Positions 1 to 41,891 of a stretch of DNA of 41,891 bases are shown here, piece after piece. Position 1 is the first letter of the stretch. Every line of letters starts with the position of its first letter. A program made the position numbers and the translations under genes. Under the pieces are notes generated by a model. That model was given only the letters and a program-made list of their open reading frames with translations, had not been told where the DNA came from and searched no databases. This DNA comes from a virus: positions 1-41,891 of the IMG/VR virus record IMGVR_UViG_3300046451_000396. The stretch is one strand, 5' to 3'.

Positions 1-746
1 TTAGACGTTGTGTTGTTTCCAGATTTGAAGGCGGGGAAATCGCAGAATGTGACTTCTCGGGCCTTGAATTTAGAGTTGCTGGAGAACTGTCTAGGGATGC
101 TCAGATTATTGATGATATTTTGTCTGGTAAAGACATTCATAAGCAGACTGCTTCAATCATCAACCAAGTACCTGAGTCAGAAATATCTAAGGAAAGCAGA
201 CAATTAGCCAAGAAATTTACGTTCGCGCCACTTTATGGCGGTCTTGGTATGGGCCAACCACCTCATGTTCAGGCGTACTTTAAAGAGTATTTTAATATTT
301 ATTCTGGTTTGAAGCGTTGGCATCAGACCTTGATGGATGGTGTTTTGAAAGATGGCCTTGTTCGGATTCCTTCTGGACGAGAGTTCTACTTTCCAAACGC
401 TAAACGATTGCGCGGGGGACGGGTTACCAATGCTACGGCCGTGGTAAACTATCCTGTACAATCTTTTGCGACAGCGGACATCGTGCCATTGTCGTGCGTT
501 CGCGCTTTGCGTGAATTTAAAAGGCTCACTCTCAAATCGAAACTAATTCTCACAGTGCACGACAGCATCGTTGTGGATGTGTTCCCGAATGAGAGGATGC
601 AAGTTACTAAGGCTCTGAAGTGGGCGATGAGCGAAGTATCCGAAGAGCTTGAAGAAAGATTCAATTATAAACTTGTACTGCCACTTGATATCGAAATGGA
701 AGCAGGAAAAAATTGGATGGATAAAGCACTAGTTAATGTTGACTAG
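1..746 (+). CDS. DNA polymerase I family A, C-terminal part (5' truncated by window)
   Basis: This is the polymerase domain of a T7-like replicative DNA polymerase. The open frame enters at base 3 with no start, so the N-terminal exonuclease part lies outside the window. Seen in order: motif A (DFSGLEFRVAGELSRD, encoded near base 51), motif B/O-helix (RQLAKKFTFAPLYGG, near 200-240) and motif C (VHDSIVVDV, near 555-580). In the O-helix, Arg and Lys contact the nucleotide, and the residue equivalent to E. coli Phe762 is Phe. In the marine-virus literature this residue is linked to polymerase speed and lifestyle, Phe or Tyr being typical of lytic phages. The gene ends at TAG 744-746, and a promoter-like element overlaps its 3' end. 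The family call is firm; the lifestyle reading is inference. Confidence 0.95.
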   Translation, partial: RRCVVSRFEGGEIAECDFSGLEFRVAGELSRDAQIIDDILSGKDIHKQTASIINQVPESEISKESRQLAKKFTFAPLYGGLGMGQPPHVQAYFKEYFNIYSGLKRWHQTLMDGVLKDGLVRIPSGREFYFPNAKRLRGGRVTNATAVVNYPVQSFATADIVPLSCVRALREFKRLTLKSKLILTVHDSIVVDVFPNERMQVTKALKWAMSEVSEELEERFNYKLVLPLDIEMEAGKNWMDKALVNVD

Positions 747-767
747 TGACACTAATAGATGTAAATT
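739..767 (+). promoter_or_regulatory. sigma70-like promoter before the 794 gene
   Basis: TTGACT at 739-744 and TAAATT at 762-767 are separated by exactly 17 bp. The -35 box matches 5/6 and the -10 box only 4/6. It overlaps the end of the polymerase gene and would give a leader of about 20 nt for the 794 gene. Moderate to weak evidence. Confidence 0.4.
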
Positions 768-780
768 AAACATCTCACTA
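745..780 (+). promoter_or_regulatory. hairpin just upstream of the ribosome binding site of the 794 gene
   Basis: AGATGT (757-762) pairs perfectly with ACATCT (770-775) across a 7-nt loop, and TAGTG (745-749) can extend the pairing to CACTA (776-780) with an 8-nt bulge. The Shine-Dalgarno GGAG follows at 782-785 and the start codon at 794. The inverted repeat could act as an RNA hairpin controlling access to the RBS or, as DNA, as a protein binding site over the -10 region. Its role is inference. Confidence 0.4.
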
Positions 781-793
781 TGGAGAAAATAAT

Positions 794-1636
794 ATGGGCA
801 ATATCACAATAATCGAAAAAGCTGAAGAGCAAAAACTAGCGGCGCTTCTTGGGGCTAATAATAAGCCACAAAGTTCTGACCGCCTTCCACAATTGAAGGT
901 GAACACAATGCGTAAAGACACGCAGGGCAGAAAAATTGAACAGGGGCTATTCTACCTCAATGGTATGGATGAACACATCTATGCCCAAACTGTTCGTATC
1001 CGGCCACTATCTCAACTTTTCCAATGGATCAATTACGATCCCGAAGAAAATAAGGTAGTTAACAAAACTCTACTTATCCCAAACTTCCGCTGTGAAGCTC
1101 GTGATATGAAGGGTGGCGAACGGTGTGGGAAACCTACTTCTAAAGTCCTAAAGGAAATGCCGAAAGAGAAACAAAAGAAGTACACCAACATTAAATGTTT
1201 CCGTCAACTGCGCGTACTAGTGTCATACAAAGGTGCGGATGCAGACGGGATTGAGGTGACTATAGAGAACCAACCTGCTATACTGTTACTTAAAGGATCA
1301 AACTTTATCCCGTTTGAAGACGAGTTTATTAAGGCGATACCACGAGGCAAAAACTTCTACGACTACTGGGCAGACGTGAGTGCTGAAGAGCTCCAAAACG
1401 GCTCTGTGATATACTATGTCATGCACTTCAAACCCGATCTGAAGAAAGAGCTCTCACTAGATCAGCCTACCTATGACAGCATGAAAGTCATGGCTGATAT
1501 GATTGAACGCGAAAACAATATGGTGGAAAAAGCCTACCAGACGTCTTTGCGTGATGGGCAGTCTTACAGTGGCGCTATTGATGCAGTTTCGGAAGTAGTT
1601 GGTGATGATCTGTCCGCAGATCTTCAAGACGATTAA
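794..1636 (+). CDS. conserved replication-region protein, possible ssDNA-binding protein
   Basis: A 280-residue protein with RBS GGAG 8 nt before the ATG, lying between the DNA polymerase and a RecB/Cas4-like nuclease. In related marine podoviruses this slot holds a conserved protein that I recall only as hypothetical or ssDNA-binding-like. Visible features are three cysteines (C100, C111, C135) in a basic central region that could bind zinc, a mixed beta-rich middle, and a very acidic C-terminus (GDDLSADLQDD). An acidic tail is typical of phage and bacterial SSBs, which use it to contact replication partners. I see no clear OB-fold signature, so the SSB role is inferred from position, size and tail only. 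A terminator follows directly. Confidence 0.6.
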   Translation: MGNITIIEKAEEQKLAALLGANNKPQSSDRLPQLKVNTMRKDTQGRKIEQGLFYLNGMDEHIYAQTVRIRPLSQLFQWINYDPEENKVVNKTLLIPNFRCEARDMKGGERCGKPTSKVLKEMPKEKQKKYTNIKCFRQLRVLVSYKGADADGIEVTIENQPAILLLKGSNFIPFEDEFIKAIPRGKNFYDYWADVSAEELQNGSVIYYVMHFKPDLKKELSLDQPTYDSMKVMADMIERENNMVEKAYQTSLRDGQSYSGAIDAVSEVVGDDLSADLQDD

Positions 1637-1652
1637 TAACTTCAGATTTTTA

Positions 1653-1678
1653 AGGGGGGCCTTTGTGCCCCTCTTTTT
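1653..1678 (+). terminator. intrinsic terminator after the 794 gene
   Basis: A GGGGC/GCCCC stem extends by a G.U and a G-C pair around the loop CTTTGT and is followed by TTTTT (1674-1678). It lies 17 nt after the stop at 1636 and 27 nt before the next start, so transcription of the nuclease operon may rely on readthrough or on an unseen promoter. Confidence 0.75.
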
Positions 1679-1704
1679 ACCCTCTGAATAACTGGAGTTA
1701 TTAT

Positions 1705-2577
1705 ATGTCTATAAACACATTAGAAGCCAAACTGCGTATGACAATGGATAAGTTGTCTAACGGCCAACCTGTTGAATGTAAGGAAGAGTGGATTGAAGCC
1801 GCTGGTGAAATGTTCAAAGATGGTTTGCGTAGGCAATTAAATAGAACAAACGATGCTTTTCGTTTGCGTCCGAGTAATATTGGAAGACCTACCTGCCAGC
1901 TACAGATGGAAAAAGCTGGCGTAGAAAAATCCAAAATGCCGTACAACCACATTTTTAGAATGATGTTTGGCGATGCAGTAGAATGCATTGTTGAAGTCCT
2001 GTTGCGTGTTGCTGGAGCTAACATCACAGGTGGCAAGTCCAAAGCTGAATATAAGATAGCGGGCACTGTTATCACGGGTGAGAATGACATCGAAATCGAT
2101 GGAGCTACCTATGACACAAAGTCTTCCTCTCCTTGGGCTTATGAAAATAAGTGGCAGAATGGATGGCACGGCGTAGCTAAAGATGATGCGTTTGGGTATA
2201 CAGCCCAGTTGCTAAGTTATGCTAAAGGCACAGGAACTAAGCTAGGTGGCTGGATCGTTGTTAATAAAAGCACAGGCGAGCTTAGTGTGGTGGAAGCAAC
2301 CACCAATAAGCAAGAATTAGAAGAGCTTGAAACCCGAGTAGAAAACAGCATCAACCTTATTACCTCAGATGGGGAATTTAAGCGTTGTTTTGAGCCTTCT
2401 GACGAATACTTCCGAAAAGTACCTACTGGAAATAAACGTCTGCACACAACGTGCACCTTCTGTTCTTACACAAGTCATTGCTGGCCCGACGCACAGTATA
2501 AACCGCAAACGGGATCTAAAGCACAGAATCCACGGTACTACTGGTATTCGGAATATAACGACAATGAAAAAGAGTAA
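1705..2577 (+). CDS. PD-(D/E)XK exonuclease of RecB/Cas4 type with Fe-S cysteines
   Basis: A 290-residue nuclease. The start at 1705 is chosen because GGAG precedes it; an upstream in-frame ATG at 1663 lies inside the terminator. Seen: GD..E (G89, D90, E93), YDTKS with D137 and K139 as the (D/E)XK motif, and a RecB-family QxxxY motif (Q168, Y172). C64 together with C250, C253 and C259 (CTFCSYTSHCW) matches the layout of Cas4/AddB nucleases, where one N-terminal and three C-terminal cysteines hold a 4Fe-4S cluster. Such phage enzymes degrade host DNA or process ends during replication and recombination. The gene overlaps endonuclease I by 14 nt. A window gene for an Fe-S carrier (40214) could serve it; that link is inference. 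Confidence 0.85.
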   Translation: MSINTLEAKLRMTMDKLSNGQPVECKEEWIEAAGEMFKDGLRRQLNRTNDAFRLRPSNIGRPTCQLQMEKAGVEKSKMPYNHIFRMMFGDAVECIVEVLLRVAGANITGGKSKAEYKIAGTVITGENDIEIDGATYDTKSSSPWAYENKWQNGWHGVAKDDAFGYTAQLLSYAKGTGTKLGGWIVVNKSTGELSVVEATTNKQELEELETRVENSINLITSDGEFKRCFEPSDEYFRKVPTGNKRLHTTCTFCSYTSHCWPDAQYKPQTGSKAQNPRYYWYSEYNDNEKE

Positions 2578-3019
2578 AGTTAACCCTCGGGCTAGGGCAA
2601 TAGCCAATGGGTACCGTTCAGGTCTTGAAGATAAGGTACAGACGGATCTTACTAATCGCGGCGTAGACGCGGAGTACGAATGTTTTCGTATTCCCTACGT
2701 TGTCCCAGAATCTGACCATTATTACACACCAGATTTTTTACTTCCTAACGGCATCGTAATAGAAACAAAGGGACGGTTTGTTCTGGAAGATAGGCGCAAA
2801 CATTTGCTTCTAAAGGAGCAGTATCCTGCCCTTTGCTTGAGGTTTATCTTCACCAACAGTAAGGGCAAAATCCGTAAAGGTAGTAATACAACATACGCCA
2901 TGTGGTGTGACCGGTACGGTTTTGCGTACGCTGATAAGTTGGTTCCTTTGCCGTGGATTCAAGAGCGCAAGAAAGCCTCTTCTTTAAAAATCATTAATGG
3001 GTTGAGAAACGTAAAATGA
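2564..3019 (+). CDS. T7-type endonuclease I (Holliday junction resolvase)
   Basis: The 151-residue protein aligns over its whole length by eye with T7 gp3 (149 residues). Shared blocks include RSGLEDKV, YTPDFLLPNG, ETKG, DRRKHLLLKEQ and ADKLVP. The catalytic residues of the family are all present: E22, D57, E67 and K69 (T7 E20, D55, E65, K67). The enzyme cuts branched DNA and, in T7, helps break down host DNA and resolve concatemers before packaging. The start at 2564 lies inside the upstream nuclease gene, and the end overlaps the next start as ATGA (3016-3019). Confidence 0.95.
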   Translation: MKKSKVNPRARAIANGYRSGLEDKVQTDLTNRGVDAEYECFRIPYVVPESDHYYTPDFLLPNGIVIETKGRFVLEDRRKHLLLKEQYPALCLRFIFTNSKGKIRKGSNTTYAMWCDRYGFAYADKLVPLPWIQERKKASSLKIINGLRNVK

Positions 3020-3381
3020 GTTCTGATGAAGAAGATTATATAGCTAACTCAGTCTCTATGGAAATACACATAGATGAAGATGGAGTTGTTATGTTCAACG
3101 GCGGCTGGGGGTTTGACGATGATTGCCCCCAAGAGCGCGTAAAATTCCTGCAAGACATTTTAGCGGGCGTCTACGCACTAGTAAGCACTCAGCCAGAGAA
3201 CGTAGTAGCGGCGGGCAGGATTGTTAGATCAGCCCCCGGGTTTGATGGGTTTGCCCCGTCAGATGAGGAATTTGACATCATTTTTGAAGCAGATGAAGAA
3301 TTTGAAGAAAAGGTTAACGGCAAGGACCAAAATGACCTGAATATTATTAAATTTGATCCAAAAAAACATAGGAAACACTAA
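3016..3381 (+). CDS. small acidic protein of unknown function
   Basis: A 121-residue, strongly acidic protein starting in an ATGA overlap with endonuclease I and ending in a TAATG overlap with the next ORF. The N-terminus (MSSDEEDYIANSV) and the stretch near residues 84-100 are rich in Asp and Glu, while the last residues are basic (DPKKHRKH). No membrane segment or catalytic motif is visible. Tight coupling on both sides supports expression. Acidic phage proteins sometimes mimic DNA or bind host factors, but nothing here shows this specifically. Confidence 0.75.
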   Translation: MSSDEEDYIANSVSMEIHIDEDGVVMFNGGWGFDDDCPQERVKFLQDILAGVYALVSTQPENVVAAGRIVRSAPGFDGFAPSDEEFDIIFEADEEFEEKVNGKDQNDLNIIKFDPKKHRKH

Positions 3382-3503
3382 TGAGCAAAAAGGAACAAAA
3401 AACTGCATACGCTCACATATATCCCTACGGCACCGTAGTTAATGAAACGGTAAAACTTGCAGATATGCAAAACGCAGTGGACATGGCAATACATGATGAG
3501 TGA
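3381..3503 (+). CDS. 40-residue ORF linking two coupled genes
   Basis: The ORF starts in a TAATG overlap with the stop of the upstream gene (stop 3379-3381, ATG 3381-3383) and ends at TGA 3501-3503, inside the first codons of the dNMP kinase gene. The product starts MSKKEQKTAY and ends AVDMAIHDE. Without it there would be a 114-nt hole in an otherwise gapless operon, and both junctions are of the overlap type used by its neighbours. No function can be assigned. Confidence 0.65.
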   Translation: MSKKEQKTAYAHIYPYGTVVNETVKLADMQNAVDMAIHDE

Positions 3504-4038
3504 TTTATTTATTGGCCTATGTGGAAAGAAAGGCTCTGGAAAATCCTTTGTAGCCGAAAATATGAGAGATACCCGGGACGCCAAAATACTGCGATTTGCG
3601 GATATTCTCAAAGACATGATGCGTGTCATGGGCTTTAGTGAGGGCCAGATAAACGGTGACCTTAAAGAAGTGGCCTGTGATATGTTGAATGGTAAGACCC
3701 CAAGGTACGCCATGCAAACACTCGGGACTGAGTGGGGGCGTAACTTACTACACGAGAATATCTGGGTAGATATGCTTGTGGCAAAGGTGAACAAAGAACG
3801 TGGTATAGTAGTCGTTGACGATGTTCGCTTCCCAAATGAAATAAAAGCAATCCGTGACAATGGCGGGGTAGTGGCGTGGATAGAACGAGCGTCGATTTAC
3901 GACGGCGAAGACGAACACGCATCTGAAACGTCGGTGAGTTCAGCGGACTGTGATGTATGCATCGATAACACGTTACCCATCCCCCTAGTTTTAACCAATA
4001 TAGAAGTCTGGGCGCGAGTGCAGAAAGCGGGCTCTTAA
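3496..4038 (+). CDS. deoxynucleoside monophosphate kinase
   Basis: A 180-residue P-loop kinase. The Walker A motif GKKGSGKS (G10-S17) follows a short beta strand at the N-terminus, as in phage dNMP kinases (T4 gene 1 type) and dephospho-CoA-kinase-like folds. VVVDDVRFPNE in the middle gives an acidic Walker-B-like segment followed by a conserved Arg, which is characteristic of phage dNMP kinases. It would phosphorylate dNMPs, including those released from host DNA, to dNDPs. It sits next to RNR and MazG, which supports a role in dNTP supply. ATG 3493 and ATG 3496 are adjacent; the second is chosen arbitrarily. The gene overlaps the 40-residue ORF upstream and ends in TAATG at the next gene. 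Confidence 0.85.
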   Translation: MSDLFIGLCGKKGSGKSFVAENMRDTRDAKILRFADILKDMMRVMGFSEGQINGDLKEVACDMLNGKTPRYAMQTLGTEWGRNLLHENIWVDMLVAKVNKERGIVVVDDVRFPNEIKAIRDNGGVVAWIERASIYDGEDEHASETSVSSADCDVCIDNTLPIPLVLTNIEVWARVQKAGS

Positions 4039-4616
4039 TGAAACATATACATCAATTCACTTGGTTTAATTTATTTAACCAAGAAGAATGTGATGACATC
4101 TGTAATCTCGTGGACAACAACCCTATGAGTAAAGGGCAGGTGTTATCCGTAAAATCATCCTTAAAGGATAAATTAGCCAGAAATTGTAAGTTATCATGGT
4201 TACACAGGGGTCAGAATAATTCATGGGTGCATGATAAAATTCAAGACCGTGTAGAGCACTTAAATGATAGATGGTTAAATTTTGATCTTAACGGTGAACT
4301 AGAAGCACTTCAGTATTTAGAATACGGGTTTGGTCAGTTTTATAACTGGCATACGGATTCTGGACACGAGCAAGTCGCAACAAGAAAACTAACCTGCATT
4401 ATACAGCTTTCAGATCCATCTGATTATATCGGCGGTCACCTACAAGTTAACTCACATACTCAAGCAATCAATGGGGCCTTTGTGAAATACGCACCTAAAG
4501 CCCGAGGTACCGCAATTGTATTCCCATCTCATCTTATGCATCTCGCCCGTCCTGTGTGGATGGGTAAGCGCAAAGCGTTAGTAGCATGGTTCAGGGGTAA
4601 CACCACATTAAGGTAA
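4038..4616 (+). CDS. 2-oxoglutarate/Fe(II)-dependent dioxygenase (prolyl-4-hydroxylase-like)
   Basis: A 192-residue protein with the double-stranded beta-helix signature of Fe(II)/2OG oxygenases: HxD at H105 and D107 (NWHTDSG), the distal iron ligand H168 (FPSHLMHLARPV) and R178 in GKRKALVAW, which would bind the 2OG carboxylate. This is the PKHD/P4H-like pattern, which is common in marine phages. The substrate is unknown; protein hydroxylation or nucleic-acid base modification are both possible. The gene is translationally coupled (TAATG at 4036-4040) between dNMP kinase and NrdA, so a DNA- or nucleotide-related target is tempting, but this is inference only. Confidence 0.85.
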   Translation: MKHIHQFTWFNLFNQEECDDICNLVDNNPMSKGQVLSVKSSLKDKLARNCKLSWLHRGQNNSWVHDKIQDRVEHLNDRWLNFDLNGELEALQYLEYGFGQFYNWHTDSGHEQVATRKLTCIIQLSDPSDYIGGHLQVNSHTQAINGAFVKYAPKARGTAIVFPSHLMHLARPVWMGKRKALVAWFRGNTTLR

Positions 4617-4618
4617 TT

Positions 4619-6418
4619 ATGAAAGATCACAGTGAGGAAGAAATGACAAAAATAAAAATAAATCTAGAAAATGATGCATTATTTGATAAACTGGGGCTAA
4701 TTAGGCTTCGGGAAAGTTATATGCGTGACGAGGAAGTATCACCTCAAGAACGGTTAGCCTACGTCTCTGAAGCATTTGCTACAGATAGTGCACACGCTCA
4801 AAAGATATATGAATACGCTAGTAAGCAGTGGCTATCTTTTTCGACCCCCATTCTCTCTTACGGCCGTAGCAAAAAAGGGCTACCTATATCCTGTTTTCTA
4901 TCGTATTTAGATGATAGTGCAGAAGGTTTGGTGGACACTTACGGTGAAGTCTCTTGGCTTTCTATGCTTGGGGGGGGTGTTGGTATTCACGTTGGTATTC
5001 GTGGTGCAGATGAAAAATCTGTAGGCGTAATGCCTCATTTAAAAACCTATGACGCGGGGTCTTTGGCCTATCGCCAAGGCCTTACTCGTAGAGGTTCTTA
5101 CGCGGCGTTTTTGGATATTAACCACCCAGACATTATTACATTTATGGAAATGCGGAAACCTACGGGTGACCCAAACTTCCGTACTGCAAATCTACATCAT
5201 GGCGTTAACATCAGTGACGAGTTTATGGAACTTGTTGAAGCGTGTATGCGGGACCAAAACATTGATGATAGCTGGCCGTTAATCAACCCTAATAATGGTG
5301 AGATAACTGAGACAGTGTCAGCCCGAGATCTATGGATGAAACTCTTAGAACTTCGTATGCATACAGGTGAGCCATATTTGGTGTTCTTAGACACGGCTAA
5401 TAGAGCCATGCCTGAATGGCTAAAAGCTCTCGGTCTAACAATTAATGGATCAAATCTCTGCACTGAAATCTTTTTACCTACTAGTACTAAGCGTTCAGCG
5501 GTGTGTTGTTTGTCTTCATTAAATGTGGAGTACTACGATCTATGGAGCAAAGACCCTGAGTTTATTCCCGCAGTTATGGAATTCTTAGATAACGTTCTTC
5601 AGCATTTCATTGATAACGCGCCTAAGCACGTTCACAGGGCCGTGTACTCAGCAATGCGTGAGCGTTCTATTGGTATAGGTGCTCTTGGCCTTCACGCGTA
5701 TTTCCAGAAGAAAAACATCCCACTTGATTGTGCGATGGCAAAAGTGATGAACAAGCAGATCTATATGCACATTAGAGACCAGTGCGTTAAAGGTGATGCG
5801 GCCTTGTTTGAAAAGCGTGGAGCCTGTCCTGACGCGGCTGAAGTTGGCGTTAACCGCCGGTTCAGTCATTGGACCGCCATTGCGCCTAACGCCTCTAGCT
5901 CTTTAATTATGGGTAACACATCCCCATCTATTGAGCCGTATAGAGCCAATGTGTTTAGACAAGATACTTTGTCTGGTGCGTATATCCAAAAGAATAAATT
6001 CCTGAAGAAAGCTTTGGCTGACTTAGGAATGGATAATGCTAAAACTTGGGCGTCCATCACAGGCAACGATGGGTCAATCCAACATTTGGATATTCCTGAA
6101 GATATAAAGCAAGTGTACAAAACCGCACTGGAAATTGACCAGCGTTGGTTAATAGATCTTGCCGCAGACCGCCAACCATACATCGATCAAGGGCAGTCTC
6201 TAAACCTATTTTTCCGCCCAGAAGTTAACATTAAATACCTACACGCTTGCCACTTCCTCGCTTGGAAGCAGGGCCTGAAAAGCTTGTACTATTGCCGCTC
6301 TGACAAGCTCAGAAAAGCAGACAAAGTGGGTATGCAAATTGAGCGGGTACGACTTGAAGAAGATATAAATTTAACGGCAGTCGCAGATGGCGATGCTTGT
6401 CTGGCTTGTGAGGGGTAA
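4619..6418 (+). CDS. nrdA: class I ribonucleotide reductase, alpha subunit
   Basis: The protein has 599 residues from the ATG at 4619, or 591 from the ATG at 4643; both have an RBS-like sequence. It reduces ribonucleotides to deoxyribonucleotides using a radical from the beta subunit. Seen: the first redox Cys C92 (SCFLSYL), the thiyl-radical motif NLCTE (N279, C281, E283), the second redox Cys near C296 (VCCLSSLN), the tyrosine pair of the radical path (SLYYC, near residue 560) and a C-terminal CLACEG (C594, C597) that would be re-reduced by thioredoxin or glutaredoxin. The N-terminus begins directly before the catalytic region, so the ATP-cone that gives dATP feedback inhibition in cellular NrdA is absent. 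The gene ends in TAATG at nrdB. Confidence 0.95.
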   Translation: MKDHSEEEMTKIKINLENDALFDKLGLIRLRESYMRDEEVSPQERLAYVSEAFATDSAHAQKIYEYASKQWLSFSTPILSYGRSKKGLPISCFLSYLDDSAEGLVDTYGEVSWLSMLGGGVGIHVGIRGADEKSVGVMPHLKTYDAGSLAYRQGLTRRGSYAAFLDINHPDIITFMEMRKPTGDPNFRTANLHHGVNISDEFMELVEACMRDQNIDDSWPLINPNNGEITETVSARDLWMKLLELRMHTGEPYLVFLDTANRAMPEWLKALGLTINGSNLCTEIFLPTSTKRSAVCCLSSLNVEYYDLWSKDPEFIPAVMEFLDNVLQHFIDNAPKHVHRAVYSAMRERSIGIGALGLHAYFQKKNIPLDCAMAKVMNKQIYMHIRDQCVKGDAALFEKRGACPDAAEVGVNRRFSHWTAIAPNASSSLIMGNTSPSIEPYRANVFRQDTLSGAYIQKNKFLKKALADLGMDNAKTWASITGNDGSIQHLDIPEDIKQVYKTALEIDQRWLIDLAADRQPYIDQGQSLNLFFRPEVNIKYLHACHFLAWKQGLKSLYYCRSDKLRKADKVGMQIERVRLEEDINLTAVADGDACLACEG

Positions 6419-7398
6419 TGACAAATAAACTAAAACTAACTGACACTCGGAACTTCTATAAACCATTTAATTACCCGTGGGCTTACGACGCTTTCGTTCA
6501 ATCAGAACAGATGCACTGGCTGTGGACTGAGGTTTCTATGTTGGAAGACACTAAGGATTGGCGTAACCGCCTGTCCAGTGAAGAACAGGAGTTCTTAACT
6601 AAAATCTTCCGCTTCTTTACTCAGGGGGATATTGATGTTTCTGGGGCATATGTGAATAATTATTTGCCTGTGTTCCCGCAACCTGAGATCCGTATGATGC
6701 TATCATCGTTTGCCGCACGGGAAGCCATCCATGTGGCCGCGTATAGTCATTTGATTGAAACTCTAGGGATGCCTGAGAGTACCTATAATGAGTTTCTCGA
6801 ATACGCTGAGATGGCGGAGAAGCACGACTACTTCAAGGATCTGCAAGGAGATGATGATCTACCTGCACAGATTGCGGGATTTAGTGCATTCACAGAAGGT
6901 ATGCAATTATTCTCCAGCTTCATTATGCTGTTGAATTTTACTCGCCACGGCAAGATGCGCGGCATGGGGCAGATCATTGCGTGGTCAATCGCGGATGAAA
7001 CCTTGCACACCGAGAGCATGATCAAATTGTTCCGTACATATGTGCAGGAAAATCGTGGCTGTTGGAATGACGAGCTCAAAGCTAAGATTTACGCCATCGC
7101 TGAGAAGATGGTTTATCTAGAAGATCAATTTATTGATTTGGCATTTGGGGTCAGCGAAATGGAAAATCTAACTCGTGATGAGGTTAAGCATTACATCCGC
7201 TATATCTGTGACAGACGCCTCATTGCCTTGGGCATGAAGGGGATCTTCAAGGTGAAGCAGAACCCACTTGAATGGGTGGATGGTATGTTGGGGGTAACCC
7301 ACACCAACTTCTTTGAAAACAAGTCCGTAGATTACGCCAAGGGAGCCCTGTCGGGTGATTGGGGTGATGTATGGGGCGCAGTAGATGAGGGAAAATAG
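6418..7398 (+). CDS. nrdB: class I ribonucleotide reductase, beta subunit
   Basis: A 326-residue ferritin-like protein, coupled to nrdA by TAATG. The metal site is complete: E38 (WTEVSML), E102 and H105 (REAIH), E160 (FTEGMQ), E194 and H197 (ADETLH). Y109 sits four residues after H105, the position of the radical tyrosine (Y122 in E. coli), so this is a Tyr-radical enzyme rather than a Tyr-less Ic or Ie type. The first ligand is Glu rather than the Asp of E. coli. With NrdA it forms the phage's own dNTP source. The C-terminal tail that docks to NrdA is present (WGDVWGAVDEGK). Confidence 0.95.
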   Translation: MTNKLKLTDTRNFYKPFNYPWAYDAFVQSEQMHWLWTEVSMLEDTKDWRNRLSSEEQEFLTKIFRFFTQGDIDVSGAYVNNYLPVFPQPEIRMMLSSFAAREAIHVAAYSHLIETLGMPESTYNEFLEYAEMAEKHDYFKDLQGDDDLPAQIAGFSAFTEGMQLFSSFIMLLNFTRHGKMRGMGQIIAWSIADETLHTESMIKLFRTYVQENRGCWNDELKAKIYAIAEKMVYLEDQFIDLAFGVSEMENLTRDEVKHYIRYICDRRLIALGMKGIFKVKQNPLEWVDGMLGVTHTNFFENKSVDYAKGALSGDWGDVWGAVDEGK

Positions 7399-7399
7399 T

Positions 7400-7705
7400 A
7401 TGAATTTAGATCAATTAACTAAGCTGATTGAAGAGTGGGGTGAAGGCAAAGGTATTTTGCCCCACCCTAACCCCGTTGCTCAGTTTAAGAAAACTCAAGA
7501 AGAAGTTAACGAGCTTCTAGAGGGCATTAAAAAAGAAGATCTTAACGAGATCAAAGATGCCATTGGCGATATATTCGTCACACTCGTTATGCAAACCAAC
7601 GCATGGAATCTTAGCATGAATGAATGTGTTCAAGGTGCGTATGATGTAATTAAAAAGCGGACAGGCAAAATGGTTAACGGCCAGTTTGTTAAAGACACCG
7701 TCTAA
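7400..7705 (+). CDS. mazG: MazG-like nucleotide pyrophosphohydrolase
   Basis: A 101-residue all-alpha NTP pyrophosphatase. The start at 7400 is chosen for the RBS GAGGG 8 nt upstream; a longer in-frame ATG at 7385 lies inside nrdB. The metal-binding motif is seen as QEEVNELLEGI followed by EIKDAIGDIFVTL, that is ExxE...E/DxxD. MazG-type enzymes hydrolyse NTPs or dNTPs to monophosphates. In marine phages they are proposed to adjust nucleotide pools or (p)ppGpp, though tests on cyanophage MazG favoured dGTP and dCTP. Its position right after nrdB fits dNTP control. Confidence 0.85.
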   Translation: MNLDQLTKLIEEWGEGKGILPHPNPVAQFKKTQEEVNELLEGIKKEDLNEIKDAIGDIFVTLVMQTNAWNLSMNECVQGAYDVIKKRTGKMVNGQFVKDTV

Positions 7706-7719
7706 CAATGGAGAAAACT

Positions 7720-7989
7720 ATGTCGAAAAAAGAAACTAAAAAAGACCCTGTTATTAATGAAATGAATGCGGATGTTCTTTTAGAAGAATGTAAGGGAACC
7801 ATGCAAAATTGTATAATTACAGGGGTGGATGAAACAGGGAATGTAATTGTTCGTAGTTCTGTTTCCAGCCTTCCTTTTATGCATTGGATGCTAAACCGCT
7901 CAGTGTTTGAACTGGGCCTTTTTGAGAAGCAAAATGTAGCCGCTCAAAATGAAAAAGCCCCTGAGTCAGAAGTTGACCCAAAGGCTTAA
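7720..7989 (+). CDS. conserved small protein of unknown function
   Basis: An 89-residue protein; the start at 7720 is preceded by GGAG at 7710-7713. The N-terminus is lysine-rich (MSKKETKKDP) and is followed by a compact predicted beta/alpha region with NCIITGVDETGNVIVRSS and LPFMHWMLNRSVFELGL. Similar short proteins sit near MazG and RNR genes in marine phages, but I cannot name a function. The coding end overlaps the -35 box of the promoter at 7973-8001. It is the last plus-strand gene before the transcription switch. Confidence 0.75.
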   Translation: MSKKETKKDPVINEMNADVLLEECKGTMQNCIITGVDETGNVIVRSSVSSLPFMHWMLNRSVFELGLFEKQNVAAQNEKAPESEVDPKA

Positions 7990-8001
7990 ATTTAGTATAA
8001 T
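7973..8001 (+). promoter_or_regulatory. strong sigma70-like promoter for the 8008 RNA
   Basis: TTGACC at 7973-7978 (5/6) and a perfect TATAAT at 7996-8001 are separated by 17 bp. The predicted start is about 8008, directly before GCCCGTT, the first strand of the RNA fold. This is the best promoter match in the window, and no protein-coding gene lies downstream on this strand before the genome switches direction. Confidence 0.8.
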
Positions 8002-8007
8002 GTATGT

Positions 8008-8078
8008 TGCCCGTTATAGCTAGTGGGTGGGCCCCTGTCTCCGTCTAACCAACGGGCTAATAGACAGGGGCCTTTTTA
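8008..8078 (+). ncRNA. candidate phage small RNA with H-type pseudoknot
   Basis: Two perfect helices interleave. S1 pairs GCCCGTT (8009-8015) with AACGGGC (8051-8057). S2 pairs GGCCCCTGTCT (8030-8040) with AGACAGGGGCC (8062-8072). The order S1a-S2a-S1b-S2b is an H-type pseudoknot with loops of 14, 10 and 4 nt. S2 is directly followed by TTTTT, so it doubles as the intrinsic terminator. A near-consensus promoter places the 5' end at S1a, giving a transcript of about 70 nt. No ORF or RBS is present. A competing small hairpin, CCGT/ACGG (8041-8044/8052-8055), could replace S1. I recognise no known RNA family. The promoter and helices are read from the sequence; that the RNA is stable and functional is inference. 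Confidence 0.6.
8030..8077 (+). terminator. strong intrinsic terminator (S2 helix plus T5)
   Basis: An 11-bp perfect GC-rich stem (8030-8040 with 8062-8072), a 21-nt loop, then TTTTT at 8073-8077. It ends both the plus-strand operon and the short transcript starting near 8008. Read on the minus strand the hairpin has no T-run, so it would not stop the converging late transcripts. Confidence 0.9.
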
Positions 8079-8085
8079 TTTCTAT

Positions 8086-8161
8086 GCCCTCTTAGCTCAG
8101 TTGGTAGAGCAACGCACTTGTAACGCGTAGGTCGTCAGTTCGAATCCGACAGAGGGCCCCA
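8086..8161 (+). tRNA. tRNA-Thr (anticodon UGU) with encoded CCA
   Basis: The cloverleaf reads directly. The acceptor is GCCCTCT/AGAGGGC, the D-arm GCTC/GAGC with AGTTGGTA, the anticodon arm ACGCA-CTTGTAA-CGCGT, and the T-arm GTCAG-TTCGAAT-CCGAC. The mature body is 8086-8158 and CCA is encoded at 8159-8161. Anticodon TGT reads ACA (Thr). Odd points are an A.C mismatch at the base of the anticodon loop (31.39), a second A.C in the T-stem (52.62), and C as discriminator base 73. It begins 13 nt after the T-run of the terminator, so its transcription must come from readthrough or processing. The convergent virion gene ends 2 nt further on. Confidence 0.9.
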
Positions 8162-8162
8162 T

Positions 8163-11100
8163 CTATTTTATAACGGCGTTTCCTAGAGCATCAATTGTTT
8201 GCTGAATCTCAGCTTTACCTTTTATCAGCCCTAATTCAGCTTCAGCTAATTGTAGAAAGAAATCTTCTTCGCTAGGCTCATTATCCTCAGAATAAATTCC
8301 TGAACGCAGTAACCATTGGCGTAGTAGCATAGCCCCATCTGGGTCAACTGCACCATCCTGTGTTGTTACTCGTTTAGCAACCTCTACAAAGTAATCTGGA
8401 TCAGCCATGAGTTTGTCTAGAACCCGCGCTGTATCAATAGGGTCAATCGTATTCATTATGACACCAGAAGAAAATGCTCGTACCCTAGCACCCAAGCGGC
8501 TTAGAACGCCGAGGGTCATAGTAACAGTACGATTAACCGCACCAATAGCCGCCTGAGCTTCCGCTGTACCTGAGCTTACTCCTACAGCTTTAGAATTACG
8601 GCTTCGTTGCACTAGGCCAGCTTCCTCAAGAATTCCTCTGAAAGCTATCATAACTAGAGGCTTATCTTTATATATCTCATCCCCGTACTGCAAAACCTGA
8701 CTGAGTTGATTTTCAGATTTATTTAGAGCCGCTAGGCCCACCATACGGTTACCACCAGCTTCACGAGTAGCAGATAGGAAGTTCTCTCGAATGTAACGAG
8801 AATACGCGGCCTGAACACCATCCATCACTAGAGGGTTACCCGTAGCCTGTGCTCTTGTTATAACATCTGTTAGAACACCTTGAGTTGTTCCGTCAGCGTT
8901 CACCCTTAAAGCATTAGGGTTACTAAACAAGGATTTGAATGACTCATACCCATTAATGTTAGGTACGCCCGCCGATTTAAAGAAAGCGTCTAATTCACGT
9001 TTAAATATCTTTTCTTCAGCATTTGAAGCCAAGTCTTGAGCATTTTTAAGCTGTGCTTCTAGCGCAGTCTTATCACCCTTTGCGGTCTTCAAAGTTCCTA
9101 AGAAATTATCTAACCTGTCGGCTTCCTGTGGGAAGTTACTTCGGATAATTGCCGAGTAATCTTGCAAGCTTGATCTAATATCAGAAATGTCTAAATTAGC
9201 TAATTTGGAAGGATCATCTACGCGATTAGAAATCTTAGTTAGTGTATCCCCAATAATGTAATCAACAACATCTGTAGCACTCTCTCCCGCCTCTGGGCGT
9301 TTGAGTAGGTCAACCATATTGCCAACAACTTCACGATTACGATTGCTTAGGCTATCAGTAACTAGGTTACGGGCTTCATCTAAAAACTTGGGGGTTTGTT
9401 TTCCCCGGGCTACTGTCTCACGGCGTAACCTACCTACATCTGTCAGTACAGATCCATCGTCCCAGTATTTAGCCCAATCGTTCTTAAAGTAGTTAAGAGC
9501 GTCTTTAGCGGCATCAACTGTAACATCATCGCCTGTCTCTTCGACAAACTTGATGGCGTCATCATCAATCCATCGCTTGAATTTTATGAGGGTCTGTGAC
9601 GCACCTTTTTCTGCCGCACTGGCATTCTGTGCAGTCATACGACCAATTGAATCTGATAAGCTAACTCGAACATCAGTAAATAATGTGCCGTAATCTAGGC
9701 CGTTTTTATCTGCCCATTTAGCCACACGTTCACGCATCTGTTCTTCAGTCTCACGAACCATCTTGCCATCTACTTCTCTAGTACCAAGCTTAACTTGGTT
9801 AAGAAGTTTTCCTAGCATACTATCACCGGGTAAGGCTGAAGCCGCGATGTCTAGTTGGTTAGGCTGTAGGCTTTGTAGTGTGCTGATCATATCATCAACA
9901 TCTACAGCACCACCTTTAACTAGGCCGAATAAGCGGTTCTTCTCTGCATCCATAACCTCACTAGCTTTAGCAAGATTATTTCTAATAGTGTCGGCTGATT
10001 GGTTTGCTCCCGCATTAATCTGGATTCCGAGAGAGCTCTCTAAGTCATTTACTTTAGAGATAATCCCTGCGTCACCCCTCTCAATTACGGCGGCTAAGGC
10101 TTCGTCTACTGACGCAATTTGGCTCTCTATATTGTACACCCGGGCACTGGACATGTTAACTTCATTCAAACCTGAAGCAACAATGTTGTCAGCGGATTTG
10201 TTTATGCCTGTCTGCCCACCTAGAGCGTTTTCTGTTTGACGTGTAATTCTCTCAAGCTCATTACTAGCCATCGATGTTTTAATAGTAGTTTCAGGAGCGT
10301 TTCCTGATTGTAGAACACCTTTTTTAAGGTTCTGAGCACGAAGTACTATAGACGAAGCCTTAGCAACATCACCAACATCAAGAGCACGTTCAAGTGCTGT
10401 CATAGTGTCTGCGGTGTATTTAATATCGTCCGCAAGACCTTCAGGCATTTCCTGCCATACTTGTTTGTTATCTTCTACAAGCTTAATAATTGCCTTACGG
10501 GCTTCTTCCATACTCTTTGGATCATCCGTAACACCAGTAAGCCTATCTAGGATCTCACGAGCTAGCATGTCTTCTTTGGCGGTTGGGCGGGCCATTGTTG
10601 CTAACGGCGCACCTGTGAGTGACCAAGCAAATCGGACACCCCACGATACCCCGGCTATGCCCTTTTCAAGAGTTTTACCTACCCCCATAGCTTCCATCAG
10701 GATGTTAGCTCGGTTAGCTAATACTTTTGCGTATTTTGGGTCTTCAGGATCATACTGAATACCTTTAAGCATTGGGAATACATCTTGCACCCCATCAAAC
10801 ATTGCGTTCTCACCAATAAAGAGGCTTCCGCCTTCTGTGCTAGTACCCGCTGTTGCACCTGCTTCAAAGGCTAAGAATTTAGCTAGAGTTTTCCCCTTAC
10901 CTGCATAGCTAATCATTTTCATTGCAAGCACCCCCGGCACCATCATAGATGTGCCTTCCATCAACAGCGCGTTTCCTATGCTGTCTCCCGGTTTTACTCT
11001 TGCAATATTGTCTTTTGCTTTACCTGTTAGGTTTAGATCTTTGGCTCCAAATATAGAAGCGGCCTGAAATTCTTTATCAGACATTTTCGCAATTTCTTCT

Positions 11101-11672
11101 GGATTCTTCCAATCAGGATCAAACTCACCCTTTTCGTTAAACAAGAAAGCCTGACCTACGTTGCTTTGCATATAATCGCGGCTCGCGTCTACAGCGGCCC
11201 CACCTAGTTCAGCTATGTTAGCACCCATATTACGGACGCCGCCGTACAGCATTTCAGATATGCCGGGGCTATGGTCCCCTATCAGAGGCATTCCTATTTT
11301 AGGCGTGGGTACAACTTTACCTTTGTATGTAACCCTGCCATCTACCGTGGTTTCTGATAGAGGGTGGTTTTTGTACATCCTATAACGATCAGAGGCGGCA
11401 GTATAACTATCTGTCCCTAGAAGGCCCTCACGAGTAATATCATCGTACATAGTCATGTCAGGCTCAGGTAACTCGTAGTTTTCCCAACCTTCAAGACCCG
11501 CATCACGAGCTTTATCTAAGATAGCAAAAGCAGATGTTAGCTTCTTTTCTACTGGTTCCTTTTTAACTAATTCCGCACCTGATAGATCCAGAGGTAAATC
11601 TTCTTCATTAGTATCTTTAGGCTCAACAAGAGTAGCGTCAGATAAATCTAGTGTAAGGTTATCATCAGCCAT
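8163..11672 (-). CDS. large internal virion protein
   Basis: A 1169-residue protein at the distal end of the late operon, coupled to the upstream internal protein (start and stop share base 11672). It is mostly helical and polar, rich in Ala, Asp, Lys and Leu. The N-terminus carries a repeated motif LDLSDATLVEP / LDLSGAELVKK (residues 7-40), and a Gly/Ala-rich hydrophobic stretch lies near residues 230-275. Long predicted coiled-coil stretches follow between about 390 and 900. Size, place after the lytic-transglycosylase protein and composition match the ejected internal (core) proteins of T7-like and HMO-2011-like podoviruses, which form the DNA-ejection channel. No enzymatic motif is seen. 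The assignment is by context. Confidence 0.65.
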   Translation of the reverse strand: MADDNLTLDLSDATLVEPKDTNEEDLPLDLSGAELVKKEPVEKKLTSAFAILDKARDAGLEGWENYELPEPDMTMYDDITREGLLGTDSYTAASDRYRMYKNHPLSETTVDGRVTYKGKVVPTPKIGMPLIGDHSPGISEMLYGGVRNMGANIAELGGAAVDASRDYMQSNVGQAFLFNEKGEFDPDWKNPEEIAKMSDKEFQAASIFGAKDLNLTGKAKDNIARVKPGDSIGNALLMEGTSMMVPGVLAMKMISYAGKGKTLAKFLAFEAGATAGTSTEGGSLFIGENAMFDGVQDVFPMLKGIQYDPEDPKYAKVLANRANILMEAMGVGKTLEKGIAGVSWGVRFAWSLTGAPLATMARPTAKEDMLAREILDRLTGVTDDPKSMEEARKAIIKLVEDNKQVWQEMPEGLADDIKYTADTMTALERALDVGDVAKASSIVLRAQNLKKGVLQSGNAPETTIKTSMASNELERITRQTENALGGQTGINKSADNIVASGLNEVNMSSARVYNIESQIASVDEALAAVIERGDAGIISKVNDLESSLGIQINAGANQSADTIRNNLAKASEVMDAEKNRLFGLVKGGAVDVDDMISTLQSLQPNQLDIAASALPGDSMLGKLLNQVKLGTREVDGKMVRETEEQMRERVAKWADKNGLDYGTLFTDVRVSLSDSIGRMTAQNASAAEKGASQTLIKFKRWIDDDAIKFVEETGDDVTVDAAKDALNYFKNDWAKYWDDGSVLTDVGRLRRETVARGKQTPKFLDEARNLVTDSLSNRNREVVGNMVDLLKRPEAGESATDVVDYIIGDTLTKISNRVDDPSKLANLDISDIRSSLQDYSAIIRSNFPQEADRLDNFLGTLKTAKGDKTALEAQLKNAQDLASNAEEKIFKRELDAFFKSAGVPNINGYESFKSLFSNPNALRVNADGTTQGVLTDVITRAQATGNPLVMDGVQAAYSRYIRENFLSATREAGGNRMVGLAALNKSENQLSQVLQYGDEIYKDKPLVMIAFRGILEEAGLVQRSRNSKAVGVSSGTAEAQAAIGAVNRTVTMTLGVLSRLGARVRAFSSGVIMNTIDPIDTARVLDKLMADPDYFVEVAKRVTTQDGAVDPDGAMLLRQWLLRSGIYSEDNEPSEEDFFLQLAEAELGLIKGKAEIQQTIDALGNAVIK

Positions 11673-14608
11673 TAGTTAGAAACTCCTTTTTTAATTTTTT
11701 GCCCTACGCCAGCCCCTAGGGCGTCTAACTGCTTTTTAAATCTTTCATAAAACTCAGGAGTTATAATAATTTCGGCACCTGAAAGATAGGAGTCTGTTAA
11801 CGCTGACATACTTAGATCTGGAGTTTTATTCCCGTTTACTTCCTTTGGAGGAGTGTTCACCAAGGTGTATTCTTTAGTTAGAGAACCAACGCCCCTTTTC
11901 ATTCGTGGGTCATCAGTAGAGTCGCTCATCAAAGTAGTGATATTTTTAGCCGCTGGCTCATTATTCAATGGGTTATAGTTGTGTCTGTTAAAGAAAGCAC
12001 GCATATCAACGTCTTCTGAAAGAGCTTTCCACTCATCAGACACGGCGGAGACACGGTCATTAACATAGCCTTGTGTGGCTTTAAGGAACGCTTCCTTGCC
12101 GCCGCCCGCTGTAAGCATTGATCGTAAGCGGTCAAAGTCTTTGTTAGACATGGCCTGTCCTGATTGGCCCTCTAGGCCACCAGCACGGAATGTGAACAGG
12201 ATCATCTTAGCTTCAAAGATTGCTTTGCGCTGGGCAAGACCTTTAGCATTAGCACTTAACTCAAAAGCGCTAACGTCCGTGTCAGCTAGCTCCTGTAGTG
12301 TCTGGCCTTGCTTAAGAATTCCTTGATCACGAAGTTCCATTTGTACTTCATTCAATGTCAGTTGAGCATTAGGGTCGTTTTTCTTTTTAAATAGATTATC
12401 TAAAAGTCCAAGACCTACGCTAGCATTACGAAAGAGAGAATCTACTTTAATTGTAAAGCCAGCAGTAGCTGTTAGTATACGATCATCTTGTTCTACGAGT
12501 GATACTATATCTCCAAATAGACGAACAGCACCAAGAGCCTGTTTTCTATTACCGTGGTAATTTTTAATATCCACACTCATGGATGATACCACCTGACGAG
12601 CTTGTTTATCTACATCTAAACTTAACTCTTCATACTCAACTCCGAATGGAACCCCATCCCTATTCGTATAAATGAATTTACCGGGGTTAAGAGGGTCAGC
12701 CTTGACGTACCCAGTTGTTTGCTTGAATATTCCTGTATAGGAACCAGCTTTATTTTTTTCTCTTTTAATAAGTTGTATTTGTTTGCCACCTTTTTTATTA
12801 AGTTCTTCAGCGGCGTCTATGTTAAGAAGCTCCCTAATACGCTCTTCAGCCGCCTTAATCCCATCCGTATTTTCAGGAAGTTCTTTAGCTTTGGCTAGCG
12901 CGTCATACGCGGCAACCAATGTAGATGGCTTATCACCTTCTTTACTATTTAAACGGAGAGCGGTTATTAGAATAGGTAGATGTGTGTTTTTAAATTCATT
13001 GAAGGCGGTTTTTTCGTCTTCTCCACCCTGAAGGGCCTTTAGGGCCATCTCCGCATATTTACTAGCAACATAAGCGTTTGTTACATTATCTGGAACAAGC
13101 TTTGTGTTCTCCTTAACCCAGACATTAAAGTGTGCTAACGCTTTCATGTCACCTTTTGCAGTAGCCTTTTGAATACGGCTAGAAACATTGGTTTTAGATA
13201 TGTCACTCTTCAGATACCACGGCTCTTTATCGGAAATTCTCTCTAGATATGCTGTAACACGAGTAATGCCTGTTTGAGCTTCAGTCTTGGCCGCATCAGT
13301 AGTGGCGTTTTCCAAGGCGCTTTCTGCCGCAAGTAAATACCCTTCAGCATTTGATGCAGTGAAGTTAAGGGGGTCTAAGTATTTAGGAGGCTTTGTTGGG
13401 TCAACTAATCTACTACCCACAGCCAAAATAAAGATCTTACGAGTGTTATCGCCAGCTTCTCCAGCCGCCGCCGCAAATGCAATATAGTTATCTTTGCGGA
13501 TCTTAGATGTAACTTGCCAATCTGGTTTATCTTTCTCTTCTTCTGGTGATACGCCCCAAGCGTATTTCAAGGCGGGCAATTCAGGCATAAACCCGTTCAT
13601 AGTTTTTTCAAACATATCTTCGGATATACCTAAAGAAGTCATAACATTGGTTTTGTCTTCTGCGAAGATAGCCCAGTTATCTTGATTTGTGTTGGCCTTA
13701 TTATTTACACCACTTCCATTGGCACCTGTATTGTCTGAGGAGCCTAAGATTTTGGTTAAATACTCTTGTGATTCTTTAGGTAGGGTGCTTCTATCCCCAT
13801 TATATTTATCAGCATTATCTGGGCCAAAGTTATAAGCAATCAATGCTTTTTCTTCGTTCCCCTCGTAACGGGACAACATGGCGTTCATGTACCCTTTACC
13901 AAATGCTTCGTTTAGATCTTTGTTACCGAGTAGGGCACGGGCCGAGTTTTCATCTTTAGTAGTATAAGAAATACCTGCTTCATCAGCTAAATCAAAAATG
14001 CTCTTAGCCTTAAACCCGGGGTCAGCGGCCGTGGATACTAGTGACTGAGAAATGCCCAGCGCACCTTTAGGCGACTCAAGAGTATTCCCCTTTGAATCAT
14101 TCTGTTGTTTGCCACTTTCTTGAGTAAGTTGACGATCCCATAGGCTCTCGCTTACAGTTACACTTGAAGTGCCACCATCCACGGCGGTATTCGCCGGGGT
14201 TATCAGAGCGTTAGTTTGATCGTTTAATGAGCCTGTATTTGTAGTATCGGCTGTCTTAATTTCAATGAAGCCTTTTTTATCAATATCATCACGGATATTT
14301 TCGATAGTACGGCCTGACCATAATTCAGTGTAAATTGTACGCCAAGAATCTTCAGGAACCTTGCCACCGTAACTGGTAACGGTGTTCATAGCTGTACGGC
14401 GATGCTCCAGATCCTTAATTTCTGCGTCCCGCCAAGTGTCTCGGCGTTTATTAAACCGGCCTAAAGAAGCAGTAATCTTATCTTTCTCTGTCTTAACATC
14501 AGCTTTAGCTTTTGCGGCTACTTTGTCGGTGTAGTCTTCTGAGGAATTTGTATAGGCCGCTTTAAATCCACCAGCGAAACCATCAGCGAAACTATTAGCA
14601 AAGCCCAT
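11672..14608 (-). CDS. internal virion protein with lytic transglycosylase domain
   Basis: A 978-residue virion protein. Residues about 155-290 form an SLT-type lytic transglycosylase domain: catalytic E164 (LTQESGKQ), SPKGALGISQ (179-188, the SxxGxxQ motif) and AYNFGPD (258-264, the AYNxG motif). As in T7 gp16, such a domain opens peptidoglycan during DNA entry. The remaining roughly 700 residues are helical, with Gln/Lys/Glu-rich segments, and probably belong to the ejected core. An N-terminal Gly/Phe-rich stretch (MGFANSFADGFAGGF) resembles those of other internal proteins. Its start touches the stop of the 193-residue gene upstream, and its end touches the next internal protein. Confidence 0.85.
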   Translation of the reverse strand: MGFANSFADGFAGGFKAAYTNSSEDYTDKVAAKAKADVKTEKDKITASLGRFNKRRDTWRDAEIKDLEHRRTAMNTVTSYGGKVPEDSWRTIYTELWSGRTIENIRDDIDKKGFIEIKTADTTNTGSLNDQTNALITPANTAVDGGTSSVTVSESLWDRQLTQESGKQQNDSKGNTLESPKGALGISQSLVSTAADPGFKAKSIFDLADEAGISYTTKDENSARALLGNKDLNEAFGKGYMNAMLSRYEGNEEKALIAYNFGPDNADKYNGDRSTLPKESQEYLTKILGSSDNTGANGSGVNNKANTNQDNWAIFAEDKTNVMTSLGISEDMFEKTMNGFMPELPALKYAWGVSPEEEKDKPDWQVTSKIRKDNYIAFAAAAGEAGDNTRKIFILAVGSRLVDPTKPPKYLDPLNFTASNAEGYLLAAESALENATTDAAKTEAQTGITRVTAYLERISDKEPWYLKSDISKTNVSSRIQKATAKGDMKALAHFNVWVKENTKLVPDNVTNAYVASKYAEMALKALQGGEDEKTAFNEFKNTHLPILITALRLNSKEGDKPSTLVAAYDALAKAKELPENTDGIKAAEERIRELLNIDAAEELNKKGGKQIQLIKREKNKAGSYTGIFKQTTGYVKADPLNPGKFIYTNRDGVPFGVEYEELSLDVDKQARQVVSSMSVDIKNYHGNRKQALGAVRLFGDIVSLVEQDDRILTATAGFTIKVDSLFRNASVGLGLLDNLFKKKNDPNAQLTLNEVQMELRDQGILKQGQTLQELADTDVSAFELSANAKGLAQRKAIFEAKMILFTFRAGGLEGQSGQAMSNKDFDRLRSMLTAGGGKEAFLKATQGYVNDRVSAVSDEWKALSEDVDMRAFFNRHNYNPLNNEPAAKNITTLMSDSTDDPRMKRGVGSLTKEYTLVNTPPKEVNGNKTPDLSMSALTDSYLSGAEIIITPEFYERFKKQLDALGAGVGQKIKKGVSN

Positions 14609-15189
14609 TATATTTGTTCCTCTTCCATATTAGGTTCTTCATCGCCGCCGTACCCCAACATGGCATTCTGTTCGTCTTCCAACGCAGGAGACATAAGCCC
14701 ACCGCTATCTTCCTCGCCCAATTCTTCTTCAGCGGTGTCTGCTACATTTTGCATTTCTTGCTTCATGGCTTCCGCGTCAGATTCCGCCATTTCAAACTCT
14801 ACTTTAAGACGTTCTGAGGGCATGAAATCAGCCGTAGTATCTATGCCCATTGTGTATTCAATGTCGTAACCCTTAGCCATAATTGTGACTAAGCGAGCTA
14901 CGGGCCCAGCTATTAGAATAGCAAAATCAATTGACCATTTACCATCTGCTATACCTAGCGTTAGGATCATATCAGTTACGGCCGCAACAGAAACGCCCAC
15001 CTTGAGGTAGGACATATACTGAAGCCCTTCATCAGACTCCGAAATGTGATCGGCTATAAATTCAATTGCCGCATCTACATTGGTGATATCTGGTGGACGG
15101 TGCCACGGGTAATTACGCCAATCGCTTGTGTAATTTTCACCCGCTATAGGGCCAGAGGGTACAGGAGCTTTCATTTTAGTCATTGCCAT
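14608..15189 (-). CDS. small virion-associated protein with hydrophobic core
   Basis: A 193-residue protein; the start at 15189 is supported by the strong RBS AGGAGGAG 7 nt upstream. It has a Pro-rich N-terminus, a central hydrophobic stretch (about residues 65-105, with VGVSVAAVTDMILTLGIADG and FAILIAGPVARLVTIMA) that could be one or two membrane segments, and a very acidic, Glu-rich C-terminus (about 130-193). It lies inside the internal virion protein cluster. A small membrane-active protein next to a transglycosylase and long helical proteins recalls the T7 gp14/15/16 ejection set, but I see no sequence match, so this is inference. Confidence 0.7.
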   Translation of the reverse strand: MAMTKMKAPVPSGPIAGENYTSDWRNYPWHRPPDITNVDAAIEFIADHISESDEGLQYMSYLKVGVSVAAVTDMILTLGIADGKWSIDFAILIAGPVARLVTIMAKGYDIEYTMGIDTTADFMPSERLKVEFEMAESDAEAMKQEMQNVADTAEEELGEEDSGGLMSPALEDEQNAMLGYGGDEEPNMEEEQI

Positions 15190-15379
15190 CTAATAGCTCC
15201 TCCTCTTCACCGTCTTTGCTTCTTTTTTTCTTGGCATCTTTTCCAACAATACCTTCCTCAATCTCATCGAAATATTCAGGGGTGTATTTAGTCTCCCCAT
15301 TTTCCGCGAGGAAGTTGTCGGCCATTTTGCCGCTAAAATAAGCTTTTATTGATTTTCTTACCGCTTCTTCAAATTGCAT
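15176..15379 (-). CDS. 67-residue protein in the internal virion cluster
   Basis: A short protein starting MQFEEAVRKSIKAYFSGKM, with a charged C-terminal half of alternating Lys/Arg and Glu/Asp blocks (KKKRSKDGEEEELLDGND). It overlaps the next gene by 14 nt. The N-terminal third could form an amphipathic helix. Its tight position between two virion genes suggests co-expression; function unknown. Confidence 0.65.
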   Translation of the reverse strand: MQFEEAVRKSIKAYFSGKMADNFLAENGETKYTPEYFDEIEEGIVGKDAKKKRSKDGEEEELLDGND

Positions 15380-15389
15380 TCGTTAGCTC

Positions 15390-17057
15390 CTAATCAAACA
15401 TACTGCTGGCGATTGAAGCACCCATTTTAGCTCCAACAGGCCCCGCCGCACTACCAATTACTGCGCCAGCTACTGAACCAATAAGCTTGCCGAATGGGCT
15501 AGAACGATCCCTCTTAGCTTCAATTTGAGCGTCATAATTCATCTTGGCTACCTGCACCTGAGTACGTCTGTTCTTCTGGTTTTCACTCTCTTTAAAAGAG
15601 TAATCTAGAAGGGCGTCAGTGCGATCCCACATCTGGTTAAGTTGTTCAGTGGTAAGCCCAACGATGTTTTTAACATCTGTAGCGGCCGCGTTATTTAAAG
15701 TAGCGTTGTTAGTTAGCTCTACAGTTTGCCGCCATTTAGCTACGGATTCATCTACATCTTTTTGAAAATTGGTGTAGAACATCTCGCGCTGATTTTCTAA
15801 AGTCAGGTTAAATTTAGACATGGCGTTATTCTCGCCAGCGTTAAATTTCTCCATGCCATTACGGGCATCTGTGTTGAACATTCCAATACGAGAGCCTAGC
15901 TCATCATAGAACTTGTCCATTGTGTTACGCTCCCCCGCACCAAATTGACGAGCTACATTTTCTGACTTAGCATCTTCCATAATGGATTGCTGTTTAGCTT
16001 GGTGCTCAACAACAACTACTTGCTGTTCGTTGCTAAGATTTGCCATGTCGTATGTGACGAAATTCTTTGCATTTGTAATAGATTCAGTCATGCGAGAATC
16101 TAAATCAGCTATGTTCATCTTAGATAAGATGTTAGCCGTATTAAGTGCTTGTGTGTTTTTAATATCTAAATTCTTGACTGTCAAAGTCTGAAAGAACCTA
16201 GATTCCTCTTGGGCTATTGGAATAATAGCTTCCATTGTAGCCGCCGCAACCGCAGAAATAGCGGCTGTACCAGACACACCTTTGAAGGCGATCATTCGAT
16301 TGACGCCTTTTAATGAGCCAGCGGCCCATGTAGGGATTTTAGCTTGCCCTGTGATAGGATCTACGAAGTCTTTGGATAGTGTATCCATCCAATAAGTGAT
16401 CTGTGTTTTAGCGTCTGTGAAGTTTCCTTCACCAAGGGTCTGAGCTAATATCTTACCACTGACAGTGCTGGTGTCTACAATAGTAGACAGGTTCTGAGTG
16501 TACGCCGTGTTGAATGCTTTACCTACGGAGTTTGTAGATCCATCTGCGTTAGTACCTGTGGCTAGGCCACCCATATCTAGCTTGTCTACATCTACCTTAG
16601 ATTGGTTACTGAATGTAGCTGTAGCCGCTGATGTATTTTTATTTAGAGTATCAACCTGTGGTGTGGTCGTAGCCGCATTGTAGGTGGAAGCTGTATTAGG
16701 CTTTGTTACCCCCGCCGCCTGAGCGACAGATGCGTTAGATGCTGACCCCTGAAGGCCATCTACATCCATGCTGTAATTATTATTATTTAAAACATTATCA
16801 GGGTTGCTTGCGTCAATTGTAGTAACATTATCTGAAAGTGTGCCTTCAGTGCCTAAGAAGCCTTTAGGATCTTTGAGAATATTCGCTGACGTATTGGCAA
16901 CGTTCACCCCGCCAACATAGTCTGAGTTTGACGCAACAGAAGAGCCTGTACCTACAAAAGTACCTGCCGCTATATTTCCTGTCAGTAGATCCGAACCACC
17001 GCCAGCGGCGGCTGGGTCGCCTACAAGGCCAGTTGCTGTTGTTGGGTCAATTGCCAT
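15390..17057 (-). CDS. putative internal or ejected virion protein, Ala/Asn/Thr-rich
   Basis: A 555-residue protein coupled to the o-spanin gene by TAATG at 17057. The first roughly 200 residues are low-complexity (Ala, Gly, Thr, Asn, Asp). The middle (about 280-520) is helical with repeated short units such as FGAGERNTMDKFYDEL, FNTDARNGMEKFNAG and GENNAMSKFNL (about residues 375-425). The C-terminus (SSPFGKLIGSVAGAVIGSAAG...) has a Gly-zipper-like hydrophobic helix that could insert into a membrane. Such glycine-zipper tails are frequent in ejected proteins. I do not recognise a named family; the role is inferred from position and composition. Confidence 0.65.
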   Translation of the reverse strand: MAIDPTTATGLVGDPAAAGGGSDLLTGNIAAGTFVGTGSSVASNSDYVGGVNVANTSANILKDPKGFLGTEGTLSDNVTTIDASNPDNVLNNNNYSMDVDGLQGSASNASVAQAAGVTKPNTASTYNAATTTPQVDTLNKNTSAATATFSNQSKVDVDKLDMGGLATGTNADGSTNSVGKAFNTAYTQNLSTIVDTSTVSGKILAQTLGEGNFTDAKTQITYWMDTLSKDFVDPITGQAKIPTWAAGSLKGVNRMIAFKGVSGTAAISAVAAATMEAIIPIAQEESRFFQTLTVKNLDIKNTQALNTANILSKMNIADLDSRMTESITNAKNFVTYDMANLSNEQQVVVVEHQAKQQSIMEDAKSENVARQFGAGERNTMDKFYDELGSRIGMFNTDARNGMEKFNAGENNAMSKFNLTLENQREMFYTNFQKDVDESVAKWRQTVELTNNATLNNAAATDVKNIVGLTTEQLNQMWDRTDALLDYSFKESENQKNRRTQVQVAKMNYDAQIEAKRDRSSPFGKLIGSVAGAVIGSAAGPVGAKMGASIASSMFD

Positions 17058-17314
17058 TATTCTTTATCTCTTTCTTTTTGACACGCTCGAATTTTGTCTC
17101 TCAAAGAGGCGTAATCAGAAAGGGCGTCAACAATGGCGGGGTTGCCGTTGGTATCGGGTAAGCTTTCTATTTCGTCTGCTAATTTATCATTAAATACTCT
17201 GTTGTATCCCGTGATATTAGGACAATAAATTTCTAACTCTGTCTTATAAACCGTGCTCGCGCAAGCGCTTAGATAAGTCATCGCGATTACGAGGAGCGTC
17301 ACTTTCAATTTCAT
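17057..17314 (-). CDS. o-spanin (outer-membrane lipoprotein, Rz1-like)
   Basis: An 85-residue protein starting at 17314 with a short signal peptide (MKLKVTLLVIAMTYLSAC) ending in the lipobox LSAC, with the lipidated Cys at C18. The mature part is about 68 residues and ends in a charged helix. The gene begins inside the upstream i-spanin gene in another frame (overlap 17244-17314), the classic Rz/Rz1 overlapping layout. It would join inner and outer membranes with the i-spanin in the last lysis step, which also shows that the host is Gram-negative. A longer in-frame ATG at 17368 would spoil the signal peptide and was not used. Confidence 0.85.
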   Translation of the reverse strand: MKLKVTLLVIAMTYLSACASTVYKTELEIYCPNITGYNRVFNDKLADEIESLPDTNGNPAIVDALSDYASLRDKIRACQKERDKE

Positions 17315-17507
17315 TGCTGTCTTGCTCCATTGCCTTATAAAAATCTGCTCTTTCATGTTCCGTTTCAACGGCTTCTTTCAAAGCCTCACGTTGCTCAATT
17401 TTAGAACCATCACGGCGTCCAAGGAGGTATAAGATGGGTAAAAGCATGGCGATTAAGCCCGCCAATACTATCTTAACTTTTGCCCAAATACCTATAAATG
17501 GAAGCAT
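17244..17507 (-). CDS. i-spanin (inner-membrane spanin, Rz-like)
   Basis: An 87-residue protein with one N-terminal membrane segment (about residues 11-29, VKIVLAGLIAMLLPILYLL) followed by RR and a charged helix rich in Glu, Arg and Lys, as in class Rz i-spanins. It starts in a TAATG overlap with the endolysin stop (17507), and its 3' end overlaps the o-spanin in a different frame. It is shorter than lambda Rz (153 residues), but short versions are common. The call rests on architecture and gene order. Confidence 0.8.
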   Translation of the reverse strand: MLPFIGIWAKVKIVLAGLIAMLLPILYLLGRRDGSKIEQREALKEAVETEHERADFYKAMEQDSNEIESDAPRNRDDLSKRLREHGL

Positions 17508-18247
17508 TACCGCCCACCTTCTTTGTGATCAGTAATTCGCGAATAAGCAACGAGGGCAATGCCCGCTACAGTAAGTCCAAGAAAGACCATTTTAATAGAA
17601 TCTGAATACATAATAAGTGGTCCAAGGTTTGTAGCCGCGTCACCTAAAACAGATCCTAATGTACCAATACCTGCCGCCCCTGCACCTGCCATAGTTTTAG
17701 ACTTAGTGAGAGGTTTCTTTTCAGTTTGCACTGGTTTTTGTGGCATTAAATCGCCACCTTCTTGTGAGGATAAAGGTGCGTCCATCGTCCATAATGCCGC
17801 TTCGGCAGTACGGCGTCTGGTTAATCCTCTAAGCTCAGTTAATTTACCATCAACACGAGCTTTATTCCACCTAATAATTTGTGCAGGGATCTCTTCGTAA
17901 AGGCCCTTATTTAACTTTTTAAGAAGTGTAGATGATCTGAAATTAATAGCGCCTAAGTTAAACACAAACGACACAAGCGCGTCGTACCGAAATTGGCTCA
18001 GAGGCACATTAACTGCACTTCTTACGGTGTTACCCGCATCATGCAGATCTTCTATAAGGAACTTTTCACAGTCTCCTACAGAAGCCCTCATACCAGACTT
18101 AACACCCTTGCAATGGCCGTATCCAATTGTCCACTTTCCTGCCGGACAACGGTAGGCCCTTACATCACCTTCTTCAGTGACTTTATGTAAGCCTTCAAAT
18201 TTACGAACGATATCTATGCCGCTCTCTGATACTTTTGTGGGGATCAT
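17507..18247 (-). CDS. endolysin, GH24 muramidase with C-terminal membrane segment
   Basis: A 246-residue protein starting at ATG 18247 (ATGA overlap with the upstream gene); an in-frame TTG at 18259 is less likely. The N-terminal GH24 lysozyme domain has E18 (KFEGLH), C34 (YRCPAG) and T40 (WTIGYGH). This gives an E-C-T triad, the Cys variant known from P1 Lyz-type endolysins. There are 15 residues between E and C instead of the usual 8, because of an inserted loop. After about residue 150 comes a linker with QKPVQTEKKPLTKSK, a Gly/Ala-rich stretch and a hydrophobic segment (IKMVFLGLTVAGIALVAYS, about 220-238) near the C-terminus. There is no N-terminal signal, so the membrane anchor is at the unusual end. 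Confidence 0.9.
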   Translation of the reverse strand: MIPTKVSESGIDIVRKFEGLHKVTEEGDVRAYRCPAGKWTIGYGHCKGVKSGMRASVGDCEKFLIEDLHDAGNTVRSAVNVPLSQFRYDALVSFVFNLGAINFRSSTLLKKLNKGLYEEIPAQIIRWNKARVDGKLTELRGLTRRRTAEAALWTMDAPLSSQEGGDLMPQKPVQTEKKPLTKSKTMAGAGAAGIGTLGSVLGDAATNLGPLIMYSDSIKMVFLGLTVAGIALVAYSRITDHKEGGR

Positions 18248-18528
18248 CTTAAATACCAAAATCCTGTACTAATTGAGGCAGTAATTACTACCCAAAATAC
18301 TCTTTCAGCGAACCGAATAGTGGTGCCATATTTGATGTTGCTTTCTTCAACTTCATCAATCCGTTTTTCCAACCCTTCTTGGCGATCTTCGTATTTCCCC
18401 AAACGATTGAAGATCGTTACCATCCGTTCTTCCATCCGCGCCAAAGACACTACAGCTTCCGCTAATTTGTCGAGTTTATCCTCAATCCTTGATAATCTGT
18501 GTGTATCCATAGTGCCTTCGGTGCTCAT
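18244..18528 (-). CDS. coiled-coil protein with C-terminal membrane segment, holin-like (XhlA-like)
   Basis: A 94-residue protein from ATG 18528. ATG 18510, which has a GAAGG in front, is an alternative start giving 88 residues. A charged helical region (RIEDKLDKLAEAVVSLARMEE ... RQEGLEKRIDEVEES) is followed by one C-terminal hydrophobic segment (VFWVVITASISTGFWYL). This resembles XhlA/hemolysin-like small lysis proteins, which are encoded beside endolysins. It overlaps the endolysin start as ATGA and would be the best holin candidate in this cassette, since no other small multi-membrane protein is present. The function is inferred from topology and place. Confidence 0.65.
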   Translation of the reverse strand: MSTEGTMDTHRLSRIEDKLDKLAEAVVSLARMEERMVTIFNRLGKYEDRQEGLEKRIDEVEESNIKYGTTIRFAERVFWVVITASISTGFWYLR

Positions 18529-18535
18529 CTGCTCA

Positions 18536-19930
18536 TTAGCGGGTAGATGAGTACGGGGATGCAAGACCTGAATACACCTGAGCTTGACCACCTGTGGTCT
18601 GTCCCATCATTGCATTCGAGCCAGCCGCGTAGCCAAACTTATCCATCTGCGCCATCATTTCATTAATATTGACAGAAGCATCATCAACTCGTTGCCCCGC
18701 CTGATTGAACGCGGCAAGCATTAAGTTACCTTGCTGGTCAATCGCACGAGCGACTTGAGTGCCGCTTGTAGTTGTGCTGTTCGTAATCAGCCTACCTGTC
18801 TCATCAAATGAATCGACTAGAGTTTTAAAGTTTGAGCGAACATTTTGATCAAGACTTAGAGACTGATCAGATAGAACCTGACGGGCTGTATCTAGTCGGT
18901 CAACAAACTCAGTACGCATATTTTGCGTCTGTTGAGTGCCGTCGTCAAACCCTGAAGTAATCTGACGAGCTACATTGGCAAAGTCTTTAACTGCCGACTC
19001 CGAGTTATTCTGAACTTCGGATTGAACACCTGATACATCAGAACGCACATTAGAAAGACCTTGCGCCGAAGCATCTGAACTTGACGCAATCCTTTCTGAA
19101 AGCTGTGCGTTACCACCAACTACCGCGTCTTGGATACGACCCCGCTGTTGATTAGCAATAGTAGAGCCCTTATCATAATCATTACGGAATTGATCAAGCC
19201 CTGTTTGCATAGCCGCCTGACGAGCCGCACCTTCAGTTTGCCCCTGTGCCAACGCGGCATAGTAGGTATCTAAGTTGCCGCCGTACTGTTTAACAAGATC
19301 GGCAATATTAGCTTGTCCTGTCATAACATTGTCAGAAGTCTCTGTAAGTTGGTTACCGAGATTTGCACCTACATTAGTTACATTCTCGTTAACGCTACTA
19401 AAGCCTTCATTCTGACCTTCTAGAATAGCTGTATCACCTGCGTACACCTGATCTGAAAGACCTGTGAAGCCTGTGTCTAGCGCTGTATTCTGTTCTGCAA
19501 ACGCTGTATCAAGACCTGTACCTAGTTCACCAAAGCGAGTGTCTACTTGACCACTCAAATTACCAAACCCAGTATTCACGCCTTCATTAACATTAGCAAA
19601 TCCAGTAGTCATTTGATCACCGTAGCCAGCCATAGTGTTACCTACGGTTGTGCCTAAGTCACCAATTTGAGTACCTACAGTTGCAAAGCCATCATTTACC
19701 GAGCCTTGTACGCCCGTGATGCCTCGGTTTACGTTATTAAAATTATCATCGACATCATCAAAGCCGGTTGTGATTTCACGAGAAAGATCCCGTGCTTGAT
19801 CATCAAACCCGTCTGTAACGCCTCTAATATCTGTCCGAATCGTGTCCTGACCACTACGCAAACCAGAAAACTGAGAGCTATAATCTGGTGGCGGCGGAGG
19901 AGGAGCCGGTGCTGGAGAACTACCACCCAT
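18536..19930 (-). CDS. repeat-rich rod or fibre-like structural protein
   Basis: A 464-residue protein with a proline-rich N-terminus (MGGSSPAPAPPPPPPDYSS) and a long array of degenerate repeats of about 11 residues with Gly-Phe or Gly-Leu at fixed places (TGFDDVDDNF, DGFATVGTQIGDLG, TGFANVNEGV, TGFGNLSGQV, TGFTGLSDQV), about residues 50-190. Similar hydrophobic spacing continues to about 400. This pattern is typical of parallel trimeric coiled coils in phage fibres or core proteins. No cysteines are seen. It overlaps the acyltransferase gene upstream by 11 nt and lies just before the lysis genes. A structural role is likely, the exact location unknown. Confidence 0.7.
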   Translation of the reverse strand: MGGSSPAPAPPPPPPDYSSQFSGLRSGQDTIRTDIRGVTDGFDDQARDLSREITTGFDDVDDNFNNVNRGITGVQGSVNDGFATVGTQIGDLGTTVGNTMAGYGDQMTTGFANVNEGVNTGFGNLSGQVDTRFGELGTGLDTAFAEQNTALDTGFTGLSDQVYAGDTAILEGQNEGFSSVNENVTNVGANLGNQLTETSDNVMTGQANIADLVKQYGGNLDTYYAALAQGQTEGAARQAAMQTGLDQFRNDYDKGSTIANQQRGRIQDAVVGGNAQLSERIASSSDASAQGLSNVRSDVSGVQSEVQNNSESAVKDFANVARQITSGFDDGTQQTQNMRTEFVDRLDTARQVLSDQSLSLDQNVRSNFKTLVDSFDETGRLITNSTTTSGTQVARAIDQQGNLMLAAFNQAGQRVDDASVNINEMMAQMDKFGYAAGSNAMMGQTTGGQAQVYSGLASPYSSTR

Positions 19931-20354
19931 ATAATTTACCTCTTCGCTTTATTGAAGGTTTGTTTAATCTACGCCAATATATGAAGCGTTTTTTGCCATA
20001 CATATCGACGTACTCTTTTTTTAGGTCAGCAACCATTTTCTTAGCGTGACCATATGGTGCTATAAATTCTAAGCCCCATATCTCGTCCCCGTCTTCGGCT
20101 TCGTAATCACCTTCTTGAATTACATAGCTGTCATCTAGGAACTCTTCAGATTTCTCCTTTGAAATAAAAACCCATGTAAATAATCCTATTATTTTGTCTG
20201 GGTCTTTTTCGTCATAGAAAAATCTAATCTTGTTGTGCATCAACGGGTAAATAAAATATTGGTAGAATTCAGCTACCGAATACCAGCGGTGATGCTCAGA
20301 TTGTGCAAAAAGAAATAAGCCATCTAGCACAGGGCCATTTGATATTTTTTTCAT
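19920..20354 (-). CDS. HlyC-like toxin-activating lysine acyltransferase family protein
   Basis: A 144-residue protein resembling the RTX toxin acyltransferase HlyC over its core. HHRWYSVAEF (H21, W24) matches the catalytic HxxW region around HlyC H23. GLFTWVFISKE matches the 'Y.sWA.ls.E' segment, and EIWGLEFIAPYG matches 'WFIDWIAPFG'. HlyC Asp92 is replaced here by Glu96. HlyC transfers acyl chains from acyl-ACP to internal lysines of a protoxin. No RTX toxin is present, so the target may be a virion or host protein. The gene is first in its transcription unit behind a good promoter at 20404-20432. The family call is by eye and fairly strong; substrate and activity are unknown. Confidence 0.75.
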   Translation of the reverse strand: MKKISNGPVLDGLFLFAQSEHHRWYSVAEFYQYFIYPLMHNKIRFFYDEKDPDKIIGLFTWVFISKEKSEEFLDDSYVIQEGDYEAEDGDEIWGLEFIAPYGHAKKMVADLKKEYVDMYGKKRFIYWRRLNKPSIKRRGKLYGW

Positions 20355-20403
20355 ATTAGTAAGTCACTTTTAATGTGGTGCTTACTTCATTGCTAGTGCT
20401 TTT

Positions 20404-20432
20404 ATTATATACTAATTGTAACATTTACTCAA
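20404..20432 (-). promoter_or_regulatory. sigma70-like promoter for the acyltransferase, rod and lysis genes
   Basis: On the minus strand TTGAGT (20427-20432) and a perfect TATAAT (20404-20409) are separated by 17 bp, and the start would be near 20397. It lies in the only sizeable gap (20355-20485) between the fibre genes and the lysis region, so it likely boosts late lysis expression. Upstream, 20438-20465 contains an imperfect inverted repeat (GGATTGGTT / AACCATTCC) without a T-run. Confidence 0.75.
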
Positions 20433-20485
20433 GAGGAATGGTTATATATGATATAAACCAATCCTATGATCATCGCCACAGGCGT

Positions 20486-20752
20486 CTATACAAGGAGGGT
20501 AGCTTCTTCATTGCGCTGGACGACAGTTTTTACCCAGCCCTGTGCAACCGCCAGCGCAACCATGTCATCCTTAGACGATGGAACCTGTGTGCCAGTGTCC
20601 AAGCATTTCTGCACGGTGAGAGCCACGATTTCATTAACGGCATTACCGCATCGTACATGCACTGCGTTGTCAATCCAGTCTTGTGCGGACAATGCCTCGA
20701 CATGAAGAGCTTTATCTTCTGCGGCTGAAAGTGTGATTGTGTATGTTGCCAT
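20486..20752 (-). CDS. small conserved protein next to fibre genes, unknown function
   Basis: An 88-residue protein (MATYTITLSAAEDKALHVEAL...) with RBS AAGGAAA. Near-identical-looking short proteins are common beside tail-fibre genes of marine phages; I know them only as hypothetical. It has a beta-like N-terminus, a central helical region with two Cys (C35, C50), and a C-terminal segment ending RNEEATLLV. Its position directly after the C1q-type fibre suggests a fibre-associated or assembly role (inference). Confidence 0.7.
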   Translation of the reverse strand: MATYTITLSAAEDKALHVEALSAQDWIDNAVHVRCGNAVNEIVALTVQKCLDTGTQVPSSKDDMVALAVAQGWVKTVVQRNEEATLLV

Positions 20753-20769
20753 AGTCTTTTTCCTTTGGA

Positions 20770-22692
20770 TTATCCCAATAAATATATATACATGCGGTTA
20801 TAACTGGCGTTTCCGTGGATGGTTCCTAAATTCACATTAAATTCAATATAGTCACTAGCTGACAGAGCTACTAAATTCTGAGATGAGAAGTTGTCGTGAG
20901 CGGAGGTGGGGTGGGCTTGCGTCAGGGCCCCGGAGCCTATAGCTCCCCCGTTTTTCCACATAGTTATTTGAGCAGTTGCGGTGGCTAAATGGTGGTAACC
21001 AACAAAGTAAGTACCAGCAACAGGTACAGTGAATCTATTACCGCTTATTGTAATACCGCCCCTAGCTATAGCACCTCCGTTTAAAGGAATAAGAGCAGTA
21101 GCAGTTATATCAGCGCCGCTGTATGAGGCAGAGGCCGCTGGCTGACCCGGCATCGTCACATTACCCGCAAGGGACATCCCTGAGATGGTCATACCTGAAC
21201 GTGTAATCACTATAGCATTAGTTTCAGCATTCCCCGCATCATTAAGAGCTTGTATCTCGTAAGTTGTCCCGTTTCTGGCAATCGTTCTCCATACTTTACT
21301 ATCAACTGCTCCTAACGTAGCCTCTGATATATATTGTGGATACCTTAGAGCTGATAGCTGGCTAATTGTGGAGTCAGCTCCACCGGCGGCTAAAATAGTA
21401 CTCGTCCCAATACCCACGTTTCCGCTGGCGTCGATGCGCATTGCTTCTGTGTTGTTTACACTAGTGATTAGACCGCCGGCGGCGATTGCTGTTAATTGTG
21501 CCCGAACAGCCGAATAGGCATTATTAATAAAACGAATTGTAACAACATCAGACGAATCCTGTCCCACTAAGTCGACTGTATGTGTACTCGTACCTTGATC
21601 GATAGTGAGTTTAGCGTTTGCTGTTATCGTCGTGCCAATACCGACTTTGCCGCTGGCGTCGATACGCATTCGCTCAAGAGGCTGTGATGTATTGTCTTCA
21701 AGAAGTTTCGTGTGGAAGGCTAGAAGCCCCATCTGCCCAGATGACCCTTGAGCGGCGTACCGTATTTTTGCGTAGTTGATCGGGTTCGTGCTGTAAGAAG
21801 CACCGTAAGAAACTCCGTTGGCCTCACCGGCAGGCCCATCCGTGCGACCTTGAATAGTAGCAGAATTATTGCCATTTTCCACAACCAAAACTGGAGCAAA
21901 GCCATCGGCGTATGTGCTTGGCGAAGTCGTCCCAATACCGACGTTGCCGTTGGTGTCGATACGCATATGTTCTGCGTTGTTGGCATAAAACGCCATTGGA
22001 TGATTAGTAGTCGTACCCACTGACCCGTTTGCACTTGAAGTGTTGTACAGGATGGTACTGACGGTGCCGTCGTTAACGGAAATACCGGCGTTTGTACCTG
22101 AAACAACGGACAGCTTTGTCCCCGGATCCGACGTGCCGATACCGACGTTGCCTCCTTGCGGATTAATTGCAAGAACACCGCCAGTTGATGTTGATCCATT
22201 AATCAAATGTTCGATGGTCGCCACGTTGTCCGCAGACGGGTAGATATAAAGTATATCGTTTGCGCCACTTCCGACCACAGAAATGCCGTTAGCTCGGTTA
22301 AGTGAAGACGCTTTAACTTCTAAAAGACTTGCCGGAACCGTCGTGCCAATCCCCAATGCTCCAGCACTAGCATCAAATGTCATACCAGCCGTAGAACCAT
22401 CATCTTTATACATGATGATATCGCCGTTAGTAGCAATCTTCATTTTGTTTATGGCGGTCACCCCGCCAGCAAAATATAACTCTCCATCATTTGCCCCACT
22501 ACGAAACTTAATTATGGACGCACCGCCAACCTGTTGCATCTGCATCAACTGATTAGAGCCATCGGTGTCTTGAATAATAAAATCTGGGTAGCTGTCCGCA
22601 ACAGTCAAATCACCCGATACGGTAAGACCTACTGCATTCGTATCCAGTACGTCATTAGATCCAATGTCGGCTATATTTCTTGCTTTTGTCAT
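20770..22692 (-). CDS. tail fibre with GIGT repeats and C1q/TNF-like C-terminal domain
   Basis: A 640-residue protein. The N-terminus (MTKARNIADIGSNDVL) is of the kind found at the start of many phage fibre proteins and probably binds the tail or another fibre. The shaft contains repeated MRID.SGNVGIGT.SP units (near residues 120, 180, 255, 345 and 430), which also occur in the 1609-residue fibre next door. The last roughly 120 residues (FTVPVAGTYFVGYHHLATA ... NRMYIYLLG) have the beta-sandwich pattern of C1q-like trimeric heads, a likely receptor-binding tip. No S74 chaperone is present. It is a secondary fibre or an alternative receptor-binding protein. Confidence 0.8.
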   Translation of the reverse strand: MTKARNIADIGSNDVLDTNAVGLTVSGDLTVADSYPDFIIQDTDGSNQLMQMQQVGGASIIKFRSGANDGELYFAGGVTAINKMKIATNGDIIMYKDDGSTAGMTFDASAGALGIGTTVPASLLEVKASSLNRANGISVVGSGANDILYIYPSADNVATIEHLINGSTSTGGVLAINPQGGNVGIGTSDPGTKLSVVSGTNAGISVNDGTVSTILYNTSSANGSVGTTTNHPMAFYANNAEHMRIDTNGNVGIGTTSPSTYADGFAPVLVVENGNNSATIQGRTDGPAGEANGVSYGASYSTNPINYAKIRYAAQGSSGQMGLLAFHTKLLEDNTSQPLERMRIDASGKVGIGTTITANAKLTIDQGTSTHTVDLVGQDSSDVVTIRFINNAYSAVRAQLTAIAAGGLITSVNNTEAMRIDASGNVGIGTSTILAAGGADSTISQLSALRYPQYISEATLGAVDSKVWRTIARNGTTYEIQALNDAGNAETNAIVITRSGMTISGMSLAGNVTMPGQPAASASYSGADITATALIPLNGGAIARGGITISGNRFTVPVAGTYFVGYHHLATATAQITMWKNGGAIGSGALTQAHPTSAHDNFSSQNLVALSASDYIEFNVNLGTIHGNASYNRMYIYLLG

Positions 22693-22819
22693 ATTACGGG
22701 TTTCCTAAATAAGTACTCAGCGGCTACGGCCCAAGGTAACGGGGTAGGTTGTTCTGCGGCGTAAGTAGCGTCACTAACTATCTTGATATGTATCTTGATA
22801 TATCTTTTGCTCTTGTCAT
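22689..22819 (-). pseudogene. possible frameshifted small gene between the fibre genes
   Basis: From ATG 22819 (ATGA overlap with the upstream gene) the frame gives MTRAKDISRYISR and stops. A second frame without any ATG, GTG or TTG continues through IKIVSDATYAAEQP, LPWAVAAEYLFRKPVI and ends at TGA 22691-22689, overlapping the fibre start as ATGA. Dropping one AT from the ATATAT run at 22798-22803 joins both into one ORF of about 42 residues. A 12-nt tandem repeat (22778-22801) lies at the junction. It may be a broken gene, a phase-variable gene, or a remnant of a second fibre start (compare MTKARNIAD of the next gene). Low certainty. Confidence 0.35.
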
Positions 22820-23130
22820 TCCCACGGTGCTCCCCTTGCTGTTACTGGGTTAGCTTTTGCGTACATCTGTGAAGCTACGCCTTCTTCTATTGAAGTCACT
22901 TGCTCATCTCCCAAAGCATTTTTAGCCCAACCAATAGCCATTTCTTCTGTCACATCTGCATAAGGTATTGGAGTTCCTACAAGTGTTACCCCCACAGCCC
23001 CATAAGAGGCCCCTGTGTTACCATCTGCGTCAGAGTCAGAAGCTGTCCAATGGATTTGTGTGATTATGTTTTCGTTAACGCCCTGTGTTAAGTCTCTATC
23101 AAGGGTGTGTATTTTCCATGTTACCGTCAT
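22816..23130 (-). CDS. small fibre-associated protein, unknown function
   Basis: A 104-residue protein (MTVTWKIHTLDRDLTQGVNENIITQIHW...) between the two fibre genes. It has an N-terminal beta-rich half with the pattern 'IHW.A...D.DG.TGASYGAVGV', then a helical half ending in GAPWE. Short proteins with the same 'MTVTW.I..LD....' start are frequent beside S74-type fibres in marine phages. I recall them as a domain of unknown function and assign none. The gene starts right after the large fibre stop and overlaps the next reading frame by ATGA. Confidence 0.7.
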   Translation of the reverse strand: MTVTWKIHTLDRDLTQGVNENIITQIHWTASDSDADGNTGASYGAVGVTLVGTPIPYADVTEEMAIGWAKNALGDEQVTSIEEGVASQMYAKANPVTARGAPWE

Positions 23131-23132
23131 TT

Positions 23133-26100
23133 TTATGCTCCTTCTAGCGCGGTTATTCTAGCTGTTAACGCTAGTATCATTGTCTGTTGTTCTTTGATTG
23201 CAGAAACCAGATAAGGGATTATTGCGGATTGATTGAGCGTCAAATACTCGTCAGCCTCATCAACCTCACCAGATGAATCCGGCGTTGTGGTTCTGCCGAC
23301 TGCTTCTGGAATTACTGTCTCGACATCTTGAGCAATAAAACCTTTCTGATTATTTTCGCCGTTGATGAAATCAAAGGTTGCCGGTTTGAGTTGTAGAATT
23401 TGAGCCAACCCACTGTCGAAATAACTGATGTTTTCTTTTAGTCGTCGGTCAGATGAAACAGTAAATGCTGAAGCACGAGCAATTCCATAACCAGAGCCAC
23501 CGTTGCCGACATCGATACCGCTTCCTCCAGCAAACCAATTTAGGTAAATTCTGCCCCCAGTGCCCACTTTCGAGTCGATGTGGAAATTACCTGCGGAATT
23601 GCCGTATCCACCCTTAAGGGTGGACATGCGTATGGAGCCGTTAGTGACATCAAGCTTTTCCGCCGGAGCCGTCGTGCCAATACCGACGTTGCCACCATTC
23701 AAGTAACTACTACCAGAAGCAGAAAGATATACGACTTTGGACCCTTGGTGGCTCACTGCGAACCCCCTTTGTCCGGCGGCGGTGTGAGTCATCCACTCAA
23801 GGACACCATCTGCCGGAGAATATAACTTTTTATCGACTGCGCCCGTGCCCCCAAAACCAACACCATCTGTTCCTGAAATATGTAATTTTTGCAGTGGAGC
23901 CGTCGTGCCGATGCCGACGTTATTGCCGACGAGCCGCATAGTTTCTGAGGTATTAGAGCCAAGGGCTAAATCACCCGGACCAATAAGCGCCAAATCCGTG
24001 GCGGCGCTCGATGCTGTATCACCGCCTGTCCCCCACAGACGAAAATTCCAAACGGGGTTTGCCGTCTGATACTGCGCGTCATTTGAGTATCCAAATGATA
24101 ACATTGATACGCCCGGGTGACTGCTATCGTAGCTACGAAGCGCCATGACCGGTGTCGGCCAATCAGAACTCTCTGTCGGGGACGCCGCCGTGCCGTTGTA
24201 TTTCGAGACGAGGATGTTTCCTGCTGAATTGATGAGCATGCGTATTGATTGAGACGCAATATCAGCGGTTCCAGTTGTAAAACCAATGCCGGAGTAGCCG
24301 CCAAGGTTTAGATAATTACCACCACCTGCATAAGGCCCTGCGGCTCCTCGCCAAATACCAGCGTTTGCATCAGTTGATGTAACATCACCTAAAGATAATA
24401 AACCTGTGTTGTTTGCACTACCTAGTTTTGCGTTGCCTAAAACCTGCAAAGTCTTTTGAGATTTGAGTGTAACAGGAGCCGTCGTGCCGATGCCGACGTT
24501 GCCACCGGTTGTGATGTTCATCAAAGCACCACCAGTAGCGGCAGATATTTGAACACCCGGAGTAGAAGTGGCATCTGTTGCGCCGAAATATACTGTACCG
24601 CCGCTATCGATGTATCTTGCCCCGACGCCGTATTTTTCATTATTCGCGGCGAAATAGCTTCTGCCGCCAGCGACATGGAGCTTACCGGCAGGAGCAGTTG
24701 TGCCAATACCAACATTGCCCCCAACAGGGTTTAACAATAGTGGATAAGTTGTTGCTAGATTAGCTGTGTCTGTAGACTGCAACCAAGAGCCTGTTCCACC
24801 ACCTTGTCCTATATCTAAAGTTCCCGTAAAGCTACCCCCGGGCCTAATACGCATGACTGCGCTTGTTGCTTGAGTTGTTCCTGATGTAGCCGCTGTATTG
24901 TTCGCCCCGGCATTACCTACAATCTCTTGCTTGAAGTTAGTTGCAACAGCCGTTGTGCCGATGCCGATGTTGCCGTCGCGGTTGATGCGCATACGCTCAT
25001 CACCAGCAGAAAAACCATTTACGTCATTTACATCACCATTAAAGAACTTTAAAGCACCACGACCATTTAGCGCAGTTCTCTCAAAAACTATACCTGCTTT
25101 TGGTGCAAACGCCGTAGTTTCAGCACTAGCGCTTACTTGAAAAGCTATACCAGCAGAATGATTTCCAGAACCTTCGTTCTGTAATAGAAGTTGTGTTGCA
25201 ACGGCACTGTTTGATGTCTCATATACATGAAGCTTATCTAGTGGGGCTCCATCCCCAATACCGACGTTGCCATCAGATCCTTGCACAAACAGCGCGTGGG
25301 TGTTCGTGTCACTCTCAACACGGAAGTCAGCGTCAGCACCAGCTTCGTTTATTACAACGCCGCCTTCTAGGTTTTCTTCATCTGTACCATTAACCCATGC
25401 TGTACCATTATACTTCAGTACCTGCCCGTTAGACGGACTTGCGATAGACACATCGGTCATATCATCGATTGATTGGTTGGCAAGAGTAAATGTGCCAAAT
25501 GTTACAACTTCAAGAACATCGCCAACACTAGCCCCAGCGGAAAGCTGAAGTGAGGTACCTGATGTTGCGGTAAAATCCGCTCCATTTACGAGGCGAATTC
25601 CATTTAAATATGTATCTAGAAACCCAGAATCGTATGCTAGGGAGTTAGAGTTATCGTCTGCACCACTGAATGTAGTTTGTGCCGCTGTCGCGGTGTATTT
25701 AAATCTTTCAGAAGTACCATTAACAGAAGAACCCGCTGGAACCCATCCAGAAGATCCATATACCTGCATGGTGCTTGTAGCCGTATTAAAATAGAGGGTT
25801 CCTATAACTAAGGCATCCCCATCATTATCTACGGTAGGTGCTGTAGCTTTAGGGCCAAGATACTGATCTGTAAAATCATCTAAAGATGTAGCCGCCGATG
25901 TAGCACTATTTGCCGCGTTGGTTTCACTTGTAGCCGCGTTAGTGGCACTGGTTGCCGCATTCGTTTCTGAAGTCGCGGCATTTGCGGCTGAAGTTGCCGC
26001 CGCCGTGGTACTACCAAATATAGTGTCAATGTAGTTCTTAGTAGCCGCATCTTGTGCGCTAGTAGGATCAGTAACATTCGTTACCTTATTAGATCCCATA

Positions 26101-27962
26101 TTAATAACGCCAGACATTGTATCGCCTGTTTTAGAAACGCGAGTGTCTCTTTGAGTATCTGTATACGCTTTGGTGGATGCATCTTGGTTTGCAGTAGGAT
26201 CAGACACGCCAGTAATATTGTTAGCCCCCATTGCGAGGACGCCTGACATGGTATCCCCAGCTTTGGTAAGCTTGGTGTTAATCTTAGCGTCTAAGGTAGC
26301 ATATGCATTTGCGTCATCATTCAACGCATCTGCTAATTCGTTAAGAGTGTCTAAAGCACCCGGTGCGCCACCGATTAGATCACTAATTGCTGTATCAACA
26401 TACCCTTTATTCGCCGCGTCAGCATTAGCTACTGGATCAGATACATTTGAAATAACTGTTGAAGTAACATCTAATGTTCCGTTTATAGTAATATTATTAA
26501 ATGTAGAGCTACCGCTAGAAGCAGTTAGGTTACCCGTAAGATCTCCTGTAACATTACCCACAACTGGGCCAGTGTGTGTACCTGAAGTGTTACCTGTAAT
26601 ATTACCAGTAATATCCCCCGTGAAACCACCAGATGCGGATACAGTAGTAAACGCACCGCTGGAAGCTGAATTAGCACCAATAACAGCGCCATCAATTGTA
26701 CCACCGTTGATGTCAGCCGTTGCTAGTGTAGCTTGGCCTGTGGTCGTAACAGTAGTAAACGCACCAGCAACAGGGGTTGTTGCCCCAATAACTGTGTTGT
26801 CGATTGTACCAGAGTCGATATCAACCTTACTGATGTTAACTTCACCAGTGCCGTTAGGCGTAATATCAATGTTACCGTTTGTATTGGTGGATGTAACAGC
26901 GTTACCATCAACCTTCAGGTTATCAACACGAAGATCTGTAACGGCAGAGTTTGTACCGATAGTAACACCATCGATAGAACCGCCGTTAATATCAGCGGTA
27001 GTTACTGTACCCAGATTAGATACGGTAGCTGACCCAAAGTTTACTGTGCCATCGGCTGTAAGCCCTGTGAAAGATCCAGACGCACGAGTACCCGCACCAA
27101 TAACTGTGTTATCGATGTTACCATTATCAATGTCTACGCTGTCGGCGTTAAGCTGATCAATTTCAGCCGTGCCATCAATGTAAAGATTTTGCCATTCCTG
27201 CGTAGTGCTACCTAAATTATAGGTGCCATCAGCGGAAGGAATAACACTGGAATCTACACGAGATATAAACGTTACAGTATCCGTGGTGTTATTACCGAGA
27301 TTTACATCTCCAGCCGCGTTAAGTGTTCCGTTGACCGCTAGATCCGCGTTTGTCGTAACATTGCCGCCAAAGTATCCTGTACCTGTGTTAGTAAGGTTGC
27401 CAGAACCAATATAATTTCCTGTAAGAGTAAGATTGCCCCCCACAGAGGCGTTGCTAGTAAGAGTAGCTGTGTCCCCACTAATAGTGTCAATGTAGCCTGT
27501 TCCGTCAATATAAATATCCTTAAATTGATAAACAGACGAGCCGATATCCACGGTATTTGAAACTTCAGCGGTAATACGGTTGTTAGGGCTGATAGACGCG
27601 ACTTCGGCCCATACGGCGTTATTTAAAGTATTAGTTATACAAATAAAACCTCGGCCGTTAACCGAGTTTAGCCAAATTGAACCGGGGGCGTAGCCATCAT
27701 TGAAGTCATCCCCTGTAGTAGGGTTAGCTGTAGCCTGTGTGTTATTCTTACCACCAACACCCCCATGAATTGCAGGAAGGTACCCAGTAATGGATGTGGT
27801 TAAATCAATTTTAGGTGAGCTACCCGCCGAGGCGTCGTGTGTGTGGCCTGTAGTAGGATCAAAAGCTACCGCAAGTTGGTTAAACTCGGCATTCAACGGC
27901 GGAGCCGTGATGTTAGATCCGTTTACAATGTTTGCTACAGATTGTCTTATGTATCCTGCCAT
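23133..27962 (-). CDS. large tail fibre with C-terminal S74 intramolecular chaperone
   Basis: A 1609-residue protein. The N-terminal domain (MAGYIRQSVANIVNGSNIT..., about 1-120) has LNAEFNQLAVAFDPTTGHTHD, which resembles tail-attachment ends. The shaft shows repeated TADINGGSIDGVTIG / IDNGNIDNTVIGA units (about 270-430), NITGNITGN-type turns (about 450-480), an Ala/Ser/Thr/Asn coiled coil (about 650-694) and many NVGIGTTAP repeats (about 900-1480). At the end SSDRRLKENI begins the peptidase S74 chaperone: S1504 and K1509 are the self-cleavage dyad, followed by GFIAQDVETVIPEAV and a C-terminal coiled coil. In this family the chaperone trimerises the fibre and is then cut off before S1504. This is the likely main receptor-binding fibre. 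Confidence 0.9.
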   Translation of the reverse strand: MAGYIRQSVANIVNGSNITAPPLNAEFNQLAVAFDPTTGHTHDASAGSSPKIDLTTSITGYLPAIHGGVGGKNNTQATANPTTGDDFNDGYAPGSIWLNSVNGRGFICITNTLNNAVWAEVASISPNNRITAEVSNTVDIGSSVYQFKDIYIDGTGYIDTISGDTATLTSNASVGGNLTLTGNYIGSGNLTNTGTGYFGGNVTTNADLAVNGTLNAAGDVNLGNNTTDTVTFISRVDSSVIPSADGTYNLGSTTQEWQNLYIDGTAEIDQLNADSVDIDNGNIDNTVIGAGTRASGSFTGLTADGTVNFGSATVSNLGTVTTADINGGSIDGVTIGTNSAVTDLRVDNLKVDGNAVTSTNTNGNIDITPNGTGEVNISKVDIDSGTIDNTVIGATTPVAGAFTTVTTTGQATLATADINGGTIDGAVIGANSASSGAFTTVSASGGFTGDITGNITGNTSGTHTGPVVGNVTGDLTGNLTASSGSSTFNNITINGTLDVTSTVISNVSDPVANADAANKGYVDTAISDLIGGAPGALDTLNELADALNDDANAYATLDAKINTKLTKAGDTMSGVLAMGANNITGVSDPTANQDASTKAYTDTQRDTRVSKTGDTMSGVINMGSNKVTNVTDPTSAQDAATKNYIDTIFGSTTAAATSAANAATSETNAATSATNAATSETNAANSATSAATSLDDFTDQYLGPKATAPTVDNDGDALVIGTLYFNTATSTMQVYGSSGWVPAGSSVNGTSERFKYTATAAQTTFSGADDNSNSLAYDSGFLDTYLNGIRLVNGADFTATSGTSLQLSAGASVGDVLEVVTFGTFTLANQSIDDMTDVSIASPSNGQVLKYNGTAWVNGTDEENLEGGVVINEAGADADFRVESDTNTHALFVQGSDGNVGIGDGAPLDKLHVYETSNSAVATQLLLQNEGSGNHSAGIAFQVSASAETTAFAPKAGIVFERTALNGRGALKFFNGDVNDVNGFSAGDERMRINRDGNIGIGTTAVATNFKQEIVGNAGANNTAATSGTTQATSAVMRIRPGGSFTGTLDIGQGGGTGSWLQSTDTANLATTYPLLLNPVGGNVGIGTTAPAGKLHVAGGRSYFAANNEKYGVGARYIDSGGTVYFGATDATSTPGVQISAATGGALMNITTGGNVGIGTTAPVTLKSQKTLQVLGNAKLGSANNTGLLSLGDVTSTDANAGIWRGAAGPYAGGGNYLNLGGYSGIGFTTGTADIASQSIRMLINSAGNILVSKYNGTAASPTESSDWPTPVMALRSYDSSHPGVSMLSFGYSNDAQYQTANPVWNFRLWGTGGDTASSAATDLALIGPGDLALGSNTSETMRLVGNNVGIGTTAPLQKLHISGTDGVGFGGTGAVDKKLYSPADGVLEWMTHTAAGQRGFAVSHQGSKVVYLSASGSSYLNGGNVGIGTTAPAEKLDVTNGSIRMSTLKGGYGNSAGNFHIDSKVGTGGRIYLNWFAGGSGIDVGNGGSGYGIARASAFTVSSDRRLKENISYFDSGLAQILQLKPATFDFINGENNQKGFIAQDVETVIPEAVGRTTTPDSSGEVDEADEYLTLNQSAIIPYLVSAIKEQQTMILALTARITALEGA

Positions 27963-29852
27963 TTATCGTCTTCCCGCAATACTGAATTCAAATACAACGC
28001 CCTGAATGCTATAAGGATCAAACTCCCCTAGCGTCACAAAGGTGAGCTGAGTGGCGTACCCAGAGCCCTGAATTGATGTGGTTACGATTGGTTTTTCATT
28101 ACCGCCGTAATTAATATTGACCCCACCATAATTAATATTTCTTCCCTTATACCGCACTGGTGCACCTTGTGATTCCTGTGCATACGCGGAAGGGCGGCTA
28201 ACGGTTGGGTCATCCCAATCGTAGTTGACCGCCATGTTTAGAGTAAAAGGGCCTTCTGCACGAACAAAAGTGTTCACTTTTCTCATTGTCTTACGAACTT
28301 CAGTGTCTCCAAAGTCGTAATAAGGAGTGGCGTAGATGGCTAGTATGTCGTTGCCATCAAATGTGTTGCCAAGTTCCTGTCTATAAATTTTACCATTAAA
28401 ATCGCCATGCAAAACAAGTTCTTGTCTATTTACATACGCAGATGCTGTCGCGCTGGCTCTGATGCCAATTAGTTCTCCGAATTCCCAACCTAGTCGTTGG
28501 TCAGCGGATCTAAGACCACCAATAAAACCATAACTATCTGTAGTAGCTGTATCCGCGTCTCCTACAAAATATCGTAATTGAGATTTGGATCTAATCACTA
28601 CACCTACAAGAGAATCTAAATCATAATCTTTAGGTAAATCTGTGAGTAGCTGTTGAATAGGCTTAGAAATTGTTTCTAATTCTACATCTCCGATTCTGGA
28701 AGTTCCGGCAACCGGTCTCAGGCCATCTGGGGCTAAAAATACCAGATCACCACCAATTTCAAGCACACTATCTCTAGCAATACATCCAACATTCGACGTT
28801 ACCTGATCTATAACAAATCCAGCGGCTACATCCGCCGTAATCTTTTTAATTCCGTTATCACCAAAAACAAACAAGTTATCTCGGAAGGGCTTAAACTGAA
28901 CAACGTCAAATCCTACGGATACTTGACCTGCGCCATTGGCAACAAGAAAGTCATACCATGCGTTAGGCGCGGAGTGAGCAATTGTAGCCTCAGTTAAAAC
29001 ATTACCACCAATAAACAAGTGGTTTTCAAAAACGCCTACAAGAGAAGGAGCCTCTAAACACTGGTTACCACCACCTGTCTGAGTGGAGTGGCCCCCTGCG
29101 GCGGGGCTTGTGCCCGCTCCAGCTACGGTTAGTTCTTCCCAGTGAGAGCCATCAAAAACAATGGCAGGGCCGCAACCGTCTACAAAACAAATATGGTTAC
29201 CATCACCAAAATTAAATGTTTCACTTCTAATCTTTGTTAGCTGACCCCCTAATATTGTTAGGGTTGACCGTCTAGCACTGTGGTCTAACGTGTATTTAGA
29301 ATACCCTGAACCAAATACATAACGGTAAAAACAATATTCGTTTGGATCAATTTCTATAACATCTGCCGCCGTAGCAGGAGTTACCAAAGTAATAGAAGCG
29401 CCGCCCAAAACCGCGTTTCCCGACACGGTAAAATCCGTAATTATTCCTAACTGTACACCATTTTTATAAACGTGTACATCAGCAACAAATGGAAGATCTA
29501 CTGTACGATTATTAGTATCTGCGCCTGCAAACACACTTTGTGCAAAGGTAGCTACAAAGCGAAACTTTTTAAGTTTACGAGCCGCTAAGACAATAGTTTC
29601 GTTTAAATTATCATCTTTAAAAATAGAGAGGGCTAAAATGCGCCCTTCGCAATCGTCTGGGTCAACTTCTTGATAAGTTGTGTCGTAGGGCTGAAAACCT
29701 TCAATGCGCCTATACCCACCATACAAGCTAACTTCGTAGTTAACTAAGCGGGTGGCCGACCCCGGGTTGTTCTCTGAGAGATCAAGATGGTTCTCATTTG
29801 AGTTCAGACCGCCGCCACATATAACTTTAAACGACTGAATGCGATCTGGCAT
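27963..29852 (-). CDS. tail tubular protein B / nozzle-like
   Basis: A 629-residue, beta-rich protein placed after the adaptor and before the main fibre, the slot of T7 gp12-type nozzle proteins. The N-terminus is MPDRIQSFKVICGGGLNSNE with NYEVSLYGGYRRIEGFQPYD near residue 40, a pattern seen in the nozzle proteins of HMO-2011-like phages. The middle carries repeated beta-propeller-like segments (LFIGGNVLT, NLFVFGDNGIKKI, LVFLAPDGLRPV). Start and stop touch both neighbours. The call rests on position plus recalled family likeness. Confidence 0.75.
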   Translation of the reverse strand: MPDRIQSFKVICGGGLNSNENHLDLSENNPGSATRLVNYEVSLYGGYRRIEGFQPYDTTYQEVDPDDCEGRILALSIFKDDNLNETIVLAARKLKKFRFVATFAQSVFAGADTNNRTVDLPFVADVHVYKNGVQLGIITDFTVSGNAVLGGASITLVTPATAADVIEIDPNEYCFYRYVFGSGYSKYTLDHSARRSTLTILGGQLTKIRSETFNFGDGNHICFVDGCGPAIVFDGSHWEELTVAGAGTSPAAGGHSTQTGGGNQCLEAPSLVGVFENHLFIGGNVLTEATIAHSAPNAWYDFLVANGAGQVSVGFDVVQFKPFRDNLFVFGDNGIKKITADVAAGFVIDQVTSNVGCIARDSVLEIGGDLVFLAPDGLRPVAGTSRIGDVELETISKPIQQLLTDLPKDYDLDSLVGVVIRSKSQLRYFVGDADTATTDSYGFIGGLRSADQRLGWEFGELIGIRASATASAYVNRQELVLHGDFNGKIYRQELGNTFDGNDILAIYATPYYDFGDTEVRKTMRKVNTFVRAEGPFTLNMAVNYDWDDPTVSRPSAYAQESQGAPVRYKGRNINYGGVNINYGGNEKPIVTTSIQGSGYATQLTFVTLGEFDPYSIQGVVFEFSIAGRR

Positions 29853-30565
29853 TAAATGGATAACCTATTAGATCGGGTGTCTACAGAAATACGAGTGTCT
29901 CTAATCGCCTCGTATTTATTCATTAGAATGCCTTGCATCTCTTTTACGCCTTGTTGAAATAACTGGGCGGAAATACCTGCGGATTCCATGTTGTCTCTAA
30001 ACATATACATTTGCATTAGAGCCCCTTCGATAATCACATTGTCGTAAGTATCTGGGACACGAGTTAAATCGCCGTAAGCGACTAAATCGTTGTGAGTTTG
30101 GTAATACCTAAACTTGATTGTATACGCTTGATCAGGTGATGGGGTTACGGCGTACCCGTTCCCAAATCCTTCAGCTACCATTGTAGGATTAGTCCTACCT
30201 GCGGCACCCGCGTTATCATCAAGATCTTTAAAATTTCTATAATAAGTGTCGCGATCAATAAATTTTAATTGGGTAGCTCGCACCCCAAGACTACTATTTG
30301 GCTGTAGTTGGAATGAGTTAAAGTCAGCTACTTTTAAATATTGAGGCCATGAATACTCTTCCTGACCTACTACTAAAAGCTGAGTGTGCTGTACTGCGTT
30401 AAACGGCCACTCGTATTCAGCTTGATTGATTTTTGCAATTGCGTTTTTAACTGCGTCTTTTGCCGTTGCCTGAACACCACGCACTGAAGGAAAATCAGCT
30501 TGAGCAATCTCAACCTCATTTAGTCTCCGTAGCAATTGGTTTGTTAGATCAAGGTATGTAGACAC
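29852..30565 (-). CDS. tail tubular protein A / head-tail adaptor
   Basis: A 237-residue protein immediately downstream of the capsid gene and before the nozzle, as T7 gp11. The helical N-terminus (TYLDLTNQLLRRLNEVEI), then EYEWPFN and QEEYSWPQYLKVADF, are typical of this adaptor family. The long C-terminal helices (VIIEGALMQMYMFRDNMESA) fit the ring-forming gp11 fold. Confidence comes from gene order and recognisable motifs. Confidence 0.8.
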   Translation of the reverse strand: MSTYLDLTNQLLRRLNEVEIAQADFPSVRGVQATAKDAVKNAIAKINQAEYEWPFNAVQHTQLLVVGQEEYSWPQYLKVADFNSFQLQPNSSLGVRATQLKFIDRDTYYRNFKDLDDNAGAAGRTNPTMVAEGFGNGYAVTPSPDQAYTIKFRYYQTHNDLVAYGDLTRVPDTYDNVIIEGALMQMYMFRDNMESAGISAQLFQQGVKEMQGILMNKYEAIRDTRISVDTRSNRLSI

Positions 30566-30589
30566 AATAATTTATCTCTCTAGAAGCAT

Positions 30590-30605
30590 AAAAGGGGGCA
30601 CCCCC
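30590..30605 (-). terminator. probable terminator after the capsid gene
   Basis: On the minus strand GGGGGTGCCCCC is followed by TTTT (30593-30590). The stem is at most 4-5 bp with a tiny loop, and an additional GGGGGTGCTCTC just upstream could pair alternatively. Between the capsid and adaptor genes, a partial terminator would lower tail transcripts relative to capsid, as in T7. Weak to moderate. Confidence 0.45.
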
Positions 30606-30629
30606 ATAAAGAGAGCACCCCCCAATATT

Positions 30630-31688
30630 TTACGCTACGTTGTAGTTTGCAGTGAACAATGCTTCAGGACGCAAAATCTTACGACCATAAAGTTGCATAC
30701 CACGAACCTTGTCCGCGAATGTGCTTGGATCACGGAAAGACTCAGTTTTAGCAAGCTGTTGTGCAGTTGCTACCGCTGAATCGTGTCCTGCTACCATGAT
30801 GCCGAAGTTAGTTTCGGAACCTGTAGAAAGAGTTGTACCAGATCCAGTACCCACAAATGGAAGGTTGTTAGACTTATACACGCGGAAACCACGGATAAGG
30901 CCAGTACCTACACGACCATTGCGAATTTCCTCGCCACCGCCGAAGTCACGATCAACGAACTTAGATCCCTCGTCCATCAAGATTTCGTAGAATACCGGGT
31001 CAGCAACGAACCAGCGTCCTTCAGTGTCAACGTTAGCCTGATCCATCTGACGAGCAACGCGGTTAAGCATAGCTAGAGGAGATGTGATACCAGACGCGCC
31101 GCCACCAGCGGCTAGAGGGATTGAAGTTACTTCACCCGCAACACCCAAGTCAGCACCACTAAAATCAGTGATATCTAGCTTGTTACCTGCAAGCAATTCG
31201 TCCGCACCAGCAGTTGAATCAGCTTTTACACCGTTCGCGGCTGTACGACGAATCCAAGCGCCACTGCTATTCTTTTCCCAGCCAGCTAGGTAGCCAAGAA
31301 CTTCACCATCGAATTCGTCACGCAAACGATAAGCCGCACGGTCTGTTGCCAGATCCATGAAATTAACGTGTGAGTGAGCAACTTCGATATCATCCATTGC
31401 AAACTGGAAGTAGTTTGCCTGATCGACGATAAGTGAAAAATCAGCATCCGCGATTGCCTGAGTTGCCAATGCTGTACCACGCTGGTACGCACTAACCGTG
31501 ATTTCCGGTTCTTTGATAATACGAACGCTGTCACCATAGTTCGCGATTTCACCAAAATAATCGGTATTTGTTACATCTTCTACGATAGAAGATTTACGGA
31601 AGGTTTTCTGAACCTTCTGTGAGTAGATTACGGGGCTAAAATTACCGTTAGGTAAGTTAGTATGACCCCCTGCACTTGAAAAAGCCAT
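30630..31688 (-). CDS. major capsid protein
   Basis: A 352-residue protein. The start at 31688 is chosen because AAGGAG precedes it; an in-frame ATG at 31718 lies in the leader. It follows portal and scaffold and precedes the tail adaptor. Visible features of podoviral HK97-fold capsids are the N-arm (AGGHTNLPNGNFSPVIYSQ), an E-loop-like region (FGEIANYGDSVRI), a spine helix (HSHVNFMDLATDRAAYRLRD) and a P-domain with RGFRVYKSNNLP. It lies behind its own promoter and a roughly 270-nt structured leader, and a weak terminator follows, in keeping with the high expression a coat protein needs. Confidence 0.9.
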   Translation of the reverse strand: MAFSSAGGHTNLPNGNFSPVIYSQKVQKTFRKSSIVEDVTNTDYFGEIANYGDSVRIIKEPEITVSAYQRGTALATQAIADADFSLIVDQANYFQFAMDDIEVAHSHVNFMDLATDRAAYRLRDEFDGEVLGYLAGWEKNSSGAWIRRTAANGVKADSTAGADELLAGNKLDITDFSGADLGVAGEVTSIPLAAGGGASGITSPLAMLNRVARQMDQANVDTEGRWFVADPVFYEILMDEGSKFVDRDFGGGEEIRNGRVGTGLIRGFRVYKSNNLPFVGTGSGTTLSTGSETNFGIMVAGHDSAVATAQQLAKTESFRDPSTFADKVRGMQLYGRKILRPEALFTANYNVA

Positions 31689-31957
31689 AATATTCTCCTT
31701 GTTGAGTAGGCTAAACAATCGGACCTGTGTCCGAAATGAGGTTTAGTTGGTACTGAACAGAAACTTTACCGGGGCTAAGGGCTGATACTACTTGGGTAAC
31801 TTTGCACCTAATCCTGTACGAGATTAGTGGCAAGGGCCAAACGTTTCAGGTGTTCTTATCGATATATTCTGAAAGTTAATTTTTGGAGGTAGGCGTCTGG
31901 TGACGCGGCTCCCTGCACTTAGTACTCAATTAACTAATGTTAATTTTTCCTTTAGCT
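31689..31957 (-). promoter_or_regulatory. structured 5' leader of the capsid gene
   Basis: A roughly 270-nt non-coding stretch between promoter and capsid RBS on the minus strand. In transcript order the hairpins seen are ATTAAC/GTTAAT (within 31929-31944); GGAG-GCGTC/GACGC-CTCC (31885-31912); CTTTCAG-type arms around 31841-31877 (TTTCAG 31844-31849 with CTGAAA 31869-31874, extendable with one bulge); CACTAATC/GATTAGGTG with a bulge (31805-31829); and CGGAC-ACAG-GTCCG (31720-31733), 20 nt before the RBS. None has a following T-run, so these are not terminators. They may stabilise the mRNA or control translation or an unknown ligand response. Confidence 0.55.
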
Positions 31958-31963
31958 GATGTT

Positions 31964-31992
31964 AGTATACCACGAGTTATGTACCTTTACAA
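31964..31992 (-). promoter_or_regulatory. sigma70-like promoter for the capsid gene
   Basis: On the minus strand TTGTAA (31987-31992, 4/6) and TATACT (31964-31969, 5/6) are separated by 17 bp. It lies directly behind the scaffold stop (31999), and transcription would start near 31957. Confidence 0.65.
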
Positions 31993-31998
31993 GTGGTT

Positions 31999-32796
31999 TT
32001 ACCTTGCTCCACCAGATAAGTCGTAAACAAACGAATTACTTCGCATAGATTCAAGTATAGCGTCCTCATTTGTGTCGTATTCTTTTGGGGACATTTTCTG
32101 TACTTGGCTCTCTGAAAAACGAGATCGTCCTGATACTGGGGCGTTAGCACTGCTTGTACGTCCTACTGAACGTGCCGCATCTTGCGGGCTAGCTGTACGC
32201 TTTCGCCTGATACCTTTATCGGCTTTGTACAAATCAATTGCACGGGAAGCCGCTCTAGCATCTGTGTTGTTTTTATAAAGAGCGTCTTGAACATATTGAG
32301 GTTGTTCCATAACCCAATCGTGAAAATCTTTATTAGATCTAATTTTATCGAAATCTGGATGGGTGTCTCGTAGTTCTTTTTCAGCTTTTTCGCGGTTAAG
32401 CCTACCTTCAAGCTGTTTTACTTTATTGAGCTCTATCTCCCCAACAGCCAATGCTTCCTGCGTTCGCTTTTGGGCAATGGTGTCAATAATTCCGGCAACA
32501 TCGGGATACTTTTCAGTCCACGCCGCCACTTCTTCTTCAGTTTTGGGGAACTTAATTTGTTGTTTAGTTGCTTGGGCTAATTGCGCTTGCATCTGTGAGA
32601 GAGCGGCATCTTTTTGTTGCATAGACTGTTGCATATGCCTACGAAGATCACCGTATCGTTTTTTGAATGTACCCTCATCTGGGTCTGCATCCACGTTGTC
32701 TGCCTGTTGATTTTCTTGCGTAGAATCTTGTATAGAATCTTGCAAGTTTTCTTCTGCGTCCGCTTCATTGCGGTACGCGCCTTGGTATTTAGCCAT
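31999..32796 (-). CDS. scaffolding protein
   Basis: A 265-residue, highly charged, helical protein upstream of the capsid gene, with RBS AAGGAG. The N-terminus is acidic and Gln/Asn-rich (NLQDSIQDSTQENQQADN). A coiled-coil region follows (GDLRRHMQQSMQQKDAALSQ ... LNKVKQLEGRLNREKAEKEL, about 48-145), then a conserved-looking THPDFDKIRSNKDFHDWV (about 145-165), a basic linker with KGIRRKRTASP and a short C-terminal helix (SPKEYDTNEDAILESMRS), which in podoviral scaffolds binds the coat protein. Gene order portal-scaffold-capsid supports the call. Confidence 0.85.
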   Translation of the reverse strand: MAKYQGAYRNEADAEENLQDSIQDSTQENQQADNVDADPDEGTFKKRYGDLRRHMQQSMQQKDAALSQMQAQLAQATKQQIKFPKTEEEVAAWTEKYPDVAGIIDTIAQKRTQEALAVGEIELNKVKQLEGRLNREKAEKELRDTHPDFDKIRSNKDFHDWVMEQPQYVQDALYKNNTDARAASRAIDLYKADKGIRRKRTASPQDAARSVGRTSSANAPVSGRSRFSESQVQKMSPKEYDTNEDAILESMRSNSFVYDLSGGAR

Positions 32797-32879
32797 ATTT
32801 ACTCCTTGGGGGCCTCAAAGTAGCTCTCGAAATTGAGAGGGTCTGTGGGTAGCCCGTTCCCACGCAAATTGTGTGTGTC

Positions 32880-33830
32880 TTACTTCATCTTCATTACGGC
32901 GAACTTCACCGAAGGTTTGTAAGCAAACTGGCCTTGTTTAGTTGGGTACAAGTCTTCCTCGTCTTTTAAATCAACGTCATAAGGCGTCATAAATTCTTCT
33001 ACGACTTCGTTAACAGCCGTATTTACTGTATTGCCTTCGGGTGTTTCATATTCCTCTTGAAACTGCCCTTCCCCTTCTTCGGCAATAATTTCCTCGTCCG
33101 AAACTTCGGTGTCCTCAGAGCTCTCGCTATCGGGTTCCTCGTATTCAATTTCGTCCGCATAATGGTAACCATAACCTTCACAGTGCTCACATTCGGCACC
33201 ATCTATTTTTCCTGTGCCTGAGCAATCTGGGCACTCAACGGTATCTTGTTCTTCTTCGTCTTCTAGAGATTTAATCTGACCCTCTGCTTGCATCATCATA
33301 AGACCCATTTTTGCTTCGTCGCGAAGGCCCATAAATGTCTTCAAGCCGTGGTATCTAACCACATCAGCGGGAACTACATATTCGCCCTCACTTAGGACGG
33401 CGGGAATATCATCACGAACACTCATGGCGTTTGAACCAGCGGGAATAGAATTACCTGACACGCTGTCGTAACCAACGTTACCATCATCGCCAAAGGGCAT
33501 TCCGCCGTGGTACATACCCATCATATTTTGCATAGGCTGTTCGGTTTCAGGCATTAGATTATCACTGCGCTCCTGCGCGTATAATTCCGCATCTTCAACA
33601 GTTTCAAACAGTGGAAGCTCTTCACCTGTAAGAGGATCAATCGGGCCGTTTTCACTAACAAACTCTTCAAGCTCGGCTTGAGTGTATTGGTTGCCTTCAG
33701 CATCAACAGTCGGGATGGTTAGCCAGCCATTTTCAGTTTCAAAAGTGATAGAACGCTCAGAGTAATTCTCTCCAGTTTCTTCATCTTGATAAACCTTACG
33801 GCCTTTTGTTGTCATTTCTTGTTCAGCCAT
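32880..33830 (-). CDS. virion-region protein with DnaJ-type CxxCxGxG zinc motif
   Basis: A 316-residue acidic protein between portal and scaffold. The N-terminal 90 residues (GWLTIPTVDAEGNQYTQAEL..., IDPLTGEELPLF) resemble a conserved phage head-region module. A middle part (AVLSEGEYVVPADVVRYHGL, about 144-163) is found in marine podovirus structural proteins. Residues 200-222 hold two DnaJ-like repeats, CPDCSGTG (C200, C203) and CEHCEGYG (C214, C217), enough for one zinc site. Very acidic stretches follow (225-265). It is coupled to the 71-residue gene by TAATG. The function is unknown; assembly chaperone or minor virion protein are the main options. Confidence 0.7.
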   Translation of the reverse strand: MAEQEMTTKGRKVYQDEETGENYSERSITFETENGWLTIPTVDAEGNQYTQAELEEFVSENGPIDPLTGEELPLFETVEDAELYAQERSDNLMPETEQPMQNMMGMYHGGMPFGDDGNVGYDSVSGNSIPAGSNAMSVRDDIPAVLSEGEYVVPADVVRYHGLKTFMGLRDEAKMGLMMMQAEGQIKSLEDEEEQDTVECPDCSGTGKIDGAECEHCEGYGYHYADEIEYEEPDSESSEDTEVSDEEIIAEEGEGQFQEEYETPEGNTVNTAVNEVVEEFMTPYDVDLKDEEDLYPTKQGQFAYKPSVKFAVMKMK

Positions 33831-34045
33831 TATTTTGCTCCCTCAATTGCTTGTTCACGCAATGTTTGGAACCTACGAAGCTCGGCAATCGCCCCTTGTA
33901 TTTCCATAATTTTAACGTGGTCTTTTGTGGTTTCTAAATATTGCCGCGATGTTTCTATTCGAGAAGAGACATAAGATTGCAGAAGGGGGTACTGATCTAC
34001 GTTATTTACGAGAGGTAGTATCTCTTTTGCCTTAATCTTATCCAT
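33830..34045 (-). CDS. 71-residue helical protein between portal and the zinc-motif protein
   Basis: Starts in a TAATG overlap with the portal stop (34045) and ends in TAATG with the next gene (33830). It is predicted almost entirely helical and charged (LLQSYVSSRIETSRQYLETT, IMEIQGAIAELRRFQTLREQ). Small helical proteins in this slot are common in HMO-2011-like and T7-like phages, without assigned role. Confidence 0.7.
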   Translation of the reverse strand: MDKIKAKEILPLVNNVDQYPLLQSYVSSRIETSRQYLETTKDHVKIMEIQGAIAELRRFQTLREQAIEGAK

Positions 34046-36171
34046 TATTGCGCTGGGCCCTGTGGGGGTGCTTGCGGTGCGGGCTGTTGCCCACCATTAT
34101 CTCCGCCACCTGCTCCTGAGAAGCCTTGCGCCGCCGGTTCTGGAGCCATTCCCGGTGCTATAACGCCACCGCCATTGCCTGTAGGATCACCCGTACCCGC
34201 TGTAGCTCCTTGTGGGGCACCTTGCGGAGGTTGAGGCATAAGGGCCGCTATCTCAGCCATCATTTTAGCTTGAATAGCCGCTTCGCGAGGATCGTTTAAG
34301 ATTTTCTCTTCATCTAGGTCCATAGACGCCGCCATCTCTCTCAAGATGTAATCATACTTAACGAAAGGAGCCATTGCTGGGTTTGCAGTCATCTGCATAA
34401 ATTGTAGCAAGCGTTGTGAGCGTACTTCGTTACGCATCAAGCTTTCTGTTCCGCGAGCGGTAACTTCTAGATTTCCTTGGGCTACATCTTTATCAAAAGC
34501 GAATTGCATATTAAATGCAAACAACGCCCGCCCTAACGGGGCCAACATATAATCGTCCATATTACGGACAATTGCTTTGATGTTTTGTGCGGCCGCGCCC
34601 ATCAACATAGACATACCACTGGCAGTTCTACCAACAGACATTACACCAGACATACCGTGTGAATAAGAGGGCATACCCGTGGCTTCATCACTAAGCTGAC
34701 GCGCCTTATCAAACATCATTAGACATTCATTTGTTACGTTCGGGAACTTCGTGCCAAAGATGGCCTGACCCGGCGCACCAGCCTGTCTTCGGAAGATTTT
34801 GCCGGGGTAAACGCTTAAATCCTGACCCGGTACTAAATTTGTTTCATCTATTTCTATCAATAGGTTAGATGACAGCGCGGCGTTGTCAATCGACATACGC
34901 ATGAAGCCATTCATAATTTCTTGTGTGTCTTCCATATTCTCAGCTAGACCAACTCCAAAGAAGGAATACGGGTTAACTTCGTATGGAACAGCATGGAAAG
35001 GTATGCGGCTAGGAGTGAATGGGTTAACTACCAAACGCAGTAGCTGACCGTTACAAATCCATGCGTTTACTTGGATTTCATCGCGATCAAAATACTTCTC
35101 AGGAATATCAATATCGGCGTCCTGAGCCGTTTCTAAATCTAACATACCCCAATATTCTAGAACCTCAAAACGGTTCACCTCAGGGTTCATGTTGTTATCT
35201 TCCAGCGCGTTTTCCCAATACTCAGGCTGGTAATTCGCGCCATATTCAATGGCGAGTTCAATTGACTCATCACGGAAGTGCGGTCTGTTCTTCAAGGCCC
35301 GAAGCTGAGTACGACTCATACGGTGTCGCTGGATGACATACTCCGCTTCGTTCATACTCCGAGCGTCTGGATCTGGGTAGAAATCCCAGAGAGAAACAGA
35401 CTCGATTTTCGGAATTAGTTTAAATAGAGGTTCATATTCACCCTCTTCATTCCATTTTGGGTACTCTTTATCATATGCAAAAGGCCCCTTGAGAATGCCT
35501 GTTCCAAACAGAGACATTTCAAAAGCTACGTTACGCAAATGTTGACTTGCGTCACTTTCTTCTAATTGGTCATGAATCAGTTTCTCCATTCCACGAGCGA
35601 CCTCTTTAGCGGGCTCATATGTGAATGAAGTTGGTGTTTTACCTGCACCTTCGCGTAGATCTTCTTTTACACGAGATAGATCTTCCTTGAGAGGGCCAAG
35701 ACGCTCCATGATGTCGGGGCGAGCAATAGTTGCGGATACTTTAGCACCAGATATCTCTGCTACTTTATCTTCTGTAACTTCTTTAGGATCAAAGGATGCG
35801 GAGTTGGCTATATTTAACGTATTGTGAGGTGCATCAATACCAATAGGGAATTTAGAACCTGCAAATAAAATATCTACAATTTGTGCGTAGGAAGCTAATA
35901 CTTTTGTCTTTGTAATCTTGATGAATGCTTGTGACTTTTCTGAGTCAGTAAACTGAGTTTCAGGGCCATATATGCCCCGATAGTTACGGTAGGCTCTTAG
36001 CCACCTAGTTTCGTCTTGATCACGCAACTTATTTGAATTTGAGTAACGGCCTTCGACCCATGCGACTACCCCGTCCATTTCAAGATTTTCTTGAGCCACG
36101 TCACCTCCTTCTTCAAAAGAAGCGGAGTTATTATCAGGTAGGTATTCGTCTGGTTTGTCTACTATTGCCAT
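34045..36171 (-). CDS. portal (head-tail connector) protein
   Basis: A 708-residue protein following the large terminase. Typical segments are DETRWLRAYRNYRGIYGPET and SQAFIKITKTKVLASYAQIVDILF (about 55-105), ESVSLWDFYPDPDARSMNEA (about 257-276), FHAVPYEVNPYSFFGVGLAE, which matches 'p...fGvG.' of podoviral portals (about 395-415), and a helical barrel region near 480-560. The last roughly 65 residues are low-complexity Gly/Pro/Gln/Ala. It forms the dodecameric packaging ring. It is much longer than T7 gp8 (536), as is usual for marine relatives. Confidence 0.9.
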   Translation of the reverse strand: MAIVDKPDEYLPDNNSASFEEGGDVAQENLEMDGVVAWVEGRYSNSNKLRDQDETRWLRAYRNYRGIYGPETQFTDSEKSQAFIKITKTKVLASYAQIVDILFAGSKFPIGIDAPHNTLNIANSASFDPKEVTEDKVAEISGAKVSATIARPDIMERLGPLKEDLSRVKEDLREGAGKTPTSFTYEPAKEVARGMEKLIHDQLEESDASQHLRNVAFEMSLFGTGILKGPFAYDKEYPKWNEEGEYEPLFKLIPKIESVSLWDFYPDPDARSMNEAEYVIQRHRMSRTQLRALKNRPHFRDESIELAIEYGANYQPEYWENALEDNNMNPEVNRFEVLEYWGMLDLETAQDADIDIPEKYFDRDEIQVNAWICNGQLLRLVVNPFTPSRIPFHAVPYEVNPYSFFGVGLAENMEDTQEIMNGFMRMSIDNAALSSNLLIEIDETNLVPGQDLSVYPGKIFRRQAGAPGQAIFGTKFPNVTNECLMMFDKARQLSDEATGMPSYSHGMSGVMSVGRTASGMSMLMGAAAQNIKAIVRNMDDYMLAPLGRALFAFNMQFAFDKDVAQGNLEVTARGTESLMRNEVRSQRLLQFMQMTANPAMAPFVKYDYILREMAASMDLDEEKILNDPREAAIQAKMMAEIAALMPQPPQGAPQGATAGTGDPTGNGGGVIAPGMAPEPAAQGFSGAGGGDNGGQQPAPQAPPQGPAQ

Positions 36172-36176
36172 ATTTT

Positions 36177-38090
36177 TTAATATCCAAAGCTTACGCTAGC
36201 GGGCTTCCAGCTAGGTTCTGTTTTATTTGAAGTCCAATCATCAAATGGAGATTTTGCCCTTGGACGAGACATAATCCCGTACCTAATGCTGTCATAAGTG
36301 TGGTCACTACGATATCGAGCATCAATGTCATCTCCACCTTTGGGGTCACCCGGTATGACAGGCAAATCTGCTATTATCTGTCGGCAAGTGTCAAAAAACA
36401 CGATGCCCGGCATTTTGGTTTCTTCGTCGTATTTAAGGACTTCGTGAAACCTGTTGCGCCCTGCTACCCTAGCACCTGCGCTTCGATCACTAGGACGCCA
36501 TCTGCATCCTTCTGAAATCATTTCTTCAGCTATACTTGGGCCAATCTGCCCGCGTTGATGCCAACAACTAGAATCCAGTATACCATACTGGATGTCTTCA
36601 CCGCGCTCTAATGGCAGAATAGCTTTTGCTAAATCTCTGCCTGTGTGCTTCGACACATAAAGCTCACGGTATACAATCAGTGTCTCGTAAGACGGGTCTA
36701 TCGCGAACCAATGTACCGCTGAATACGACGAATATCCGTAGTCACAAGATCTAAACCTCCGCCAATCATGGGGTATTTCAAAAGGCTCCACCACATGGTG
36801 AGATTGTCTAAATTCTGGGAAAGCCGCTCCGTCTGCAACGGCCCAATCACCTTCAAGAAGTTGCCTTCTTTGCATCTCAGGAAGTGACAAAAGGTTAGCT
36901 TCATAATCACCATCTTTGTAGAGATACGGGTTATCCCTTAGTGTGGCAGGAATAAACTTTCTGTAAAATAAAGGCTTGCCTTGTTTGACGTGGCCTTCAG
37001 GGTATTGTAACACATTTCCAGTATCTATGTCAGTTGCTGGAAACGCCGCGTTAGCGGGTGACGGATCAATAAACATCCGCTTAACCCATGAGTGCCCGGG
37101 GCCCCCCGGGTTACTTGTTGCGCGAAGAAAGATTGGCAACTCTGGGTCTGTTGTTCTTAACCGAGAGCGCATATAATTCCATGCGAACGGTGTGGCGTGT
37201 TGTGTCAACTCATCGAAAGCAATATAACTAAACGCCTGACCCTGATAACGAAGAACGTCTTCTTCACGTTCTAGGTATGTCATCCAAAGTTTGCTTCCTG
37301 ATGGGAAGATCCATTGGCTCTTCTTCTCCTGCCACCGCGCTCCCGGGTACGCTTTCGGATAAAGCTCCTGAGATTTCCAGATGAGTTCGCGGAGTTCATC
37401 GTTAGTTCTTCGCAGGATAAGCCCGACAAAGTTTCCGTTTGAGAAATATCGCATCGGGTCTGCGAGAAGGCCATAGCTCTTTCCGCCACCAGCCGCGCCC
37501 CCGTATAAGACTTCTCTTTCGGAGGCTGATAAAAATTCTGTTTGCGGCCCCGGGTTGGGGGCAAAGATAATCTCTTTATTTGCGGGCGGAGCATCAAAAT
37601 CTAAATTACCGCTAACCCCCTCTGTATATGTATGTTTTGGGGTGCTGGATTTATTTAGATTTTGATCATGCTCTTTTAACTGTCCTAATTTCTTTTTAGT
37701 TACGGTTAAACTTCTCTTCGCCGCCGCCTCTTTTTTCTTTAGGCTTGCGAGTTCTCGTTGTTCTTTAGTTTTTGGCGCAGATTTTCGTTTCTGCGCGTTA
37801 AGCTGTTTTGTGCGTGAGCTAGTATCGCCACGAGCGCGTTTCCAAATATTAGCAATACCTTGATGGCTAATTGTTTTACCAGTAGCTTCAGAGAGCCAAT
37901 TAGCGACTTCCCTATAACTTTGCCCATTGTCGAGGTAATCCATTGCTTGCTCAACATGAACCACGATTTCATCGTTCGCCACAAGTACAAGAAGATCCTC
38001 TTTACTGGCCCCATAGCCGTATGGAATTTTTGCAGTTTCATTAGGTCTTTTTTTAGTACCCCAATAATTAGTTTTCGTTTTGCTCATCAT
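36177..38090 (-). CDS. terL: terminase large subunit with N-terminal HTH extension
   Basis: A 637-residue packaging motor. ATPase: Walker A GGAAGGGKS (197-205), Walker B YIAFDEL with D293 and E294 (289-295), and coupling motif SNPGG (326-330). RNase-H-like nuclease: D450 (CDYGYSS), D506 (YGILDSS) and late Asp residues in DDIDARYRSDHTYDS. The first roughly 160 residues are an extension with a helix-turn-helix-like segment (QSYREVANWLSEATGK ... ISHQGIANIWKRAR, 57-87) and a basic Lys/Arg-rich coiled stretch, probably DNA binding. Residues 62-78 are the source of a permuted copy in the gene at 38770. The gene overlaps terS by 23 nt. Confidence 0.95.
   Translation of the reverse strand: MMSKTKTNYWGTKKRPNETAKIPYGYGASKEDLLVLVANDEIVVHVEQAMDYLDNGQSYREVANWLSEATGKTISHQGIANIWKRARGDTSSRTKQLNAQKRKSAPKTKEQRELASLKKKEAAAKRSLTVTKKKLGQLKEHDQNLNKSSTPKHTYTEGVSGNLDFDAPPANKEIIFAPNPGPQTEFLSASEREVLYGGAAGGGKSYGLLADPMRYFSNGNFVGLILRRTNDELRELIWKSQELYPKAYPGARWQEKKSQWIFPSGSKLWMTYLEREEDVLRYQGQAFSYIAFDELTQHATPFAWNYMRSRLRTTDPELPIFLRATSNPGGPGHSWVKRMFIDPSPANAAFPATDIDTGNVLQYPEGHVKQGKPLFYRKFIPATLRDNPYLYKDGDYEANLLSLPEMQRRQLLEGDWAVADGAAFPEFRQSHHVVEPFEIPHDWRRFRSCDYGYSSYSAVHWFAIDPSYETLIVYRELYVSKHTGRDLAKAILPLERGEDIQYGILDSSCWHQRGQIGPSIAEEMISEGCRWRPSDRSAGARVAGRNRFHEVLKYDEETKMPGIVFFDTCRQIIADLPVIPGDPKGGDDIDARYRSDHTYDSIRYGIMSRPRAKSPFDDWTSNKTEPSWKPASVSFGY
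37857..37907 (-). repeat. 51-nt HTH unit in terL, parent of the permuted copy at 38923
   Basis: This stretch encodes TerL residues 62-78 (VANWL then SEATGKTISHQG). The same two blocks occur in swapped order at 38923-38973, with 49 of 51 bases identical by my count. Confidence 0.8.
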
Positions 38091-38466
38091 ACACGGGCTC
38101 TGCTTGTTTTGGAGGCAGAATAAAAATACCGCCCGTTGGCCCCTTAATTTCCACTTGTTCTTTTTTGACCAAACCAGAACGATCTAAAATCTCTCTCGCC
38201 GCCGCAACTGCGTTGCGAGCACCCATAGCCGCTGGGTCATGCAAAACATCTATCATAGAAAAAGTTGCTCTAGGAGCGTTCATCGCCAGCATCATGCTAG
38301 CTCGCTCAACAATCTCTTCGCGTAGGGGGGTTACTACCTCGTGCACCTTTGTGGAGTCAGAGTAACCCGCAACTCTCATAGCTGAACGAATGTCCCCTCT
38401 TGCTTCCCCAACTAGGGCCTCAAGAAAGGCTTGTTGCTTTTCTGTAAGTTGCTTTTCTTCTGACAT
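38068..38466 (-). CDS. terS: terminase small subunit
   Basis: A 132-residue protein starting at ATG 38466 (the codon before is TTG). The N-terminus LTEKQQAFLEALVGEARGDIRSAMRVAGYSD is the typical TerS helix-turn-helix domain, which recognises the packaging site. A helical oligomerisation region (ASMMLAMNAPRATFSMIDVL ... ARNAVAAAREILDRSGL) and a flexible C-terminus (IFILPPKQAEPVYDEQ) follow. It overlaps terL, and its start shares TGATG with the gene upstream. Confidence 0.85.
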   Translation of the reverse strand: MSEEKQLTEKQQAFLEALVGEARGDIRSAMRVAGYSDSTKVHEVVTPLREEIVERASMMLAMNAPRATFSMIDVLHDPAAMGARNAVAAAREILDRSGLVKKEQVEIKGPTGGIFILPPKQAEPVYDEQNEN

Positions 38467-38765
38467 CAATTATTACCTATTTTGCTCAGAAAGGCAACAT
38501 CTTTTTTTAGCCCTTCTAATTCCCTAACTAAACCTTCTCTCTCTTTTGGAGAAGTTACCGAAGACAACTCGTTGAGCTTTTGCTCGCTAATATTTGTTGT
38601 CATATCATTTCTATCAAGACGTATTTCCATCTTGCTACACTCAGATTTTATCTCTTTAATATCTTCTTCAAGATGCTTAATCTGTTGTCGTGCGATTGCC
38701 GCCGCAGTTGCAATACTTACTAACATCCCTCCGAGAGTAAGCATCAGCTTAATATCTATTTCCAT
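38466..38765 (-). CDS. membrane-anchored coiled-coil protein, unknown
   Basis: A 99-residue protein with one N-terminal membrane segment (about residues 6-25, KLMLTLGGMLVSIATAAAIA) and then a continuous charged helix (IKHLEEDIKEIKSECSKMEI ... KEREGLVRELEGLKKDVAFL). It ends in a TGATG overlap with terS. The topology resembles an i-spanin or a phage membrane protein of unknown role, but it is far from the lysis cassette, which already has an i-spanin. It could be an accessory holin, spanin or superinfection factor (inference). Confidence 0.7.
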   Translation of the reverse strand: MEIDIKLMLTLGGMLVSIATAAAIARQQIKHLEEDIKEIKSECSKMEIRLDRNDMTTNISEQKLNELSSVTSPKEREGLVRELEGLKKDVAFLSKIGNN

Positions 38766-38769
38766 CCCA

Positions 38770-39075
38770 TCACCAATTTTTGCATGACCAATGCTTTGTG
38801 GTTAATTTATTATTCGCCCCTGCTTTGTCACGACCGCGCCGATCTCTAAAAGACTTACGGCGTTTGGGGTTGGGCTTATTAACCCTCATATTGGGGGCTC
38901 CAAACCTTACAATTTTTTCCGTGAGCCAATTAGTGACACCTTGATGGCTAATTGTTTCACCAGTAGCTTCAGAGCCATCCTGATGCGCCTTTACAACAAA
39001 CTTCTTAGAAACACACGGGGTACGGCGGGGCTTGTTACAGGCCATCTTCTTTTTATCTACGGGCTTATTAGTCAT
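38770..39075 (-). CDS. conserved small basic phage protein carrying a 17-residue insert copied from TerL
   Basis: A 101-residue, Cys-containing, strongly basic protein. The pattern MACNKPRRTP ... KKFVVKA ... EKIVRFG.PNM ... PKRRKSFR.R ... WSCK.W is a conserved family I remember from marine phages near packaging genes (role unknown). In the relatives I recall, the step from VVKA-x-x-x-G to EKIVRFG is short. Here residues 35-51 (SEATGETISHQGVTNWL) sit in between and match TerL residues 62-78 in permuted order. The start at 39075 overlaps the preceding frame-shifted ORF stop as TAATG; M11 (39045) is the alternative start and the usual family start. Confidence 0.7.
   Translation of the reverse strand: MTNKPVDKKKMACNKPRRTPCVSKKFVVKAHQDGSEATGETISHQGVTNWLTEKIVRFGAPNMRVNKPNPKRRKSFRDRRGRDKAGANNKLTTKHWSCKNW
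38923..38973 (-). repeat. 51-nt in-frame insert, circularly permuted copy of terL 37857-37907
   Basis: The insert reads SEATGETISHQG followed by VTNWL, while terL reads VANWL followed by SEATGKTISHQG. At the DNA level the 36-nt block and the 15-nt block each differ from terL at one base. Both units are exactly 51 nt, so the host frame is kept. Confidence 0.8.
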
Positions 39076-39209
39076 TAAACGAGCTTTTTACCCGATTTAG
39101 CGCATCGACCATTGGCGGTGCACTTCTTAGGTGTAGAACACGCATTACAGACGTTTACTGCAACAAGAGGGCCCCCACCTTCGTTGTACCCTTTGGCCTT
39201 ACTTTTTAC
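39075..39209 (-). CDS. start-less Cys-rich extension reached by frameshift at an A10 run
   Basis: This frame encodes VKSKAKGYNEGGGPLVAV, then NVCNACSTPKKC and ANGRCAKSGKKLV with four Cys (possible zinc site), and ends at TAA 39077-39075, exactly overlapping the next ATG (TAATG). It has no ATG, GTG or TTG of its own: upstream it runs into a stop after about a dozen codons. The preceding gene reads ATG GCT TCT into ten A's on the minus strand (39219-39210) and stops nine codons after that ATG. With nine A's, or after a +1/-2 slip, the two join. The expected product is either a fusion with the 39405 gene or a protein of about 50 residues from ATG 39228. Confidence 0.55.
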   Translation of the reverse strand, partial: VKSKAKGYNEGGGPLVAVNVCNACSTPKKCTANGRCAKSGKKLV

Positions 39210-39405
39210 TTTTTTTTTTAGAAGCCATGCCGCCTTTAGATGCCGCTACGCCATCAGCGCGTTTTGAATACTTAGAGCGATCATCCATATCGGATTTCTT
39301 CTTAGAAGCAGTGCCACCGTCATTGTAGCCTGTCTTCTCAACTTTCATGTAGCCGCCGTTAGCCGCTTTCACGGATGCACCAGCATTTGCTTTAATTACT
39401 TTCAT
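39199..39405 (-). CDS. small Lys/Gly-rich protein with GYNDGG motif
   Basis: A 68-residue protein starting at 39405 (RBS AGGTGGG); the longer in-frame ATG at 39507 lies inside the neighbour gene. It reads KVIKANAGASVKAANGGYMK, then TGYNDGGTASKKKSDM and GGMASKKKSKK. Short Lys-rich proteins with GYxxGG motifs are frequent near packaging genes of marine phages. Its motif GYNDGG is echoed by GYNEGG in the shifted frame directly downstream, which supports a single longer protein made by slippage at the A10 run, or a sequencing indel. Confidence 0.6.
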   Translation of the reverse strand: MKVIKANAGASVKAANGGYMKVEKTGYNDGGTASKKKSDMDDRSKYSKRADGVAASKGGMASKKKSKK

Positions 39406-39664
39406 GTTCCCACCTATAGTTAAATAATCCATCATCTTCACGAGTGTTTTCCACCGCGAAATCATCGGTTCCGAAATAGTCAGAATAACCTCTAAATATT
39501 TGAGCATTATGTCTGGCTTGATTTGGGGTTATGAGCTTCTCTTCTACAAGATACCGCCTGACCTCTTCCAACGTGAGTTTAACACCTGTGTTTGCTTCGA
39601 TGGCGGCTCGGATGTAGGTAAGGTTTATTGTTTGCGAGGGCTCAGGCTTTTTATATTTAGCCAT
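39392..39664 (-). CDS. first gene of the late packaging operon, unknown function
   Basis: A 90-residue protein (MAKYKKPEPSQTINLTYIRAAI ...) with helical segments LTLEEVRRYLVEEKLITPNQ and an aromatic/acidic C-terminus (RGYSDYFGTDDFAVE). No known motif is recognised. It lies immediately behind the promoter at 39679-39707, and its leader would be only about 8 nt, with a weak RBS (ATAGGT). It overlaps the next gene by 14 nt. Confidence 0.65.
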   Translation of the reverse strand: MAKYKKPEPSQTINLTYIRAAIEANTGVKLTLEEVRRYLVEEKLITPNQARHNAQIFRGYSDYFGTDDFAVENTREDDGLFNYRWEHESN

Positions 39665-39678
39665 TATACCTATTGCTT

Positions 39679-39707
39679 GTTATACCATTATTATTGTCAA
39701 TTGGCAA
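39679..39707 (-). promoter_or_regulatory. sigma70-like promoter of the late packaging operon
   Basis: On the minus strand TTGCCA (39702-39707, 5/6) and TATAAC (39679-39684, 5/6) are separated by 17 bp; the start would be near 39672. The 39665-39896 gap also holds a second TTGACA (39695-39700), and further up the 10-bp perfect palindrome GAACATGTTC (39805-39814) and GTCTAGAC (39771-39778), which could be operator sites. No terminator is seen behind the 39897 gene. Confidence 0.7.
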
Positions 39708-39896
39708 CACCTGTTGTCAAACTAGAACTTTTTAGTTGCGGGACCGCCTGTGACATTTATTATATTATCCGTCTAGACAGAATCTAATATTCGTGCTAAA
39801 ATAAGAACATGTTCGGCCGGGGGTATAATACTATATAGCCCTTGCCGTATGACAGAATGGGCAATCTGATTTTATTACAACTCTTATATTCATAAA

Positions 39897-40214
39897 CTAC
39901 ACTCCAAAACTTTCCCCACAACCACAACTACTAGTACTGGTAGGATTCTTGATTGCAAGATACGATCCACCCAATTCAGTCACATAATCTATCTCACTTC
40001 CCAAAACATACATTTCTGCTACTGGGTCTAACACTAAAACATCCTCAATCGGGGAAGACCATTTAATATCATCTGGTAAATCATTTCTAAGACCCCACAC
40101 ATACTGCATACCAGAGCATCCTCCACCCTTTACCCCAAGGGTTACATAATCGCCATTTAATATAACACTCTTCATATATTTTTTTGCTGATTCTGTTAAT
40201 ACTATCCCTGACAT
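39897..40214 (-). CDS. A-type iron-sulfur carrier protein (HesB/IscA/ErpA-like)
   Basis: A 105-residue protein; the start at 40214 is chosen for AGGGGGAG 8 nt upstream. The three cluster-binding cysteines of the family are present: GGGCSGMQY (first Cys) and SSCGCGESF (CxC near the C-terminus), with the usual length of about 105. Such proteins deliver Fe-S clusters to target enzymes. Phage-encoded copies are known from marine phages as auxiliary metabolic genes. Possible clients in this phage are the Cas4-like nuclease (1705-2577) or host enzymes (inference). Confidence 0.9.
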   Translation of the reverse strand: MSGIVLTESAKKYMKSVILNGDYVTLGVKGGGCSGMQYVWGLRNDLPDDIKWSSPIEDVLVLDPVAEMYVLGSEIDYVTELGGSYLAIKNPTSTSSCGCGESFGV

Positions 40215-40228
40215 GATACGCACTCCCC

Positions 40229-40690
40229 CTAATATTTAACCTGTTTTAAGCCTGTTGCAGATACCCAGCTTTCATACGGGTCTGTGGCATTATGCTTATT
40301 AGCATTCACATAAATACTACGCTTACCCGCATAATCCTCTGATCTGTGAAATGACAGAGAGAGATCTTCTAAACATACCAAGGCAAAGATGTCACAAGCT
40401 TGGGGATCAAAATCCCTGTAGTTTGTCTTCTTGCCTTTTTTTATGTTGTAAATTCGTTGTCCTTCCAATGAGGACTTGGTTTTGACATCCACCCTTATAG
40501 GGCTGTCACCCATAACGAGAAGATCAAACCCTTTACCGTTTGTCTTAAAGACTTCTAACCCAAACCCACCTAACACGCTGGCTACAAAATATTCGCCTAC
40601 TTCACCAATCTGCGAGGCGTCTAAGCCTTGCATACGCTCTGAGCGGTAGAGGCTACTCGGTGGGGGGGTATTTTGGATCGACGACTGCAT
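40229..40690 (-). CDS. PD-(D/E)XK endonuclease-like protein
   Basis: A 153-residue protein; the start at 40690 is chosen because AGGGA lies 9-10 nt before it, and because the longer frame to 40936 is a shadow of the neighbour gene. The motif order fits small PD-(D/E)XK enzymes: GEVGEYFVASVL (helix 1 Glu), GKGFDLLV (Asp), then IRVDVKTKSS (DxK), followed by a mixed region. This is the core seen in archaeal-type Holliday resolvases and in group I-like phage or restriction endonucleases. Its DNA target is unknown; T7-type endonuclease I already covers junction cutting. It overlaps the upstream gene by 38 nt. Confidence 0.7.
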   Translation of the reverse strand: MQSSIQNTPPPSSLYRSERMQGLDASQIGEVGEYFVASVLGGFGLEVFKTNGKGFDLLVMGDSPIRVDVKTKSSLEGQRIYNIKKGKKTNYRDFDPQACDIFALVCLEDLSLSFHRSEDYAGKRSIYVNANKHNATDPYESWVSATGLKQVKY

Positions 40691-41003
40691 CAAAGAGATT
40701 CCCTGAAATATTACGATCTTCCATTTGACCCGCCACATCGCGTAAACGATCTGCTTGTCGGGCGAGTTCATTCGCGATTGAGTAGAGTTGTTGGTACCCT
40801 GCTGTCTCAAGAGGGTCGCCACGGTAGAAATCAATGAGGTTTTCAACCACCTCTTCAAAGCCGAGGTGTATTTCCGTGGCGTCTTCGTTATCTTCAACAA
40901 AGATAAAGGTGACAATGTGAAGAACACCTTCGTCATCTACCTCAAGGTCATTATCTACACTAACACCAAGACTCAATGATGTTTTTCCATCATCTAGAAC
41001 CAT
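40653..41003 (-). CDS. acidic protein of unknown function
   Basis: A 116-residue protein with an acidic beta-rich first half (LGVSVDNDLEVDDEGVLHIV, FIFVEDNEDATEI) and helical second half (GYQQLYSIANELARQADRLR). It is the first gene of the small operon that also has the nuclease and the Fe-S carrier, and lies 36 nt behind an extended -10 promoter. No family is recognised. Confidence 0.65.
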   Translation of the reverse strand: MVLDDGKTSLSLGVSVDNDLEVDDEGVLHIVTFIFVEDNEDATEIHLGFEEVVENLIDFYRGDPLETAGYQQLYSIANELARQADRLRDVAGQMEDRNISGNLFDAVVDPKYPPTE

Positions 41004-41045
41004 ATTTTAACCTTCATGCTATAGTTACTTGCTAATATACAAAAG

Positions 41046-41054
41046 ATTATACCA
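41046..41054 (-). promoter_or_regulatory. extended -10 promoter for the 41003 gene
   Basis: On the minus strand TGGTATAAT is an extended -10 element (TGn-TATAAT, perfect). The -35 position (TTCCTA) is poor, as expected for this type. About 40 bp upstream, TGTCA-ATAGA-TGACA (41093-41107) is an inverted repeat that could be an operator. Confidence 0.6.
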
Positions 41055-41059
41055 AATAG

Positions 41060-41800
41060 CAACAGTTATAGGAATCTTTTTACTCTAATTAGTGTCAATA
41101 GATGACATTAGTTCTAAATATGGGGCTATTGGTTTACAGTTTGTCAACACAGACCCCTAAAATGGGTGCGCAGATACGTTGGGTTTACAATTTCTATTCC
41201 CTACGCCCTAGATACGGATCAAGCATAGGCCGTTGACAGTGCTGTTTTCCTGAAATTATGTCGTAGTTGTATACGGTAACGTACCCCCCCCACCCGGCAC
41301 CTGCCCGGCCCCCCACCTGCCGAGCTAACCGAGCCCCGTAACAGCCCCGGAACCCTTTGTTTGTATAGGTTTAACGCTAGCGGCCCCGGGTAAATATTGG
41401 GGGTAAACAATAAATAATAATAAAAAATATAACTATGACAAATCCCACTAACAGCCCCGAGCCCTTGTAGAATATGGGCGTTATAAATTGGGCCCCATAA
41501 CAATATGATATCGGCCCCCGAGAATAGCCGAGATTTTTACCCCTACCCCCTTTACGGTTTGCCGTATCGGGCGGGCGTGGTGGTTTGGTGCACTCTTTTT
41601 AACGTTCTAAACCCGATATAAGCCCCATCACGATAACCTAACCCCTACCCCGGACAAAACCCCCCCCGAGATAACTACCGGGAACCACGGGGCGCAATAT
41701 AAGCCCGCCACAAGCTCGGGAACCGATACGGGAACCAAACCCCCCGGGGTATAAGTAAAAGCCCACTAGCGGCCCAATACGGCCCCGCAATCAATAGGCA
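41060..41800 (+). other. gene-free C-rich region of about 740 bp
   Basis: No convincing ORF is present on either strand. From about 41280 on, the plus strand is strongly C-rich with many CCCC to CCCCCCC runs, so the minus strand is G-rich, unlike the rest of the window. Short words recur: GGGAACC at 41680, 41718 and 41730; ATATAAGCCC near 41614 and 41697; ACAGCCCCG near 41341 and 41450. On the minus strand 41283-41318 has four G-runs of three or more with short loops, a possible G-quadruplex. TCGGC/GCCGA (41511-41531) followed by T5 could be a weak plus-strand terminator. Candidates are replication origin, packaging site or a structured RNA; none is proven. Confidence 0.6.
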
Positions 41801-41801
41801 T

Positions 41802-41826
41802 AAAAAAACCCCGGACAATGCCGGGG
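41802..41826 (-). terminator. strong minus-strand intrinsic terminator
   Basis: On the minus strand CCCCGG-CATTGT-CCGGGG is followed by TTTTTTT (41808-41802): a perfect 6-bp GC stem plus T7. It would end a minus-strand gene entering from the right edge and isolates that gene from the C-rich region. Confidence 0.9.
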
Positions 41827-41860
41827 CCTTAATATTATTTAGGGGGGTTTATGTAAGAAT

Positions 41861-41891
41861 TTATACAAGGCCCCAATCGTCCGGGTATTCG
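41861..41891 (-). CDS. 3' end of a gene cut by the window edge
   Basis: In one minus frame the edge reads EYPDDWGLV then TAA at 41863-41861, 34 nt before the strong terminator. The short acidic/aromatic tail looks like a protein C-terminus; the other two frames also close soon. The terminator shows that some minus gene ends here; the frame choice is tentative. Confidence 0.35.
   Translation of the reverse strand, partial: EYPDDWGLV

Follow-up and report, generated by a model that had tools for sequence, protein, structure and literature searches.

The window, by which the whole analysed stretch of DNA is meant, is a 41.9 kb phage fragment from IMG/VR. Genes for DNA polymerase A, endonuclease I, ribonucleotide reductase and MazG, together with a small ORF of the phrog_11040 family, are its early genes on the plus strand, and the late genes are located on the minus strand. 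The two groups converge at about 8.0-8.2 kb, and it is here, between the last early ORF and the first late ORF (ending at 8163), that a promoter, a 5' hairpin and an intrinsic terminator follow one another (Table 1). The preliminary description of this DNA had placed the promoter, the 11-bp terminator stem and the U tract correctly, and had also rightly noticed that they lie where early and late transcription meet.

Table 1. Features at the junction of early and late genes in the window
Feature	Position	Strand	Remarks
Last early ORF, phrog_11040 family	7708-7989	+	Syntenic anchor just upstream of the candidate small RNA in most relatives
Terminator hairpin for convergent late transcripts	7955-7987	-	14 pairs; overlaps the -35 box of the promoter
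Sigma-70-type promoter	7973-8001	+	TTGACC 7973-7978, 17-base spacer, TATAAT 7996-8001
5' hairpin H1	8009-8028	+	Stem GCCC (8009-8012) / GGGT (8025-8028); MFE fold
H1 loop GTTATAGCTAGT	8013-8024	+	In related genomes, complementary to ribosome binding sites of early genes
Putative antisense seed core AGCTAGTG	8018-8025	+	Within the H1 region
Intrinsic terminator stem, 11 pairs	8030-8072	+	GGCCCCTGTCT 8030-8040 with AGACAGGGGCC 8062-8072
Inner hairpin within the terminator loop, CCGT-CTAACCA-ACGG	8041-8055	+	
U tract (T5), predicted end of the small RNA	8073-8077	+	RNA of about 70 bases in all
tRNA-Thr(TGT)	8086-8161	+	8 bases past the U tract

The promoter is the only 11-of-12 match to the sigma-70 type within the 40 kb scanned. 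The transcript presumably starts at about 8007-8009, directly at hairpin H1, and the intrinsic terminator at its end surely closes the early operon as well. With a promoter and a terminator of its own and no ORF between them, the element is by its sequence an independent transcription unit, and the earlier suggestion of a small-RNA gene of this kind is supported by 43 distinct sequences (18 of a form A and 25 of a form B) which keep the promoter, the 5' hairpin and the terminator at the early/late junction. With the covariance models of Rfam 15 at gathering score, the tRNA was the only match in the window, and permissive scans brought neither form near threshold. No publication describing a small RNA of these phages was found in the literature searched, to which subscription journals and preprints did not belong.

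The tRNA gene behind the U tract was considered as a component of the small-RNA unit and rejected, because it is optional in the relatives and differs in type. It is an accessory of the junction, where relatives carry tRNA-Arg(ACG) or no tRNA at the same place; the position is a tRNA swap site, and no promoter belonging to the tRNA-Thr gene itself was seen. On the minus strand the hairpin that overlaps the promoter is the best terminator-like site in the first 20 kb, and its counterpart folds in six relatives. Another strong terminator-like hairpin of this strand (30593-30623, 13 pairs, 8 of them G-C) sits between the late genes 29852-30565 and 30630-31718. Late mRNA that reads as far as 7955-7987 would include the complete complement of the small RNA, and this complement might titrate the small RNA or block its promoter. 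Given such complete complementarity, the small RNA could be regarded as a cis-antisense RNA whose target is the convergent late mRNA at its 3' end. Overlap alone, however, makes any sequence complementary, and a cis-antisense role predicts neither the invariant loops nor the matches at distant early genes that are described below; we consider it extremely unlikely.

Related loci were gathered by means of MazG, the small ORF, a profile of the small ORF and a DNA pattern, and they come from a group of marine phages, represented by IMG/VR contigs and by the roseophages CRP-3, CRP-212 and CRP-235. Form A, to which the window belongs, has a loop with ..GCUAGU, and form B has a 5' hairpin with the invariant hexaloop UUGGUC, then the linker GUUAG and then a simple terminator. 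TTGAC is invariant (43/43 distinct relatives) and the -10 box follows at a spacing of 17 or 18 bases in nearly all of them, being strong in form B and in the sequences near the window and weak in about half of form A. The promoter persists even where the upstream ORF stops before it (L118, L119, L170-L189), hence protein coding does not explain its conservation. The element can also be said to be a unit of its own, since in two form-B contigs (L178:2669-2769 and L183:2637-2737) about 1 kb, which includes another ORF, separates it from the phrog_11040 ORF upstream.

Pairing in H1 was counted on gap-free stems parsed by hand, the automatic alignment being one that misplaces drifting stems. In the 18 distinct sequences of form A all cells are paired (72/72), with two-sided changes among C-G, U-A, U-G, G-C, A-U and G-U, and in form B 98.6% of cells are paired, with two-sided changes in all 6 pairs and a covariation score of 1.061 against 0.294 in shuffles (0/500 shuffles). 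The terminator stem varies in sequence and retains its pairing in all form-A relatives, the inner hairpin shows a compensatory change in L104 (CGAT-CTAACCA-ATCG), and the CTAACCA of the terminator loop (8045-8051 in the window) is nearly invariant in form A. That the loops stay conserved while the stems drift suggests that the loops are the functional parts. A loose DNA-pattern scan of IMG/VR for form B returned mostly chance coding matches.

In the phages HMO-2011 and CRP-1 the same junction holds a plain bidirectional terminator only and the small RNA is absent. It might be argued from this, from the certain role of the terminator in ending early transcripts too, and from the position of TTGAC inside the minus-strand terminator and often inside the ORF, that the element is nothing but an early-operon terminator with an incidental promoter-like sequence, conserved on account of bidirectional termination and of the ORF end. 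Such an explanation accounts neither for invariant loops on drifting stems, nor for a -10 box at fixed spacing beyond the ORF end, nor for loops which match early-gene start sites and co-vary with them, and it is held to be very unlikely.

The preliminary description had further proposed that the RNA is an H-type pseudoknot, in which GCCCGTT (8009-8015) pairs with AACGGGC (8051-8057) inside the terminator loop and alternates with the simple terminator. The 7-base complementarity does exist in the window and its four closest kin, in which the sequence is unchanged there, but these are the only 5 of the 18 distinct form-A sequences that keep all 7 pairs. The others keep 1-6, their substitutions break pairs, and compensatory changes in the two strands, whose absence the description itself had named as counter-evidence, are absent among the homologues; an H-type pseudoknot with both helices conserved in this manner is thus not what the relatives preserve. 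Both strands are already engaged, because H1 (GCCC with GGGT) and the inner hairpin, which closes the terminator loop, use them in the MFE fold. The 5' strand of the pseudoknot is the 5' strand of H1, and each half of the 7-base match is explained by another conserved helix. As to energy, the isolated pseudoknot helix (-10.9 kcal/mol before penalty) is matched by the non-pseudoknotted fold, with -5.3 kcal/mol for H1 and about -4.5 kcal/mol for the inner stem. The pseudoknot is scarcely credible in our opinion, and instead of a function as a structural switch the evidence favours base-pairing with early mRNAs of the phage.

The loops are complementary to the Shine-Dalgarno and start regions of genes of the GP88 family, the DUF932 family and a DnaB-like helicase (families assigned by Pfam), and of small ORFs. 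In an annotation-free search from which the element itself was excluded, the longest perfect complements genome-wide were found, in several genomes, just before the start codons of early genes: two of 14 bases in G002, 13 and 11 bases in G003, 15 and 11 in CRP-235, and 11 in each of CRP-3, G009 and CRP-212. Of the other form-A genomes, G006 has sites of 11 and 10 bases, and G005 has one of 10 bases which continues through the Shine-Dalgarno sequence. The best duplexes of the RNA with annotated start regions in CRP-3, CRP-212 and CRP-235 fall on a few early genes, and in form B the sequence CUAACU-GGAG-UGACCAA-AUG precedes 3-4 early genes per genome. The window contig ends before the target-gene region, and the pairing of its RNA was tested only through the close relative G004, which shares its seed and has two sites CACUAGCUA-ACG ahead of small ORFs; the duplexes of the window RNA with these sites reach -21.9 and -22.2 kcal/mol. 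Here as in the comparisons below, start sites were predicted ones and duplex energies were taken regardless of accessibility.

All these targets, that is the leftward early genes and the helicase gene, lie many kb from the RNA gene. In four form-A phages it is the H1 loop that matches the GP88 gene, in the form-B phage CRP-235 it is the linker, so that the two forms use different seeds on the same orthologues. Most form-A phages lack the helicase site. In HMO-2011 and CRP-1, which are without the RNA, the sites are absent from the start regions of the orthologues examined, including GP88 of HMO-2011. A DUF932 homologue of CRP-1 (L214, 5174-6004) is located in the left early operon before the integrase, unlike that of CRP-3, which is among the right-end early genes, and the helicase of G002 (contig L097, 20965-22177) is read in two overlapping frames of 260 and 149 aa, owing either to a frameshift or to a real split of the gene. 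For the form-A loop CUAACCA no phage target was found, as its start-region matches are weak and not shared among genomes. During this search TTGGTTAGA proved to be almost confined to the element itself in form-A genomes, and the loop may possibly contact a host RNA or protein.

Matches of 8 bases or more were seen in 35 start regions of 12 genomes, where shuffled RNAs lead one to expect 8.6. As far as duplex energy is concerned, form-B genomes consistently beat shuffles and most form-A genomes do so for the best site. Seed and site change together: the loop UUUUAGCUAGUGAA occurs with UUCACUAGCUAAAA, UCCUUUUGUAGUG with CACUACAAAAGGA, CUCCAAUAGCUAGUGA with UCACUAGCUAAAAUGGAG and AAGUUUAG with CUAAACUU. 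An initial swap test was biased, because the sites had been picked for matching, and in the fair version orthologues were taken by protein homology alone and the RNAs were exchanged among genomes. The mean duplex energy with own and swapped RNA was -22.6 and -13.0 for GP88 (n=5, P=0.0088, near the smallest possible value), -21.2 and -13.7 for DUF932 (n=8, P=0.0001), and -17.9 and -14.0 for the helicase (n=15, P=0.00025), where the effect is seen in form B only and the test within form A is null (P 0.59). Taken by itself, form A gives modest P values (0.044 for GP88, 0.084 for DUF932). None of the 12 control families, among them polymerase, primase, terminase, portal, coat, lysozyme and integrase, is significant over all genomes (P 0.08-0.98), and one, terL, reaches P 0.043 within form B. 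Complementarity to translation-initiation regions is present in these phages and co-varies in trans with the seed. Two further ideas were rejected: that form-A RNA acts as a sponge of the form-B RNAs of rival phages (CUAACCAA against UUGGU/GUUAG), the energies being no better than those of shuffles in 3/4, and that a strand bias of TGACCAA in late genes has a meaning of its own, as it is accounted for by gene content.

Taken together, the sequence comparisons make it highly probable that the element encodes a free-standing trans antisense RNA of about 70 bases which pairs with the ribosome binding sites of early mRNAs, most likely blocking their translation. A host-type promoter would start the RNA at H1 and the intrinsic terminator would finish it. 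The H1 loop in form A, or UUGGUC and GUUAG in form B, would then pair in trans with several early mRNAs around the Shine-Dalgarno sequence and the start codon, namely those of the GP88 and DUF932 families and of small early ORFs, joined in form B by that of the DnaB-like helicase; with the ribosome binding site covered, the translation of these early genes would be blocked. We infer production of the RNA, repression as the direction of its effect and the time of its action: because its loop pairs with the start sites and changes together with them, the small RNA probably switches early genes off, and it may hold back early and replication genes, be it in the late phase of infection or during lysogeny. 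The same RNA with the same pairing might instead activate or stabilise early mRNAs, since some small RNAs activate, or it might act chiefly on host mRNAs, and the CUAACCA of form A, for which no phage target was found, might have its partner in a host molecule or a protein. Nevertheless, the duplex covers the Shine-Dalgarno sequence and in many cases reaches up to the start codon or takes it in, which is the usual arrangement for repression, and the activating or host-directed variant appears rather unlikely.

Repression of the helicase and the early genes fits either a brake on early expression or a function in lysogeny. CRP-3 integrates into its host, at the host tRNA-Met (PMC6918029). Homologues of the CRP-3 integrase are present in form-A and form-B genomes; a search for prophage copies across 84,980 species of bacteria and archaea, made through the neighbouring ORF, found none. 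It is tentatively conceivable, though on balance doubtful, that we are dealing with an RNA-based immunity and lysogeny switch, in which the prophage RNA would silence the helicase and other early genes of its own phage and of superinfecting phages with a like seed, and in which the rapid change of seed and target sites together would set immunity groups. If translational repression by this RNA is true, one RNA repressing a whole early regulon as programmed by its sequence would be new. With its readable seed, its named targets and the seed/target variants that nature offers as a series, it would be a concrete regulator open to testing. It would also offer a route for the discovery of such RNAs, namely conserved loops on drifting stems combined with seed-target covariation within one phage genome.

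The RNA fits no Rfam family. Among the known systems it works most like the c4 RNA of phages P1 and P7, of which it is not a member and to which no sequence relation was found. The target of c4 RNA is the ant mRNA, which belongs to its own operon. It is an antisense RNA against ant, and its loops block the ribosome binding site (PMC12197685). Both are short phage RNAs whose loops pair in the neighbourhood of a phage gene's ribosome binding site and so prevent translation (in the present case presumably), and in both the differences between related phages set specificity. In contrast to c4, located in the same operon just upstream of a single ant target, the present RNA has its own promoter and terminator and lies far from several targets, the helicase included. 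OOP RNA of phage lambda and sar RNA of P22 are likewise phage small RNAs with their own promoter, which turn down a phage gene by pairing, but they are cis-encoded and fully overlap one target. Late transcripts would overlap the present RNA, yet its covariation-supported targets lie in trans, where it would pair over short stretches and with several genes. The junction terminators of HMO-2011 and CRP-1 share its genomic place and its role in termination, without promoter, seed or target sites. VpdS of phage VP882, PreS of lambda and 24B_1 of Phi24B are phage-encoded RNAs which act on phage or host mRNAs; VpdS and PreS depend on Hfq and have at least some of their targets among host genes, and 24B_1 is a processed RNA of 20 bases (PMC12197685). 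What distinguishes the present RNA from these three is that the targets found for it form the early regulon of the phage, with seed and targets co-varying across phages.
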